Below, in pieces: positions 1 through 64,000 of a DNA stretch of 64,000 nt. The stretch spans positions 1 through 64,000 of the forward strand of contig JAGNEZ010000029.1 of NCBI GenBank assembly GCA_018003015.1, in the 5' to 3' direction. Under the pieces are notes generated by a model. The model saw nothing but the letters and a program-made list of their open reading frames with translations. It searched no databases and was not told where the DNA came from. Each line of letters starts with the position of its first letter. The stretch's first letter is position 1. The stretch is from Phycisphaerae bacterium (lineage in GTDB: Bacteria; Planctomycetota; Phycisphaerae; UBA1845; PWPN01). Position numbers and translations under genes: made by a program.

Positions 1-256
1 CTGCGAAGAAAAAAACTTTCGATTTCGGTCGGGATGCCCCTCCCCCCGCGATTCTCAGCCTTTCAGCGAGCCCGGGGCCCTCCGTCCTGCCCCTGCGGTG
101 CGAAGAATCGGCTATTCATCAGGGCTGTGTTCGACGCCAATCGGAACGCGGCATCGAGGGGCGGGTGCACGTCCGATAACTGCAGGGCTCGCATCCGGGC
201 GGTTTTTCGGGTAGAAGGGCCGCCTGGATTCCTGGTTCGAGGCCCGGCACGACGAA
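1..256. other. Left-edge stretch without a supportable gene
   Basis: Short open frames exist on both strands, but they are low-complexity Arg/Pro/Gly readings of GC-rich DNA without ribosome sites or recognisable motifs. A T-loop-like GGTTCGAGGCC near 232-242 has no matching acceptor or anticodon arm. I see no promoter or terminator that I would defend. Confidence 0.5.
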
Positions 257-916
257 ATGGGTGACACGATCGATCCGACACCTGCGGCGAGTGATAACCG
301 AGGGAGCCCGTTCAAGGCGGTCTCGCGGTGGCATCTACACCGGCGGATGTATGACTGGGTGCTTCACTGGGCGGACACCCGCTATGGCACCCCGGCCTTG
401 TTCTGTCTTTCCTTCGCCGAGTCCAGCTTCTTCCCCATCCCTCCGGACGTCCTCCTGATCGCCCTCGTATTGGGGGCCCGCCAGCGGTGGTTCCGCTACG
501 CGCTGATCTGTACAGTGGCCAGCGCGCTCGGCGGTCTGGGGGGGTATCTCATCGGTTACGGTCTGTTTGAGACGGTCGGGCGGAAGATCATCGCCTTTTA
601 TCAGGCGGAACACTACTACGACAGAGTCATGGACTGGTATCGTCGGTATGACTACTGGATCGTGTTCATCGCCGCCCTGACCCCGATCCCGTACAAAGTC
701 TTTACCATAGCCTCAGGCGTGTTCCACATGAACCTGCTGGGATTCTCCCTGGTGTCGATCGTCGGGCGAGGCATGCGTTTCTTCGCGGTCGCGGCCCTGC
801 TGTACTGGTTCGGCCCGCCGATGAAACGGATCATCGACAGGTATTTCGACCTGCTGTGTGTCCTCTTCGTGGTCCTGCTGGTCGGTGGGTTCTTGGTCAT
901 CAAACTCGTTCAGTAG
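257..916 (+). CDS. VTT/DedA-superfamily (YqaA-type) membrane protein
   Basis: A 219-residue integral membrane protein. A soluble N-terminus is followed by hydrophobic segments around residues 45-75, 80-105, 130-150, 155-185 and 195-217. The SFAESSFFPIPPDVLL stretch (acidic residue, then Pro-rich re-entrant turn) and the TPIPYKVFTIASG stretch are the two hallmark half-helix motifs of the VTT (formerly SNARE-associated/DedA) fold. Family members act in the inner membrane in lipid (undecaprenyl-phosphate or phospholipid) translocation and proton-dependent homeostasis; the exact substrate here is unknown. The start is the first ATG of the frame and has only a distant GAGG, so a later start near residue 31 (MYDW) is possible. 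The glycosyltransferase gene follows on the same strand. Confidence 0.85.
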   Translation: MGDTIDPTPAASDNRGSPFKAVSRWHLHRRMYDWVLHWADTRYGTPALFCLSFAESSFFPIPPDVLLIALVLGARQRWFRYALICTVASALGGLGGYLIGYGLFETVGRKIIAFYQAEHYYDRVMDWYRRYDYWIVFIAALTPIPYKVFTIASGVFHMNLLGFSLVSIVGRGMRFFAVAALLYWFGPPMKRIIDRYFDLLCVLFVVLLVGGFLVIKLVQ

Positions 917-1007
917 AAGAACGGGGCGTCTGTTTCCTGCCGGGAACTCAAGGCCGGACCGGCCACCCGGCTATTGCCAAGTGGTGAAGGCGCACGATGG
1001 AGTCGCC

Positions 1008-2219
1008 ATGATCGGTTTCGTGATTTGGTGCATTCTCTTGGTCGGTGTGGCCTGTGTTTGGGCGTCGCGGCACGTGACCATCTCGCGCGCACGCCGGGAC
1101 TTTCCTCCCCTGACAGAGGACTACCCCGCGGACGGTAACACGGCGATGCCTTTTCTCAGCGTGCTGATCGCCGCCAAGGATGAGGAAGTCAACATCGAGA
1201 CGGCCGTGCGCACCATGCTCGACCAGGACTACCCGCATTTCGAGCTGATAGTCATCAACGATCGCAGCACTGATCGAACGGCCGAGATTCTGGAGTCAAT
1301 CAAGGCCGAGCAGGCGGACGGGCGGCTGAAGGTCATCCACATCAAGGAGCTTCGCGATGGCTGGTTCGGCAAGAACAATGCCATGCAGACCGGCATGCAG
1401 GTCGCCCGGGGACAATGGCTGTGTTTTGGGGATGCCGATTGTCGTCAAACTTCACGCAAAACACTCGCAGCGGCTGTCCGGTTTGCCCAAGCGAACAGCC
1501 TCGACCTGCTGTCCGTGTTGCCAGAGCTCGAGACGCATGGTCTCTGGGAGCGGATCATCCAGCCGGCCTGCGCGGCGGTGATGGTCTTCTGGTTTCAGCC
1601 CAGCCGGGTGAACGATCCGAGGCGCAGCGAGGCATACGCCAACGGGGCCTTTATGCTCATGAACCGCCGCTGCTATGAAACCATCGGCGGGCATGAGGCG
1701 GTCCGGACGGAGGTCAACGAGGATATGCACATGGCCCGGCTGACCAAAGAGCGTGGCCTGCGGCTGTACGTCATCCAGGGAGACGGCCTGTACAGGGTGC
1801 GGATGTACACCGGCCTGCGGCAGATCTGGCGCGGCTGGAGCCGGATCTTCTACGGTTGCTTCGGCACGTTCCACAAACTGATGGTGACCATGCGCATGCT
1901 CACCATCATGAACGTGTTCCCCTACGCCAGCCTGTTAATCGCGGCCTGCGTCCTGCTGACATGGGGAGAGGCGGGGGCAGGCAGTGGCTGGCGGGCGGTG
2001 GGCTGCGCGGCCGCTCTGGCAGTGATCGCCCAGCAGACAACCATCGTCCGTTTCTACCGCATCAGCCGGGCCAATCCCTGGTATGCCCCGACGTTCATCA
2101 TTGGCGCGGTCATGTGTATCGGTATGCTAATCAGTGCGATGCGCAGACTGCGGGGGTGCGGGACGACCACATGGCGTGGCACGACCTACCAGGGGCAGAA
2201 AGTGGTCAAGGCATCGTGA
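1008..2219 (+). CDS. Family 2 membrane glycosyltransferase
   Basis: Product of 403 residues. An N-terminal membrane segment (1-20) leads into a GT-A fold: SVLIAAKDEE (51-60), INDRSTDRT (83-91), a DAD metal-binding triad (142-144), ANGAFMLMNR acceptor loop, ED catalytic pair (238-239) and QIWRGW (272-277), then two or three hydrophobic helices near 290-380. This arrangement matches processive-like GT2 enzymes that transfer sugars from nucleotide sugars onto lipid acceptors at the inner face of the membrane, such as carotenoid or hopanoid glucosyltransferases. The acceptor cannot be read from sequence. The frame opens far upstream, inside the previous gene, but the ATG at 1008 begins the hydrophobic leader and follows a GGAG. 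It may be cotranscribed with the VTT gene. Confidence 0.85.
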   Translation: MIGFVIWCILLVGVACVWASRHVTISRARRDFPPLTEDYPADGNTAMPFLSVLIAAKDEEVNIETAVRTMLDQDYPHFELIVINDRSTDRTAEILESIKAEQADGRLKVIHIKELRDGWFGKNNAMQTGMQVARGQWLCFGDADCRQTSRKTLAAAVRFAQANSLDLLSVLPELETHGLWERIIQPACAAVMVFWFQPSRVNDPRRSEAYANGAFMLMNRRCYETIGGHEAVRTEVNEDMHMARLTKERGLRLYVIQGDGLYRVRMYTGLRQIWRGWSRIFYGCFGTFHKLMVTMRMLTIMNVFPYASLLIAACVLLTWGEAGAGSGWRAVGCAAALAVIAQQTTIVRFYRISRANPWYAPTFIIGAVMCIGMLISAMRRLRGCGTTTWRGTTYQGQKVVKAS

Positions 2220-2250
2220 GCGATCGATGCGATTAGCCGGCGGTTGAGTC

Positions 2251-2877
2251 ATGCCCTTTGATGTGCCATCTTTGCTCGAGCGTGTTCCCGAGGCGTACCG
2301 GGCGTATGTCGTGCCCTGCGGCTTGGCGATCCTCGGCTTGCTGGTTCTGCGCGTGATTTGGGGCCGGCTGGCTCGGTTCCTGCGTCGCCGTCGCCCGCCG
2401 ATCATCAATCCGAGGCTGGCCAAGTACAGCGTGGACCATGCGGAACTGGATCGGAAGCGGCGTCAGCTGGCCAGGAAGATCGTGGCGACTTCGACCAGTG
2501 CGCGGTTGGCCGGCTTCAAGATCATGCGTCAGGTGGAGGCGGTCTTTGTCGAGGGCTATCGCGCACCGGAAGAGGCGATGATTGCGCTGAAGGCGGCGGC
2601 TGCCGAGCGCGGGGCCAACGGCATTCTCAACGTCGGCGCAGAGCGGACTGCGGCAGGTCGGTGCAGCGCATCGGGAGACGCGGTGATCGTGGCTGCCATC
2701 CAACCATTGCGGCAACCGGCCGCCCCGAGCCGGGAGCTGCCTTCTGCCGAGGATGTCGTCGCTCCCCCGGTGAAGCCCGCGCCACCGGAGCCGACGGGTC
2801 CTCCCCCTTCGGCCGCCCGACCTCCTCCCGGGCAATCCCCGCCATCACCTCCCCGCAATCCACTGCTCGACGACTGA
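2251..2877 (+). CDS. Membrane-anchored YbjQ-like domain protein
   Basis: Product of 208 residues. One membrane segment (about 20-38) is followed by a basic stretch and a 75-residue domain (about 80-155) with GFKIMRQVEAVFVEG, an EEAMIALKAAAAERGANGILNV helix-strand and a terminal VIVAAIQP strand. That pattern resembles the pentameric YbjQ/DUF74 heavy-metal-binding domain (variable first strand, Glu-rich helix, GANA-I-V strand). The last 50 residues are Pro-rich and probably disordered. It starts 31 bp after the glycosyltransferase and may share its transcript. The YbjQ assignment is a weak similarity judged by eye; metal binding is not shown. Confidence 0.6.
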   Translation: MPFDVPSLLERVPEAYRAYVVPCGLAILGLLVLRVIWGRLARFLRRRRPPIINPRLAKYSVDHAELDRKRRQLARKIVATSTSARLAGFKIMRQVEAVFVEGYRAPEEAMIALKAAAAERGANGILNVGAERTAAGRCSASGDAVIVAAIQPLRQPAAPSRELPSAEDVVAPPVKPAPPEPTGPPPSAARPPPGQSPPSPPRNPLLDD

Positions 2878-3010
2878 TCGGTCGCCAGACAAGGAGGCAG
2901 CGGTCGCACCCGGCTTCGTCGGGCTTCGCCGTGAGGCCTCGGGGCGCGGAGCTCCTCAGGACGCGCGGATCACGACTCAAGCGTGTCAATGTACCTGGGA
3001 CCAGGAAGGC

Positions 3011-3436
3011 TTAGTCGTCGTAGACCAGTTCCGTTTGCCGCGAGCGTTTGACGGTGGATCGTTTGACCTTCTCGTCGAGACGCTTGCGCTGGGCTGAAGG
3101 CGGGATGTTGGTCGGTTTCCGGGTCTTCGGCACCTTGAAGGCCTCGGAGAGCAACTCGATGAACCGGTTGACCGCCGCCCGGCGATTGGCCAACTGGGTA
3201 CGTTCCTTGCTGGAGTGAATCCGCAGAATGCCGTCTTGGGCGATCCGGCTGGACAGGCTCTTGCGGACCAGGGCCTTCTGGGCGGTGGAAAGCGACATAC
3301 TGCCGCCGACATTGAAGTGGAGCGTGACGCGAGTGTTCACCTTGTTCACGTTCTGGCCGCCCGGCCCCGGACTTCTCTCGAAGGAGAAGCTCAGTTCGTG
3401 CTCGCTGACGGATACACCAGAGCAAATGTCGATCAT
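3011..3436 (-). CDS. arfB: Alternative ribosome-rescue factor ArfB (release-factor-like peptidyl-tRNA hydrolase)
   Basis: Product of 141 residues. The GGQ tripeptide at 26-28 inside SPGPGGQNVNK is the catalytic loop of class I release factors, and the protein lacks codon-recognition domains. A Lys/Arg-rich tail (about 105-138) fits the C-terminal helix that enters the empty mRNA channel of stalled ribosomes. The family hydrolyses peptidyl-tRNA on non-stop complexes. An AAGGAG nine bases upstream of the ATG at 3436 selects this start over an in-frame ATG nine codons earlier that has no ribosome site. It is convergent with the YbjQ-like gene. Confidence 0.93.
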   Translation of the reverse strand: MIDICSGVSVSEHELSFSFERSPGPGGQNVNKVNTRVTLHFNVGGSMSLSTAQKALVRKSLSSRIAQDGILRIHSSKERTQLANRRAAVNRFIELLSEAFKVPKTRKPTNIPPSAQRKRLDEKVKRSTVKRSRQTELVYDD

Positions 3437-3592
3437 AATCCGCCGCTCCTTCGCGAGTTGCATGCTCGCGATCTGTGCCGTTGAGCAGGAAGCTGCCTGA
3501 TGGCCCGCGTTCCGCTAAGCCCCTCAAACCGTTAAGCGCGATCCAGAACTTCCGGTCCTGGTCATTCCATTCAGCCCTGGCCGCATGGGTAC

Positions 3593-3621
3593 ATTATAGC
3601 CGAACCGCTGAACCATGCCAA
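3593..3621 (-). promoter_or_regulatory. Sigma-70-type promoter for arfB
   Basis: On the minus strand, TTGGCA (3621-3616) and a perfect TATAAT (3598-3593) are separated by exactly 17 bp. Transcription would start near 3586, leaving a leader of about 150 nt before arfB. It is the best vegetative promoter I see in the window. CTATAAT hexamers also occur upstream of genes at 10192, 14219, 19088 and 46959. Confidence 0.65.
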
Positions 3622-3688
3622 GCCCCTCGGCAAGATCCGATCGTGTGAAGAAAGGAAATGCTCCTGAAGAGTTAAAAAGAGGTCAGAA

Positions 3689-4762
3689 TTACGCCAGCCA
3701 TTCGTCGCGATGAGCCGCCACGAAGCGGTCGTCGTTGAGATGCGGATAGGCGGCGTACACGCGGTCAATCTCGGCCATCTGCCCTTCGGAAAGCTCCTCG
3801 TGGGGATCCAGGCACCAGCGACCGGCCAGCAGTCCCTGGCGGCGAAGGACCTCGTGAAGCCCGGCAATGCACCCGGCGAAACCGTTGGCTGCATCGAAGA
3901 AAGCGCCGTTGGCGTCCGTGATCTCGACGTTCAGACGCAGCCACTCGACCGGAATGGTGTTGCTCCGGGTGTCTGATGCGTGGATCGCCTCGAGCTGTTC
4001 TACTGCTTTCCGCGTCCACACCGCCCAGTGTCCGAGCAACCCGCCCACGATCCGCTGGGTGACCGATTTGCCGTCGCGAACGAAGGTGAAGGGTGTCAGA
4101 AGATCCGCGATGATGTGGTCGTCGTTTCCGGTGTAGAGGACAACCTGATCCGCCCGACCGGCTTCCGCTACCGCCCGGACGACGTCGTGGGTCTGGTAGC
4201 GGTTGAACGGAGCGATCTTGATCGCCGCCAGATTGTCGATCATCGCCAGCTCTCGCCAGAATTCCACCGGCAGCAGTCGTCCGCCGACGGCGGGCTGCAG
4301 ATAGAAGCCCATGATCGGCATGACTTCCGCCACGGCACGAGCGTGGGAGATGAGGGCCGCCGTCGGCTCGGCCCTCAGGGCGGACAGGCTCAGCAGGCCG
4401 ATATCGTACCCCAGGTCCTTGGCCTGGACAGCTTCCCGGATCGCCTGGATGGTCGGTCCGCAAAGGCCCGCGGTCTTGACAACCGTCCGACCGGCCTGTC
4501 GCTCGTGCCGGCACATCTCTTCGACGGCCAGTTCAAGTACCGGACGGAGTAGTCCGACCCGTGGATCGTGGATCGCGAATTGCGTAGTATGAACTCCGAC
4601 GGCCAGCCCGCCCACACCGGCCGCCAGGTAGTATCGGCTCAGGGCCTTCTGCCGCCGCTCATCGAGTCGCCGATCCGAGGTCAGAGCCAGAGGATGCGCG
4701 GGAATGACCAGCCCGCGGCGGAGCGAATCGCGAACTCGGGTTGCCAGAGCCGGCAGAGCCAT
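3689..4762 (-). CDS. Dihydrodipicolinate synthase (DapA)-family aldolase/lyase
   Basis: Product of 357 residues, a class I aldolase (beta/alpha)8 barrel. Residues in support are IPAHPLALTSD near the N-terminus, GVHTTQFAIH (56-65), MGFYLQPAVGG (151-161, with a candidate proton-relay Tyr154) and AIKIAPFNRY, where Lys182 is the expected Schiff-base residue. Family members cleave or condense pyruvate or 2-keto-acid substrates. At 357 residues it is longer than the usual ~295 of DapA, with an added C-terminal helical region, so lysine synthesis is unlikely and a role in sugar-acid catabolism is more plausible. No strong SD precedes the ATG. It is divergent from the polyprenyl synthetase gene. Confidence 0.8.
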   Translation of the reverse strand: MALPALATRVRDSLRRGLVIPAHPLALTSDRRLDERRQKALSRYYLAAGVGGLAVGVHTTQFAIHDPRVGLLRPVLELAVEEMCRHERQAGRTVVKTAGLCGPTIQAIREAVQAKDLGYDIGLLSLSALRAEPTAALISHARAVAEVMPIMGFYLQPAVGGRLLPVEFWRELAMIDNLAAIKIAPFNRYQTHDVVRAVAEAGRADQVVLYTGNDDHIIADLLTPFTFVRDGKSVTQRIVGGLLGHWAVWTRKAVEQLEAIHASDTRSNTIPVEWLRLNVEITDANGAFFDAANGFAGCIAGLHEVLRRQGLLAGRWCLDPHEELSEGQMAEIDRVYAAYPHLNDDRFVAAHRDEWLA

Positions 4763-4905
4763 CGCCGTTGGAGGATATCCCGGATGGCCCCGGTAGACAA
4801 TCTGGGGGCTCGCGAACCGTCTCGAACGCCGCTACAATGCGAGGACGGATTGGATCGCACTGGTTTCCCGGCCCAAGGGCCGGAACTGGGGCCGAGAGCC
4901 AGAGA

Positions 4906-5874
4906 ATGCCTGCGAGTTCATCATTGTACGAACCGATCGCAACCGACCTCGAGAAGGTCTGCGCCGTGTTCGACGACGAACTGTTCTCGGATCTGCCCGT
5001 TGTCAACCAGTTGTGCGCCCATCTTCGGCACTATCGGGGCAAGATGCTCCGGCCCGGCCTGCTGCTCCTGTCCGCCCGGGCCTGCGGCAAGGTGACCGAC
5101 GAGCACCTGGCCCTGGCCGCGATCGTCGAGCTCATACACATGGCCACCCTGGTCCACGATGATGTGCTTGACGAGGCCGACGTCCGCAGACGGGGGCCGA
5201 CAATTCACCGGCTGGAAGGGAACGAGGCAGCAGTCCTTCTCGGCGATTACCTCTTCAGTCACGCATTTCACCTCTGCAGCTCGCTGGACTCGCAGTACGC
5301 CTCCAGGATCCTGGGGGCGACGACCAACACGGTCTGCGAGGGGGAACTCCATCAGGTTCATCACCGCGGCGACCTCAGCCTCAGCCAGGAGCAGTACCTG
5401 GAGATCATTACCCGCAAGACTGCTTCACTCATCGGCACGTGTTGCCGACTGGGCGCTTATTTCGCAGGAGCCGATGAGCGGGTGGCAGCGGCCCTCGAGC
5501 AGTACGGTCTGAGTTTCGGGATCGCTTTCCAGATCACCGACGATGTGCTCGACATCATCGGGAATGAGGATCGGATGGGCAAGAGCCTGGGCCGCGATCT
5601 TCAGAAACGCAAACTCACCCTGCCGCTGATTCACTCCCTGGCCAAGTCGCCGCCGGAAACACAGCGGAGACTCCGTAAACTCCTCACCGCCGAAGAGCCG
5701 GACCGATCCGCGGTCTGCCAGATCCTCGGCGAGACCGACAGCGTGAGCTTCGCGCTCGTGACCGCCCGCAAGTACATCGAAACCGCCACCGCAGCGCTGG
5801 CGGTCCTGCCTCCCTCAGACGCCCATGACGCCCTTCGGCGCATGGCCACCTTGGTCAGTGAGCGGGAGCAATAA
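4906..5874 (+). CDS. Polyprenyl (trans-prenyl) diphosphate synthase
   Basis: Product of 322 residues. Both aspartate-rich motifs of the all-alpha prenyltransferase fold are intact: HDDVLDEAD (first DDxxD, 85-89) and ITDDVLDIIG (second, 212-216). GKMLRPGLLLL (46-55), the substrate-binding KxxRP region, is also present, as is KTASLIGTCC. The enzyme extends allylic diphosphates with IPP in the cytosol to make octaprenyl- or longer quinone side chains. The start at 4906 (MPASSS) was preferred because upstream in-frame codons give a low-complexity leader unlike the family. IspD at 28440 supplies the same pathway. Confidence 0.92.
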   Translation: MPASSSLYEPIATDLEKVCAVFDDELFSDLPVVNQLCAHLRHYRGKMLRPGLLLLSARACGKVTDEHLALAAIVELIHMATLVHDDVLDEADVRRRGPTIHRLEGNEAAVLLGDYLFSHAFHLCSSLDSQYASRILGATTNTVCEGELHQVHHRGDLSLSQEQYLEIITRKTASLIGTCCRLGAYFAGADERVAAALEQYGLSFGIAFQITDDVLDIIGNEDRMGKSLGRDLQKRKLTLPLIHSLAKSPPETQRRLRKLLTAEEPDRSAVCQILGETDSVSFALVTARKYIETATAALAVLPPSDAHDALRRMATLVSEREQ

Positions 5875-5884
5875 CCTGCCTCCA

Positions 5885-5902
5885 TTGGACAAAAGTGCCC
5901 AA
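5885..5902 (+). promoter_or_regulatory. Upstream palindrome 1 (candidate enhancer-binding-protein site)
   Basis: TTGGACAAAAGTGCCCAA is an interrupted palindrome of form TTGGrCA-N4-TGCCCAA with one mismatch between the 7-bp arms. Its centre is 31 bp (about three helical turns) from the second copy and about 90 bp upstream of the sigma-54 -24 element, a normal position for an activator site. Confidence 0.6.
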
Positions 5903-5915
5903 TCGAGTACCCACC

Positions 5916-5933
5916 TTGGGCAATAGTGCCCGC
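5916..5933 (+). promoter_or_regulatory. Upstream palindrome 2 (candidate enhancer-binding-protein site)
   Basis: TTGGGCAATAGTGCCCGC repeats the first site with a perfect inner inverted repeat GGGCA-ATAG-TGCCC. The shared core TTGGrCA-A-N2-GTGCCC on the same face of the helix suggests one dimeric regulator binding twice. Confidence 0.6.
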
Positions 5934-5982
5934 ATCACGGTCTCCCCGTGCTCGTGCCGGCTCTCCGGATCGGTTCGCGGTC

Positions 5983-5998
5983 TGGCACGGGAGTTGCA
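5983..5998 (+). promoter_or_regulatory. Sigma-54 (-24/-12) promoter
   Basis: TGGCACGGGAGTTGCA matches the RpoN consensus TGGCACG-N4-TTGCA, with the invariant GG (5984-5985) and GC (5996-5997) exactly 10 bp apart. Transcription should begin near 6009, about 60 nt before the small gene at 6070. I saw no comparable -24/-12 pair elsewhere in the window. Confidence 0.78.
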
Positions 5999-6069
5999 CA
6001 GGGTCATTCCGAACGGCCTGCAATGGGCAGGCGAGAAATCGTGAGGCGTGTGATTGAAGGAGATCTATC

Positions 6070-6273
6070 ATGATTCGCAAGATTCGCAAAGTCCTGGTGG
6101 TGCTGGGTATCAGCGGCGTTACCCTCTTCCAGGCCAATGGGTGTGACACCTTCATGCAGGAGTTCGTCAAGGGCTTCAACCTGGGCTACTCAAGCCAGAC
6201 CGGCGAGGAGTTCTTCACCCCGTGCAGCGACGGGTCGTACGGTATCCTCGGCGAGTGCCCCAGTGGCGATTGA
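6070..6273 (+). CDS. Small exported Cys-containing peptide under sigma-54 control
   Basis: Product of 67 residues, not recognised. Basic N-terminus MIRKIRK, hydrophobic segment about 8-20, then QANGC with Cys at about 25, which could be an atypical lipobox or the end of a signal peptide. The 40-residue mature part is acidic and Gly/Ser-rich, with two more Cys (in TPCSDGSYG and GECPSGD). A strong GAAGGAGATC ribosome site precedes the ATG. The gene is alone between its own promoter and terminator. The dedicated RpoN promoter with two upstream sites argues for a real, conditionally expressed gene. Possible roles (envelope signal, stress lipoprotein, rhomboid substrate) are speculation. Confidence 0.72.
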   Translation: MIRKIRKVLVVLGISGVTLFQANGCDTFMQEFVKGFNLGYSSQTGEEFFTPCSDGSYGILGECPSGD

Positions 6274-6306
6274 CCGAGCCGGGATGCGGACGCCTCCCCG
6301 GTCCAG

Positions 6307-6345
6307 CGGGGCCCGACCTCTCATGGCCGGGCCCCGTTCGTTGTT
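6307..6345 (+). terminator. Rho-independent terminator after the 67-aa gene
   Basis: CGGGGCCCG (6307-6315) pairs perfectly with CGGGCCCCG (6328-6336) across a 12-nt loop and is followed by the T-rich TTCGTTGTT. It closes the sigma-54 unit before the rhomboid gene. Confidence 0.75.
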
Positions 6346-6498
6346 GGGCGGCGGTCGGTGAGTGGCGATCAGCGGCAAGACAACCGGACTCGAGGTTCCA
6401 GGTCCCCATAACCGGTCCTGCGAGAACTCGCCTGCCAGTTCCGCGTAAGTGTGAAAGAGGTTAACCTTGTGCTCGTCAACCGTACCAGGGAGCGTGAA

Positions 6499-7431
6499 AT
6501 GAGTTGGCAGGACCGACCGTATGCACATGAGGACTCCGCCGAAGGGCCCCGCAGATCGTACCACGGGTCGGGCATGGAGCCGCTCAGTGTCACCGCCCTG
6601 ATCTTCATTGCCAACGCCGTGGTGTTCTACCTCAGGTACGTGCCCGCGATCTACATCCCGGTAGAATCGCTCGGCCAGATGCAGCCGGAGGCCGTGCTCC
6701 ACGGCCAGGTCTGGCGGTTGTTCACCGCCACCTACCTGCATGTCAATCTGACTCACATTCTGCTCAATATGCTGGGCTTGTACTTCCTCGGCCCGGCTCT
6801 GGAACGGGTCTGGGGACGGCGGCAGTTCTTCCTGGTCTACACGCTTGGCGGTGTCGCTGGGAACATCCTGTTCACCGCGGCCGGCACTATCGGGTGGATC
6901 GAATCCACGACGTTGGGCATGGGCGCCTCGGGGAGCATCCTGGCGTTGCTCGGTGCCGCGTCGGTACTGTTCCCCGACGCGGAGATCTATGTCTACTTCC
7001 TGTTGCCAGTGCGGATTCGGACCTTCGCCATCGCCTACGGCGCCTGGTTCGTGTACAACATCGTTCATAAGGGCTCCAACTACGGCGGCGATCTGTGCCA
7101 CCTGGGCGGCATCCTGCTCGGCTACTGGTGGGCGGAGTCCGGCGGCGTTTCGATTTCCGGCAAGCACTACACCACCAGCGACCCCGGATCAATGGCCGCC
7201 AAGCTGAAATCGTTGGTCAGACCGAGTCTCACCGGTTCCGCGAACCGTCCCTTCGAAGCCAGCCAGGAGCATGCGGACCAGGAGACCATCGATCGTATCC
7301 TCGGCAAGATCTCTGAGAAGGGGATCGACGGCCTGTCGCCGGAGGAGAAGGCCGCTCTGGGGGAGGCAACACGCCGGTCGCGTAAACGGGGTGGTGATTC
7401 GGCTCCGCCAAGCCCTTCCGGTTCACCGTAG
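6499..7431 (+). CDS. Rhomboid-family intramembrane serine protease
   Basis: Product of 310 residues with six or so membrane helices. The Ser-His dyad is visible: GMGASGS with Ser144 and DLCHLGG with His201. HVNLTHILLN supplies the oxyanion-hole His86 and Asn90, and WR (about 72-73) lies in the L1 loop. Rhomboids cleave membrane-embedded substrates near their outer face. The C-terminal 80 residues are soluble and charged. An AGGGAG six bases before ATG 6499 selects this start over an upstream in-frame one. It follows the 67-aa peptide gene but is separated from it by the terminator. Confidence 0.92.
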   Translation: MSWQDRPYAHEDSAEGPRRSYHGSGMEPLSVTALIFIANAVVFYLRYVPAIYIPVESLGQMQPEAVLHGQVWRLFTATYLHVNLTHILLNMLGLYFLGPALERVWGRRQFFLVYTLGGVAGNILFTAAGTIGWIESTTLGMGASGSILALLGAASVLFPDAEIYVYFLLPVRIRTFAIAYGAWFVYNIVHKGSNYGGDLCHLGGILLGYWWAESGGVSISGKHYTTSDPGSMAAKLKSLVRPSLTGSANRPFEASQEHADQETIDRILGKISEKGIDGLSPEEKAALGEATRRSRKRGGDSAPPSPSGSP

Positions 7432-7717
7432 ATCATGGGTGAAATGGCCCGCGCGTGTTCCTGGCAGCGGCCGAACAGGCTCGCGTCTCCGGATCTACCC
7501 GCTCGACATGACGCGGATTCAGGGGCGAGGATAGAGCACAAGTGCCGTGTTCCCGGCTGGCCACCAGTATCTTCATGCCCCCTTTCCAGAGCGCGAGGCC
7601 TGGCGGATCGCTGCCGAGGGGACCAAGGATGGATGACGTCACGTCGGTCGGCATCCGCGCCAGCGGTGCGAGGGCCCTGCGGCAAAGCTTGGCGTGAGCA
7701 TCTGCACCGGTGCGTCC
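7432..7717. other. Convergent intergenic stretch, nothing seen
   Basis: This is 286 bp between the ends of the rhomboid and isocitrate dehydrogenase genes. The open frames crossing it have no ribosome site or family motif. I do not see a convincing bidirectional terminator. Confidence 0.5.
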
Positions 7718-8977
<1,260 letters not shown>

Positions 8978-9082
8978 CGTTGTTCGCACCCCGGAACCGA
9001 GCCCGCTCGACTCCGTGAAGAGAGTGTTCTACCTGAACCATCACTGCCGACACGGCGGCGCTACGCTCACCGAGAGGGGCTT

Positions 9083-10192
9083 TCACAGAAGCCCGCGCAG
9101 GACCACGCACACCCGGTCAACTTCCGACTCGGTCAATTGCCCGTGAAAGGGAAGAGCCACAGTCCGATCGGAGAGAGCTTCGCAGATCGGGAAGTCACCG
9201 GGCTTGAACCCGTAGTCCTTCATGTAGAAGGGTTGCAGGTGTACCGGGGGGAAGTAGTTGCTGCTCTGGACGCCCTTCTCCCGAAGCGCCACCAGCAGCC
9301 GGTCCCGGTCTTTGCTGGTGTAACAGTCGTCGAGCCGGACCACCATGACGAAGTGGCTGATCTTGCACTCGGGCAGCACGCGCTGCATGGTGACGCGGGG
9401 AATGTCGCCGAGCCGTTTGATGTAGTAGCTCGCCACCCGTGCGCGGTTCGCCAGAATATCGTCGATACGCTTCATCTGGGCAACGCCCAGGGCACAGTTG
9501 ATCTCGCTCAGCCGGAAATTGAAACCGACGCGGACATGGGCGAGCCAGCCCCCGCCCGCACCACGGCCTTGGTTCCGCATGGAGATCACCTGGTGGCAAA
9601 TGTCCTCATCGTCGGTGACGACCATCCCTCCCTCGCCCGTGGTCACCTGCTTGTTGGGATAGAAGCCAAAGACGCCAACGTCACCCAGCGTACCGGCCAT
9701 CCTGCCCTTGTAGGTCGCGCCCAACGCTTCGCAGGAATCCTCGATCACGCGGAGGTTGTGACGCCTGGCCGTCTCGCAGATCGGGTCCATGTCCGCCGGC
9801 TGTCCAAACACGTCAACGGGCAAGATCGCCTTGGTTCGGGGGGTGATGGCGGCGGAAACCCGTCTCGCGTCTATGTTCCACGTCTCCGAATCGATGTCCA
9901 CAAAGACGGGCTTGGCCCCTTCGAACTGGAAGCAATTCACCGAGGCAATGAACGTGAACGGTGTGGTGATCACCTCATCGCCGGGCCCGATGCCCATGGC
10001 CCGAACGCAGAGGTGCAGGCCACTGGTGCCGCTATTCATGGCGGCCGCAAAACGCGTGCCGACAAACCGCGCGACCAGTCGTTCAAACTCAACCATCCGA
10101 GGTCCCAGGGCCAACTGCGGGCTGAGCATGGCTTCAGCCACCGCGTCGCGCTCCGCTTGGGTGATGTCCGGACGGGACAACGAGATTTCCAT
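9083..10192 (-). CDS. DegT/DnrJ/EryC1/StrS PLP-dependent sugar aminotransferase
   Basis: Product of 369 residues. GTSGLHLCVRAM (PLP phosphate binding), TTPFTFIASVNC, EDSCEALGA (cofactor Asp) and FGFYPNKQVTTGEGG, whose Lys181 should form the Schiff base, identify the family. These enzymes aminate keto-sugar nucleotides for O-antigen, exopolysaccharide or secondary glycosides. It lies divergently next to a UDP-sugar dehydrogenase, the pairing found in UDP-amino-uronate routes such as WbpA/WbpE, so a 3-keto uronate is a plausible substrate (inference). AAGGAG seven bases before ATG 10192 fixes the start; an upstream in-frame ATG is rejected. Confidence 0.92.
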   Translation of the reverse strand: MEISLSRPDITQAERDAVAEAMLSPQLALGPRMVEFERLVARFVGTRFAAAMNSGTSGLHLCVRAMGIGPGDEVITTPFTFIASVNCFQFEGAKPVFVDIDSETWNIDARRVSAAITPRTKAILPVDVFGQPADMDPICETARRHNLRVIEDSCEALGATYKGRMAGTLGDVGVFGFYPNKQVTTGEGGMVVTDDEDICHQVISMRNQGRGAGGGWLAHVRVGFNFRLSEINCALGVAQMKRIDDILANRARVASYYIKRLGDIPRVTMQRVLPECKISHFVMVVRLDDCYTSKDRDRLLVALREKGVQSSNYFPPVHLQPFYMKDYGFKPGDFPICEALSDRTVALPFHGQLTESEVDRVCVVLRGLL

Positions 10193-10230
10193 CGAGTCTC
10201 TCCTTATCAAGGCTGCGCCAAGGGGTTAGC

Positions 10231-10257
10231 ATTATAGCCGATCGGCGTTTTCGCCGA
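10231..10257 (-). promoter_or_regulatory. -10 element and 16-bp palindrome in a divergent promoter region
   Basis: A perfect TATAAT (minus strand, 10236-10231) lies 39 bp upstream of the aminotransferase start, but the expected -35 is poor. Covering that -35 position is TCGGCGTTTTCGCCGA (10242-10257), an exact inverted repeat with 6-bp arms. This suggests an operator controlling one or both of the divergent genes. Confidence 0.45.
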
Positions 10258-10401
10258 AATAGCTCTGTGAGTGGGCCGATTCCCGCAGGCCCGCAGTGGC
10301 CGAAAACCGGCGACTGGCAGGCGCACAGCGTCCTCCTGAGGCGTGGGACGGCGCCAGTGGTACGTTAATTCGTTGAATCCTCTGAACCAAGGAGATCTCC
10401 G

Positions 10402-11721
10402 TTGCTGGAAAAAAGACTGCTCACGAAGATTAAGAACAAAACGGCTCGGGTAGGAATTCTAGGGATGGGCTACGTCGGTCTGCCCCTCGCCCGCACCTTC
10501 TGCGGGGCGGGCTTCCGTGTCTTGGGCTTCGACATCGATCCGGTCAAGATCAAGAAGCTGACCTCCGGGCAGAGCTACATCAAGCATATCCCGGCTAACA
10601 CCATTCGCGGCCTGCTCAGCAAGGGGCTATTCAAGGCGACGTGCGACCCCAAGGCTCTGCGGACCTGCGATGCCTTGCTGATCTGCGTTCCCACGCCCTT
10701 GTCCAGAACGCGCGACCCGGACATGACTTACGTGGTGAAGACGACCGAGACCATCGCCGGCCAACTCCAGCGTGGACAACTGGTGGTCCTCGAAAGCACG
10801 ACCTATCCAGGCACGACCCGTGAAGTCTGCATCCCCATCCTGGAGACCAGCGGACTAAAGGTCAGCAAGGACTTCTTCCTGGCCTTCTCACCGGAGCGCG
10901 AGGACCCGGGCCGCGAGGACTTCACCACGGAGACCATCACCAAGGTCGTCGGTGGCCACGACCGGCCGAGCATGAATGTGGCTGCCGCCCTGTATGGGGC
11001 CGCGATCGCCAAGGTCAAGCCGGTAACCAGTTGCGATGTGGCCGAGGCCGCCAAGATCATCGAGAACGTCTACCGTTGCGTGAACATCGCCATGGTGAAC
11101 GAGCTGAAGATGCTCTTCGAGCGAATGGGCATCGACATCTGGGAGGTCATCGAGGCGGCCAAGACCAAGCCGTTCGGTTTCCAGGCGTTCTACCCCGGAC
11201 CGGGCCTGGGCGGACACTGCATTCCCATCGATCCGTTCTACCTGACCTGGAAGGCCAGAGAGTTCGGCATGGCCACTCGGTTCATCGAACTGGCGGGAGA
11301 GATCAACACCGCCATGCCCGAGTACGTGGTCAACCACTGCGCCTCCGCCCTGAACGAGCACCAGAAGGCCTTGAAGGGTGCCAGAGTGCTCGTGTTGGGA
11401 CTCGCTTACAAGAAGAACATTGACGACATTCGCGAATCCCCCTCGATCGAGTTGATCGAGATCCTCAGGCGCCGCGGGGCCAAGGTCGACTACAACGACC
11501 CCTACGTTCCCACCACCCACAAGCAGCGCGAACACGATCTGAAGATGAAGTCCGTGCCGATCACCCCGGCTAATCTCAGGAAGTACGACTGTGTGGTCGT
11601 GTCCACCGACCACGACTGCTACGACTACGCCGCGATCATTAAGAACAGCAAGATCGTCGTGGATAGCCGGAACGCATGTGCCCGCGTGAAGGGACCCAAG
11701 AAGAACGTGTACAAGGCCTGA
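10402..11721 (+). CDS. Nucleotide-sugar dehydrogenase (UDP-GlcNAc/UDP-ManNAc 6-dehydrogenase type)
   Basis: Product of 439 residues with the three-domain UDP-sugar dehydrogenase plan. The N-terminal Rossmann fold has GILGMGYVGLPLA (18-30), followed by VVLESTTYPGTTRE, FSPEREDPG and a central helix. The catalytic Cys273 lies in PGLGGHCIPIDPFYL, and the C-terminal Rossmann domain has VLVLGLAYKKNIDDIRESPSIEL. FSPERxxPG and GHCIPIDP are typical of WbpA/VipA-type enzymes that oxidise UDP-GlcNAc or UDP-ManNAc to uronic acids with two NAD+. Translation starts at TTG 10402, set by an AAGGAG seven bases upstream. It ends at a clear terminator. Confidence 0.92.
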   Translation: MLEKRLLTKIKNKTARVGILGMGYVGLPLARTFCGAGFRVLGFDIDPVKIKKLTSGQSYIKHIPANTIRGLLSKGLFKATCDPKALRTCDALLICVPTPLSRTRDPDMTYVVKTTETIAGQLQRGQLVVLESTTYPGTTREVCIPILETSGLKVSKDFFLAFSPEREDPGREDFTTETITKVVGGHDRPSMNVAAALYGAAIAKVKPVTSCDVAEAAKIIENVYRCVNIAMVNELKMLFERMGIDIWEVIEAAKTKPFGFQAFYPGPGLGGHCIPIDPFYLTWKAREFGMATRFIELAGEINTAMPEYVVNHCASALNEHQKALKGARVLVLGLAYKKNIDDIRESPSIELIEILRRRGAKVDYNDPYVPTTHKQREHDLKMKSVPITPANLRKYDCVVVSTDHDCYDYAAIIKNSKIVVDSRNACARVKGPKKNVYKA

Positions 11722-11787
11722 TCGGAGGCGATCGCCAGGTTGCGACGCGCGATCGAAGTCCTCGAATCACAGAACGACGAATGCTCA

Positions 11788-11828
11788 CAGGCCGGCGGAC
11801 TCCCAAGGAACCCGCCGGCCTGGGTTTT
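11788..11828 (+). terminator. Rho-independent terminator after the UDP-sugar dehydrogenase gene
   Basis: An 11-bp perfect stem, CAGGCCGGCGG (11788-11798) with CCGCCGGCCTG (11812-11822), is followed by GGTTTTCT. The stem works on both strands, but the T-run favours rightward transcription. Confidence 0.85.
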
Positions 11829-11914
11829 CTCTGCATCCGGCCCCTCGCCTCAGGAATACCCGCGACACGGTGAAAGCCAAAGACGATCCAAGTCACGGGG
11901 GCGAAAGGCGGCCG

Positions 11915-12952
11915 CTAGTCCTCGCTGAACGCCGCGTCGAAGGCCACTTGCGACGGGGCGAAGTTGACCTTCTTCACGAACTCGCAGGCCTCGGCGGCAC
12001 CGAACTCGCGGTCCATGCCGCCATCTTCCCATTCAACCGACAACGGACCCTGGTAGCCGGCCTTGTTCAACGCCCGGATGATGGCGTCGAAGTCAACCGA
12101 GCCGTGGCCCAACGACCTGAAATCCCAGAAGCGGTCAGGATGGCCGAAGTCCAGGTGCCCGCCGAACACGCCAGCCCGGGTCGGCACCTTGGACCAGCCG
12201 ACGTCCTTCATGTGCACGTGGAAAACGCGGTCGCCAAACTCGCGGATGAAGCGTACGTAGTCGACGCCTTGATAGCCCAGGTGGCTGGGGTCGTAGTTGA
12301 AGCCGAACCGCTTGTGGTACTTGATGGCCTCGAGCGCCCGAGCAGCGCTGGCGATGTCGAAGGCGATCTCGGTCGGATGCACTTCCAGCGCGAAGTAAAC
12401 GTCCTCCTGCTCGAAAACGTCGAGGATGGGCGCCCATCGCTTGGCGAAGTCGGCAAATCCGGCTTCAATCTGGCCCGGCTGGACCGGCGGGAACGAGTAG
12501 AGCAGGTGCCAGATACTGCTGCCAGTGAAACCGTTGACCACGACTCTCTTGGTCTTCTTGCGAACCGCAGCCGGGGCGGCATCAAAGAACTTGCGCGCCG
12601 CACGGGCACTGTCCATCATCTCGACCGCGGCCCGCTTCTTCACGCCGTCCGGCTTCCCATCCCCCCAAACGTGATCCGGCAGAATCGACTTGTGCCTGGC
12701 ATCGACCAGATCGCACACCGCCTGGCCAACAAGGTGGTTGCTGATGGCGAAGCACTCCAGCTTGTTCTTGCTGAGCGTTTCCCACTTCCGCTTGCAGTAG
12801 CTGCGATCCTCCAGGGCCTTGCTCACCTCGAAGTGGTCGCCCCAGCAGGCCAGTTCCAGACCCTCGTAGCCAAACTTCTTGGCTTTCTTGCACAGGACGT
12901 CCAACTTGAGATCCGCCCACTGTCCGGTGAAGAGCGTGACCGGTCTTGCCAT
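11915..12952 (-). CDS. Sugar phosphate isomerase/epimerase (xylose-isomerase-like TIM barrel)
   Basis: Product of 345 residues. It shows the AP-endonuclease-2/xylose-isomerase-like barrel with [16 protein letters not shown] near the N-terminus, [13 protein letters not shown] (metal-ligand Glu), [14 protein letters not shown] (Asp/His ligands), VFHVHMKDV and [11 protein letters not shown] (last Glu ligand). These are the usual metal-binding strands of inositol and keto-sugar isomerases. The substrate is not predictable. An AAGGAAGG ahead of ATG 12952 fixes the start, and the longer open frame upstream is discarded. A second, unrelated-looking barrel of the same superfamily is at 49612. Confidence 0.88.
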
Positions 12953-13097
12953 CGTCAGGCCTTCCTTTCGTGATGTGACCAACTCACCCTGATCCGTCGC
13001 CTGGCGCCTTCGCCAAGGCCACCCCTCGCACTCGACCCACCGGCAAAGAGTGGTCGCCTGCCACTGTTTCGCCTCATGGGACCGCGCTTGTATCCGG

Positions 13098-13127
13098 ATC
13101 ATACCATGACCGGGGCAGTCCGGGCAA
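13098..13127 (-). promoter_or_regulatory. Possible sigma-70 promoter for the TIM-barrel gene
   Basis: On the minus strand, TTGCCC (13127-13122) and TATGAT (13103-13098) are separated by 18 bp, about 145 bp upstream of the start at 12952. Two -35 mismatches make this tentative. Confidence 0.4.
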
Positions 13128-13175
13128 CACGATGTGTAACCTCTTTTATATCATAGAGTTAAGGCCAGCACGCCA

Positions 13176-14219
13176 CTAGAACCTTTCGGAACACCCAAGT
13201 ATCGCCGGCGGGGCCGGGTGATCCGCTCCCCGGGGCCCGAGAACACCGCGTCGCAGGCCCGCCGATCGGCAGGCCTCTCGAATGATCCGGGCCGAGGCTT
13301 GGAAGGCGGCTAGTTCCTTGGCGTTCATCGGCACGGGCAGGACTCGCCGGGCGCCGTGGCGGTTGACCAGGCACGGGACCGACAAGCAGACATCGGAAAC
13401 GCCGAAGTAGTTCTCGAGCAGTCGGGAGACGGTGAGCACCGCGCTCTCGTCACGGCGGATGGCCTCCATGATCCGCGCGACGGCCAGGCCGACAGCCCAG
13501 TTCGTTGCGCCCTTGGCCGCGATGATCTCGCCCGCCGCACCCTCGACCTGGGCATTGATCTCCGTCCGATCGGTGTCGGTCAGCCGCCCACCCTTGGAAT
13601 CCACCATGCATCGCAGCGGTGTGGCTCCGATGTCGGCACTGGACCAGAGCAGCAACTTGCTGTCGCCATGCTCGCCGACGACATAGGCATGCACGCTCCG
13701 CGGGGCGACGCCGAGACGTTCCGCCAGCAAAGACACGAAACGGGCGCTGTCCAGGACCGTCCCGGAGCCGAGTACCCGGTCGGGGCCACCGTGGTGTAGT
13801 ATGGACGCCTGATAGGTGAGGACATCCACCGGATTGGAGACGATGAGCAGGATCGCGTTCGGGGCAACCTCGGAGATCGCGGGAATCAGGTGATTGAAAA
13901 TGGCGACATTGGCTTGGATCAGATCCAGCCTGGACTGCCCCGGTTTCTGCTTGGCGCCGGCGGTGACAATGACGATCTCTGCCTCGGCGCAGTCCACCAC
14001 ATCACCCGCCCAGAGGCGAACAGTGGGGACGAACCGCCGGCCATGGTCGAGGTCCTTGGCCTCGGCCTCGCACTTGGCCCTGTTCTGGTCGATGAGGACG
14101 ATCTGCGATGCAAGGCCGCGAAGCATGGTCGCATAGGCGATGGTCGAACCTACCGAGCCCGCGCCGATGATCGCGATGCGTCCTGCTGGGGCGGCCGTGG
14201 AATCGGGTTCGATGGACAT
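13176..14219 (-). CDS. ldh: L-lactate dehydrogenase
   Basis: Product of 347 residues. IIGAGSVGSTIAYA (17-30) binds NAD, and AGAKQKPGQSR carries Gln91 and Arg97, the lactate-type specificity and catalytic-loop residues (malate enzymes carry Arg at the first position). Arg160 in LDSAR binds the substrate carboxylate, and His184 in VGEHGDS is the proton relay. The enzyme interconverts pyruvate and L-lactate. The C-terminal ~25 residues are a non-conserved Pro/Gly-rich extension. The frame continues about 100 codons upstream through the Clp-N gene, but ATG 14219, after AGGAG, begins the conserved domain. It is last in a leftward series that includes LarC. Confidence 0.92.
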   Translation of the reverse strand: MSIEPDSTAAPAGRIAIIGAGSVGSTIAYATMLRGLASQIVLIDQNRAKCEAEAKDLDHGRRFVPTVRLWAGDVVDCAEAEIVIVTAGAKQKPGQSRLDLIQANVAIFNHLIPAISEVAPNAILLIVSNPVDVLTYQASILHHGGPDRVLGSGTVLDSARFVSLLAERLGVAPRSVHAYVVGEHGDSKLLLWSSADIGATPLRCMVDSKGGRLTDTDRTEINAQVEGAAGEIIAAKGATNWAVGLAVARIMEAIRRDESAVLTVSRLLENYFGVSDVCLSVPCLVNRHGARRVLPVPMNAKELAAFQASARIIREACRSAGLRRGVLGPRGADHPAPPAILGCSERF

Positions 14220-14316
14220 GCCGAATTGCCTGCTCCTGTGGACCGAGAAACACAAGCCGGCTTCATTATAGGCGGGGTGTGGCAGTGGGGGTCGTGTTTT
14301 CACGACCAGGAGGAGA

Positions 14317-14760
14317 TCAAGGAGTCGGAGTTCGAGCCTGGATCTCCTGGCGGACGGCGGCCTGTGCCAGTCCCAGGCTGCTGAGCGCCTTCTGGGCGAC
14401 GCAGCCTTTTTCCAGCAGGAGAGCCAGGAGGAGGTGTTCCGTGCAAACCTCCTTGCTGCCGAGCTTGCGGGCCTCCTCGATGGCCAGGGCGACGACATTG
14501 CGGAAGTGCGGCGTGCCCGGCAGCCGGCCAAAGACCCAGGTGTCCTCCATGCTCGCCTTCACCAGCTTGTCCACCTCGGCTTTGATCTTGTCCTTGCTCA
14601 GTCCGTGGCCTTTCAGGATCTGCGCCCCGGAATCTCTGACCCCCTCGGCGATCGCCAGGAGAACATGCTCGGTGCCGACGTACTCCAGCTCGTATTCGCG
14701 GGCAATAGTGTTGGCCTGCTTGATGACTCGATGGACTTCGTGACTCAACTGCTCGTACAT
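14317..14760 (-). CDS. Stand-alone Clp N-terminal (double Clp-N) domain protein
   Basis: Product of 147 residues, consisting only of the substrate/adaptor-binding N-domain of ClpA/ClpC ATPases. Two imperfect repeats are visible: EVHRVIKQANTIAREY-EYVGTEHVLLAIAEG (residues 8-45) and FRNVVALAIEEARKLGS-EVCTEHLLLALLLEKG (about 85-125). No Walker motifs follow and the gene ends normally, so it is not a truncated ATPase reading into another frame. Such proteins may compete with or deliver substrates to ClpC (inference). GGAAGGA nine bases before ATG 14760 gives the start. Confidence 0.85.
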   Translation of the reverse strand: MYEQLSHEVHRVIKQANTIAREYELEYVGTEHVLLAIAEGVRDSGAQILKGHGLSKDKIKAEVDKLVKASMEDTWVFGRLPGTPHFRNVVALAIEEARKLGSKEVCTEHLLLALLLEKGCVAQKALSSLGLAQAAVRQEIQARTPTP

Positions 14761-14794
14761 GAGAGTGCGTCCTTCCGCAAGTAGATGAGCACAA

Positions 14795-15649
14795 CTATAC
14801 CCACAGCGGCGGTGCCTCACAAGCACGGGGCGGGGAGGGCCATTCGGCCTGTGCAGCCGGCTGCGAGTCGGGCGGCGATGACCCCGGCCGCAAGTAGGTG
14901 TAGATCAGGCTGAGCAGAGCGACAATGACCGAGGCCACAAGCGTGATCTTGATGATCTTCAGCCGGTTGGCGATTTCCCGATCTCGCCATTCCGCCAGCC
15001 GTTGGTCAATTTCGTCGAGCTTGCGATCAATACGAGCCTCGATCTCGTCGAGCTTCTCGCGGACGTAGTCGTCGGCCACACCGCGCAGCTTGCGGGCGAT
15101 CCCGCCGACCACGCCTTCCTCGGCGATATGCTCCTTCAGGCTGGGAACGCCCGCCTCCTCCGGCAGAAAGTGGTAGGCTTCGCTCTCCTCGCCAGCCGAG
15201 CCGGCGATGGCCTTGGTGATCAGTGAGCCGACCAGCTTTCGCCGCTGACGGCGCACGCGATCCCAGAAGCACTCGGCGTCGCGGAGTCGAGCCTCGATGA
15301 CGTTACGCGGCTCACCGTCACGAGCGACCAGCCCGCGCAGCCTGGCTAGGGCCACGAGCCCCCGATCACTCAGCGTCTGTACCTCCATCTTCCTGATGGT
15401 GGCGATGTGACGGGCCAGTTCCTCCTTGCCGGCAGACTTGCGCACCGGGTGCCGAGCCCAGACCGCGATGTCGAGCATCGCTTCCCGGTCGAGTTCTAGG
15501 AGCAGTTCCTGCCGCTCTCGAACCAGGCGGAGCAGCTCGCCGCGGCCCATCTCGGAATTCAACTCCAGGCCAAGCTCGCTTCCGTAGCGGACCAGTTCGT
15601 CCGCCGGCAGTTCGCTGATCGCCTGAGTCTTCTTCGCGCCGTTATCCAT
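14795..15649 (-). CDS. Tail-anchored coiled-coil protein, function unknown
   Basis: Product of 284 residues, no family recognised. A helical N-terminal region (1-75) contains ELVRYGSELGLELNSEMGRGELLRLVRERQ, reminiscent of a SAP/Rho-N-like helix-extended-helix. A second helical block runs 75-200, then a heptad-rich segment DEIEARIDRKLDEIDQRL (about 205-225), one membrane helix (about 233-253) and a Pro-rich tail. Its ATG lies within the end of the preceding 85-aa membrane-protein gene (8-bp overlap), so the two should be translationally coupled and may form a complex. Confidence 0.75.
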   Translation of the reverse strand: MDNGAKKTQAISELPADELVRYGSELGLELNSEMGRGELLRLVRERQELLLELDREAMLDIAVWARHPVRKSAGKEELARHIATIRKMEVQTLSDRGLVALARLRGLVARDGEPRNVIEARLRDAECFWDRVRRQRRKLVGSLITKAIAGSAGEESEAYHFLPEEAGVPSLKEHIAEEGVVGGIARKLRGVADDYVREKLDEIEARIDRKLDEIDQRLAEWRDREIANRLKIIKITLVASVIVALLSLIYTYLRPGSSPPDSQPAAQAEWPSPPRACEAPPLWV

Positions 15650-15899
15650 GGTGCATGCAAACCAGTGCCAACAGCATGGCCGACAAAACGGCGATCTGCA
15701 AGAGCTCTCCGGCGAAACGCGCGGACCTCATCCTCAGTAGCAGTACAAGGGTGTAACGTCCGAGAATCGCCGTCTGGCGCGAGCTGCCGAAGTAGGCGAG
15801 CCAACCCCAGAGCGACCGCCCGGTCACCACCACGGCATACACCGTGCAGACCGTGGCCAGTAGCCAGCGGAACCAGACGAAAAGGTCAAACTCGTCCAT
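15642..15899 (-). CDS. Small two-helix membrane protein
   Basis: Product of 85 residues with hydrophobic helices at about 7-35 (WFRWLLATVCTVYAVVV...) and 62-82 (ELLQIAVLSAMLLALVC), joined by a basic loop. No known family. It starts 17 bp after the oxidoreductase gene and its last codons overlap the start of the coiled-coil gene. The conserved-looking membrane pattern and tight packing make it likely to be real despite its size. Confidence 0.72.
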   Translation of the reverse strand: MDEFDLFVWFRWLLATVCTVYAVVVTGRSLWGWLAYFGSSRQTAILGRYTLVLLLRMRSARFAGELLQIAVLSAMLLALVCMHHG

Positions 15900-15916
15900 C
15901 GTCGGATCGGCTCTCG

Positions 15917-16999
15917 CTACCTCCCCAGCCATAGGTCGATCGGCTTGTCCACCTGCCGCGGCTCGTAGGGCCATTCGATTCGACGACCGGTGCCGGCCGA
16001 TTCGTAGGCCGCCAGGATGATCTTCAGCACCTTCCGGCCATCCTCGCCCGTCTCGACCGGTTTCTCCAGCCCCTGAGCACAGCGTACGAAGTGAGCCATC
16101 TCCTGCGGGAAGCCATAGTTCCAGATCTCCTCGAACATGGTGAAGGTGTAGCCTTTGGTCGAGCCGGCCTTCTCCACCGCGTAGCCGTAGCCACTCTCGC
16201 TGTAGGTCAGCAGCGAGCTGCCCCGGAGCAGATCCGCCCGGGTGAAGCCCGCCGAGCCGTAGATCTCGCACTTGTCGTCCACCCCGCCGGTTTTGGCCCA
16301 GCTGTTTTCCGCCAGCCCAACGCGGTTGCCCTCGTACTCGACGATGCACAGGCTGTGGTCCTCACCTCGAGTCTTGTCGGTGTGGACGCGGACGCCCATG
16401 TTGGCAAAAACGCTCTTGACCTCGGGTTTGCCGAAGATCCAGCGGGCGTACTCGATCGAGTGGCAACCCATGTCCAGAAGCACGCCGCCGCCGGACTTGT
16501 CTACGTCCCAGAACCACGAACTGTGCGGCCCGAAGTGCTCCTCACTCTGCTTGACCAGAAAAGCCCGCCCGACGGCACCCTCATCCACGAGCTTCTTGGC
16601 CCGTACGTACTTGGGCGCAAAGCACAATTCCTCGGCGTACATGAGAAGCACGTTGGCTTCACGGCAGGCGGCGATCATCCGGTCGGCTTCCTGCAGCGTA
16701 CGGCACAGCGGCTTCTCGCACACCACGTGCTTGCCCGCTTTGGCGGCATCGACCGCCACCTGGCAGTGCAGGTCGTTCGGCAGGCAGAGCGTGACCATCT
16801 GAAGGTCCTTCATGGCCAGTAGCTGCCGATAGTCCTCGAACCCGCTGGCGATGCCGTGATCACGGGCAAACGCCTTGGCCTTGCCGGGCGTCGGCGACGC
16901 CACGGCGATCACCTCGGCATCGGGAACCATCTTGAAGGCGGCGGCGTGAATGTCGCCCACGAACCCCGTGCCGATGATCCCAACTTTCACCTTGCTCAT
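15917..16999 (-). CDS. Gfo/Idh/MocA-family oxidoreductase
   Basis: Product of 360 residues. GIIGTGFVGDIHAAAF is the NAD(P)-binding loop, CEKPL the hallmark EKP motif with the active-site Lys, and GGGVLLDMGCHSIEYARW carries the D-x-x-x-H catalytic pair. The C-terminal half is the alpha/beta substrate domain. Family members oxidise or reduce sugars, inositols or sugar nucleotides. It could serve the amino-uronate pathway (WbpB is in this family), but the distance from the 9-12 kb genes and the lack of specific residues leave this open. AAGGAAGGA precedes ATG 16999. The next upstream gene ends only 4 bp away, indicating an operon. Confidence 0.9.
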   Translation of the reverse strand: MSKVKVGIIGTGFVGDIHAAAFKMVPDAEVIAVASPTPGKAKAFARDHGIASGFEDYRQLLAMKDLQMVTLCLPNDLHCQVAVDAAKAGKHVVCEKPLCRTLQEADRMIAACREANVLLMYAEELCFAPKYVRAKKLVDEGAVGRAFLVKQSEEHFGPHSSWFWDVDKSGGGVLLDMGCHSIEYARWIFGKPEVKSVFANMGVRVHTDKTRGEDHSLCIVEYEGNRVGLAENSWAKTGGVDDKCEIYGSAGFTRADLLRGSSLLTYSESGYGYAVEKAGSTKGYTFTMFEEIWNYGFPQEMAHFVRCAQGLEKPVETGEDGRKVLKIILAAYESAGTGRRIEWPYEPRQVDKPIDLWLGR

Positions 17000-17003
17000 C
17001 AGG

Positions 17004-17585
17004 TCATCCTTCCTTGCTCTCGGCCTTCAGGTTCTTCTTCTCGTCCTTGCCGGCGGTCTTGTTCCCCGGCTTGGGACGGAGTTTGAGGATCAACTCGATC
17101 TCCCCCGTGGTCTTGCCCAGGTCCTTGGCGATCTCAATCGCCGAGAACCCGGCATCGGACAACTCGTATACCACATCGTACCGGACGTCGAGGCCCATGT
17201 CCTCGGTCGGGTGTTGGCTGGGGACTTCCCCACGCTGCCGGGTCAGCCGGTTGAGGACCGCAATGCGCCGGTCGGCGTCGCGGATCACCGCCTCGAGCTT
17301 GGCGTAACGCGTGTCGATATCGGCGCTGATCCTCCGCGACAACTCTTGAAGCTCGGCGAGCAGCGATTCGATGTTCCGGCGGAGTTCCACCTCCTCCGCC
17401 CGCGTGAGCGGGGGGGGACGGAGCGGAACAGGTCTGTCAAACCGCTTGGCTGCATCCCGCTGCCGCCGGCGCATCGAGTTCATCAGTAGGAACATGGCCA
17501 AAAGCGCAATTCCCAACGGGATCAGGCCGTCGGAGCTGAATGCCCCGTTGGCCAGAGAGAGGCAGACTGGTGAGAGGTTGCTCAT
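17004..17585 (-). CDS. Membrane-anchored coiled-coil protein with C-terminal DUF6115/DUF2802-like helix-turn-helix
   Basis: Product of 193 residues. One N-terminal helix (about 20-37) enters the membrane, and a long charged coiled coil spans about 60-125. The C-terminal segment (about 135-168), YELSDAGFSAIEIAKDLGKTTGEIELILKLR, has the D/E-x-G-x-s-x-x-E-I-A-x-x-L-x-x-x-x-G-E-I-x-L-I-L pattern of small HTH-like modules found in DUF2802/DUF6115 proteins. The tail is Lys-rich. The function of this class is not established. It ends 4 bp before the oxidoreductase gene and starts 72 bp after larC. Confidence 0.72.
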   Translation of the reverse strand: MSNLSPVCLSLANGAFSSDGLIPLGIALLAMFLLMNSMRRRQRDAAKRFDRPVPLRPPPLTRAEEVELRRNIESLLAELQELSRRISADIDTRYAKLEAVIRDADRRIAVLNRLTRQRGEVPSQHPTEDMGLDVRYDVVYELSDAGFSAIEIAKDLGKTTGEIELILKLRPKPGNKTAGKDEKKNLKAESKEG

Positions 17586-17656
17586 GACTGAAACGGATCA
17601 CCTGCCGTACAACCGTCTCAAGACCGGCTGGGCCGGAGCCGGGCCGGTACCGTACA

Positions 17657-18832
17657 CTACTTCCATGCTCTGCGTGCCGCTTCCATAACGTCCATCAGCG
17701 ACCGACCAAGCCGTTCGGCAGCCGCGCGGCAATCCTCGTACTCCGGCGAAACGCGCACGACCCGTCCACTTCGCCGCCCGACCTTGACCGGGATCGGGCC
17801 AAACTCGGTCTCCACCGTCGCCATCGACCGGCTCAGCTTGCTCCGCCGGACCGGGTGGGCACGAACGCCAAACGTGGTCGTCTCCGAAAAGAGGATATTC
17901 TCGACCACGGACCGCAGATCGGACGATGCCAGAACGGTCAGCAAGGTCGCCGGCCGGTTCTTCTTCATGGTGATCGGCGAAGTGAATACGTCCATCGCAC
18001 CGGCCGCCAATAACCGCTCACAAACGTAGCCAATCGTCTCAGCGGTCACGTCGTCCAGGTTGGTTTCCAGCACCAGGATCTCGTCCGCCTCCTCGCCGCC
18101 GGGTGACTCGGCTGACTCGCCTAGGATCAGCCGCAGAATGTTCGGGCGAGTCTGGCCCTCGCGCCGACCGGCACCGACACCGATTTGCTTGACGGTCATC
18201 GCCGGCATGGGACCGTAGGCGTGGGCCAGCGTGGTCAAGATGGCCGCCCCCGTCGGCGTGGTGAGCTCGCCAATCTCATCACAGCTGGCCAAGGGCACGC
18301 CTTTGAGCAGTTCAACCGTGGCCGGCGCCGGAACCGGCATCTGGCCGTGGCTGCACGCGATTGTCCCGCTGCCCGTGGGTATCGGGGACACGTGCACCTG
18401 CTCGACACCGAGCTGATCCAGGGCCAGGCACGCCCCGACAATGTCCACGATCGAGTCGATCGCACCCACTTCGTGAAAGTGGACCTTCTCCGCGGTCGTG
18501 CCGTGTACCTTGGCTTCAGCCTCGGCCAGACGCTTGAAGATGGCTTCCGCTCTCCGTCGGACCTGGTCCGGAAGCACGCCGCCCTGGATGATCTGCAGGA
18601 TGTGCTTAAGGTGCCGGTGAGGCTTCTCGACGGCCGGATCGACCACCACGTCAAACTGCGTGGCGGCGAAACCCTGCTTGCAGACCTGCGTGGCTTCGAT
18701 TCGAAAACCCGGTACGCCTAGGCCGGCCAGATCTCGCCGCAGTCGCTCGATGTCCGCGCCGGCCGCAATGGCCGACGCCAGAATCATGTCCCCACTGGCC
18801 CCGCTAAAGCAGTCAACATAGGCGATGCGCAT
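17657..18832 (-). CDS. larC: Nickel-pincer cofactor biosynthesis protein LarC (single ORF)
   Basis: Product of 391 residues. MRIAYVDCFSGASGDMILA at the N-terminus, HHHxHL-like HRHLKHI, HFHEVGAIDSIVDIVGA and ELTTPTGAAI are hallmark stretches of the former DUF111 family. LarC is a CTP-dependent nickel insertase in NPN cofactor synthesis for lactate racemase and related LarA enzymes. In Lactobacillus plantarum larC is expressed through a programmed frameshift; here both halves lie in one uninterrupted frame. LarA, LarB and LarE are absent from the window, though lactate dehydrogenase is 3.4 kb away in the same orientation. ATG 18832 matches the family start; the longer frame is discarded. Confidence 0.92.
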   Translation of the reverse strand: MRIAYVDCFSGASGDMILASAIAAGADIERLRRDLAGLGVPGFRIEATQVCKQGFAATQFDVVVDPAVEKPHRHLKHILQIIQGGVLPDQVRRRAEAIFKRLAEAEAKVHGTTAEKVHFHEVGAIDSIVDIVGACLALDQLGVEQVHVSPIPTGSGTIACSHGQMPVPAPATVELLKGVPLASCDEIGELTTPTGAAILTTLAHAYGPMPAMTVKQIGVGAGRREGQTRPNILRLILGESAESPGGEEADEILVLETNLDDVTAETIGYVCERLLAAGAMDVFTSPITMKKNRPATLLTVLASSDLRSVVENILFSETTTFGVRAHPVRRSKLSRSMATVETEFGPIPVKVGRRSGRVVRVSPEYEDCRAAAERLGRSLMDVMEAARRAWK

Positions 18833-18880
18833 ACCGATATCGAGTCTATGTTGCCGTCCAAGTCTTTGCAACAGCCGCAC

Positions 18881-18910
18881 TTGCTGGCGAACGCGGGCCG
18901 GGCCTATAAT
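18881..18910 (+). promoter_or_regulatory. Sigma-70-type promoter candidate for cysE
   Basis: TTGCTG (18881-18886) and a perfect TATAAT (18905-18910) are separated by 18 bp and point toward cysE, giving a leader of about 170 nt. The -35 has two mismatches. Confidence 0.5.
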
Positions 18911-19087
18911 ACGTCTATGCCACGCGTCTCATGGCTGATTCCGAGCGGCCAATCGAGCCGCTGTTCGTGTACCCGCGGGGCCGGTTCGTGCGCCTGAGCG
19001 CATGGTCGCTGCCCCGCGCCGTCCGGTGGATGCCCCGTTTCCTGTTCCGTGTTCGATCTTCAAACCAGGTGGTCCGGAGAATTGCGT

Positions 19088-20059
19088 ATGCCCGCGGCGT
19101 TCCAGATTGGCGAGGCTCTGCCTGGCCTGGTGGACAGAATCGTCCAGAGTTACGAGAGCGACGATCGCACCCGCCACACCGATAAGACCTACCTGCCCAG
19201 TCGGGCCGAGGTTGTCGAGATCATCCACATGCTGCTCGAATTGGCCTACCCCGGCTACTTCGGTCGGCAAAACCTGACCCGGCACAACGTGAAGTACCAT
19301 GTGGGTGAACTGCTGCCCAAGCTCGGCGAGCGGCTCTTTCGCCAGATCGACCACGCCTTGTGCTACAAGGAAGAAGTCGACGGCCGGACCCGCCCGGAGA
19401 AAAAGCCCTGCGATGCCAAGGCCCGGCGGATCACGATGGAGTTCCTGGAACGTATTCCGGCTATCCGGGCAAGGCTGGCTGGTGATGTCCAGGCAGCCTA
19501 TGACGGTGACCCGGCAGCCATCAACACCGACGAAGTCATCCTCGCGTATCCGGGCGTTCTGGCCGTGACCGTGTACCGCTTTGCCCACGAGCTGCACATG
19601 CTCGGTGTCCCGCTCATTCCCCGAATGATGACCGAGTGGGCCCATACCGCCACCGGCACCGATATCCACCCGGGAGCCAGCATCGGGCCGAACTTCTTCA
19701 TCGATCACGCCAGCGGCGTGGTCATCGGCGAAACAACCGACATCGGGGAGAACGTGAAACTCTACCAGGGGGTCACCCTCGGTGCCCTGTCCTTCCCCAA
19801 AGATGAACGTGGACGCATCATCCGCGGCCACAAACGCCATCCCACCGTCCAGGCCGGCGTGACCATCTACGCCAACGCCACGGTCTTGGGCGGCGAGACC
19901 GTTCTGGGCGACTCGTCCATCATCGGTGGTTCCGTCTTCCTGACCAACAGCATTCCGCCGAACGCCACCGTCAGCATGAAGCCGCCAGAGCTGAAAGTCC
20001 GCAAGCGCGGCGAAAAGGACGACCAATACCCCTTCGGGGTGTACGGAGAGGGAATATAG
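19088..20059 (+). CDS. cysE: Serine O-acetyltransferase
   Basis: Product of 323 residues. A helical N-terminal domain (about 1-170) precedes the left-handed beta-helix, seen as hexapeptide repeats in TGTDIHPGASIGPNFFIDHASGVVIGETTDIGENVKLYQGVTLG. The DH dyad region (FFIDHASG) and the GVTLG active-site coil are intact. It acetylates L-serine with acetyl-CoA for cysteine synthesis. The long N-terminal domain resembles the EpsC/SAT subtype rather than the 270-residue enterobacterial form. GGAG about nine bases before ATG 19088 supports this start over a GTG 13 codons upstream. Confidence 0.93.
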   Translation: MPAAFQIGEALPGLVDRIVQSYESDDRTRHTDKTYLPSRAEVVEIIHMLLELAYPGYFGRQNLTRHNVKYHVGELLPKLGERLFRQIDHALCYKEEVDGRTRPEKKPCDAKARRITMEFLERIPAIRARLAGDVQAAYDGDPAAINTDEVILAYPGVLAVTVYRFAHELHMLGVPLIPRMMTEWAHTATGTDIHPGASIGPNFFIDHASGVVIGETTDIGENVKLYQGVTLGALSFPKDERGRIIRGHKRHPTVQAGVTIYANATVLGGETVLGDSSIIGGSVFLTNSIPPNATVSMKPPELKVRKRGEKDDQYPFGVYGEGI

Positions 20060-20204
20060 TCGGGGAACCTCGGCGCCCCGCAAGGCGACCACGCGGGGAC
20101 GCGAAGTGGCTTCTTGACCCGTCGGCGCAGTCTCAGGATTGCCGCCCGGACCGTGCCGGCGGGCGAAACACGCTCGCAAGGAAGACCGTCCCGAAGGACC
20201 CCAG

Positions 20205-21686
20205 TCAAACGGGTTGTGACCCTGCAGACGCCGCGGGCTGGCTCTGCGCCGGACGATCCTGCTGCGAATCCGGTGCCGGGCGGGAGGTCGGGCTGTCTCG
20301 CTCGCCGGTCGGTCGACGTCGGCTGCCGTATTGAGCGATCTGGCTGTCGGTGGGGATGCGCTCCAGTCTCTCCTTGAGGACCTCGAACAACCGGTCGATC
20401 CCCTTGTTCAACCGCTCGATCTCGTCGTGCCGCTTCTGATCATTCTCGATCTTTTCCGCGGCGGCATAGTCCAACTTGCGGGCATCGCGGTACTGCCGGC
20501 GCTCGTCTTTGTACATGCGCAGCAGGGAATGGGCCGACGACTGCTGCGAATCGTCCAGATGGTACCGGCGGATAAAGGCGATGACGTAATCATCCCAGGG
20601 ATCGCCCGTGCCACGCGATTCCCTCGCCCGCTCACGCCAACTCCGCATGCGATCCTGCTCGTCCTGGACCTGGCCTGAATCCTGAACGCTCTGCTCCTGA
20701 GTGACGGCACGCTGCCGTCGCTGGGGGCGGTCGGGCCGCGCCCCTTGCTCTGCGCCCCGGTTGTCGGAAGGCAGCTGGCTGTCCTGGGCCTGACTCGCGT
20801 CACCGCTTGGGCTCTGCTCCGGCTGGACCGGTTGCGGAACCGGCTGCTGGGCCTGTTGCTGTTGTTCCAGCTGACGCTGCGCGTCACGCTGAGCCCGCAT
20901 TTCCTGCCGGCGACGCTGGCGCTCGGCGCTACGGGCATCCTCCTCGGCCTTGGATGCGCTGCGACGCTGCTGGGCTCGGGTGACCTGATCGGCCGGCAGC
21001 GTCTTCTCCACCGCGTCGGCGACATTCTCGAAGTTCATCAGCGGCGACTGGTTGCGGGCCTGACGCAGCCAGTCGGTGACCTGTTGGAGACGATTCTCGT
21101 CGATGGCCTGCCCTGCACGCCGCTGACCCTCCAGCGCGAACCGCTCCCTCATCATCGTCTGAACATCCCTCATGATCGGCTGGCTGTACTCACGCTGCTG
21201 CTGCTTGATCGTGTCGAGTTGCTGCCTCACTTGGGCCCGCTGGTCTTCGGTCAAAGCGTAGATGTCGGTCAGGCGGCGGAGGTGGCCCTCGCTCACCCGG
21301 ACGTAGAACTGCTCGACCATCTCAGGCGTAAACGGGCCGGGCGGTCCGCCACGCCCGAAACCGCGATCGCCGCCCGGACCACGGTTGCCACCTGGGCCGC
21401 GATCGCGCCCCGCACCCCGGTTACCCTCGGGGCCACGATCGCGGCCAGTTCCTCGGTCGGCTCCGGGACCACGGCTGGCTCCGGGCCCCCGTACGCCTTC
21501 CGGTCCCCGCATGCCTCCACCGCGAGGGCGATCACCACCCCACCCGCGTCGCCCTTGACTCGGTTGGTTCGGCTGACCCTGCTGGTCTGGCCGAACCTCC
21601 TGGGCGCCGGCCATGGGATACTCCAGCATCAACGCACCGAGGGTGAAAACCACCGCCAGCATCAATCCACGGTGCGGAGAACTCAT
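20205..21686 (-). CDS. Secreted RG-repeat / Gln-rich helical protein, function unknown
   Basis: Product of 493 residues. A signal peptide (hydrophobic about 8-27, AGAQ cleavage) is followed by a Gly/Arg/Pro-rich low-complexity region (46-118) that includes nine tandem RGxGxx hexapeptides. Next comes a helical domain (about 118-215, FTPEMVEQFYVRVSEGHLRRLTDIYALTEDQRAQVR), a Gln/Arg-rich linker, a second helical block (about 365-440) and a disordered Ser/Pro/Gln tail. The helical blocks recall Spy/CpxP-like LTxxQ motifs only loosely (LTEDQRAQVRQQL). GGGAG eight bases before ATG 21686 sets the start. The gene is convergent with cysE. Confidence 0.72.
   Translation of the reverse strand: MSSPHRGLMLAVVFTLGALMLEYPMAGAQEVRPDQQGQPNQPSQGRRGWGGDRPRGGGMRGPEGVRGPGASRGPGADRGTGRDRGPEGNRGAGRDRGPGGNRGPGGDRGFGRGGPPGPFTPEMVEQFYVRVSEGHLRRLTDIYALTEDQRAQVRQQLDTIKQQQREYSQPIMRDVQTMMRERFALEGQRRAGQAIDENRLQQVTDWLRQARNQSPLMNFENVADAVEKTLPADQVTRAQQRRSASKAEEDARSAERQRRRQEMRAQRDAQRQLEQQQQAQQPVPQPVQPEQSPSGDASQAQDSQLPSDNRGAEQGARPDRPQRRQRAVTQEQSVQDSGQVQDEQDRMRSWRERARESRGTGDPWDDYVIAFIRRYHLDDSQQSSAHSLLRMYKDERRQYRDARKLDYAAAEKIENDQKRHDEIERLNKGIDRLFEVLKERLERIPTDSQIAQYGSRRRPTGERDSPTSRPAPDSQQDRPAQSQPAASAGSQPV
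21348..21509 (-). repeat. Nine tandem 18-bp units encoding RGxGxx hexapeptides
   Basis: Reading the minus strand, residues 60-113 of the RG-repeat protein parse into nine consecutive hexapeptides of form R-G-[PTAF]-[GE]-x-x. The unit is 18 bp with third-base drift, consistent with an old expansion under protein-level selection. Confidence 0.8.
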
Positions 21687-21932
21687 CGTCGTGCTCCCGA
21701 GGCAGGGGACTTGCGGCATCCCTTTCCTTCCTGGCCAAACGCCGAAACACGCTGATTATTGCCCCATCCCAACCGGCCCGTCAGATGCTCCATGCCCACA
21801 CCCCCGCGACCCCCGGAACAGGCCCGGATCGCCCCGTTCCCCCCTTGCCCCTCTCCGGGTACAATCCGCGCCTGCTGCGGCCAGCCAGCTTGACCTCTGG
21901 CCGCCGCCCATCGTTGCTGCACTGGAGACGAC

Positions 21933-23648
21933 GTGATCTCGACCGAGCAAGCTGGAACCAGGCCCGTTCGTTCGCCGGAGTCCGGCCTCGCCGCCTTCCC
22001 TTCGACACCACATCGCGAGCTCCAACCTGTTGTCGCAGAAAAAGCTATGGTCATCGGGCTGGACGGGGCCACGTTCGACGTGCTCGATCCGCTGATGGCC
22101 GCCGGCAAGATGCCTCACTTGGCCGAGCTGGTCCGAACCGGTACGGCCGGCATTCTCAACTCCACCAAGCCGCCGATCACCCCGGCCGCCTGGACTACCT
22201 TCATGACCGGCAAGGGCCCCGGGCAGCACGGGATCGTCGATTTCGAGCGCTACGACGTCAAGACCAACAAGCTGACCTTCAATAGCACGCTGGAAATCCG
22301 GGTCAAGACCATCTGGGAGATGCTCAGCGAAAAGGGCTTCCGGGTCGGCTCGGTGAACGTGCCCATGACCTACCCCCCTCGACGGGTCAATGGCTTCATG
22401 ATCTCCGGATTCGAGACCCCGAGCATCGAGTCTGACTTCACCTGGCCGCCCGAACTGAAGACGGAGATCCTCAAACGGTGGCCGGACTACAGCTACCGGT
22501 CAAGCTGGAAGCGAAAGGCCATCGGCGGCGACGAGGTCTTCGAGCAGAATATCCGGTTTATCGAAAGGAGCTTTAGCCAAGGTGCCGAGGTAGCTACGTT
22601 CTGTGGCCAGAAATACGGCTGGGACGTCCTGATGGTCCTGTACAAGCTGGTGGATAACCTCCAGCACAAGACCTGGAAATACCTCGACCCGGTCCTGTCG
22701 CAGATCAACTGGAACCCGAAACGGGCCGCGCTGGTGACCGGCTGCTTCGAGAAGCTGGACGTCGCCCTGGGCGAACTGTTCCGCTACGCCCGCCAGAACC
22801 GGGCCACCATCTTGATCATGTCCGACCACGGACACGGCAGCCTGGACGGCAAGGCCCAGCCCAACGCCCTGCTCAGCCAGTGGGGCTACCTCAAGATCAA
22901 GAGCCCGATGACCCAGGCCTCGGTGCGAACTCGGCAGGTCATGGATCGGCTGCTCGGCCGGACCAGCAAGCGATTCGAGGCCAACCTCGGCATCGAGCAT
23001 GAGCTCGCTCTGGATTGGTCGCAAACCCGGGCGTGCGTCATTCACGCGGGCATCTACGGCTTCCTGTATGTCAGCCTCAAGGGGCGTCAGCCCGGTGGAC
23101 TGGTCGATCCGGCCGATTACGAGCCGCTTCGCGACGAGCTGCGCCGCAGGTTCCTGGCGGTCACCGCTCGCCGTCCGTCCGGCGAAACGATCCCGGTTTA
23201 CGCCGAGGTCCACAAGACCGAGGAACTGTACCAGTGCTCGCGCGAGGAGCAACCCTGGCTGCCCGACCTGCTGCTCGTACCTCAGCCGGGTCTGGCCGTG
23301 GTCCGCAAGATCCGCGGCTCCGCTCCAGTGCGGTGGAGTTCTTTGCGCCATCTGGAAGGCACCCATCGAATCGAGGGCATCTTCATCGCCAATGGTCCCA
23401 ACGTCCGCCAGGGCCACAGGATCCACGCTCAGATCGCCGATATCGCCCCGACGCTCCTCGCCTCACTCGGCCTGCGCGTGCCCCGGGATATGGAGGGCAA
23501 ACCCCTCGCCGAGCTGTTCACCACGCCGCCCACGATCGAGTTTGAGACACCCCAGGCGACCACCGTTGGCGACTTCGAGGAGATCTACTCCGAGGCCGAG
23601 AAGGCGGCCCTCACCAAGCGACTGACCGAGCTTGGATACCTCGAGTGA
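21933..23648 (+). CDS. Alkaline-phosphatase-superfamily phosphodiesterase / nucleotide pyrophosphatase-like protein
   Basis: Product of 571 residues. VIGLDGATFDVLDPL (about 39-54) carries the first metal Asp. TPAAWTTFMTGKGPGQHGI (about 84-102) carries the nucleophile Thr region and the downstream GxHGI motif. LIMSDHGHGS (about 290-299) gives the Asp-His metal pair, and GxxR-like GTHRIEGIFIANGP lies near the C-terminus with a final His ligand region. Family members hydrolyse phosphodiester or pyrophosphate bonds of nucleotides or glycolipids. There is no signal peptide, so it is probably cytosolic. It starts at GTG 21933 after GGAG. Confidence 0.85.
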   Translation: MISTEQAGTRPVRSPESGLAAFPSTPHRELQPVVAEKAMVIGLDGATFDVLDPLMAAGKMPHLAELVRTGTAGILNSTKPPITPAAWTTFMTGKGPGQHGIVDFERYDVKTNKLTFNSTLEIRVKTIWEMLSEKGFRVGSVNVPMTYPPRRVNGFMISGFETPSIESDFTWPPELKTEILKRWPDYSYRSSWKRKAIGGDEVFEQNIRFIERSFSQGAEVATFCGQKYGWDVLMVLYKLVDNLQHKTWKYLDPVLSQINWNPKRAALVTGCFEKLDVALGELFRYARQNRATILIMSDHGHGSLDGKAQPNALLSQWGYLKIKSPMTQASVRTRQVMDRLLGRTSKRFEANLGIEHELALDWSQTRACVIHAGIYGFLYVSLKGRQPGGLVDPADYEPLRDELRRRFLAVTARRPSGETIPVYAEVHKTEELYQCSREEQPWLPDLLLVPQPGLAVVRKIRGSAPVRWSSLRHLEGTHRIEGIFIANGPNVRQGHRIHAQIADIAPTLLASLGLRVPRDMEGKPLAELFTTPPTIEFETPQATTVGDFEEIYSEAEKAALTKRLTELGYLE

Positions 23649-23749
23649 GCGTCCAAATATCGAAAGGTCCAGACCGCCCCCGTTTTCCTTCTCCCTGAAG
23701 GAGGCTCCAGGAGTCGGGTGATGGCTGACCGCAGATCACGGAACGCCCC

Positions 23750-24193
23750 TTAAGGCGTCTCCGTGCACTGCGGCCAGGCGCCGTCGGGCAGCGGGGGGGC
23801 GTCGACGCCGGCTTTGGGCAGTGTCCCGCTGAGTTCCTGACGCCAGTGAGCGACGTCGCCGGCCGGTCCGTAAACGTAGATCATCTTCAGCGGGGTCTCG
23901 CCGATGTTGGTGAGCTGATGGAACTCGCGGGGCGGGATCTTGACCGCTTGGCCGGAACGAACGGTCTGCCGCTCGGAGCCGACGCAGGCTTCGCCGGTCC
24001 CCTCGACGATGAAGTAAACCTCCTCCTGTTCCTGATTGTGCCACGGGACCTGCCCGCCGCGCGGTTCCAGCGTCACGTAACCCATGCAGAACTGGGTGAA
24101 CTGGATCGGCGATGCTCCGCCGACCACATTCTGGGTTCTCCTCCGGGCGGGGTACGTCCGGCCGTCAATCTTGGCCAAATCAGCGATAATCAA
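23750..24193 (-). CDS. Single-domain cupin protein
   Basis: Product of 147 residues. The first cupin motif is seen in PWHNQEQEEVYFIVEGTGEACVG (His, two acidic/Gln ligands, Glu) and the second in KIPPREFHQLTNIGETPLKMIYVYGP (His ligand). A metal site is therefore likely, but the substrate is unknown; sugar isomerase, dioxygenase or sensor roles are possible. An AGGAGG seven bases upstream points to TTG 24193 as the start, seven codons inside the longest frame, giving MIIADLAKIDGRTY at the N-terminus. Confidence 0.85.
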   Translation of the reverse strand: MIIADLAKIDGRTYPARRRTQNVVGGASPIQFTQFCMGYVTLEPRGGQVPWHNQEQEEVYFIVEGTGEACVGSERQTVRSGQAVKIPPREFHQLTNIGETPLKMIYVYGPAGDVAHWRQELSGTLPKAGVDAPPLPDGAWPQCTETP

Positions 24194-24515
24194 GGCCCAG
24201 CCTCCTGAGTGCATTTGAAGTGGTCCACGTGTGCCGCCTTGCTCACCCTCTCCTCAACATTCCGCGCTCAGCCGCCGGTCCCACGATTCCCAGATCATCC
24301 AGCTATCCTAACACATCTTGGAAGACTCGACACGCCCGGCGCGCAATGCACGCACGGGTGACGACGGAGCGTCACGCGGGGCCCGGCCCGCAGTGACGGT
24401 CTTTCGGCATGAAGCCCGATTTCATCGTTGGGTGAACTTCCAATCATGATTCCGCCAGCCAGCAGCCGTTTTTGCCGATGCTAAAGGGGTCTCAAGCTGG
24501 AGGATATCGGACATT
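24194..24515. other. Divergent 322-bp region with competing hairpins
   Basis: No gene lies between the cupin (leftward) and glycogen phosphorylase (rightward) starts. Two overlapping inverted repeats at 24358-24398 are described separately. No complete -35/-10 pair is convincing on either strand. Confidence 0.55.
24358..24398 (+). promoter_or_regulatory. Mutually exclusive hairpins upstream of glycogen phosphorylase
   Basis: GTGACG (24358-24363) can pair with CGTCAC (24370-24375). The same CGTCAC, extended as CGTCACGCGGG (24370-24380), pairs more strongly with CCCGC-A-GTGACG (24387-24398, one bulged A). Only one hairpin can form at a time, an attenuator-like layout about 120 nt before the gene. 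The T-run after the second stem is short (GTCTTTCGG), so termination is uncertain. Confidence 0.4.
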
Positions 24516-27074
24516 ATGACCCAAGTGCGCAGTTTTATGGTCTTGCCCGCCTTGCCGGAACCTTTGCGCCCCCTCCGGGACTTGGCCTACAACCTGTGGT
24601 GGACCTGGAGCGCGGAATCGTTCGAGCTGTTCCGCCGAATGGACATCGATCTCTGGCGGGAGTTGAAACACAACCCTGTGGCCATGCTTGCCCAGGTTCG
24701 ACAAGAACGCCTCGATCGGCTGGCAAGCGATCCGGCCTACTTGGCTTGGCTCCATCGGGTCTTGGAGGCCATGGAGGCTTACTTCGAGCGACCGACCTGG
24801 TTCGACAAGAACTTCGGCAACCGCCCGGTGGGCACGATCGCGTATTTCTCTGCCGAGTTCGGTATTCACGAATGTCTACCCATCTACTCCGGCGGCCTCG
24901 GTACCCTGGCCGGCGACCATTTGAAGAGCGCCAGCGACTTGGGCTTGCCATTGGTCGGCGTAGGACTCCTCTATCGCCAGGGCTACTTCCATCAGTACCT
25001 CACCCAGGACGGCTATCAATTCGAGGACTACCCCGAGCTGAACTTCGCCGAACTCCCGATCGTGCCCGTGCGCGACGAGAATGGACACCACCTGACCGTC
25101 AGCATGGACGTCGGCGGACACGATGTGGCTGCCCAGGTCTGGCTCGTCCGCTGCGGGCGAGTGAATCTCTACCTGCTCGATACCAACGTCGCTCGCAACC
25201 GGCCGGAGGATCGCGATATCACCGCCCGCCTGTACGGTGGTGACCAGGAGACGCGTATCCGTCAGGAGATCATCCTCGGTATTGGCGGTGTCCGGGCTTT
25301 GGCTGCTCTGGGTATCGACCCATCGGTCTGCCACATGAACGAGGGCCATTCGGCGTTCCTGGCGATCGAACGTATTCAGCAGAAAATGAGACGCGAAGGG
25401 CTCACGTTCGAAGAGGCCCGGGAGGTCGTCGCCACAGGTACGGTCTTCACCACCCATACGCCCGTGCCGGCCGGTATCGACACCTTCCCCAGTGCCCTGG
25501 TGACCCGGTACATGACCGGCTACTGCCAAGCCCTGGGTATCAACCAGAATCGCCTCCTGGAGTTGGGCCGGATGAACGCCTCCGACGCCAACGAGCCATT
25601 CAGTATGGCGGTGCTCGCCTTGCGACTCGCGTATCTGAGCAACGGGGTGAGCGCTCTTCATGGGGAAGTCTCCCGGAAGATGTTCAGCGCGGTCTTTCCA
25701 GGTGTGCCGGTGAACGAAGTACCGATCACCTCTATCACCAACGGGGTGCACATCCGCAGCTGGATGTCCAGCGAGGTGGCTCATCTCTACGATCAGTACC
25801 TCGGTCCGCAATGGGCGGACGATCCGCTGAATCAGGCCATCTGGCAACGTGTAGATCTGATTCCGGACGCGGAACTCTGGCGGTCGCATGAGCGGCTTCG
25901 GGAACGGCTGGTGGCCTTCGCTCGTCGGCGTCTGAAACTCCAGCTCATCGCCCGCGGCGCCCCTCCGGCCGAAATCGACGCGGCCGACGAGGTGCTCGAT
26001 CCCGAGGCCCTCACCCTCGGCTTCGCTCGCCGGTTCGCCACCTACAAGCGGGCGACCCTTTTAATGCGCGACCCCGATCGCCTGGCCAGAATCCTCACCA
26101 GCGGCGACCGCCCCGTGCAGCTCATTATTGCCGGGAAGGCCCATCCCAAAGACGAGGCCGGCAAAGAACTCATCAAGCGGATTGTGGCCATGACCAAGAC
26201 GCCCCAACTCCGCAACCGGTTGGTCTTCCTCGAAGACTACGACATGAGCATCACCCGGTCCCTGGTCTGGGGCGTGGATGTGTGGGTCAATACGCCCGTC
26301 AAGCTCCACGAAGCCAGCGGCACGAGCGGCATGAAGGTCATTCCCAACGGCGGTATCAACATGTCGGTGCTTGACGGCTGGTGGCCTGAGGGATTCGATG
26401 GTACCAACGGCTGGGCAATCGGCGATCGCCGCATCTACGGCAACCAGGATTACCAGGACCATATGGAGGCCGAGTCGTTCTATGAACTGCTCGAGAAGGA
26501 AATCGTGCCCCGGTTCTATGACCGCGGAGCGGACGGCCTCCCGCGCCGGTGGGTGGCGACGATGAAATCGTCAATGCGGACCTGCTGCCCGGTGTTCAAT
26601 ACCAACCGCATGGTTCGCGAGTATGCCGAACGGTTCTACCTGCCTGCGGCCGAGCGATGGCACCGGTTCAGCCAGGAGAAGTACAAAGTCTCGCGCGACA
26701 TCGCCACTTGGCGGCAGAAGCTGCTCCAGCGATGGAGCGAAATCAGTATCGACTCGCTGCAAGCCGATATTCCGCAGACCGTCACGGTCGGCAACCGCCT
26801 GGCGGTTCAGGCCGAAATCCGGCTCGGCTCCATCGATCCCGCCGAGGTATCGGTGGAGCTGTACTACGGCCCGCTGGACGCTCGTGGCCTGATCACCATG
26901 GGCAGTTCGGCCCCGCTGCATTGCCAGAATCGCGACGGCCCGTCGGGACGGTACAAGTACACCGGCGAGATTCCCTGCGAGTACAGCGGTCACTATGGCT
27001 ACGCCCTTCGGATCGTGCCGCACCATCCGGAAATGGCCGCCCGTTACAACATCGGACTGGTACGCTGGGGTTGA
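24516..27074 (+). CDS. glgP: Alpha-glucan (glycogen) phosphorylase
   Basis: Product of 852 residues. The N-terminus (PEPLRPLRDLAYNLWWTWS) is the DUF3417 region of the bacterial/archaeal phosphorylase subtype. AYFSAEFGIHECLPIYSGGLGTLAGDHLKSASDLGLPLVGVGLLY, CHMNEGHSAF and TTHTPVPAGIDTF follow. The PLP motif EASGTSGMKVIPNGG has Lys607 as the expected Schiff-base residue. It releases glucose-1-phosphate from glycogen or maltodextrin. The last 130 residues form an added beta-rich domain common in this subtype. The ATG follows a GGAGG at a rather long spacing. No other glycogen gene is in the window. Confidence 0.94.
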   Translation: MTQVRSFMVLPALPEPLRPLRDLAYNLWWTWSAESFELFRRMDIDLWRELKHNPVAMLAQVRQERLDRLASDPAYLAWLHRVLEAMEAYFERPTWFDKNFGNRPVGTIAYFSAEFGIHECLPIYSGGLGTLAGDHLKSASDLGLPLVGVGLLYRQGYFHQYLTQDGYQFEDYPELNFAELPIVPVRDENGHHLTVSMDVGGHDVAAQVWLVRCGRVNLYLLDTNVARNRPEDRDITARLYGGDQETRIRQEIILGIGGVRALAALGIDPSVCHMNEGHSAFLAIERIQQKMRREGLTFEEAREVVATGTVFTTHTPVPAGIDTFPSALVTRYMTGYCQALGINQNRLLELGRMNASDANEPFSMAVLALRLAYLSNGVSALHGEVSRKMFSAVFPGVPVNEVPITSITNGVHIRSWMSSEVAHLYDQYLGPQWADDPLNQAIWQRVDLIPDAELWRSHERLRERLVAFARRRLKLQLIARGAPPAEIDAADEVLDPEALTLGFARRFATYKRATLLMRDPDRLARILTSGDRPVQLIIAGKAHPKDEAGKELIKRIVAMTKTPQLRNRLVFLEDYDMSITRSLVWGVDVWVNTPVKLHEASGTSGMKVIPNGGINMSVLDGWWPEGFDGTNGWAIGDRRIYGNQDYQDHMEAESFYELLEKEIVPRFYDRGADGLPRRWVATMKSSMRTCCPVFNTNRMVREYAERFYLPAAERWHRFSQEKYKVSRDIATWRQKLLQRWSEISIDSLQADIPQTVTVGNRLAVQAEIRLGSIDPAEVSVELYYGPLDARGLITMGSSAPLHCQNRDGPSGRYKYTGEIPCEYSGHYGYALRIVPHHPEMAARYNIGLVRWG

Positions 27075-27370
27075 TGCCCGACCGCGCAGCTCGGGCACCC
27101 GCGACCGCAGCTTGCCCGGGCTCCCGCCTCGGCTGCCGCCCCCCATCCCGCCAGTAAGGGGGGAAGCGGAGTTTCGGACCACCGCCTTGCCGAGACCAGC
27201 CCTTCGCCATCCATAGCGATGGGCCACCATGGCCAACGCCGGGAGTCGGGTCGAGGCTCGACTCAAGACGCTGCTCAGGACGCGCCCAGGAACAACCTCC
27301 GCGTGGCATCCTCCCGGCGCGACCTGGGCGATCGAGACGGCCGCGTCGGACCGTACCTTCGCGAACTCGC
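27075..27370. other. Convergent intergenic stretch with a weak GC hairpin
   Basis: CCCCCC (27139-27144) and GGGGGG (27158-27163) could form a hairpin after glgP, but no T-run follows. I see no credible gene in the remaining sequence. Confidence 0.45.
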
Positions 27371-28324
27371 TCACTGAGTGGACGTCGGCGCGGGGGGCTT
27401 GGGCTTCACTTCGATGATGCCGGCGGGCGGCGGCGGTGGGGTGCTTGTCGAGCTGGACTTCGGCTGGCTCACGATCTCGCCTGGCGAATGCCGCGTCTTC
27501 TCGTCGGTCAACTGGGCAATCCGCCGATACGCGAAATCCAGATTGCTCTTGTTCGATCGCTCGTTCTCTACGACTTCCTGGTACATCGCCAGGGCGTTCT
27601 CGCGCTCGTGCAGCCGGTAATCGAGGAGCACGGCCAGCTGGAACCGGACCGGGTGCTGGATACTCGGGTTCCACAGCAGGGCCTTGCGGTACCACTCCGC
27701 GGCGATGGTGTTGTCCTTCTCCTCGAAGTACTCCTTGTGGATCTCAGCGATGTAGAAGGCGGCATCAGCAACCTTGTCACTGCTGGGGTAGTTGTCCACC
27801 ACTTCATTGAACTTGGCCAGCGCCAGCTTCATCGTCCGCTGGTTGTACAGACCCGGGATCTCGGATCCGCCTTTCTTCATCAGGGCCCGGCCCTCGTTGA
27901 ACAGCTTGTCGGCCTCAGCGATCGACTGCGTAGGCTTGAGTTCGCTCGCCGGCGCCTCGGTGTCACTGATGTAACGGTACGGCTTCACGTACTTGAGATC
28001 ATTCAGTTCGGTGCGAGCCCACGCCTCCTTCACCGCATTGCCGTTCTCGTTGTAGTAGTTGGCGAGCGCTCTGAGCAACCGGGCATACATGGTGCGGTGA
28101 AGGATCATCTCCTCAACCAGGTCCAGCTCCGTGCGGCCCGCGGTCTTGATGTCGGGGACCTGAATGCCCGCGGGCGTCTCTAGATCCGTGGTCGGGCCGG
28201 CGACCTTGGTGCGCTCGGGACCCGCGATCTCATCCGTCTTGCAGCCGCCGGCCAGGACCGCACCCAACACGATACCAAGCCCGACGATCATCCGACGATT
28301 GAACCTATCCGTCAGCGTCCTCAT
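27371..28324 (-). CDS. TPR-like lipoprotein
   Basis: Product of 317 residues. The signal segment RRMIVGLGIVLGAVLAGGC ends in an LAGGC lipobox (Cys at about 28), predicting lipid attachment and envelope location. The body is helical with TPR-like repeats in MKLALAKFNEVVDNYPSSDKVADAAFYIAEIHKEYFEEKDN and the following AAEWYRKALLWNP and ALAMYQEVVENE segments. The C-terminus is Ser/Pro-rich. The pattern recalls BamD/YbgF-like scaffold proteins, but no partner is evident. AGGAGG nine bases before ATG 28324 sets the start. It is downstream of ispD on the same strand (115 bp). Confidence 0.82.
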   Translation of the reverse strand: MRTLTDRFNRRMIVGLGIVLGAVLAGGCKTDEIAGPERTKVAGPTTDLETPAGIQVPDIKTAGRTELDLVEEMILHRTMYARLLRALANYYNENGNAVKEAWARTELNDLKYVKPYRYISDTEAPASELKPTQSIAEADKLFNEGRALMKKGGSEIPGLYNQRTMKLALAKFNEVVDNYPSSDKVADAAFYIAEIHKEYFEEKDNTIAAEWYRKALLWNPSIQHPVRFQLAVLLDYRLHERENALAMYQEVVENERSNKSNLDFAYRRIAQLTDEKTRHSPGEIVSQPKSSSTSTPPPPPAGIIEVKPKPPAPTSTQ

Positions 28325-28439
28325 TGCGTCAGCCTCCTGCGACGACGAACCAGCGCGATCATCCTGAAACACACGTCCCTGGCAACGTTAGGTCAGCCAA
28401 GCGTAAGCGAGAAAGGCCGGAATCGTCAAGCTTCAGCGG

Positions 28440-29177
28440 CTACCATTGGGCCTCCTCGAAGGCGCCCAGCGGTCCCTTCGGCCGTCCTTTCGGGCGGTTC
28501 TTGACGATGGACTGGGCGAGGGCGATGTCGCCCGGAGCGGTGACTTTCAGGTTGCTGAAATCAGACTCGACGATTTGGACGGGATGGCCCAAACGTTCGA
28601 CCAACTGGGCGTCATCGGTGGGCTCGCCCTCGAACTCGCCGCGTCTGGCGTAAGCCTGCTCGATCAGATCGCGCTTGAATACCTGCGGCGTCTGAGCCTC
28701 CCACAGCCCTTCGCGGGAGATCGTCTCGTCAACCACCAGGCTTTCGCCTGCCCGCTTGATCGTCCCGCGCAGCGGGGCGGCCAGGATCGCGGCGTTCGTT
28801 TTCCCCGCCTCGGCAAAAACGCGGTCAATCATCTCCTGGCTCACGCACGGGCGGGCAGCATCGTGGATGGCCACGAACTCGGCCTCGGGAATCACCGCCG
28901 CCAAACCGTTGGCTACCGAGTCGCAACGCAGCGGCCCGCCGGTGACCGGTTTGACACCCATGAAGCCCAGATTGGCCCCGAACTTCTCTTTGATGTGCTC
29001 CGCGTCCTCGGGAGCAATGACCAACAAAGTCTGACACACGTCTTCACGGTTGACGAACTGCTCCACGGAGCGGAGGAACATCGGCCGACCGTCGAGCTTG
29101 GCCAGAATCTTCTTCTCCTTGCCGCCAAACCGGGTGCTCTTGCCCGCGGCCACAATGATGACTGCCATCTTGCCCAT
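28440..29177 (-). CDS. ispD: 2-C-methyl-D-erythritol 4-phosphate cytidylyltransferase
   Basis: Product of 245 residues. VIIVAAGKSTRFGGKEKKIL is the CTP-binding loop with its basic residues; LRCDSVANGL, HDAARPCVS, TIKRAGE and WEAQTPQVFKRDLI follow in canonical order, and DDAQLVERLG lies near the end. It makes CDP-methylerythritol in the MEP isoprenoid pathway, supplying the polyprenyl synthase at 4906. It is not fused to IspF. Two ATGs three codons apart are possible; the first has AAGGAG at long spacing. Confidence 0.94.
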   Translation of the reverse strand: MGKMAVIIVAAGKSTRFGGKEKKILAKLDGRPMFLRSVEQFVNREDVCQTLLVIAPEDAEHIKEKFGANLGFMGVKPVTGGPLRCDSVANGLAAVIPEAEFVAIHDAARPCVSQEMIDRVFAEAGKTNAAILAAPLRGTIKRAGESLVVDETISREGLWEAQTPQVFKRDLIEQAYARRGEFEGEPTDDAQLVERLGHPVQIVESDFSNLKVTAPGDIALAQSIVKNRPKGRPKGPLGAFEEAQW

Positions 29178-29429
29178 GGCTGACGATCGCTCCTTCTGGG
29201 TGCTCGAATTCGCCCGCCGGCCGTCGTCGGCGAGGAGGACGTGCTGGCGGTTGTCGCCGCGCCGAGTAATATGACCACGCGGCGTAAGAGTACTCTAGAG
29301 CGGGCCCCGGGCGCGGTCAAGAAAACCCGGCATGGCGGCAGGCAATGCCGACCCATGAAGGGCAAACTGGAAGTGGAATAAGGCCCAGGCCGTGCCGCGC
29401 GGCCGGCCTCCGCAGGGAGACGTCCAAGG

Positions 29430-30566
29430 ATGCTCACTTTCGAGGTGAGGCAGGCCGATCCGGGCGGGCGGGCACGCTGCGCGACGGTGACAACGCCGCA
29501 CGGCCAGATCCGTACCCCGGCGTTCATGCCGGTAGGAACGCGGGCCACAGTCAAAGGCCTCTGGCCCCAGCAGGTGCGCGACAGCGGCGCGGATATCCTG
29601 CTCGCCAACACTTATCACCTGCTTCAGCGGCCGGGAGCAGAACTGGTCGAACAGCTCGGCGGGCTGCACAAGTTCATGGCCTGGAACGGCCCCATCCTGA
29701 CCGACAGCGGCGGCTATCAGGTCTTCTCGCTGGCCGACCTGAACAAGGTCACCGATGAAGGCGTGACCTTCCGTTCCCACATCGACGGCCAGACGATCCA
29801 CATGGACCCGCTCTCGGCCACCCGGATCCAGAACCAGCTCGGCGCCGACATCATCATGGCATTCGACCAGTGTCCGCCGGGCGACGCCGACCGAGCCACC
29901 GCCCAGGCGGCGGTCGACCGGACCATCCGCTGGGCCGGGCGATGCCGCTCCGCCCACCAACGCTCCGACCAGGCCCTGTTCGGGATCGTGCAGGGAGGTG
30001 TCTACTGTGACCTGCGGCTGGCGTGCGCCCACAGGCTGATCGAGATGGACTTCCCTGGTTACGCAGTGGGAGGATTGTCGGTCGGTGAGACCCACGAGCA
30101 GATGGTCGCGGTCCTACGCGAGGTCGTGCCGGCCTTGCCTCCCGACCGGCCACGATACCTGATGGGCGTGGGCATGCCTCGGGACATCCTCGCGGCGGTT
30201 CAGGCCGGTATCGATATGTTTGACTGCGTTCTGCCGACGCGAAACGGACGCAATGGCTCCGCGTTTACCGGGGACGGGACACTGAGACTGCGAAACGAGA
30301 AGCACCGCCTCGATCCAGGACCACTTGAGGAGAACTGCCCCTGCCCCACCTGCCGGCAGTTCAGCCGGGGGTACATCCGGCATCTATTCCTCGTGGGAGA
30401 GATGATGGGGCCGATTCTGGTCTCGGTCCACAATCTGTGGTTCTACCAGCGGTTTATGGCCCGGCTGAGAGACTTGATTCCAGATGGGGATTACGCGACG
30501 ATGCTGGCCGAATTCCCCGTGGCCGGCGAGCCCGGCCGGGCGGATTCACGAATCAACACGGATTGA
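29430..30566 (+). CDS. tgt: tRNA-guanine transglycosylase (queuine tRNA-ribosyltransferase)
   Basis: Product of 378 residues. LANTYHLLQRPG, ILTDSGGYQVFSL (catalytic Asp), GIVQGGVY, GGLSVGE and FDCVLPTRNGRNG (nucleophile Asp) are canonical. The zinc ligands appear in CPCPTCRQFSRGYIRHLF. It exchanges guanine-34 for preQ1 in GUN-anticodon tRNAs. It is followed immediately by yajC, the order known from many bacteria (queA-tgt-yajC-secD-secF), but here secDF does not follow. GGGAG precedes the ATG. Confidence 0.95.
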   Translation: MLTFEVRQADPGGRARCATVTTPHGQIRTPAFMPVGTRATVKGLWPQQVRDSGADILLANTYHLLQRPGAELVEQLGGLHKFMAWNGPILTDSGGYQVFSLADLNKVTDEGVTFRSHIDGQTIHMDPLSATRIQNQLGADIIMAFDQCPPGDADRATAQAAVDRTIRWAGRCRSAHQRSDQALFGIVQGGVYCDLRLACAHRLIEMDFPGYAVGGLSVGETHEQMVAVLREVVPALPPDRPRYLMGVGMPRDILAAVQAGIDMFDCVLPTRNGRNGSAFTGDGTLRLRNEKHRLDPGPLEENCPCPTCRQFSRGYIRHLFLVGEMMGPILVSVHNLWFYQRFMARLRDLIPDGDYATMLAEFPVAGEPGRADSRINTD

Positions 30567-30575
30567 GTGACGCAT

Positions 30576-30884
30576 ATGATGCTTCCCATTCTGGCTCAGG
30601 ACGCCGGCAACTTCCTCTGGATCGGCCTCATCCTGATGTTGGTGGTCTTCTACGGAGTCATGCTCTCCGGCAGCCGAAAAGACAAGAAGGCTCGCCAGGA
30701 AATGCTCGCCGGGCTACGCAAGAACGATCGGGTCATGACCATCGGAGGTATCATCGGCTCTGTCGTGTCCGTGACCGATAATGAGGTAACACTGAAGGTT
30801 GACGAATCGGCCAACGTCAAGATAACCGTCGTTCGCAGCGCCATCCAGAAAGTGCTGGTCGAGGACGAGAAGCCGAGCCTGTAG
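30576..30884 (+). CDS. yajC: Preprotein translocase accessory subunit YajC
   Basis: Product of 102 residues. A single membrane helix (about 13-30, FLWIGLILMLVVFYGVML) is followed by the charged linker GSRKDKKARQEMLAGLRKNDRVMTIGGIIGSVVSV, the typical YajC signature, and a small beta domain. It associates with SecDF in Sec export. It begins 9 bp after the tgt stop and may be translationally coupled; a GTG at 30567 directly after the stop codon is an alternative start. No SD is visible. A GC hairpin with one mismatch at 31013-31037, followed by TTTT, may end the transcript. Confidence 0.92.
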   Translation: MMLPILAQDAGNFLWIGLILMLVVFYGVMLSGSRKDKKARQEMLAGLRKNDRVMTIGGIIGSVVSVTDNEVTLKVDESANVKITVVRSAIQKVLVEDEKPSL

Positions 30885-31003
30885 ACGCACCCACTGTCTC
30901 GGAACCGGGCGCCGCGCGGCCGGACCAGAACCCCGATGCGATCAGTCCCCTTGTTCGCAACGCCCGGTAGGGCCGGTAGGGGACGAATCCTCCCCTCTGG
31001 CTC

Positions 31004-31291
31004 TCAGGCTCGGGGGCCGGGCCCTTCGCCCGACCCCTGGCGTTTTGGCCCCGGCGTGGGCGGAACATAGGGAATGAATGGCTGGCCTTCCGGTGGCAGC
31101 GTCATTCGGTCGGTTCCCGGCAGGTCGGCCGCCGGCTCCCCCGGCGTCGACAGGGGGCCTCGCGACCAACAACAAGCCTGCATCAGGACAGCCGGGGCGT
31201 AGTGCTGGAGCAGCGCCCGCTGGCATTCCGTACTCCTGGTCTCCAGGTAGCGTTCCCAGAGCAGGTTGGCATCATCCGCGTATCGGTACAT
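31004..31291 (-). CDS. Short ORF with a sigma-28-like N-terminal fragment; possibly a gene remnant
   Basis: Product of 95 residues. The first 40 residues, with LWERYLETRSTECQRALLQHY (residues 9-29), resemble the N-terminal region 1.2/2.1 helix of FliA/WhiG-type sigma factors (L-W-x-x-Y-x-x-T-x-x-x-x-x-R-x-x-L-x-x-x-Y-x-P). After APAVLMQA the similarity stops and a Pro/Gly-rich tail follows to the stop; the rest of a sigma factor is not found in the other frames nearby. It may be a truncated sigma gene or a small protein that kept this helix. GGAGG touches the ATG, and a GTG 10 codons upstream is an alternative start. Confidence 0.4.
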   Translation of the reverse strand: MYRYADDANLLWERYLETRSTECQRALLQHYAPAVLMQACCWSRGPLSTPGEPAADLPGTDRMTLPPEGQPFIPYVPPTPGPKRQGSGEGPGPRA

Positions 31292-31447
31292 CCTCCACCC
31301 CTTGTCCGAGGCGTTGTCCACGGATATCGCTCTTGCGATCCTCTGTGACGAACATATCGACTACCCTCGGACAATCCGCGAGACCGTAAGTACCCGAGAT
31401 TGCGGCCGATCCGCCTGGCTCCACCCCGGGGCTGAACACAGGGCAGC

Positions 31448-31476
31448 TTGACAGGAACCTTGGTGTCCCGGATTAT
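31448..31476 (+). promoter_or_regulatory. Candidate promoter for the FG-GAP/RTX/protease series
   Basis: A perfect TTGACA (31448-31453) is followed after 17 bp by GATTAT (31471-31476); the better TATACT (31474-31479) is 20 bp away. A leader of about 100 nt would precede the lipoprotein gene at 31582. Confidence 0.45.
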
Positions 31477-31581
31477 ACTCGCGGGGCGAGGCAGGCTGGT
31501 GTCGGCCGCGCCTAACTGGAGTATTCGCCGATCTCTCGGCGGGCTCCCCTTTGGATTTAACTCATGCTGGAGCATGGAGTT

Positions 31582-34500
31582 ATGAGAAGCACGCGCAAGT
31601 GGCGACCGGGTCTGGGTATTCTCGCGGTGTCCGTGGCCACCCTGTTGCCACTCCTGCTCGGCCAGGGCTGTCCGGACATCGCCGATCTCAGCAGTGCCAT
31701 CACCGGCAACATCTCCGGGAGCCTCACCGGAACGACCACTCTCATCGTGCACTCGCCGTCCGTGGCCCAGACGGTTCGGATCGGCGATGCCTTGACCATG
31801 GTCTACGACGTGAGTAGCTCCGCCTCGAACGTGGTCGCCTTCTACGACCGCGACGGCGTTGCCGGCAGCGGCGACGAGGTGGTTTTTGCCACCTCCCTCG
31901 CCGCCGGCACGGGCAAGGTGGTGACGCTGCAGACCGGCACCCTGGCGGCGGGCACGCTGCGCGTGGGCATCCGGGCGACCATCGGCCTGCAGACCCTGAC
32001 CGCGTATGCCCCCGGCGTCGTGACCCTGCAGGCCGGCGTGGCCGTGACTTGGGTCTCCCCGGCCGCTCCGGTCAGTCTCGCCGCGGGCGCCAGCCTTCCA
32101 ATAGAGTTTGATGCTGGCACAACCCAGTTCCAGTATCGGCTGTTCTACGACCGCGATACCACCGTCAATTCCAACGAGACAACCATCCACCAGGCAACGG
32201 TCAACGGTTCCTCGACCGTGGAAAGGACCTTCAACACCGCCTCGCTCACCACCGGCGTCTATAACATCGGCGTGGTCGTCACCCCGGCCACGGGTTCACC
32301 GATCGCGAGCTACAATCCCGCGACGCTGACCGTGACGACCGGCGTCTACATGGAGATCCTTTCGCCTACCGTCGGCCTGGTCGTGCAGCCGGGCGAGTTC
32401 GTCCAGGTCCTCGTGGCCGCTAACGACCCGTCGAATCCAACCGCCAGCGTACGCACCTTCTACGATCCCGATACCACCTTCGGCAACGGCAACGAGACCA
32501 CCATCGCGACCTTCCCCGCATCCGTCGGCGGCACGAACTGGAATACCACCGGCGTGATCACCGGCGAGTATTACGTCGGCGCCGAGCTGCTCAACGGCCA
32601 GAGCCCTCCGTTGACCCGGTACAGTGCCGGCGTCGTTCAGGTCGGCAGCGGCGGCGGCGGCACGGGCGAGGCGTCACTCTCCGTGACCTCTCCCCTGACC
32701 GCCGCGAGCATCCTGGAAGGTAATACCTACCGGATCAACTGGACAACCAACCTGCGACGCAGCGAAGGCACGGTCCGGGTCTTCCGCGAGCCGGACGCCG
32801 ACAACGACGGTGAGCCCGATGGCGAGGCGACTCGAGTGACCATCGTCGATGGCCTCGAAGCCCTGACCCAGTTCGTGGACTTCAAGACCACCGGCGCGAT
32901 CGGCAAGTTCTTCATCGGGGCGACCTTGACACCGGTGACCGGCGACCCCGTGACCGACTACGCCCCGGGCACCTTGACCGTTGTGCCGAAGACCTTCTGG
33001 GTGGGCGACTTCGCCACCAAGCGGGACAACACCGGCAACGTGGTGCCCCAAACCGGCTTCGCCCGCGGGGCCATCTTCCGAGGCCATAACTTCGGTGACA
33101 ACCTGGGCAGCGCCCTGCTCGCCGCCGACGACTACGACGGCGATGGCCGTAATGAGATCATCATGGGCGCTCAGTTCGGCAAGCCGTTCTTCGCCCGCGC
33201 CGAGGGACGAGGAGCCGGCGAGGCATACCTGATCTACGGCCAGGCGGCGCGGTATTCGGGTCACTACTACGCCAATAGCGTCGGACTGGGAGCCACGACC
33301 ACCACCGACGCAGCTCTCCCCGGCACCATCCTGACAGGCGTCGTGCCCAACCCTTACGCCGGCGACGATCTCGTCAACGTGAGCCTCGCTCGGGCCGGTT
33401 CCTCGATTCCGTATACTGTCGAAGGCGGCGTCGCCCAGCCGTACGCCACCGAAGGCCTTCGGTCGATCACCTTGATTCCCGACCAGGATGGTGACAACCG
33501 TCAAGAACTCGTCTTCGGCTTCCCGTACTGCAACTCGTTCAGCTTGAGCAACCAGGTGGTCGATGGGATTCATCCCGCGCCCCTGCCCGCGTTGGGCCGG
33601 TTGGAAAACAACGGGCACTTCCTGCGCGGCGGTGTGATCACCCTGTCCAGCCGGAACTCGCTGCTCGCCAACCGCCGGGCCGTCAGCCGCCATTTTGACC
33701 GCGTCATTCAACTCGACGAGGTCGGCCAGGTGTTCGAGGATATGGGTGTCGATCCCGGCTGGGGTAATCCGCCTTCGGTGGCCGACGTCTGCCCCAACTT
33801 CCCCAACACCACCCTCGACGGAACCGAGGAGACGATCGTGTTCCCGTGCGAAGGCTTCTTCCAGAGCACGGAAGGGACCATCAGTCCGCCACGGTTGGCG
33901 ACATCACTCGCCGCAGGCGGCCTGGTCATCGCCCCGGAGACGACCTACTGCATGGGCGGAGAGGTGGTCAATCTCTCCCAGATCGACCCGCCACCCGGAC
34001 CCAGCGAGCTCGGCTTCATCGGCGGCCGCCAAGTGGCAGGACCGAACGGCACCGACCAGTGCACGCCGAACGTCAACCTCGGCCCAATCTTCGGAGAATG
34101 GCCACTGTTCGGTACCATGGCCGTTCTGGGTACGGGTTTCTACAGCACCGGGGTCACCCACGACACCCGGGTCATGTCCCCGCCCCGAGAGCCCTACGGA
34201 TGCCGGATCCTCGGTCAGACCACCAGCCAGTGCCCCGACCCCGCCGCCTGCTTGTCCACCGCCAACCGCTTCGGACACAGCGTGTCAACTTCCGGCGACT
34301 TCCTGCTGGTCGGAGCCCCGCTGCGTACCGCCCTTCGCGCCGAGACACCGTCGCTGCCGACGGCGACGCGCGAGCAGGCCGGCGAAGTCTATATGCTCCA
34401 ACTGAAGCGACCGGGGGCGCCCGACAACCAGTACCTCTGGACCACCCCGGCTCACGGCGACAATGAGACGGTTCCCGCGCCCCATAACTACATCATCGGC

Positions 34501-35595
34501 GACCTCGGCTACGTTCGCGCCGAGGTCCTCGATAGCCGCCGCTACGACAAGCCCGGCGATGTGGACTTCGAGATATCCAACCCCATCCGCATCATCGGAG
34601 CCTCCGCCGGCGACCAAGTGGGCGACGTGACCGGCTTGGCAGACATCAACAACGACGGTGTCGATGATGTCGCCGTCGGTGCGCCGGGCGCGGCCAGGAT
34701 GCCCAACGAGACCTTCCCGCGTGGGGCGGTCTATGTCCTGTACCGCCGCCAGCCCGAGATCGAGGCGGACTACCTGCTCGAAGACTTGGCCCGCGATCCC
34801 GCCTCAGACCCGCAACGCCTCAACGGCCTGATGATCATCGGCCAGCCGGGCGAGAACATCGGACGGTCGCTGGCCGGTGGCGGCGATCTCAACGACGATT
34901 ACAACAAAGATGGGTACGCCGACCTGCTGATTGGCAGCCCCGACGCCTTCACCGCCGGCGGCGCCCAGTCGGGCGAGGTGTTCATCCTGTTCGGCGGCCG
35001 CAACCTGCTCAACCCGGCCGGCGGCATCACCCTCGGCGACCTCCGGGACGCCGGTTACGGCATGCTCCTCACCGGGGCGGGCACCGGACATCACGCCGGC
35101 ATCACCGTGGCGAACGCCGGCGATTTCAACGGCGACGGCACCCCCGATATCCTCATCGCTGCACCGGATGCCAGCCCGTCGTTTACGTTCACTCCCGGCG
35201 GCGACGGCACCTACGCCGCCGCCGGTACCGCCCACGGGGTCGACCTGGACGGCAACGGTGTGGCCGACGACCGCAACCTCGACGGCGACCCCGATGACCT
35301 CACCGGCGCCGGCGTTGTCTACGTGGTCTTTGGCGGCACCCACCTGACCGGGACGATCTCCTTGGGCCAGATCGGGAGCGACAATCTGCCCGGCGTCATG
35401 TTCGTCGGCAGCAACGGCGGCGACGCCTTGGGCGGCGGCCTCACTCAAAACGGCCTCCTGTCCAAGGGCGTTGCGTCCGCGGGCGATCTCGACGGCGACG
35501 GCCGAGCCGATCTCCTGATGAGCTCGATTCTGGCCTCACCCGAGGGTAAGACGGCCGCCGGTGAGGTATACTTGATCTACGGCTTCAAGCCCTGA
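31582..35595 (+). CDS. Very large exported FG-GAP (integrin-alpha-like) repeat protein
   Basis: Product of 1337 residues. The leader (hydrophobic about 9-24) ends in LLLGQGC, a possible lipobox, so it may be lipid-anchored. Residues 30-480 contain about four beta-sandwich repeats of ~100 residues with recurring FYDRDG/FYDPDT and S-Y-x-P-x-x-L-T-V motifs. At least six Ca-binding-like FG-GAP cores follow: DYDGDGRNEIIMG (about 516), DQDGDNRQELVFG (about 634), DINNDGVDDVAVG (about 1022), DYNKDGYADLLIG (about 1105), DFNGDGTPDILIA (about 1182) and DLDGDGRADLLMS (about 1303). This suggests a beta-propeller adhesin or carbohydrate-binding surface protein. No C-terminal anchor is seen. A GGAG nine bases upstream favours ATG 31582 over one six codons earlier. 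Confidence 0.85.
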   Translation: MRSTRKWRPGLGILAVSVATLLPLLLGQGCPDIADLSSAITGNISGSLTGTTTLIVHSPSVAQTVRIGDALTMVYDVSSSASNVVAFYDRDGVAGSGDEVVFATSLAAGTGKVVTLQTGTLAAGTLRVGIRATIGLQTLTAYAPGVVTLQAGVAVTWVSPAAPVSLAAGASLPIEFDAGTTQFQYRLFYDRDTTVNSNETTIHQATVNGSSTVERTFNTASLTTGVYNIGVVVTPATGSPIASYNPATLTVTTGVYMEILSPTVGLVVQPGEFVQVLVAANDPSNPTASVRTFYDPDTTFGNGNETTIATFPASVGGTNWNTTGVITGEYYVGAELLNGQSPPLTRYSAGVVQVGSGGGGTGEASLSVTSPLTAASILEGNTYRINWTTNLRRSEGTVRVFREPDADNDGEPDGEATRVTIVDGLEALTQFVDFKTTGAIGKFFIGATLTPVTGDPVTDYAPGTLTVVPKTFWVGDFATKRDNTGNVVPQTGFARGAIFRGHNFGDNLGSALLAADDYDGDGRNEIIMGAQFGKPFFARAEGRGAGEAYLIYGQAARYSGHYYANSVGLGATTTTDAALPGTILTGVVPNPYAGDDLVNVSLARAGSSIPYTVEGGVAQPYATEGLRSITLIPDQDGDNRQELVFGFPYCNSFSLSNQVVDGIHPAPLPALGRLENNGHFLRGGVITLSSRNSLLANRRAVSRHFDRVIQLDEVGQVFEDMGVDPGWGNPPSVADVCPNFPNTTLDGTEETIVFPCEGFFQSTEGTISPPRLATSLAAGGLVIAPETTYCMGGEVVNLSQIDPPPGPSELGFIGGRQVAGPNGTDQCTPNVNLGPIFGEWPLFGTMAVLGTGFYSTGVTHDTRVMSPPREPYGCRILGQTTSQCPDPAACLSTANRFGHSVSTSGDFLLVGAPLRTALRAETPSLPTATREQAGEVYMLQLKRPGAPDNQYLWTTPAHGDNETVPAPHNYIIGDLGYVRAEVLDSRRYDKPGDVDFEISNPIRIIGASAGDQVGDVTGLADINNDGVDDVAVGAPGAARMPNETFPRGAVYVLYRRQPEIEADYLLEDLARDPASDPQRLNGLMIIGQPGENIGRSLAGGGDLNDDYNKDGYADLLIGSPDAFTAGGAQSGEVFILFGGRNLLNPAGGITLGDLRDAGYGMLLTGAGTGHHAGITVANAGDFNGDGTPDILIAAPDASPSFTFTPGGDGTYAAAGTAHGVDLDGNGVADDRNLDGDPDDLTGAGVVYVVFGGTHLTGTISLGQIGSDNLPGVMFVGSNGGDALGGGLTQNGLLSKGVASAGDLDGDGRADLLMSSILASPEGKTAAGEVYLIYGFKP

Positions 35596-35660
35596 TCCTT
35601 GTGAGGTGGATGGTCATGGTGTTTGCCCGAAACTTGGTCGTCCCTGCGGAGGGCGTCGGT

Positions 35661-38600
35661 ATGCGCTCGCGGTTCACTGATCCGGCCCGATTTGGCGGTT
35701 GTCTTCCCGTTGTTATGGCCGTCTTCCTGGTTGGCGGACTCCTGGCCGGCCAAGCCTCGGCCCAGACCGCCGTGGTCGCGGATGGCGTCTTGACCTTCAC
35801 GGCCACCGGGGCCGACGAAACCATCCAGTTGACCACCGACGTATTCGCGGCAGACAGCGTCGCCGCCGGCGTCCCGGCCGAGGATACCGCCGTCGTTCAG
35901 ATACTCTACGCCGTCAAGCCCGGCGCTCCGGTGGCCTTCTTCGTGGCCGGCGGTAACGTGGCCAGCCAGGCCGACCTGGATGCCATCACCTTGGATGCGG
36001 TCTCCTCGATCGTCGTCCGGGCCATGGCCGGCGCCGATGATGTGGATTGCAGCATGTTCGCCGGTGACGACACCCCGCCGGTAGAGGTTTGGGGCGGCCC
36101 AGGCGACGACATCATCACCGGCAGCGGCGGGGACGATACCCTCAACGGCGAGGGCGACAACGACCTCATCAACGGCGGCAAGGGCAAGGACGCCATCGAC
36201 GGTGGCGGCGGAGACGACATCCTCAACGGCGGCGAGGATGAGGACACCATTGCCGGGGGTGGCGGCAACGACCTGGTTCGAGGCGACAGAGGGGCTGACG
36301 AACTGGGTGGCGGAGGCGGATTCGACGTCCTCGACTACGCCACCGACGCGGGGCTCTACGCGGTCGTCGTCAGTCTGGACTCCAATACCGCTACAGACGG
36401 GTGGGGCGATGCGGACGCCCTGGCGGACGATACCTTCGCCGCCATTCGCGGAAAAGGCACCAACGACACACTGACCGGTGATCCCATCCGCCCAACCACA
36501 ATCCTCGGTGGCGGCGGCGACGACACCATCACCGGTGGAAGCCAGCGCGATGTGCTCCTGGGTGACAGCGGCAACGACACCATCGACGCGGGGACCGGGA
36601 ACGTCGGCGACATCGTGTTCGGTGGAAGCGGCAATGACATTATCTACGGCCGGGAGGGCGGCGATCTCCTCGTGGGTGACGGCCCCTTGCCACCCGACTG
36701 GGGAGCGACCGGATCGGGTGACTACGATCCGCTGGTGACGGCCGTGGGCCCGATTCCCTGGGACGCCATGCTGGATCCGGCCGCGATGATCGCCTCAACC
36801 TCGATCGGTAATGATGACATCTTCGGCGGCGACGGCTCCGATTTCATCTACGGATGTGGCGGCAGCGACCGGATCATCGGCGACGAACACCAGGATGCGG
36901 CCAACGCCGGCGGCGATACGATCTACGGCGATTTCGATTACGACATCAACGCTGACGGCTTCATCGGCCTCAACGCCCCAGGAGGCCCCGACGAGGTGGG
37001 AACCGCCCTGGCGGGAACGGGCATCTTCGCCGGCGCCGCCGATGAAATCATGGGCTGCGCCGGGGCAGACATCATCTACGCCGGTGCCGGAAACGACATG
37101 GTCAGCGGTGGCGACGGCGGGGATACCATCGAAGGCGGAACGGGAATGTTCGATACGCTCTATGGCGGAGCGGTCGGCTATGATCCTGAAACCGACTTCC
37201 CAACCTGGCTCCCGACCAATGACGGCAGCGCCGCCGACACTGTGACTTTTGTCCAGATCCCCCTGGTGGCGGAAGGCGGGGCCAGTGTCCTCCTCGACCT
37301 GGGGGCGGGCACGCTTGACTCCGGCGGATTCGCCATGGATGACGGCAGCGGCGGCCTCGATCTCCTGTTCGGCTTTGAGAACGCCACCGGCTCAGTCAAC
37401 GACGATATCCTCTACGGAACCAACGCGTTTCGCCTTCCCGACATGATGCTGCCGCCGAACCCGGATGCCAACATGGTGGACCGGGATAACATCCTCATCG
37501 GTATGGGCGGCAACGATATCATTGTCGGGCGCATGGGCAACGACTACCTGGTCGGCGATGATCCCATGGATATCACCGTGGTCGGTAACGATCAGATCTG
37601 GGGCGATATGGGCGATCACACCAACCCGGCCTTGGCGGGCAACGACCTCCTTGACGGCGGCCCGGGCGACGACCAGCTGCACGGTGAGGGTGGCGACGAC
37701 ACCATCGGCGGAGGTGCCGGCACCAATGTGCTCTACGGCGGACCCGGCGAAGATATCCTCGATTACAGCGGTTTTGCCGGTACGGTCACCGTCGACCTGA
37801 GCGCCGCGGGCAACGGAACCACGACCGGCGACTTCGACGGCGATGGCAACAACGATACCACCGACACAATCCCCACCTGCGACAACCTGACCCCGGCTCC
37901 GGTCCCGAACGGCGCCGCCGTCGCTCTGGCGGCCATCGACTGCACCCTGGCAGTGAACAAGGACCTGGACCGCTTCGAAGTCGTCCAGGGCGGTTTCGGA
38001 AACGACACCATTCGCGGCTACGCCGACTTCCCGACCGAGATCTACGGCCTCTTCGGTGACGACACATTGACCGGCGGCGCCAAGGCGGATCTGGTGGACG
38101 GAGGGGCCGGCAACGACACCATCGAGGGCTTGGCGGGCGACGACGTGTTGCTCGGTAACGCCGGTACGGATACGGTGACCTACGCCTCTTCGGCCGCCAA
38201 TCAGCCCGTGACCGTCAACCTGCGAACCTTGGGTATCCAGGACACCGTCTCCGCGGGCTTCGACACCCTCAGCGGATTCGAGAACTTGACCGGGGGAGCC
38301 GGCAATGACACGCTCATCGGCGATTCGTACCCGAATGTCATCACCGGCGGCCTGGGCAACGACTATCTCCTCGGACAAGGTGACCAGGATGTCTTCCAGA
38401 ACGGCCACTGGGTCGTGCTGGAGGACACCCTCGATGGCGGAGGTGGAACCAACTACGCCGACTACCGCTTCGTCCCCGATGCGACTCCGAACACCAACGC
38501 CAACGTTCCAGGTGGGTACGGGGTCGATCCCGGCAATCCCAACCACGTGCTCCACGACGGCTTCGGTGGAAGCGATGTCCTGCTGAACATCGCCGCCAAA

Positions 38601-39602
38601 CTGGCTCCCAACGCTACCCTGACCGTCACCACCGGCCCGGACCAGGTCATCAAGCCGGGCGGCAGCGTCACCCTGGCGGGTGCGGCCACCGGCGGGGCCA
38701 CCGGCGTCGCCGCCAACTACAAGTACGTCTGGAACACCGAGCCGCCGACGGCCATGCCCCCCGGCTCCGCGTGGGATGACTGCACCGTGACCATTCCCGG
38801 TCTGAGCAACCGCTGCATTGCCCAGCCGGTCGCCTCACCGGAGACGACCACCACATACCGGCTGACGGTTGTTGACTTGAACTCGGGAACCGACACCAAC
38901 CAGTTGGTCGCCTCCGATTTCGTGAAGGTGACCGTGGCCACCGAACTGGTCGTCGATGCGGGCAATGACCACAGCATCAGCGTCGGTGGCAGCACTCAGT
39001 TGACGGGTGTTGCCACCGGCGGCGTGACGCCGTATACCGTGTCGTGGGCCCCGGCTACGGGGTTGTCCAGCACCACCATCCTCCTGCCTGTCGCGTCGCC
39101 CTCGACGACCACCAGCTACACGCTGACCGTCACCGATCAGACCGGACAGACCGTGAGCGACAGCGTCACCGTCCGGGTGGCCAACGCCTTCTCCGTGAAC
39201 GCCGGCCCGGATGTGACCATCAACGAGGGCGCGAGCACCCAGCTGACCTGCCTGGCCAACGGCGGAACCGAACCCTACACCTATCTGTGGAGCCCCGCGA
39301 CCGGCCTGAGCTCGACGACCATCACCAGCCCAGTGGCGAGTCCGACGGTGACGACAACCTACACCGTCCAGGTCACCGACGCCGCGTCGCGGATCACGAC
39401 CGACTCCGTCGTCGTGACCGTGCTGCCCGTATCGGCCCAGCATCCCGATCCGGAACCAACCGGCCCGGATGACTCGACCACCACCGGCCAGGACTCGCCC
39501 ACCAATCGGATCGTCCCGCTCTGCGGCAGTGGCGCCGGTCTGACGTTCGGGCTGATGAGCGCTTTGTTCATGGCCATGCTGCGGCGCAGGAATTGGAGAT
39601 GA
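35661..39602 (+). CDS. Sec-exported RTX calcium-repeat protein with PKD-like domains and a Cys-Gly C-terminal anchor
   Basis: Product of 1313 residues. The signal peptide (hydrophobic 12-30) ends in QASAQ. From about residue 140 to 930 there are blocks of RTX nonapeptides (GGxGxDxxx), interspersed with DYSGF/DYA-type capping segments. Three Ig/PKD-like repeats of ~85 residues (about 985-1260) share GPD/GND-x-x-I-x-x-G-x-S-x-x-L and TTTYTLTVTD. The tail (1286-1313) is PLCGSGAG, a hydrophobic helix and RRR. It probably forms a Ca-stabilised beta-roll stalk at the cell surface. ATG 35661, after GGAGGG with a 7-bp spacer, begins the signal peptide; upstream in-frame starts at 35601-35616 are rejected. 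It lies 65 bp after the FG-GAP gene. Confidence 0.87.
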   Translation: MRSRFTDPARFGGCLPVVMAVFLVGGLLAGQASAQTAVVADGVLTFTATGADETIQLTTDVFAADSVAAGVPAEDTAVVQILYAVKPGAPVAFFVAGGNVASQADLDAITLDAVSSIVVRAMAGADDVDCSMFAGDDTPPVEVWGGPGDDIITGSGGDDTLNGEGDNDLINGGKGKDAIDGGGGDDILNGGEDEDTIAGGGGNDLVRGDRGADELGGGGGFDVLDYATDAGLYAVVVSLDSNTATDGWGDADALADDTFAAIRGKGTNDTLTGDPIRPTTILGGGGDDTITGGSQRDVLLGDSGNDTIDAGTGNVGDIVFGGSGNDIIYGREGGDLLVGDGPLPPDWGATGSGDYDPLVTAVGPIPWDAMLDPAAMIASTSIGNDDIFGGDGSDFIYGCGGSDRIIGDEHQDAANAGGDTIYGDFDYDINADGFIGLNAPGGPDEVGTALAGTGIFAGAADEIMGCAGADIIYAGAGNDMVSGGDGGDTIEGGTGMFDTLYGGAVGYDPETDFPTWLPTNDGSAADTVTFVQIPLVAEGGASVLLDLGAGTLDSGGFAMDDGSGGLDLLFGFENATGSVNDDILYGTNAFRLPDMMLPPNPDANMVDRDNILIGMGGNDIIVGRMGNDYLVGDDPMDITVVGNDQIWGDMGDHTNPALAGNDLLDGGPGDDQLHGEGGDDTIGGGAGTNVLYGGPGEDILDYSGFAGTVTVDLSAAGNGTTTGDFDGDGNNDTTDTIPTCDNLTPAPVPNGAAVALAAIDCTLAVNKDLDRFEVVQGGFGNDTIRGYADFPTEIYGLFGDDTLTGGAKADLVDGGAGNDTIEGLAGDDVLLGNAGTDTVTYASSAANQPVTVNLRTLGIQDTVSAGFDTLSGFENLTGGAGNDTLIGDSYPNVITGGLGNDYLLGQGDQDVFQNGHWVVLEDTLDGGGGTNYADYRFVPDATPNTNANVPGGYGVDPGNPNHVLHDGFGGSDVLLNIAAKLAPNATLTVTTGPDQVIKPGGSVTLAGAATGGATGVAANYKYVWNTEPPTAMPPGSAWDDCTVTIPGLSNRCIAQPVASPETTTTYRLTVVDLNSGTDTNQLVASDFVKVTVATELVVDAGNDHSISVGGSTQLTGVATGGVTPYTVSWAPATGLSSTTILLPVASPSTTTSYTLTVTDQTGQTVSDSVTVRVANAFSVNAGPDVTINEGASTQLTCLANGGTEPYTYLWSPATGLSSTTITSPVASPTVTTTYTVQVTDAASRITTDSVVVTVLPVSAQHPDPEPTGPDDSTTTGQDSPTNRIVPLCGSGAGLTFGLMSALFMAMLRRRNWR
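36085..36320 (+). repeat. First block of RTX nonapeptide-coding repeats
   Basis: About eight consecutive 27-bp units encode GGxGxDxxx nonapeptides (for example GSGGDDTLN, GEGDNDLIN, GGGGDDILN). Further shorter blocks follow near 36500-36670, 36820-36900, 37030-37140, 37490-37750 and 38060-38380. Each pair of nonapeptides coordinates Ca2+ in the family's parallel beta-roll. Confidence 0.8.
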
Positions 39603-39633
39603 CCACGGTCCCCCCAAGGGAGTGAGGATAGCG

Positions 39634-42600
39634 ATGCGATCCAACCGGATGGGTATTCGTGTGCAGGTTCGACCACTGACCGGCCCGCTGGTAATCATCG
39701 CCTGCGCGATGGCTGGCGCCGCGGCATGGAGCTCAGCCGCCTATGGCGCCGGCGGTGCTACGGGGCTGGTGACACAGTCCGCTACGGAGTACACGCTTGT
39801 CCTCGATCCTCGACAGTCGAGCGAAGCCATCACTCAGCGCCTGGCGAGCGCCGGCCACCCGAGCATCAGCCGTATTCCCGGCTTGCCGCCCCGCTTCGCC
39901 CACTACCGCTTGATTACCGTGCCCGCGGCGGATCAGACCACCAAGGATCAGCTCCTCGCTGTGGATGGCGTCCTGGCCGTTCGAAACGTCCATCGTTGCG
40001 CCAGCCTCGACTACCCGATCCTGGAAACCGGCCAGATCATCGCCAAGTTCAAGCCCGGTACTCCCTATGCCCAGGTGCAGTCCACCGCGGCTCGGCACGG
40101 CTGCACGATTCGACGGCAGTTCGCTTTGCTCAACCAGGTCTACGTGCTCAATCTCAACGATTCAACCCTCACAGGTATGCAGTGCGCCGCGGCTCTTGCC
40201 GCCGAGCCCAACGTGGTGTTCAGCCATCCAAGTCTCCTCTTCAAGCTGGAGAAACACGCGGAGTCGATCGACGACCCGCTCTATCCCTATCAGTGGCACC
40301 TCCAGAACACCGGACAGTTGCCCGGTGCGACGCCTGGGGAGGATATCAAGGCCCCCGAAGCCTGGGAAATCACCCAGGGACAGGGCGCCGTTATCGCCGT
40401 CATCGACGATTCAATTCAGAAAGACCACGAGGATCTGAAGGACAACTACTTGACCGGCGTGGACATGCTGGGCTCGACATTCAACGACGACTGGAGCGAC
40501 CCCTCATGGGTCGTTCCGGGTGACTCGGATGGCGACCCGAGCCCCTATTTCGGACCTGATCCGTACCTCGGCACGGTGACGGGTCTGTATGGCGAGTTTC
40601 ATGGTACCTGCGTGTCCGGCATCATCTGCGCCCGAGCCAACAACGTCGGGGTACGCGGCGTGGCCCCGATGGCCAGCCTCGTGGGCTGCAAAATCGGCTT
40701 GGGCAGCCTCTACACCATGGATCAGGATGTGGCCGACGCTTTCATCTTCGCCGAGACCAACGGCGCCATGGCGGTGAACAACAGCTGGGGCGGTCCCGGT
40801 CAGGCAATCCTCCCCACCATCCCCAACACGAGTCTCATGCTGCCCGATTTGATCAGCGAGACAATCAAGACCGTCTCCACCGTGGGACGCGGTGGACGCG
40901 GCATGCTGGTGCTCTACTCCGCCGGCAACTCAAGCATGCTGATCAGTTTCGGTAACATCTACGGAGGCGTGCCGCAGGTGATGGCCATCGGTGCCACCAT
41001 GCGAAACGGCCTGATTGCCTGTTACAGCGACTACGGCCCCGAAATGTCCGTCTGTGCCCCCGGCGGCGGATCGGCGGCCCCCCGGGACACCATGGGCGGC
41101 GGCATCGCTCTCAGCGACTGCTTCGAGGCCGATATCGCGACCACCGACGACTCGGAAGTCCCCGGCTACTGGATCACCAACTACGATCTGGTGGGCAATA
41201 CCTGGGTGTTCTTGCCCGGCTATCCGATCCGCGGCCTTAACCCCCCGATGAAGTTCCTTACCTCCGGGACCTACTTTCCGGGGCCAAACTGCATTCCCTC
41301 TTGGCCCGGCGGCACTTTCTGCATCCCTCAAGTGCCTGATAACTATGAAACCGTGGACTTCCCGCAGCAGGACTACACGCGGCACATGAATGGCACCTCG
41401 GCGTCATGCCCGGTCGTGACCGGCGTCGCCGCCCTCACGTTCAGCATCAATCCGAATATGACTGCTCAGGAGGCTCGCAATCTCATCGAGCACACCGCCG
41501 ACCGGATTCTGGCACCCAACGAGTACTGGGATCCGATCACCGGCCACAACGACCGCTACGGGCACGGGCGGGTCAATGCCTATCGGGCCGTGCAGGCCGC
41601 CCAGGCCGCCAAGACTTGGCCGAGCCCGATCAAGAACATCCAGAACGTCAGCTCACAGGCTCTCGTCCGCCTCTTCTGGGAGTTCCCGGATTGGGATGAG
41701 GATGGATTCGCCGATGCCGATGCCGCAGCCGTCCTGATCGTGCGGGCGCCTAGCGGTAAGCTGCTCTGGGCCCCGACCGACGGCGTCGAATACACCGTGG
41801 GCCAGCAGGTCGCACCGGGCGTGGTGGTCGTGGCCAACTCGCTGATCGATACGCTTGATCAGACCGGCCTCCAGGCCGGCAAGTACGACTTCGCGTTCTT
41901 CACCCGGAACGGCTCCAACTACTACTCCTGGGGCCGCAGCGTGACCGTCACCACCACCGGAACCATCACCATGCCCCTCGCCTCGATCTCGGCTGCGCCG
42001 GTCGCCGGGCGAGCTCCGCTGACAACCCACTTCGCCGCCGGCGTCATCGATCCCAGCCACGGCGTGAAAAACCTGACCTACCAGTGGGACTTCGGTGACG
42101 GAACCGCAATCAGTAACGAAGTGACGCCCGATCATACCTACACCATCGCCGGCGAGTACTTCCCCCAGGTGACGGTCACGGATTCCGCCGGGCTCTCCGC
42201 CAAGGCCAGCACACGCATCGTCGTCTCCGGCGCCGCCAACAAGCCCCCGCAGGCCAGTATCGTGGCGAGCAAGACCAGCGGACAGGCGCCGCTGCCCATC
42301 GTCTTCCAGGGCTTCGGTACCGATGCGGATATCGGCGGTTTCATCGTGCGGTATGACTGGGACTTCGGTGACGGCTCGACCGCCTCCGGCCAGATCGTGG
42401 AGCACGTCTTCGTGGCCGGCGGGACCTACGGCGTCAGTCTGACCGTAACCGACGACCAGGGCGCCTCCGGCAGCACCAGCATCCTCATCAGCGTGAGCGG
42501 GGCAAGCTCGACCTTGGCCGAAACCGATCCGCCCAATACCTTGGGTCGGTCCCTGCCCCAGTGCGGCATGGGCCTGCCGGTGGCCCTAATCGGCGTCTCG

Positions 42601-42645
42601 GTGGGGCTCGTGACCATGCGCACCGGCCGCCGCCGACGCACTTGA
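39634..42645 (+). CDS. Subtilisin-family (S8) serine protease with two PKD domains and a Cys-Gly C-terminal anchor
   Basis: Product of 1003 residues. The signal peptide (about 12-38) is followed by a propeptide-like region (about 45-200), then the S8 domain with Asp258 (AVIDDS), His323 (FHGTCVSG), the oxyanion Asn region (NNSWGGPG, about 382-389) and Ser589 (NGTSASCPVV). The catalytic domain carries a large insert between His and Ser. Two PKD domains (about 785-865 and 870-955) each have WDFGDG. The tail (975-1003) is PQCGMGLP, a hydrophobic helix and RRRR, like the RTX neighbour. GAGGATAGCG precedes ATG 39634. It follows the RTX gene by 31 bp, so cotranscription is likely. Confidence 0.9.
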   Translation: MRSNRMGIRVQVRPLTGPLVIIACAMAGAAAWSSAAYGAGGATGLVTQSATEYTLVLDPRQSSEAITQRLASAGHPSISRIPGLPPRFAHYRLITVPAADQTTKDQLLAVDGVLAVRNVHRCASLDYPILETGQIIAKFKPGTPYAQVQSTAARHGCTIRRQFALLNQVYVLNLNDSTLTGMQCAAALAAEPNVVFSHPSLLFKLEKHAESIDDPLYPYQWHLQNTGQLPGATPGEDIKAPEAWEITQGQGAVIAVIDDSIQKDHEDLKDNYLTGVDMLGSTFNDDWSDPSWVVPGDSDGDPSPYFGPDPYLGTVTGLYGEFHGTCVSGIICARANNVGVRGVAPMASLVGCKIGLGSLYTMDQDVADAFIFAETNGAMAVNNSWGGPGQAILPTIPNTSLMLPDLISETIKTVSTVGRGGRGMLVLYSAGNSSMLISFGNIYGGVPQVMAIGATMRNGLIACYSDYGPEMSVCAPGGGSAAPRDTMGGGIALSDCFEADIATTDDSEVPGYWITNYDLVGNTWVFLPGYPIRGLNPPMKFLTSGTYFPGPNCIPSWPGGTFCIPQVPDNYETVDFPQQDYTRHMNGTSASCPVVTGVAALTFSINPNMTAQEARNLIEHTADRILAPNEYWDPITGHNDRYGHGRVNAYRAVQAAQAAKTWPSPIKNIQNVSSQALVRLFWEFPDWDEDGFADADAAAVLIVRAPSGKLLWAPTDGVEYTVGQQVAPGVVVVANSLIDTLDQTGLQAGKYDFAFFTRNGSNYYSWGRSVTVTTTGTITMPLASISAAPVAGRAPLTTHFAAGVIDPSHGVKNLTYQWDFGDGTAISNEVTPDHTYTIAGEYFPQVTVTDSAGLSAKASTRIVVSGAANKPPQASIVASKTSGQAPLPIVFQGFGTDADIGGFIVRYDWDFGDGSTASGQIVEHVFVAGGTYGVSLTVTDDQGASGSTSILISVSGASSTLAETDPPNTLGRSLPQCGMGLPVALIGVSVGLVTMRTGRRRRT

Positions 42646-42766
42646 GATCAACACCAAGCATCGCCCGCCTCCCGGTGGGTACGGCATGGGACCGGCGGAA
42701 GGCACACCCCTTCGACCGGCCCGTGCGTTTCCGTGCCACCCGGCCGTCTGAACGTGCGGCGCTGAT

Positions 42767-44248
42767 CTACAACTTCACGCGGGTCACCACGATCCCTTCA
42801 GGATCCCGGTAGGTCTTGGCGTCGTCCTCGGTGCGAACGGTCGCACATCGGGTCAGGAAATACAGCGTCGGCTCGACGATGTGCTGGTTGTTCAGGAAAG
42901 GTTCTGTGTACTTGATGGCTCCGTACTTGGCCTCGTCGATGTGGTGCTGCCGCCCCACGCGATCATCCCAGTCCACGCCCTCGGTCAGGAAACCGTGCGG
43001 GCCGTAATGATGCTTGGCCGCGGCCCGCAGGATGGTCAGCCCGTCGGTTAGGTACCTCACCTCCCCCGTGTCCGAGTAGGCCTCCAGGAAGGCCAGCGAT
43101 GCTTCGGCGTTCTCCCACATGTACGACGTATTCCAGCTGTCCTCCATGAACAGCAGGCCGGTCGTCGGGAGTCCGTTGCGATCCTCACTCATCTTGAACC
43201 GCTCCAGGCGCGGCAGGATCTTCTCCAGGGCGAATCGGCCCAGGGCCGGGTCCCCCAGAACCTGGCCGGCGCGGCGGATGACTCGGAACGCGGTCGAGCA
43301 GGTCACGTTCTCCTCGGCGTCGTAGGTGTCATGGTTGATGCTGGCATAGAATCCGCCCGCCCGCATGAAGGCCTGGACCCCGGTCCGCAACTTCTCCCGG
43401 TAATCGCCCAGCTTCCGGTCGATCATCTCCGCCCATAATTGCAGGATGAACAAGCCGTCGCCACTGGTGGCAAAGAAGGCATCGTCGCCACCCTCGGCCG
43501 CCCGCGGATACGAGCTGCCGTCCGGTGTGCAGCGGCGGGGAAACCAGCCGTTGGCCAGCGGCTTGAGGTGAGCATCGAGCCAGCGGGCGTATGCGACGGC
43601 CGCAGCCCGCAGCCGGCTCCGGCGGCGCTCGTCGAGATCCGAACAGAACAGCATCTGAACCGCCACTTTGGCGGTCGAGCCAGGACAAAACCAGTCGTTC
43701 GTGTGCTTGAAATTGAGCACGATCCGATCGGTGGGAATGTGCCGGTACCCGCGGATCAAACCGCTACCGGTGTCGATGAAGCCATTGTCGAGAACGTGGT
43801 CGATGACCGAAAGGGCGGTCCGTTCCATGTCCATCTTGCCGGTAAACCGGGCCCATCGAATTAGTTCGTAAGCCCCACCAACGGCATTGGCCGCCCACCC
43901 CGGGCCTTCCAGCGGGCCAAAGTCGTGCCAGCCCATGATCGCAGCGTCGGGATCAACGAAACTCGATTTGGAGCACGCTCGGCCACGGCAAGTGGTCATG
44001 CACCGGGTGAGCGTAAACCGGAGCGAGTCGGCGGCACTGTCGAAGATCGTGTAACGCGGATTCTCCGGGACGTAGAATCGGCCGGGGGAGAGCGAGCCCC
44101 GGGAGGCAGGAAGGCTAGACGACGGCCGGCTCTCGGCGGCTTCGACCGCGTACCGGGCCTGAGGCCAGCTGGCCGTCAGACTCGCCATGGCGGCTCCACC
44201 CATGTGACGGAGAAAGCCGCGGCGATCCAATTCCGTGACACGATGCAT
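42767..44248 (-). CDS. Tat-exported protein with an (alpha/alpha)-barrel-like fold, probable sugar-active enzyme
   Basis: Product of 493 residues. The N-terminus DRRGFLRHMGGAAMAS is a twin-arginine signal (about 1-35). The body is helical, with regularly spaced aromatic/acidic segments such as MGWHDFGPLEGPGWAANAVGGAYELIRWA, TNDWFCPGSTAKVAVQML, GDDAFFATSGDGLFILQLWAEM and FMEDSWNTSYMWENAEASLAFLEAY. This suggests an alpha/alpha toroid as in uronate or unsaturated-glycan hydrolases. I cannot name a family. GGGAGGTGAG immediately upstream fixes the start. It lies 11 bp downstream of the glycoside-hydrolase-like gene, so they form an operon. Confidence 0.72.
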   Translation of the reverse strand: MHRVTELDRRGFLRHMGGAAMASLTASWPQARYAVEAAESRPSSSLPASRGSLSPGRFYVPENPRYTIFDSAADSLRFTLTRCMTTCRGRACSKSSFVDPDAAIMGWHDFGPLEGPGWAANAVGGAYELIRWARFTGKMDMERTALSVIDHVLDNGFIDTGSGLIRGYRHIPTDRIVLNFKHTNDWFCPGSTAKVAVQMLFCSDLDERRRSRLRAAAVAYARWLDAHLKPLANGWFPRRCTPDGSSYPRAAEGGDDAFFATSGDGLFILQLWAEMIDRKLGDYREKLRTGVQAFMRAGGFYASINHDTYDAEENVTCSTAFRVIRRAGQVLGDPALGRFALEKILPRLERFKMSEDRNGLPTTGLLFMEDSWNTSYMWENAEASLAFLEAYSDTGEVRYLTDGLTILRAAAKHHYGPHGFLTEGVDWDDRVGRQHHIDEAKYGAIKYTEPFLNNQHIVEPTLYFLTRCATVRTEDDAKTYRDPEGIVVTRVKL

Positions 44249-44259
44249 GGCTCACCTCC

Positions 44260-46959
44260 CTAACGCCGGATCTCAACCTCCCACCGGACCGGTCGGTCAC
44301 CTGCCACCAGGGCCACGTCCTCGCCCGCCTTCACGGTCTGACCACCAAGCCGAACCGTACTCGCCCAGTCACGCGTGTGCAGCACGACTCGTGTCGGAGG
44401 TGTCCGCACGGGGACGGCGACTTCCAGGACTGCGGTTCTGCCGTCTTGGGCGATCGCCAGGTTCATCGTGAGCGGCCCAAACCGCGTGAGCACGTTTCTC
44501 AGCGACGTCTTCGCGCCGGGAGCCAGCCAGGTCGACGGCAAGCCTTCGAGCAGATGCAGCTCGGCCCCTCGCTCGATACAGAGCAGGTGGGCTGTCAGCC
44601 GGATGAACTCCGCGCTGGCCCAGTTGTGGGGCATGTCGCCGCAGATCTCCTCCGCCGAACCAACGGGATTCTGCTCCTCACGCCAGGCGAGCAGCGGAGA
44701 GGAGTGATTGCCAAAGGCGTAGAGCACCTCGGCCGCTTTCCTGCCCTGCCCCAGCCAGGCGAAGGCGTGCCCGTAGAACGACCCGCCGTAGCCCCAGATA
44801 CCCGCGTCCAGCCAGCCGGTACCCTTGACCAACCCCTGGCATTCGTTGTCGGTCAGGCTGGCCATTGTGCCGAGCAGGATCGGATCACTGGACGCGAACA
44901 GCTCTCCGGGGTAGACACCGTGCAGGAAAGCCCACAGAGCTTTGTGTGGGGCCTTCTTCAATGGGCGATCCATGGGGATGGGCAACATGCGGTTGCCGAA
45001 CGAGTCGGCGTATAGGTCGCGGGCCGCGGCCTTCGCGAAGGTCGCCCACATGTCGTCGTATTCGGCCGCCCAGCGCTTGGCCGAACCTGCCTTGCCCATC
45101 CGCTCGGCCATGGCGACGGCCGACTTCAGGCCAGTGAGAATCCAGTAGACGTTGGTGTACTCGCTGATCGGACCGCCAAGTCCGCCGTCAGGGAAGCCGG
45201 GGGGCACCAGCCCTGCGTGCAGGGCCCTCGGATCGGCCGAGGCCCGCTTGCGAAGTTCGGCGATGAGACTGACCGCCTTCTCGACTCGTGGCCAGGTTTC
45301 CTTCAGCCACTCCCGGTCGCCGGTCAACTGTTGGTGGCGGTCGATGACCCACAACACGATGCCCGTTTCCTTCCAGTGCTGATTGAGCAGCTCGAAAGAA
45401 CCATCCGGCCGCTGCTGGCTCAACATGTACTGCACGCCGGCCCGGGTCTCTTTGGCCCGATCCAGCATGGTCACTGCCTCGAGCAGAAAGGCCCCGTCCA
45501 CGATCCACAAGCCTCGATAGCAGGTCGGCCCGACCTGGAATGCGGGTAGGCCGTCCTTGATCTCGCGAGCCTGATAGATGTTGCGAATGCAGGAGTCGAT
45601 CAGGGCCTGCAACCCGGCGTCCGGCACCGTCATTCCCCCGTAGGGGAGATCGGCTTTCTGCCAGTACTCGCGTGCCTTGCCCAAAGCCCCTTCCGCCTGC
45701 TGAACCGTCCAGCTCTGCGGATCCGCCGCTCGGGTGATCGCGACGACGAAGCTGTGCGTTTCGCCAGATCGCAGCGTTGTGGTCGTGAGTGCGATCGTCG
45801 CTTCCCGTTCGGCCACCTTCGCCGATTCCACCCCGCCGCAGCAACGAACCATGGGCTGCCCACCGACCCAGAGCGTAGCCGTCGGCTCGTCGTAGCGAAT
45901 TCCGAGCTGCGACTGCACCCGGATCACCGGCCGGGCCTCGGGACGCAACGAGGCGGTGGCCCGAACCGAGGCCAGTACGAGGTCCGCCCGCGGTGTTCTT
46001 TGTGGTGAGCCGGCATGGCGGCCGCCGGGCAGATAGCCTACGGCCTTCGTGGTGGCTTCGCCTCGGATGACTGCGTCGAGGTCCGGCTGCTGCTCGAACA
46101 CCCAGAGGGCGTTGAGGATGGTGTTCTTGTCCGAAGCGACCGCGGCGGCGCTGACCTCAATATCGAGCCATCCGTCGCCGTTCAGATCCTTGGCATCGAC
46201 CGCCTTGGCGAACGCCACATTCTGGCCACGGTCCGCGATCGGATCGACCTGGTTCCGGATCTTGCCCTCGACCCGAAGCTCGAGCACCCGCTTCCCGGGC
46301 TTGTTCCAGTAACCCTCACACAGGCCGAAGACGACACAATAATCCTTGCCAGCCTCGGCCTTGAAGCGGTAGCGGAGTGATGTGCCGAAACCGACGTCGA
46401 TGTCAGCGAAGACCGCCCCGGCCGGAGCCTTGGGTCTGGCCCAGCCAAGGTTGGGAGCAAACTGGCCGAGCCGTTCGATACCACGCCCCGAGCTCAGTCT
46501 CGCAAACTCCTGCGTGGGTGTCGACGGCCACGCGGCCTGGTCGGTGACCGCGAACGCCTGCGTGGTCAGCTCCAGCGACCCTTGCTTGGCGGTCGTGATC
46601 ACGATGGGCACGCGCGGCTCGTCCAGCCGCTGGTCGGTCCATGTGACCGGCTCCCCGTCCAGCCCAATGGTGATCCGCGTGCCAAACTGAGCGAATTCGC
46701 CGGGATAGTCGTACAGCATTGCCCCATCCTTGCCCACGAGCGTCTTCTGCCAGTCGTCGGGCAGGCAGATCGAGGTCTGCCAGTAGGATGGCTGAAAACG
46801 GTGGTCGAGCACAAAGGGCTTGTCCAGCGACTTGCCCAGCTTGAGCCCGGGGCACGAGACCTCGCCCTCGCGGTATTGGAGCTGGACGTCAGCCGCGGTG
46901 ACGAAGCTGGCGAGCATCAGGAAAAGATGGGTCCCGGCAACAGTGGGTAGGCAACGCAT
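44260..46959 (-). CDS. Exported six-hairpin glycoside hydrolase-like protein
   Basis: Product of 899 residues. Signal peptide about 1-23 (MRCLPTVAGTHLFLMLASFVTAA). Residues 25-420 are beta-rich, including a DLNGDGWLDIEV Ca-loop-like stretch. The C-terminal half is a helical barrel with PTCYRGLWIVDGAFLLEA, MLSQQRPDGSFELLNQHWKETGIVLWVIDRHQQLTGD and WGYGGSFYGHAFAWLGQG, which resembles family 78 alpha-rhamnosidases and related six-hairpin glycosidases. A final beta domain holds LPSTWLAPGAKTSLRNVLTRFGPL. Specificity is not assigned. ATG 46959 gives a clean signal peptide; a TTG 10 codons upstream has a better ribosome site (GAGG). Confidence 0.75.
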   Translation of the reverse strand: MRCLPTVAGTHLFLMLASFVTAADVQLQYREGEVSCPGLKLGKSLDKPFVLDHRFQPSYWQTSICLPDDWQKTLVGKDGAMLYDYPGEFAQFGTRITIGLDGEPVTWTDQRLDEPRVPIVITTAKQGSLELTTQAFAVTDQAAWPSTPTQEFARLSSGRGIERLGQFAPNLGWARPKAPAGAVFADIDVGFGTSLRYRFKAEAGKDYCVVFGLCEGYWNKPGKRVLELRVEGKIRNQVDPIADRGQNVAFAKAVDAKDLNGDGWLDIEVSAAAVASDKNTILNALWVFEQQPDLDAVIRGEATTKAVGYLPGGRHAGSPQRTPRADLVLASVRATASLRPEARPVIRVQSQLGIRYDEPTATLWVGGQPMVRCCGGVESAKVAEREATIALTTTTLRSGETHSFVVAITRAADPQSWTVQQAEGALGKAREYWQKADLPYGGMTVPDAGLQALIDSCIRNIYQAREIKDGLPAFQVGPTCYRGLWIVDGAFLLEAVTMLDRAKETRAGVQYMLSQQRPDGSFELLNQHWKETGIVLWVIDRHQQLTGDREWLKETWPRVEKAVSLIAELRKRASADPRALHAGLVPPGFPDGGLGGPISEYTNVYWILTGLKSAVAMAERMGKAGSAKRWAAEYDDMWATFAKAAARDLYADSFGNRMLPIPMDRPLKKAPHKALWAFLHGVYPGELFASSDPILLGTMASLTDNECQGLVKGTGWLDAGIWGYGGSFYGHAFAWLGQGRKAAEVLYAFGNHSSPLLAWREEQNPVGSAEEICGDMPHNWASAEFIRLTAHLLCIERGAELHLLEGLPSTWLAPGAKTSLRNVLTRFGPLTMNLAIAQDGRTAVLEVAVPVRTPPTRVVLHTRDWASTVRLGGQTVKAGEDVALVAGDRPVRWEVEIRR

Positions 46960-47111
46960 GAGATGGCCCCGAGAACAAAGCAGGTACAAATGCCCTCGCT
47001 TGTCGCGTGATTATAGACGAGAGTGGCTGCTACGCCAGCGTCTAACGGAGACGTTCAGGCGGTGGTGGGCGAGGATTAAGGTCAGCCGGGCCGTGTTGGG
47101 GGGACCGTGCT

Positions 47112-48140
47112 CTACGTCGCTTCCTTCGGTTTGGAACGGGCAGGCTGCGTCGCCGTGGTCTCTGCTCTTCGAATGATGCGGTCGATCAACTTGCCGCCGC
47201 CGGCCACCCCACGGAGAAGGCGTTTCTTCTGTTCCTCAGTCAGTTGTTGGGTGTCCTTGTGGTTGGGCCTGGACGCGTAAAGAACCCACTTCGGGAACTT
47301 CCGGTCCTGGTCCAAGAGGGTGATCTTGTCACCGTCGATCTGGAGCAGGTGATAAACCCAGTAGTTGTGTGATTTCCCGTCCTTACCGGCCTCGCCGTAG
47401 ACAAAGGTGGTGTGAACGATCTGGCATCCTCTGCCGGGCGACGTCCTGACGAAGTCCTCGGGCCCCGGGGTGACCGTCGGCTCCGTTAGGACGGCATGGT
47501 GCGTGGTTGTTGAAAGCAGAAGCACACGATCGTAGTACTCCGCCCCAAGGCCGCACCCGCCGCTGGGAAAATGGAGGACGTAATCAGGCTTCCCGTCCTG
47601 GTTGAGGTCGCCTCGATAGGCCGCGGAAGCACACCACTTGTACGCCGAGACCCGCCTGGGCGGCAGCATCGTATCCCCGTCGGCTCCGATGAGCGTGAGC
47701 CAACATCCATCATCCTGCTGACGCACCTGGATCCTCGGTCCTCTCGAGCGGGCTTCTCCAAACGTGTATTGCAGGCCTGGTTGGTTGGCGGGCGGTATCA
47801 CGCGGTCCATCACCGGGAGTTCGGTCAGTCTCACCTGAGGAGGCGGCTTGCCAGGCTCGAACGGGCCGTAGTCTCTGGGATAGGCCCACAACGCCGCTGG
47901 TGCCGTCAGGATCATCGCTGCGCTTGCCACACGTGAGATCAGGCCCGAGGGGCGAAATCGGCCGAACGCGCCTTCGCGGACCGCCCCTTCGGGGCAGGAC
48001 GGCCGCCGGTACGACGGCGAGTCAGAGGTGGTTAGCGGCAGAAGGTGATTCGCAGCCGGGTATGCGCTGCCGTTTCCTCGGTCGCGGGCCCCTGTAAGGT
48101 CTTGAAACAGACTGGCTTGGTTTGTGCCTTCCACGGCCAT
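47112..48140 (-). CDS. Exported protein of unknown function with one DxNxDGxxD loop
   Basis: Product of 342 residues if translated from ATG 48140 (GAGGAG just upstream). A plausible signal sequence (GLISRVASAAMILTAPAALWAYP) only begins near residue 66, so the true start may be later and the first 60 residues may not be translated. The mature part contains RGDLNQDGKPDYVLHFPSGGCGLGAEYYDRVLLLS, an FG-GAP-like Ca loop in a beta context, and LTEEQKKRLLRGVAGGGKLIDRIIRRA at the end. It lies 11 bp downstream of sucD, so it is read through from that gene. Confidence 0.6.
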   Translation of the reverse strand: MAVEGTNQASLFQDLTGARDRGNGSAYPAANHLLPLTTSDSPSYRRPSCPEGAVREGAFGRFRPSGLISRVASAAMILTAPAALWAYPRDYGPFEPGKPPPQVRLTELPVMDRVIPPANQPGLQYTFGEARSRGPRIQVRQQDDGCWLTLIGADGDTMLPPRRVSAYKWCASAAYRGDLNQDGKPDYVLHFPSGGCGLGAEYYDRVLLLSTTTHHAVLTEPTVTPGPEDFVRTSPGRGCQIVHTTFVYGEAGKDGKSHNYWVYHLLQIDGDKITLLDQDRKFPKWVLYASRPNHKDTQQLTEEQKKRLLRGVAGGGKLIDRIIRRAETTATQPARSKPKEAT

Positions 48141-48151
48141 GGACTCCTCGG

Positions 48152-49039
48152 CTATCGCAGAAGAAGAGCGATGGTCCCTCCAATGTCCGCCGGGCTCTTG
48201 GCCACCATGATCCCCGCGGCTTCGAGGGCGGCAATCTTGCTCGCGGCCGTGCCTTCGCCGTCAGAGATGATGGCGCCGGCATGGCCCATGCGGCGGCCCG
48301 GCGGAGCGGTCTGGCCGGCGATGAACGCCACCACCGGCTTGGTGACGTTCGCCTTGATGTACACCGCCGCCTGCTCCTCGTCAGTGCCACCGATCTCGCC
48401 GATCAGGACAATCCCGTGCGTCGCAGGGTCTTTCTGGAACATCTCCAGCAGCTCGATGAAGTTCAGCCCTTTGACCGGGTCGCCTCCGATACCGATGCAG
48501 GTCGACTGGGAGAGCCCGCGTGTCGTGCACTGCCAGACGGCTTCGTACGTCAGCGTGCCGCTCCGGGAAATGAGCCCCACGTTCTTCGAGCCGTTGGCCG
48601 GTGCCTTGTGAATGTAGCCAGGCATGATCCCGATCTTGCACTCGCCGGGCGTGATGATGCCCGGGCAGTTTGGGCCGACCAGCTTCACGCCCCGATCGTC
48701 GAGGTACTTGCGGAGCCGGATCATGTCCAGCGTGGGCACGCCCTCGGTGATGAGCACGACCAATCCGATGCCAGCGTCGGCCGCCTCCATGGCCGCGTCC
48801 GACGCAAAGGGAGCGGGCACGAAGATGAGGGTTGCGTCCGCCTCAGTCGCCCGGATCGCCTGGTGACAGGAGTCAAAGATCGGCAGACCATGCTCGCTCT
48901 TGGTGCCGCCCTTGCCAGGGGTGACCCCGCCGACCATCTTCGTACCGTAGGTCAGGCATTGGCCGGTGTGAAACGCGCCGGCCCTGCCGGTTATGCCCTG
49001 GCAGATGACGCGAGTGTCCTTGTTGACGAGAATGCTCAT
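48152..49039 (-). CDS. sucD: Succinyl-CoA ligase alpha subunit
   Basis: Product of 295 residues. The CoA-binding Rossmann part has [55 protein letters not shown] and [13 protein letters not shown] follow, and [10 protein letters not shown] carries His253, the residue phosphorylated during catalysis. With SucC it converts succinyl-CoA to succinate with substrate-level phosphorylation in the TCA cycle. Its partner sucC is not adjacent but 3.7 kb upstream on the same strand (52753-53913), which is unusual. Confidence 0.96.
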
Positions 49040-49133
49040 GAAGTAGCTTTTCAGCAGTCAGCGATCAGAGATCAGCTTTGACGGCTCAGCTAAGCTTAGG
49101 CTTCGCAGCTGAATATGGCAATCGGCTCGTGAA

Positions 49134-49592
49134 TCACGGGTCTGCGTTCGACATTGCGATCGGCTGTTCCAGCGTGAGGCAGTAGTCGGTGAAGCCGACC
49201 GCATGCCAGAAAGCGATGCCTGGGGTGTTGCCGACGAGGACTTCCACCCGCAGTCGCGGGGCGTTTTGCCAGGCGTGCTGCATCAGCCACTTCATCGCCG
49301 TCCGTCCGATGCCTTGTCGCCGATAGTCGCGATCTACGAAGAACTGCCGCAGGTAGTACCACCCGGGCTCGCGGCGATACAGCCCGTAGCCCAGAACACG
49401 CCCGGCACGTGAGAAGATGACCGCCTCGTACTCACCCTCCAGCCAACCGGCCATCCGTTGTTCGAGCTCCGCGACCGTCATGGTGTTCCGATGGTGTTCA
49501 TCCTCGATCAGCCGGCGGTTGAGCACCGCCAGCGTGGGATAGTCCTCCTTTGTGGCGTAGCGGTACTCGAGGGTATCGTTTGGCGGATTCAC
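49134..49592 (-). CDS. GNAT-family N-acetyltransferase
   Basis: Product of 152 residues. YLRQFFVDRDYRRQGIGRTAMKWL contains the R/Q-x-x-G-x-G/A acetyl-CoA loop, and FWHAVGFTDYCLTLEQ is the typical C-terminal strand-helix. The N-terminus YRYATKEDYPTLAVLNRRLIEDEHHRN binds substrate in the family. The substrate is unknown. The frame runs back into the neighbouring gene, but GGAGG seven bases before GTG 49592 picks this start, leaving a 19-bp gap to the TIM-barrel gene. Confidence 0.87.
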   Translation of the reverse strand: MNPPNDTLEYRYATKEDYPTLAVLNRRLIEDEHHRNTMTVAELEQRMAGWLEGEYEAVIFSRAGRVLGYGLYRREPGWYYLRQFFVDRDYRRQGIGRTAMKWLMQHAWQNAPRLRVEVLVGNTPGIAFWHAVGFTDYCLTLEQPIAMSNADP

Positions 49593-49611
49593 GATTGTGC
49601 CTCCGTGTGGT

Positions 49612-50496
49612 TCAAATCCCGTCCACGAACGGCTCCAGGCAGCGTTTGGCCACCAGCAACCCGGTGTCCTCGAGTTGCCGGCCACCCGGGTGGTTGTGGT
49701 AGACCGCATCGTGCCAGCCCTCAATATTCAGATCCCCGCGGTATCCGGCCCTCAGCAGTTCCTTGACGATGGCCGCCCAGTCCGAATCGCCCAGACCGGG
49801 GAAGCAGTGCTCGATCGCCCCCGGGTGGCAGATGCCGTAACGGCCCATCACGTCGCGATAGACCTTGGCGTCCTTGGAATGGACGTGATAAACCTTCGAT
49901 CCGAACTGCCGCAAGTTGGCGACCGGGTCGATCAGCTGGCAGAGGAGGTGCGAGGCATCCCATTCCAGGCCGATCGCCTCAGACGGCACGGCGTCGAAGC
50001 ACCGCTCCCACATGGCCGGCGTGCAGATGCAGTTGATCCCTCCGAACGGCAGGTGGAAAAAACCCATCGGGCAATGCTCGAAGGCAATGCGGACCCCGGC
50101 ATCGGCCGCCGCCTTGGCGTGTTCGTTCCAGATCTCCTTGAACCGAGGCAGCGAGGCGTCGAGTTCGGCGTTCATGACCCGCCCGGCGAAACCCGCTACC
50201 GTGCCGACGCCCAGCTCGCGGGCCAGGGTGATGCAGCTCCGCACCCGCTCGTGGTGAGCTCGGGCCACGTTCGGGTCGGCGTCCATGTGGTTAACGTAGA
50301 AGCCGCCGATGCAACTGACCCGCAGTCCGGCCTCTCGGTAGGTTGCTCGGACCTCAGCCGCCCGGCTCTGCCAGCCGTCGTGCCCGGGCATGAACGGATC
50401 CTCGGGCTTGACCAGCAGCTCCACGCTGCCGAACCCATGCTGACGAGCGAAGGCGATGCGATCACGATCGAAGGAACTCAGGAATCCGATACGCAT
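49612..50496 (-). CDS. Sugar phosphate isomerase/epimerase (TIM barrel)
   Basis: Product of 294 residues. MRIGFLSSFDRDRIAFARQHGFGSVELLV is the first strand/helix; IAFEHCPMGFFHLPFGG carries a metal-ligand Glu; GLEWDASHLLCQLIDP gives Asp/His ligands; KVYHVHSKDAKV another His; and DLNIEGWHDAVY the terminal Glu. It belongs to the same superfamily as the gene at 11915, but their sequences differ clearly. AAGGAG eight bases before ATG 50496 discards a 26-codon upstream extension that lies in the inverted-repeat region. Confidence 0.87.
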   Translation of the reverse strand: MRIGFLSSFDRDRIAFARQHGFGSVELLVKPEDPFMPGHDGWQSRAAEVRATYREAGLRVSCIGGFYVNHMDADPNVARAHHERVRSCITLARELGVGTVAGFAGRVMNAELDASLPRFKEIWNEHAKAAADAGVRIAFEHCPMGFFHLPFGGINCICTPAMWERCFDAVPSEAIGLEWDASHLLCQLIDPVANLRQFGSKVYHVHSKDAKVYRDVMGRYGICHPGAIEHCFPGLGDSDWAAIVKELLRAGYRGDLNIEGWHDAVYHNHPGGRQLEDTGLLVAKRCLEPFVDGI

Positions 50497-50549
50497 CAGC
50501 AAGGCTCCTTCTTGGCGCTCGCAGGCTCGATCCAGCCTGGGTGGAAAGT

Positions 50550-50599
50550 GTGGGACAGGCTTCCAGCCTGTCATCTGGCCGGCAAGATGCCGGTCCCAC
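50550..50599. repeat. 50-bp nested inverted repeat (two hairpins inside an outer stem)
   Basis: Outer arms GTGGGAC (50550-50556) and GTCCCAC (50593-50599) are perfectly complementary. Inside lie GACAGGCTTCCAGCCTGTC (50554-50572, 8-bp arms) and CCGGCAAGATGCCGG (50579-50593, 6-bp arms). The element can fold as a three-way junction on either strand. It resembles REP-like interspersed elements known from other genomes. I see only one copy in this window. Confidence 0.75.
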
Positions 50600-50601
50600 G
50601 C

Positions 50602-52401
50602 TCAATCGGCTAGGCTCCCGGTCGATCGGCCGCCCGGTCGCTGCAAGGCTTTGACTCCGGCCAGCATCTCCACACGCCGCACGAACCACTTGGCGGCCGT
50701 CTCGCCCGGGATCATACCCGCCAGCTGCACCTTCCGGCCACCGCAGGTCTCCGCCTTCACCGCATACCACCGCCTGTTGCCGCTGCTGGCGGACTGCGAT
50801 TGGGTGATCGTCACGATCTCCGAGGCCGGCACCTCCTTCCTCAATATGATCGGTCCCAGCCGCCGCGCCACTCGGACGATGCCGGGCTCAAAAGAGACCC
50901 GCGTGCCGCCGATGAGGCTAAACAGCACTAGCCAGAGGAGCAGTGATACGAGCCCGAAGACGATCAGGAAAATCAGCATGAACCACTCATGTTGAGCGAC
51001 CTGCATCGCGGAGAAGACTGCCACTCCACTGCACACGACGGCAGCACCTAAAAACACGGCCGCAAGTCCCACGCCGGGCCATGCGGACGAGACCAGCGAA
51101 GGATAGCCCGAGGCGTCCCGTTCCTCCCGGACCTTGCCCGGCGCGGGCGACTCATCACTTTCGAGCATCTCTCGTTCGAGACGGTCCATCTCGGGTGACT
51201 CGCCCAGCGATGGGTCACTCGATTCCGTTCGAAAGACCGGGACGTCAAAGGTCAGGTCGAGGTCCACGCCCGGTATCTCTGCCCGGGCGTGCAGCTCCCA
51301 GGTCACCGGCCGCTCCTGCAGCGAATCGTCGTAGGGCTCGCACGAGTAGGGAATCTGGAAGTCTATTGGCAGCACGACGCCCGCGTGGCCGAAAGTCGTA
51401 CTCGGCGGGTGAACCGCCCGGCTGTCCTCCCAGAGCGTATTGCGATTCGTGTCCTCACCGGACGAGACGGTGCGGATGCAGCGCAGCGTGAGGGTCACCT
51501 CGTCCAACTGCGACAGCCCGCCGCTAACCAGCAGATTGCCCTTGAAGTGTCCGCCAATCACGCCGGGAAAGGTGTCCAACTCCAGGCGAGTGCCGCGGAA
51601 CTTGCGAGCCATGAGCGTGGCCCGGATGGCGCCGCCGATGAGCAGCAGCCCGACCAGCGGAAAGACGATCACAAAAAGCCACAACAATGTCAGCGGCCCG
51701 TGACTCAGCTCCGGCCAGATCGCCGTCGACACCGGGAGGGTGATGCCGTTCCAGAGAATCGCCCCGGCCCACGTGCCCGCCGCCTTGTGACTTGCCTTGC
51801 TGTGAATGACTCCGCCCGCCCACCGCTTGTTCCACAACCATGGCTCGTCGGGGTATTGCTGAGACATCCGCTGGGCATGCCGGCCGGTGGAGGTTCCGAC
51901 CAGGCCGATCGTCAGCATGAGTCCTCCGAAGCCGCCAAAAACGACAATGAAGCCGACGAAGAACATGACCATCAACCAGCGGATCTCGCGATCCAGCAGG
52001 GCTCTCTCCGGCTTGTGGGGGTTGACGTAGCATACCACCGGCTGCTGCCGGTCGAACGCCTGCTTGAGCCGCTCATAGGTGGCCCGCTGCCACTTGCCGA
52101 TGTTGTCGCTGCCCCCGATGAGGCTCACCCGGTCGCCTTTGTATTCCCGTCCCTCAAACGTGTAGACATAGCTGCAGACGACACGGTCGGTTTCGTCGCT
52201 CTCCATCTTCACGAACACGATTTCGGCCGGCGTCTCAGCCCAGCTCCGGGCCGCGTAGTAATGGACGATCATGCGAGCACAGAGGAACGCCATGACGCAT
52301 CCAACGGCAAAGAACGGCAGGCCGAATAGCGAGAGTCCCCAGCGGCGTTTCTTGGAGAGCGACGCGTGCTTCGTTTTCTGTTCCATGGTATGGGCTTTCA
52401 T
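50602..52401 (-). CDS. Multi-pass DUF3592-type membrane protein
   Basis: Product of 599 residues. Residues 20-160 match the DUF3592 plan: membrane helix, an extracytoplasmic beta domain with TPAEIVFVKMESDETDRVVCSYVYTFEGREYKGDRV and CYVNPHKPERALLD, then a second helix. Further helices lie at about 225-270, 440-465 and 475-500; a long soluble beta-rich part (about 270-400) and a C-terminal ~90-residue soluble domain follow. Function is unknown. No SD is visible, and an ATG five codons downstream is an alternative. It sits between sucC and sucD. Confidence 0.78.
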   Translation of the reverse strand: MKAHTMEQKTKHASLSKKRRWGLSLFGLPFFAVGCVMAFLCARMIVHYYAARSWAETPAEIVFVKMESDETDRVVCSYVYTFEGREYKGDRVSLIGGSDNIGKWQRATYERLKQAFDRQQPVVCYVNPHKPERALLDREIRWLMVMFFVGFIVVFGGFGGLMLTIGLVGTSTGRHAQRMSQQYPDEPWLWNKRWAGGVIHSKASHKAAGTWAGAILWNGITLPVSTAIWPELSHGPLTLLWLFVIVFPLVGLLLIGGAIRATLMARKFRGTRLELDTFPGVIGGHFKGNLLVSGGLSQLDEVTLTLRCIRTVSSGEDTNRNTLWEDSRAVHPPSTTFGHAGVVLPIDFQIPYSCEPYDDSLQERPVTWELHARAEIPGVDLDLTFDVPVFRTESSDPSLGESPEMDRLEREMLESDESPAPGKVREERDASGYPSLVSSAWPGVGLAAVFLGAAVVCSGVAVFSAMQVAQHEWFMLIFLIVFGLVSLLLWLVLFSLIGGTRVSFEPGIVRVARRLGPIILRKEVPASEIVTITQSQSASSGNRRWYAVKAETCGGRKVQLAGMIPGETAAKWFVRRVEMLAGVKALQRPGGRSTGSLAD

Positions 52402-52752
52402 GCCGGGTTCTGGCGGCGGAAATAGTAGCTCCGCGTTCTCGATCTAGGTATTGCCGCTGTGGGAGAGAAGCCGACGGTGCCGCAATCGACTCCGTCAACG
52501 AGGCTCTTCCTCCCCGAGCAACAGGCGAGCCGGAACACATGGGAGAAGACGATCATGATCCCTGGAGATTACAGCGGAATAGGAGCGTCTCGCAAGCTTG
52601 GCCGGAGCTGGGCATTCCCGCGAGCGGTGACGGCCTGCATTCGCCGACAGCACCCCGACGCCAGGCCAGAGAAAGTGATCCGCCTCGACTACGCGCGGAT
52701 GGCTGTAGACCGCCCCTGGAAGCCATGCCGTGAGTGGAGCCGAGGTCCTCGC
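52402..52752. other. Intergenic 351 bp without a supportable gene
   Basis: It lies between the DUF3592 start and the sucC end. A plus-strand open frame (52459-52809) crosses it and runs antisense into sucC; it has no ribosome site or recognisable motif. No clear promoter was found for the leftward DUF3592 gene. Confidence 0.5.
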
Positions 52753-53913
52753 CTACACCACGGCGCACACCTTCCGAGCAGCATCGGTCAGATCGTCAGC
52801 TGCGGTTAAGCGGGGGACCTGAGCTGCTCTCAGGATCTGCCGGGCACGATCCGCGTTGGTGCCTTCCAGCCGGACGACCACGGGGACGTGAAAACCGACC
52901 TCGCGGGCGGCGGCCACCAGCGCCTCCGCGATCAGATCGCACTTCGCGATCCCGCCGAAGATGTTCACCAGCACGCCTTTGACCTTGCGATCGGCCAGCA
53001 GAATGCGGAACGCCTCAAACGCTCCCTCCGCCGTTACGCTGCCGCCGACGTCGAGGAAGTTGGCCGGCGCTCCGCCGTGCAGCTTGACCAGGTCCATGGT
53101 GGCCATCGCTAACCCCGCGCCGTTGACCAGGCACCCGATGTTGCCGTCCAGGGCGATGTAGGACAGTCCGGCGGCCTTGGCCCGAATCTCGGCCGGATCC
53201 TCCTCGCTCGGGTCGTGCAGGGCTTCGATCTCCGGATGACGATACAGGGCGTTGTCATCGAAGCTGAGCTTGGCGTCGATGGCCAGCAGCTCGCCACCCT
53301 TGGTCAGCACGAGAGGATTGATCTCGGCCAGCGTCGCATCGTACTTGAAGAACACCCTGGCCAGGCCCTCGACAATTCTGCCGGCCACCTTGACCTCGTC
53401 CTTGCCGGTCAGACCAAGTCCGGCGGTCAGCCGACGCACCTGGAAGGGTAGGATGCCTAGGTGGGGATGGAGCCAATCCTTGACGATGGCCTCCGGATGG
53501 CGGACGGCCACCTCCTCAATCTCGACGCCGCCCTCGCGGCTGGCCATCATCACCGGGCACCGCCGGCCGCGGTCGATGACCATGCCAACGTAGTACTCGC
53601 GGGCAATGTCCACCGCCGCCGCAACCAGCAGTTTGCGGACCAGCACGCCGTCCGGCCCCGTCTGCCGGCTGACCATGCGATGAGTGAGCATGAACTCGGC
53701 CGCCGCTCGTACCTCCCCAGCGTCCTTGCACAAGGTCACGAAACCGGCCTTGCCGCGCCCCCCGGCCAAGACCTGGGCCTTCACCACCACCCGCCCGTCC
53801 ATCCGACCGTGGGCCGCCACCGCTTGCTCGACGGTCTCAGCCAACTCGGCCGAGGAAACCGGCACGCCTGCATCGGTCAACAACTGACGTGACTGGTATT
53901 CGTGAATCCTCAT
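52753..53913 (-). CDS. sucC: Succinyl-CoA ligase beta subunit
   Basis: Product of 386 residues. MRIHEYQSRQLLTDAGVPV is the family N-terminus; VVKAQVLAGGRGKAG is the ATP-grasp nucleotide loop; EINPLVLTKGGELLAIDAKLSFDDNALYRH carries Mg ligands; GCLVNGAGLAMATMDLVKLHGGAPANFLDVGG and VNIFGGIAKCD bind the phosphate/CoA side and contact SucD. Together with SucD (48152) it performs the substrate-level phosphorylation step of the TCA cycle. GGGAGGCGA precedes ATG 53913; a much longer open frame upstream is antisense to nadE and not coding. Confidence 0.95.
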   Translation of the reverse strand: MRIHEYQSRQLLTDAGVPVSSAELAETVEQAVAAHGRMDGRVVVKAQVLAGGRGKAGFVTLCKDAGEVRAAAEFMLTHRMVSRQTGPDGVLVRKLLVAAAVDIAREYYVGMVIDRGRRCPVMMASREGGVEIEEVAVRHPEAIVKDWLHPHLGILPFQVRRLTAGLGLTGKDEVKVAGRIVEGLARVFFKYDATLAEINPLVLTKGGELLAIDAKLSFDDNALYRHPEIEALHDPSEEDPAEIRAKAAGLSYIALDGNIGCLVNGAGLAMATMDLVKLHGGAPANFLDVGGSVTAEGAFEAFRILLADRKVKGVLVNIFGGIAKCDLIAEALVAAAREVGFHVPVVVRLEGTNADRARQILRAAQVPRLTAADDLTDAARKVCAVV

Positions 53914-54102
53914 TCGCCTCCCGCCTGGGACGGTGATGTCCGCGGGTGAGTATATGCTTCCGGGGTGAGACAGCCAAGGCGGTGGCCTCCCTATGGGGGC
54001 TGTCCAAACAAGCGCCGCGGGATACAATCGTCCCCCGTGCAGCGAGGGGCGAGGCTCGGCGTGCCAGAAGTGCCTGCCGCAGCCGCACAGGAGATACGGT
54101 AC

Positions 54103-55746
54103 GTGAAGATCGCTCTGGCCCAGATCAACCCGATAGTCGGCGATATCGTCGGCAACAGTCAGAAGATCATCGACTCCATCTCGCGAGCCCGGCAGGCCGG
54201 GGCGTCGCTGGCGGTCTTCCCCGAACTGTCGGTAGTGGGCTACCCGCCGCGCGACCTCCTGCTCAGGCCTCGCTTCGTGCAGGCCAACGTCGAGGCCGTG
54301 CAGCGAATCGCCGAATCCTGTATCGGAATCGCCGCCCTGATCGGCTTCGTCGAAACAAGCACCAACCCGGTCGGCCGCCGGTTGCGGAACGCCGCCGCCT
54401 ACTGTGCCGATGGCAGAGTGCAGGCCGTCCGCCATAAGTCGCTCCTGCCGACCTACGATGTCTTCGACGAGCAGCGGTACTTCGAGCCCGGACCGGAAGT
54501 TGCCCTCATCCAGCATGCCGGCATACCGGTCGGCGTGAGCATCTGCGAAGACCTGTGGAACGACGATCAGTTCATCGCCCGACGGCTCTACCAGCGCGAC
54601 CCGGTCGGCCAACTCGCCGCGGCCGGCGCCAAGGCGCTCGTCAACATGAGCGCATCGCCCTTCGAGCAGGGAAAACACCCCTTCCGAACCCGCCTTTTCG
54701 GTGGCCAGGCCCGCAAGCATCACCTGCCCTTGGTCTTCGTCAACCAGGTCGGCGGCAACGACGAACTGATCTTCGATGGGGCATCGACCGTCTTCGGCCC
54801 CGACGGCCAGGTCATGGCCCAGGCACGCCCGTTCGAGGAGGATCTGCTAATCGTCGATCTGACCGCCCCAGGCGCAACACGAACCGAGATCTATCCCGAT
54901 GAGATCGCCTCGATACACGATGCCCTTACGCTCGGCACGCGCGACTACGTCCTTAAATGCGGATTCAAGCATGTCCTCCTCGGCCTGTCCGGCGGCATCG
55001 ACTCCGCCGTGACTGCCGCATTGGCGGTGGCCGCGCTCGGCCCCGGAGGCGTGACCGGCGTGGCTATGCCCTCACGATACAGCAGCAGTCACAGCAAGAG
55101 CGACGCCGAAATCCTGGCTCACAACCTGGGTATCGAGTTCAAGATGATCCCCATCACCCCGATGCACGAAACATTCGAAACCCACCTCACGCCACATTTC
55201 GCTGGCCGAGCACCCGATGTCACCGAGGAGAATATCCAGGCCCGGGTCCGCGGCGGGATCCTCATGGCTCTCTCGAACAAGTTCGGCTGGCTGCTGCTGA
55301 CCACGGGTAACAAGAGTGAACTGGCGGTCGGCTACTGCACGCTCTACGGCGATATGTGCGGCGGGCTGGCGGTCATCAGCGACGTGCCCAAGATGATGGT
55401 CTATAGACTGGCCGAATACATCAACCAGCGAGCAGGGCGGGAACTCATCCCCCGAGGCAGTATCACCAAGCCGCCGTCGGCCGAGCTGCGCCCAGACCAG
55501 ACCGACCAGGACAGCCTGCCACCATACGAAACCCTTGATGCAATCCTGGATCTCTACATCCGCGAAGAAAAGAGCCCCGACCAGATCGTCGCCGCCGGCT
55601 TTGAGCCTCAGACCGTCCAGCGGGTCATTCGACTCATCGACATGAACGAGTACAAGCGCAAACAGGCCGCCCTCGGCCTCAAAGTCACCAGCCGAGCCTT
55701 CGGCGTCGGACGCCGGATACCGATCGCTGCACGCTTCAGGTACTGA
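54103..55746 (+). CDS. nadE: Glutamine-dependent NAD+ synthetase
   Basis: Product of 547 residues with two domains. The N-terminal nitrilase-type glutaminase has Glu41, Lys112 (RHKSLLPTYDVFDE) and Cys148 (SICEDLWND) as the catalytic triad. The C-terminal ATP-pyrophosphatase domain has LSGGIDSA (295-302) and TGNKSELAVGYCTLYGDMCGG. It amidates deamido-NAD using glutamine-derived ammonia. Length and order match the bacterial two-domain type. AGGAG about ten bases upstream points to GTG 54103; the 46 codons before it look non-coding. It is divergent from sucC. A short CCGCC/GGCGG hairpin at 55801-55814 may end the transcript. Confidence 0.95.
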   Translation: MKIALAQINPIVGDIVGNSQKIIDSISRARQAGASLAVFPELSVVGYPPRDLLLRPRFVQANVEAVQRIAESCIGIAALIGFVETSTNPVGRRLRNAAAYCADGRVQAVRHKSLLPTYDVFDEQRYFEPGPEVALIQHAGIPVGVSICEDLWNDDQFIARRLYQRDPVGQLAAAGAKALVNMSASPFEQGKHPFRTRLFGGQARKHHLPLVFVNQVGGNDELIFDGASTVFGPDGQVMAQARPFEEDLLIVDLTAPGATRTEIYPDEIASIHDALTLGTRDYVLKCGFKHVLLGLSGGIDSAVTAALAVAALGPGGVTGVAMPSRYSSSHSKSDAEILAHNLGIEFKMIPITPMHETFETHLTPHFAGRAPDVTEENIQARVRGGILMALSNKFGWLLLTTGNKSELAVGYCTLYGDMCGGLAVISDVPKMMVYRLAEYINQRAGRELIPRGSITKPPSAELRPDQTDQDSLPPYETLDAILDLYIREEKSPDQIVAAGFEPQTVQRVIRLIDMNEYKRKQAALGLKVTSRAFGVGRRIPIAARFRY

Positions 55747-55924
55747 CCGGAACGATCGGCAGGGCGGACAGCACCACCGTGCGGGTTCGATTCCCTGCAA
55801 CCGCCCTTTGGCGGCCTACACGTTGATGCGATCAGGACCAGGGGCGACCACACGCCCCCACAACTCGGTCAGCCCTGACTCGCAGGCCCAGACCCGCCCA
55901 TGTGAGCATCGGCTAGGCTGATTC

Positions 55925-55941
55925 TATATATTAGTATATCT
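55925..55941. promoter_or_regulatory. AT-rich near-palindrome upstream of the LysR gene
   Basis: Within an AT-rich island, CTATATATTAGTATATC is a near-perfect dyad (ATATAT-TA-GTATAT) about 60 bp upstream of the regulator start. LysR-type regulators typically bind such interrupted dyads at about -65, so autoregulation is plausible. Confidence 0.4.
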
Positions 55942-55956
55942 GATTCATGTTTTTGT

Positions 55957-55984
55957 TTGACATTAGCGATATTTATGATAGGAT
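55957..55984 (+). promoter_or_regulatory. Candidate promoter of the LysR-gltBD operon
   Basis: A perfect TTGACA (55957-55962) lies 16 bp before TAGGAT (55979-55984). If used, transcription would begin only a few bases before the ATG at 55994, making the mRNA nearly leaderless; no SD is visible there, which is consistent. Confidence 0.45.
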
Positions 55985-55993
55985 ACCACAGGC

Positions 55994-57001
55994 ATGTACT
56001 TCGAAGCCGTGAAGATCTTCTGCGACGTCGTCCGGCTGAACAGCTTCTCCCGAGCTGCAGCCCTCAACCGCATTTCCCAATCCGCCGTGAGTCAGAACGT
56101 CCTGCAACTGGAGAAAGGCCTGGGAGTACAGCTCCTGGATCGCTCCAAACGACCTTTCCAGCTGACCCCGGAGGGCAAAGTGTATTTCGAGGGCTGCCAG
56201 ACCCTGGTGGACGAGTACGCGGCCGTCGAGGCCCGCGTCAGATCGCTCAAAAACGAGGTGGCCGGCACGGTCAGTGTGGCGGCCATCTACTCGGTCGGCC
56301 TGGGCGATATGAGCCGATACGTGGCCCAGTTCGCCCATCTGTACCCCAAGGCCGAAGTGCGCCTGGCCTACTTGCACCCCCACCGGGTCCAGGAAGGTGT
56401 GGAAACCGGCGACTTCGACCTGGGCTTGGTGTCGTATCCCACGATCGGCCGCGATCTCGTGGCCCTGCCGTGGCGAGACGAGCCGATGGTCGTCGTCTGC
56501 CGACCGCAACACCGCCTGGCCGGTCACAGGGAGGCTCGGGCGGCGGACCTGCGCGGCGAGCGGTTCGTCGCCTTCGCCGACAACCTCGTGATCCGCAAAG
56601 AGATCGACCGACGGCTCGCCAAGCACGGCTGTCAGCTGAACGTGGTCATGGCCTTCGATAACGTCGAGACCATCAAGCGGGCAGTCGAGATCGGTGAGGG
56701 AATCGCGATCCTGCCGGAACCCACCGTCCAGGCGGAACTCTCCGCAGGGGTCCTGGTGGCCGTGCCGCTGGTGGAGCCCGTCATGGTCCGACCGATGGGG
56801 ATCATTCACGCCAAACGAGTGCTTTCACGCACCGCCCAGGTGTTCATCGATCTGATCCGGGGTGGCGTGCCCCAGACCGCGGAGCGCCCGACCGAACCGC
56901 CGTCCAGCCCATGTGCCGCCAAGGTCGAAGGGACAACCAGTTCTACCGCTGCCGGACCCGTTCGGAACCGGCGGCGATCGAAAACGAAAGAGAAGGTCTG
57001 A
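55994..57001 (+). CDS. LysR-type transcriptional regulator, probably of glutamate synthase genes
   Basis: Product of 335 residues. The winged HTH (about 2-60) shows FSRAAALNRISQSAVSQNVLQLEKGLGVQLLDRSKRPFQLTPEG. The effector domain (about 90-295) includes GTVSVAAIYSVGLGDM, FDLGLVSYP and GIAILPEPTV. The C-terminal 40 residues are Ser/Pro/Arg-rich and outside the usual fold. It ends 3 bp before gltB on the same strand, so it is probably the local regulator. By analogy with GltC of Bacillus subtilis it could respond to 2-oxoglutarate/glutamate, but GltC is divergently transcribed, unlike this one. Confidence 0.88.
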   Translation: MYFEAVKIFCDVVRLNSFSRAAALNRISQSAVSQNVLQLEKGLGVQLLDRSKRPFQLTPEGKVYFEGCQTLVDEYAAVEARVRSLKNEVAGTVSVAAIYSVGLGDMSRYVAQFAHLYPKAEVRLAYLHPHRVQEGVETGDFDLGLVSYPTIGRDLVALPWRDEPMVVVCRPQHRLAGHREARAADLRGERFVAFADNLVIRKEIDRRLAKHGCQLNVVMAFDNVETIKRAVEIGEGIAILPEPTVQAELSAGVLVAVPLVEPVMVRPMGIIHAKRVLSRTAQVFIDLIRGGVPQTAERPTEPPSSPCAAKVEGTTSSTAAGPVRNRRRSKTKEKV

Positions 57002-57004
57002 CCT

Positions 57005-61670
<4,666 letters not shown>

Positions 61671-61678
<8 letters not shown>

Positions 61679-63173
61679 ACCCACTGGCTTCCGGGAGTTC
61701 AGCCGCCAGCTGCCCGAGGAACGCCCGCCGGCCGAACGGGTCAGGGACTACCGGGAGTTCCTCGTGCCTCTTCCAGTGGTCCGGCTCAAGCAGCAGGCCG
61801 CCCGCTGCATGGATTGCGGAGTGCCGTTCTGCCACACCGGGTGCCCGCTGGGCAATGTGATCCCCGATTTCAACGACCTGGTCTATCGGGATGACTGGCG
61901 CCGAGCGATCACCACCCTGCACTCGACCAACAACTTCCCGGAGATCACCGGGCGGGTCTGCCCGGCCCCCTGCGAGGAATCCTGCGTGCTCGGAATCAGC
62001 GAGCCGCCGGTCACCATCAAGAACATCGAGGTCTCGATCATCGAGCGGGCATTCAAGGAGCGCTGGATCCGGCCTCAGCCGCCCGAAACGCGGACCGGCA
62101 AGACCGTCGCCATCGTCGGTTCCGGGCCGGCCGGCCTGGCCGCCGCCCAGCAACTCAACTACGCCGGCCATCAGGTAACCGTCTTCGAGCGGGCCGATCG
62201 CATCGGTGGCCTGCTTCGGTATGGGATACCCGATTTCAAACTCGACAAGCACATCATCGATCGCCGTATCAGGATCCTCGAGGCCGAGGGCATCACCTTC
62301 AAGACCGGCGTGAACGTCGGCGTCGATGTGACCGGCGACTGCCTTCGCCGGGAGTTCAATGCCGTCGTGCTCTGCGGCGGATCCACCCGGTCCCGCGACC
62401 TGCCTATCCCAGGACGCGAACTCGGCGGCGTCCATCTGGCCATGGAATTCCTCCCCCAGCAGAACAAACGCGTCGCCGGCGACATGACCGCCTGGCAAGA
62501 CCAGGGCTGGTGGTTCAGCACCCACGTCCGTGACATCCTCGCCACGGACAAGCACGTGATCGTGATCGGCGGCGGCGACACCGGCTCCGACTGCGTCGGA
62601 ACCTCGAACCGGCAGGGGGCCCGCAGCGTGACTCAGTTCGAACTGCTCCCTCAGCCACCCGAGAGCCGGCCGCAGAGTCAACCCTGGCCGTATTGGCCGA
62701 TCAAGCTGCGGACCAGCAGCTCGCACAAGGAAGGCTGCGAACGATTCTGGAGCATCCTCACCAAACGCTTCATCGGGACGGACGGGCATGTGACTAGCCT
62801 CGAAACCGTCGACGTCGAGTGGATCTCGTCGGGGAACGGCTCCGGACCGAAGATGCGCGAGATCCCGGGCAGTGTCAGAACTTGGCCCGCGGATCTGGTG
62901 CTGCTCGCCCTGGGTTTCGTGGGCCCGGAAACCGGGGGCGTGGTCGCCCAGCTCGGCCTGGACCTGGATCCGCGCGGAAACGTCAAAGCCGACGAGACCA
63001 GCTACATGACCAGCATGCCCGGCGTCTTTGCCTGCGGCGATATGCGTCGCGGCCAGTCCCTGGTCGTCTGGGCGATCAGCGAAGGTCGCGAAGCCGCCCG
63101 ATCAATTGACCAGTACCTCACGGGACAGTCACTGCTACCCACCAAGGGAGAGGGCGATCTGCCCAGAGCCTGA
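61671..63173 (+). CDS. gltD: Glutamate synthase small subunit (NADPH-dependent)
   Basis: Product of 500 residues. The N-terminal [4Fe-4S] cysteines lie in [13 protein letters not shown] (46, 49, 54, 58) and CPAPCEESC (97, 101, 105). The FAD-binding loop is [17 protein letters not shown] (about 137-153) and the NADPH-binding loop is [15 protein letters not shown]; a terminal FAD motif [19 protein letters not shown] follows. It passes electrons from NADPH to GltB. The 8-bp overlap with gltB implies translational coupling and equal output. Small perfect hairpins (CGGCG-TGA-CGCCG near 63199) follow the stop but lack a T-run. Confidence 0.97.
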
Positions 63174-63375
63174 CATGCGTGAGGAGCCTGTCTCCACCGG
63201 CGTGACGCCGACGAGTACACCTTGTTCGGGCTCCCTCCTTGGTCGCCGCTCACCGTCTCGCCGGCGCTGATTCCGGCGGCTCGTCGGTCGCGCAAAACCT
63301 GCCGGGATAGGCCCTGAGCTCGGCTCGAAAGGCGAATATCTTAAAGGTGTCGAAAGGAGTTTTTAGGAATCTCGG

Positions 63376-63852
63376 CTATCTGCTCCCGGAGCCTTCAGGC
63401 CCCAGCCCGGCCTGCCGATCCTCGAACTCCGCGATCTTGCGCAGACGCCGTTCGTGGCGGCCACCCTCAAAACGGGTCTTGAGCCAGACCTCGACAATCC
63501 TCCGGGTGAGCTCCTCGCCAATCAGGTCGGCGGGTAGACAGAGCACGTTGGCGTTGTTGTGCCGCCGGGCAAGTTCCGTGGTGACCTCGTCATGACAGAC
63601 GGCCGCACGGATGCCCCGGACTTTGTTCGCGGAGATCGACATCCCGATCCCCGTGCCGCAGAAGAGAATGCCGGTATCAGCTTTGGCGACTTGAACAGCC
63701 TCGCACGTGGGATACGCGGCATCCGGGTAGTCAAACGCGGACGGCGAATCCGTACCACAATCCAGCACTTCATAGCCGAGCGCGGTCAGCATGCTCTTGA
63801 CCTTCTCTTTGGCTTGGTATCCACGGTGGTCCGCTCCAAGAGCAACTTTCAA
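63376..63852 (-). CDS. rpiB: Ribose-5-phosphate isomerase B
   Basis: Product of 158 residues. GADHRGYQAKEKVK (6-19), DYPDAAY, Cys65 in LFCGTGIGMSISANK, GIRAAVCHD and ARRHNNANVLCLP are all family hallmarks. It interconverts ribose-5-phosphate and ribulose-5-phosphate. It starts at TTG 63852, eight bases after GGAGGAG, and overlaps the stop of the upstream phosphatase gene by 4 bp (TTGA). The last 15 residues are a Gly/Ser-rich extension. The same phosphatase-rpiB order is known in Bacillus (ywlE-ywlF). Confidence 0.95.
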   Translation of the reverse strand: MKVALGADHRGYQAKEKVKSMLTALGYEVLDCGTDSPSAFDYPDAAYPTCEAVQVAKADTGILFCGTGIGMSISANKVRGIRAAVCHDEVTTELARRHNNANVLCLPADLIGEELTRRIVEVWLKTRFEGGRHERRLRKIAEFEDRQAGLGPEGSGSR

Positions 63853-64000
63853 AGTGGTATCTCCTCCAGTTGGCGTCGTAACGCACCTTCAAGTCGATCC
63901 GCACATCGGCTGTACACCTCAGCATCGCCGCCGATCGGATCCTCGATGTTGTCATCGTCCAGCCGACGACACCGGTCCTGGGCCGAGGGCACCATGGTGA
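63849..64000 (-). CDS. Low-molecular-weight protein-tyrosine phosphatase family protein (C-terminal part only)
   Basis: The last 49 complete codons and the stop are visible on the minus strand; the N-terminus with the CxxxxxR active site lies beyond the window edge. The reading ...VPSAQDRCRRLDDDNIEDPIG-GDAEVYSRCADRLEGAL contains the (D/E)DP-x-G general-acid loop and the terminal R-x-A-x-x-I/L-E helix of LMW-PTPs. Tight overlap with rpiB implies one operon. In other genomes a Sua5/TsaC gene often precedes this pair, which could be checked just outside the window. Confidence 0.85.
   Translation of the reverse strand, partial: TMVPSAQDRCRRLDDDNIEDPIGGDAEVYSRCADRLEGALRRQLEEIPL

Follow-up and report, generated by a model that had tools for sequence, protein, structure and literature searches.

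The unit at positions 5885-6345 of the window (the whole 64,000-nucleotide stretch analysed, from C29, a contig in a planctomycete assembly of 6.86 Mb, G000) is quite probably among the targets of a compact sigma-54 regulon, in which small exported peptides and a small RNA would be controlled by one putative NtrC-type enhancer-binding protein (EBP) acting through two sites. The core proposal of the initial annotation, a predicted sigma-54 promoter with upstream activator sites before a small exported peptide, is supported. Its picture of a self-contained unit with the peptide as sole product is not, as a motif scan of the whole genome for other copies found the paired sites with a -24/-12 promoter at three further loci (contigs C10, C35 and C66). 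From the shared motif we infer that the same activator would switch on these three loci as well. The stress or signal response proposed for the unit is conjectural. Sigma-54 regulons of uncultured planctomycetes have been little described so far.

The unit in the window

The two palindromes, the GG-N10-GC promoter, the leader, the Shine-Dalgarno sequence and the 67-codon ORF were all found where the initial annotation had placed them, on the forward strand. The putative distal upstream activating sequence (UAS1, TTGGACAAAAGTGCCCAA, 5885-5902) is a palindrome matched by model R1, and the putative proximal one (UAS2, TTGGGCAATAGTGCCC, 5916-5931) is a palindrome with the core GGGCAMTAKTGCCC. A distal site is also found at other loci, 30-34 bp from the proximal site. 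The exact core occurs at 7 places in 13 genomes of the family, compared with 1 for the reversed control. The sigma-54 promoter (TGGCACGGGAGTTGCA, 5983-5998) has a perfect GG-N10-GC and lies 51 nt after UAS2; the pattern TGGCACG-N4-TTGCA has one perfect match in the 64-kb window, which is this sequence at 5983. Transcription would be expected to start near 6009. The leader (6009-6069) contains the Shine-Dalgarno sequence GAAGGAG at 6057-6063 and has an unremarkable fold (z -0.1), and the ORF (6070-6273, MIRKIRK...CPSGD) is predicted to encode a small exported peptide.

The GC-rich, terminator-like hairpin which follows (6306-6345) had been described as a strong terminator. The hairpin itself is indeed strong (6307-6336, fold -42 kcal/mol, z -2.3). 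In this genome, however, it has a poor U-run, and it is absent from the listing of the terminator scan. The orthologous locus in the nearest relative (L015) has a better U-run (TTTTT).

On the same strand, the unit is preceded by a gene for an idsA-like polyprenyl synthetase (4741-5874) and followed by one for a rhomboid-family membrane protein (6451-7431); both are listed ORFs, and their true starts may be further in and at 6499, respectively. The rhomboid-family gene probably forms a separate transcript from the peptide ORF.

When both strands of the window were ranked with scoring matrices from other loci, the TGGCACGGGAGTTGCA promoter with both palindromes came top. The combined score of 49.7 is far above anything else in the window and above simulated 64-kb maxima of mean 18.5 (sd 2.6, highest 26.3, n=30). 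It is partly circular, since the window's own motif had been used to find some of the training loci. The independent test of paired sites and promoter is the class-wide set of loci outside training (see next section).

Protein searches of relatives recovered a near-identical orthologue in the nearest relative (G001) and homologues in two more genomes (G002 and G003). Contrary to what had been claimed, the peptide is therefore not an orphan, although the remark that no family was recognised for it stood, with none found in Pfam, NCBIfam or PDB. Conservation of the promoter goes together with conservation of the ORF. This includes an orthologue from another genus (47% identity over 49 residues), which is in synteny, lies after idsA and keeps the paired sites and promoter. 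The arrangement of paired sites, promoter and small peptide is found in relatives. The G002 homologue (L039) has an exact GGGCACTATTGCCC UAS and TGGCACGCCGCTTGC; it was found by protein similarity rather than by motif, as were two other peptide homologues (L014 and L046) which likewise have the sites. At the G003 peptide locus (L038) the sites are imperfect.

The peptide could also come mainly from read-through of the idsA-like transcript, with the upstream elements playing a minor part. The ORF starts 195 bp downstream of the idsA-like gene and in the same orientation, the interval contains no obvious terminator, and an idsA-like gene lies upstream of the orthologous peptide in both G001 and G002. 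However, the G003 homologue (62% identity over 42 residues) has no idsA within the surrounding 17 kb, and a perfect -24/-12 promoter with two sites is improbable by chance. The pattern of divergence from the G001 orthologue also argues against read-through, as the spacer between UAS2 and promoter differs by 23%, compared with 6% for UAS1 and 0% for the Shine-Dalgarno region (6057-6069); UAS2 and the promoter each differ by 12.5%. We consider this explanation very unlikely.

Paired sites in the genome and its relatives

The genome contains rpoN (contig C117), on the presence of which the promoter proposal depends, and 18 matches to the Sigma54_activat domain, corresponding to about 17 EBP genes. 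The -24/-12 hexamers alone mean little, since exact TGGCAY-N5-TTGC occurs 29 times in the genome against 18 for the reversed control. Most of the other exact matches are inside genes; a few, which lack the paired sites, precede groES, a flagellar rod-type gene and others.

The site architecture consists of two tandem palindromes with the core TGGGCA-N3/4-TRCCC, approximately three helical turns apart. Spacing was 30-34 bp at all 13 loci measured, a set which leaves out the G003 peptide locus with its imperfect sites. A sequence-only model of the paired sites, from which the promoter was excluded, was searched in the genome itself and in 200 relatives. At E<=0.1 it found exactly four loci in the genome (C10, C66, C29 and C35), all of which also have a -24/-12 promoter, and in G001 it found the orthologous set of four (contigs C23, C5, C86 and C42). 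More loci were found across the family, order and class; as approximately 20 chance matches are expected at E<=0.1 in 200 genomes, some of the weak class-level matches are probably due to chance. A strong sigma-54 promoter (score of at least 13 within 35-140 nt downstream) was present in 9 of 24 paired-site loci which had not been used to train the promoter matrix, compared with 0.5% of control stretches. In these nine the promoter lies 50-110 nt downstream. As the promoter was not used in the search, this ties the paired sites to sigma-54. The output of the class-wide loci is again either a small lipoprotein-like peptide or a transcript whose hairpins have GGGGAG loops.

At C66 both sites and a -24/-12 promoter at 53 nt precede a 72-residue peptide (..LFQSGGCN..), and at C35 both sites and a promoter at 51 nt precede one of 81 residues (..AATGCDEL..). 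Several observations count against a common regulon. The C66 promoter has a poor -12 element (GTGAA), the C35 and C66 peptides have little similarity to the window peptide past the signal sequence, and no paired site was found in the near-complete family genomes G004, G008 and G010. Each locus could instead be served by an EBP of its own, with similar recognition helices among these proteins, giving a shared promoter style with no common regulon. With about 17 EBPs encoded there would be proteins enough for this, the distal sites are degenerate, and the distance from site to promoter varies, being about 50-53 nt at peptide loci and mostly about 81-110 nt at loci without an ORF (129 in G012). 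Against it, the 14-bp core and the 30-34 bp pairing are found at all four loci of the genome and nowhere else in it at E<=0.1. We regard separate activators as unlikely, and prefer a single regulon.

Some further matches were seen outside the main set. In G033, from another family, paired sites are followed 50 nt on by TGGCACGCAGGTTGCT and a gene for a 99-residue lipoprotein-like protein (L191, approximately 1500-2050), and the presumed terminator hairpin there has a GGGGAG loop. The same paired sites with TGGCACACCGCTTGCA lie before a Ser/Thr protein kinase-like gene in G003 (C312:16652 onwards, L075/L068). In G047 (L204), a 36-residue hydrophobic ORF (MFDPFGIVSGILGFYSGLW..) lies downstream of a -24/-12 and a paired-site match, both of them weak. 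Nine weak paired-site matches in G053, on both strands and many contigs, are probably a repeat element. The primase locus on C51 has a single site and is doubtful as a member.

Exported peptides and structured transcripts

The 67-codon ORF encodes a basic, hydrophobic signal sequence up to ..LFQANGC, then an acidic mature part of 43 residues counted from the Cys, which contains 3 Cys. The eight peptides aligned, including one weaker order-level match without a promoter shown, all have a basic n-region, a hydrophobic core and a conserved G-C pair, with little similarity outside the common signal region and this pair. Glutamine at -4 and asparagine at -2 of the window peptide deviate from the usual lipobox, with which the C35 peptide (AATGC) and the G033 protein (LSTGC) agree. 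The window peptide is predicted to be exported and is perhaps lipid-anchored. Pfam and NCBIfam gave no useful match for any of the aligned small peptides.

The C10 locus (C10:69804-70004, minus strand; L119/L074) has paired sites and a -24/-12 promoter, no convincing ORF, and hairpins with GGGGAG loops. Its counterparts (L120, L121, L079, L078 and L135) also lack an ORF, and such loci are found in G001, G002, G006, G009 and G012, and probably also in G102, G105, G107 and G108. Their predicted transcripts are structured, have loops of the GGGGAG type and in most cases include a terminator-like hairpin. Three of the ORF-less transcripts fold better than shuffled sequences (z -3.1, -2.3 and -4.7). 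In an alignment of five terminator hairpins, two of them nearly identical, the loop UUGGGGAGAA is constant and three stem pairs are changed on both sides. When L026, L065, L067 and other ORF-less transcripts were compared with Rfam, none gave a match up to E=1. The C10-type transcripts are put forward as a candidate new small-RNA family. Pairing of the GGGGAG loop with the peptide mRNAs was also considered; a complementary CTCCCC is present in the 3' part of the window unit, but the idea was dropped because it is absent from C35 and C66.

As ORF-less transcripts belong to the same regulon, the product of the window unit might also be an RNA, with the ORF untranslated and the reading frame incidental. 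However, comparison with the G001 orthologue gives 7 synonymous against 3 non-synonymous codon changes in the ORF, which, small as these numbers are, suggests that it probably encodes a real protein under constraint. The strong Shine-Dalgarno sequence, the homologues with signal sequences in three other genomes and the ordinary fold of the leader also argue for translation, and an RNA-only product appears scarcely credible.

The putative activator and known sigma-54 systems

In the single-regulon reading, one of the roughly 17 NtrC-type EBPs would bind both sites as a pair of dimers which cooperate on the same face of the DNA, an arrangement suggested by the spacing of about three helical turns. 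On arrival of a signal the EBP would oligomerise, remodel the sigma-54 polymerase and open the promoter at 5983-5998, and the short monocistronic mRNA would give rise to the exported, perhaps lipid-anchored peptide. The outcome would be that small envelope peptides and regulatory RNA are produced in one switch-like burst. Our guess is that the peptides act in the cell envelope. We would also guess that the RNA works via its GGGGAG loops, with a CsrA-like protein as one conceivable binding partner, given the GGA in the loops and the sigma-54 promoters reported for csrA in Pirellula (PMC12316311).

No EBP signature was found near the window, the key peptide and RNA loci or the further paired-site loci, except for one near C35, so it is solely the shared motif that points to a single activator. 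The exception (L062, C35:16754, minus strand) is an EBP which contains PAS and has a divergent AAA+ region, and it lies 8 kb away from the peptide locus on C35. It could be the activator, but distance is the sole argument for it and is not convincing. Eight of the approximately 17 EBPs were scanned for naming with NCBIfam, and none of these reached an equivalog cut-off; the best scores were 367 bits for the LuxO model (cut-off 800) and 411 bits for the PEP-CTERM response regulator PrsR (TIGR02915, cut-off 502.6).

Regulons built along these general lines around sigma-54 are already known, some of them driving small RNAs. The LuxO-Qrr system of Vibrio combines sigma-54, an NtrC-type activator and small RNAs. 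Its likeness to the regulon proposed here lies in NtrC-type activator sites before the -24/-12 promoters of small transcripts. However, it belongs to another phylum, its palindrome differs from the planctomycete one, and the planctomycete regulon has exported peptides as co-targets. None of the eight EBPs scanned reaches the LuxO cut-off. In the enterobacteria, ZraR/ZraP and PspF/Psp are systems in which sigma-54 and an EBP drive small envelope proteins, but the window peptide has no similarity to Psp or Zra proteins in Pfam and NCBIfam. PrsR is a sigma-54 EBP which controls exported surface proteins; in contrast to the products of that regulon, the window peptide has no PEP-CTERM tail, as its C-terminus (..GILGECPSGD) lacks both the PEP motif and a C-terminal membrane helix and has no match in NCBIfam. 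A further source places LuxO, a homologue of NtrC, in a circuit which includes small RNAs (PMC11407668).

A limited search of the literature and family databases found no description of the regulon, motif, peptide family or RNA, and among the papers found it turned up none dealing with sigma-54 control of small peptides or RNAs in planctomycetes. A regulon of small exported peptides and a small RNA is apparently undescribed. It is possible, and we put this forward only tentatively, that the system is class-wide, with one sigma-54 activator controlling fast-evolving exported lipopeptides and GGGGAG-loop small RNAs, for example CsrA-like decoys, and so linking envelope remodelling with post-transcriptional control. 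Any planctomycete genome can be searched for the motif, which consists of two TGGGCA-N3/4-TRCCC sites spaced 30-34 bp and a -24/-12 promoter 50-110 nt on. Together with a peptide family that has no entry in Pfam or NCBIfam and a candidate family of small RNAs that is apparently controlled in the same way, the motif makes the function of the small exported peptides directly testable.

Sigma-54 promoters have been predicted in Planctomycetota for groES-type chaperones and csrA, with a Pirellula study cited (PMC12316311); in the available part of that source the palindrome, small peptides and small RNA are not mentioned. The genome studied here resembles these predicted regulons in having a sigma-54 promoter before groES, where a good -24/-12 (TGGCATTGGGCTTGC) lies approximately 120 bp upstream of the gene with paired sites absent (L109, C46:17689, minus strand). 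Another -24/-12 sequence, TGGCACGCGGTTTGC, is found upstream of an apparent flagellar rod gene (L107, C39:49274, minus strand).
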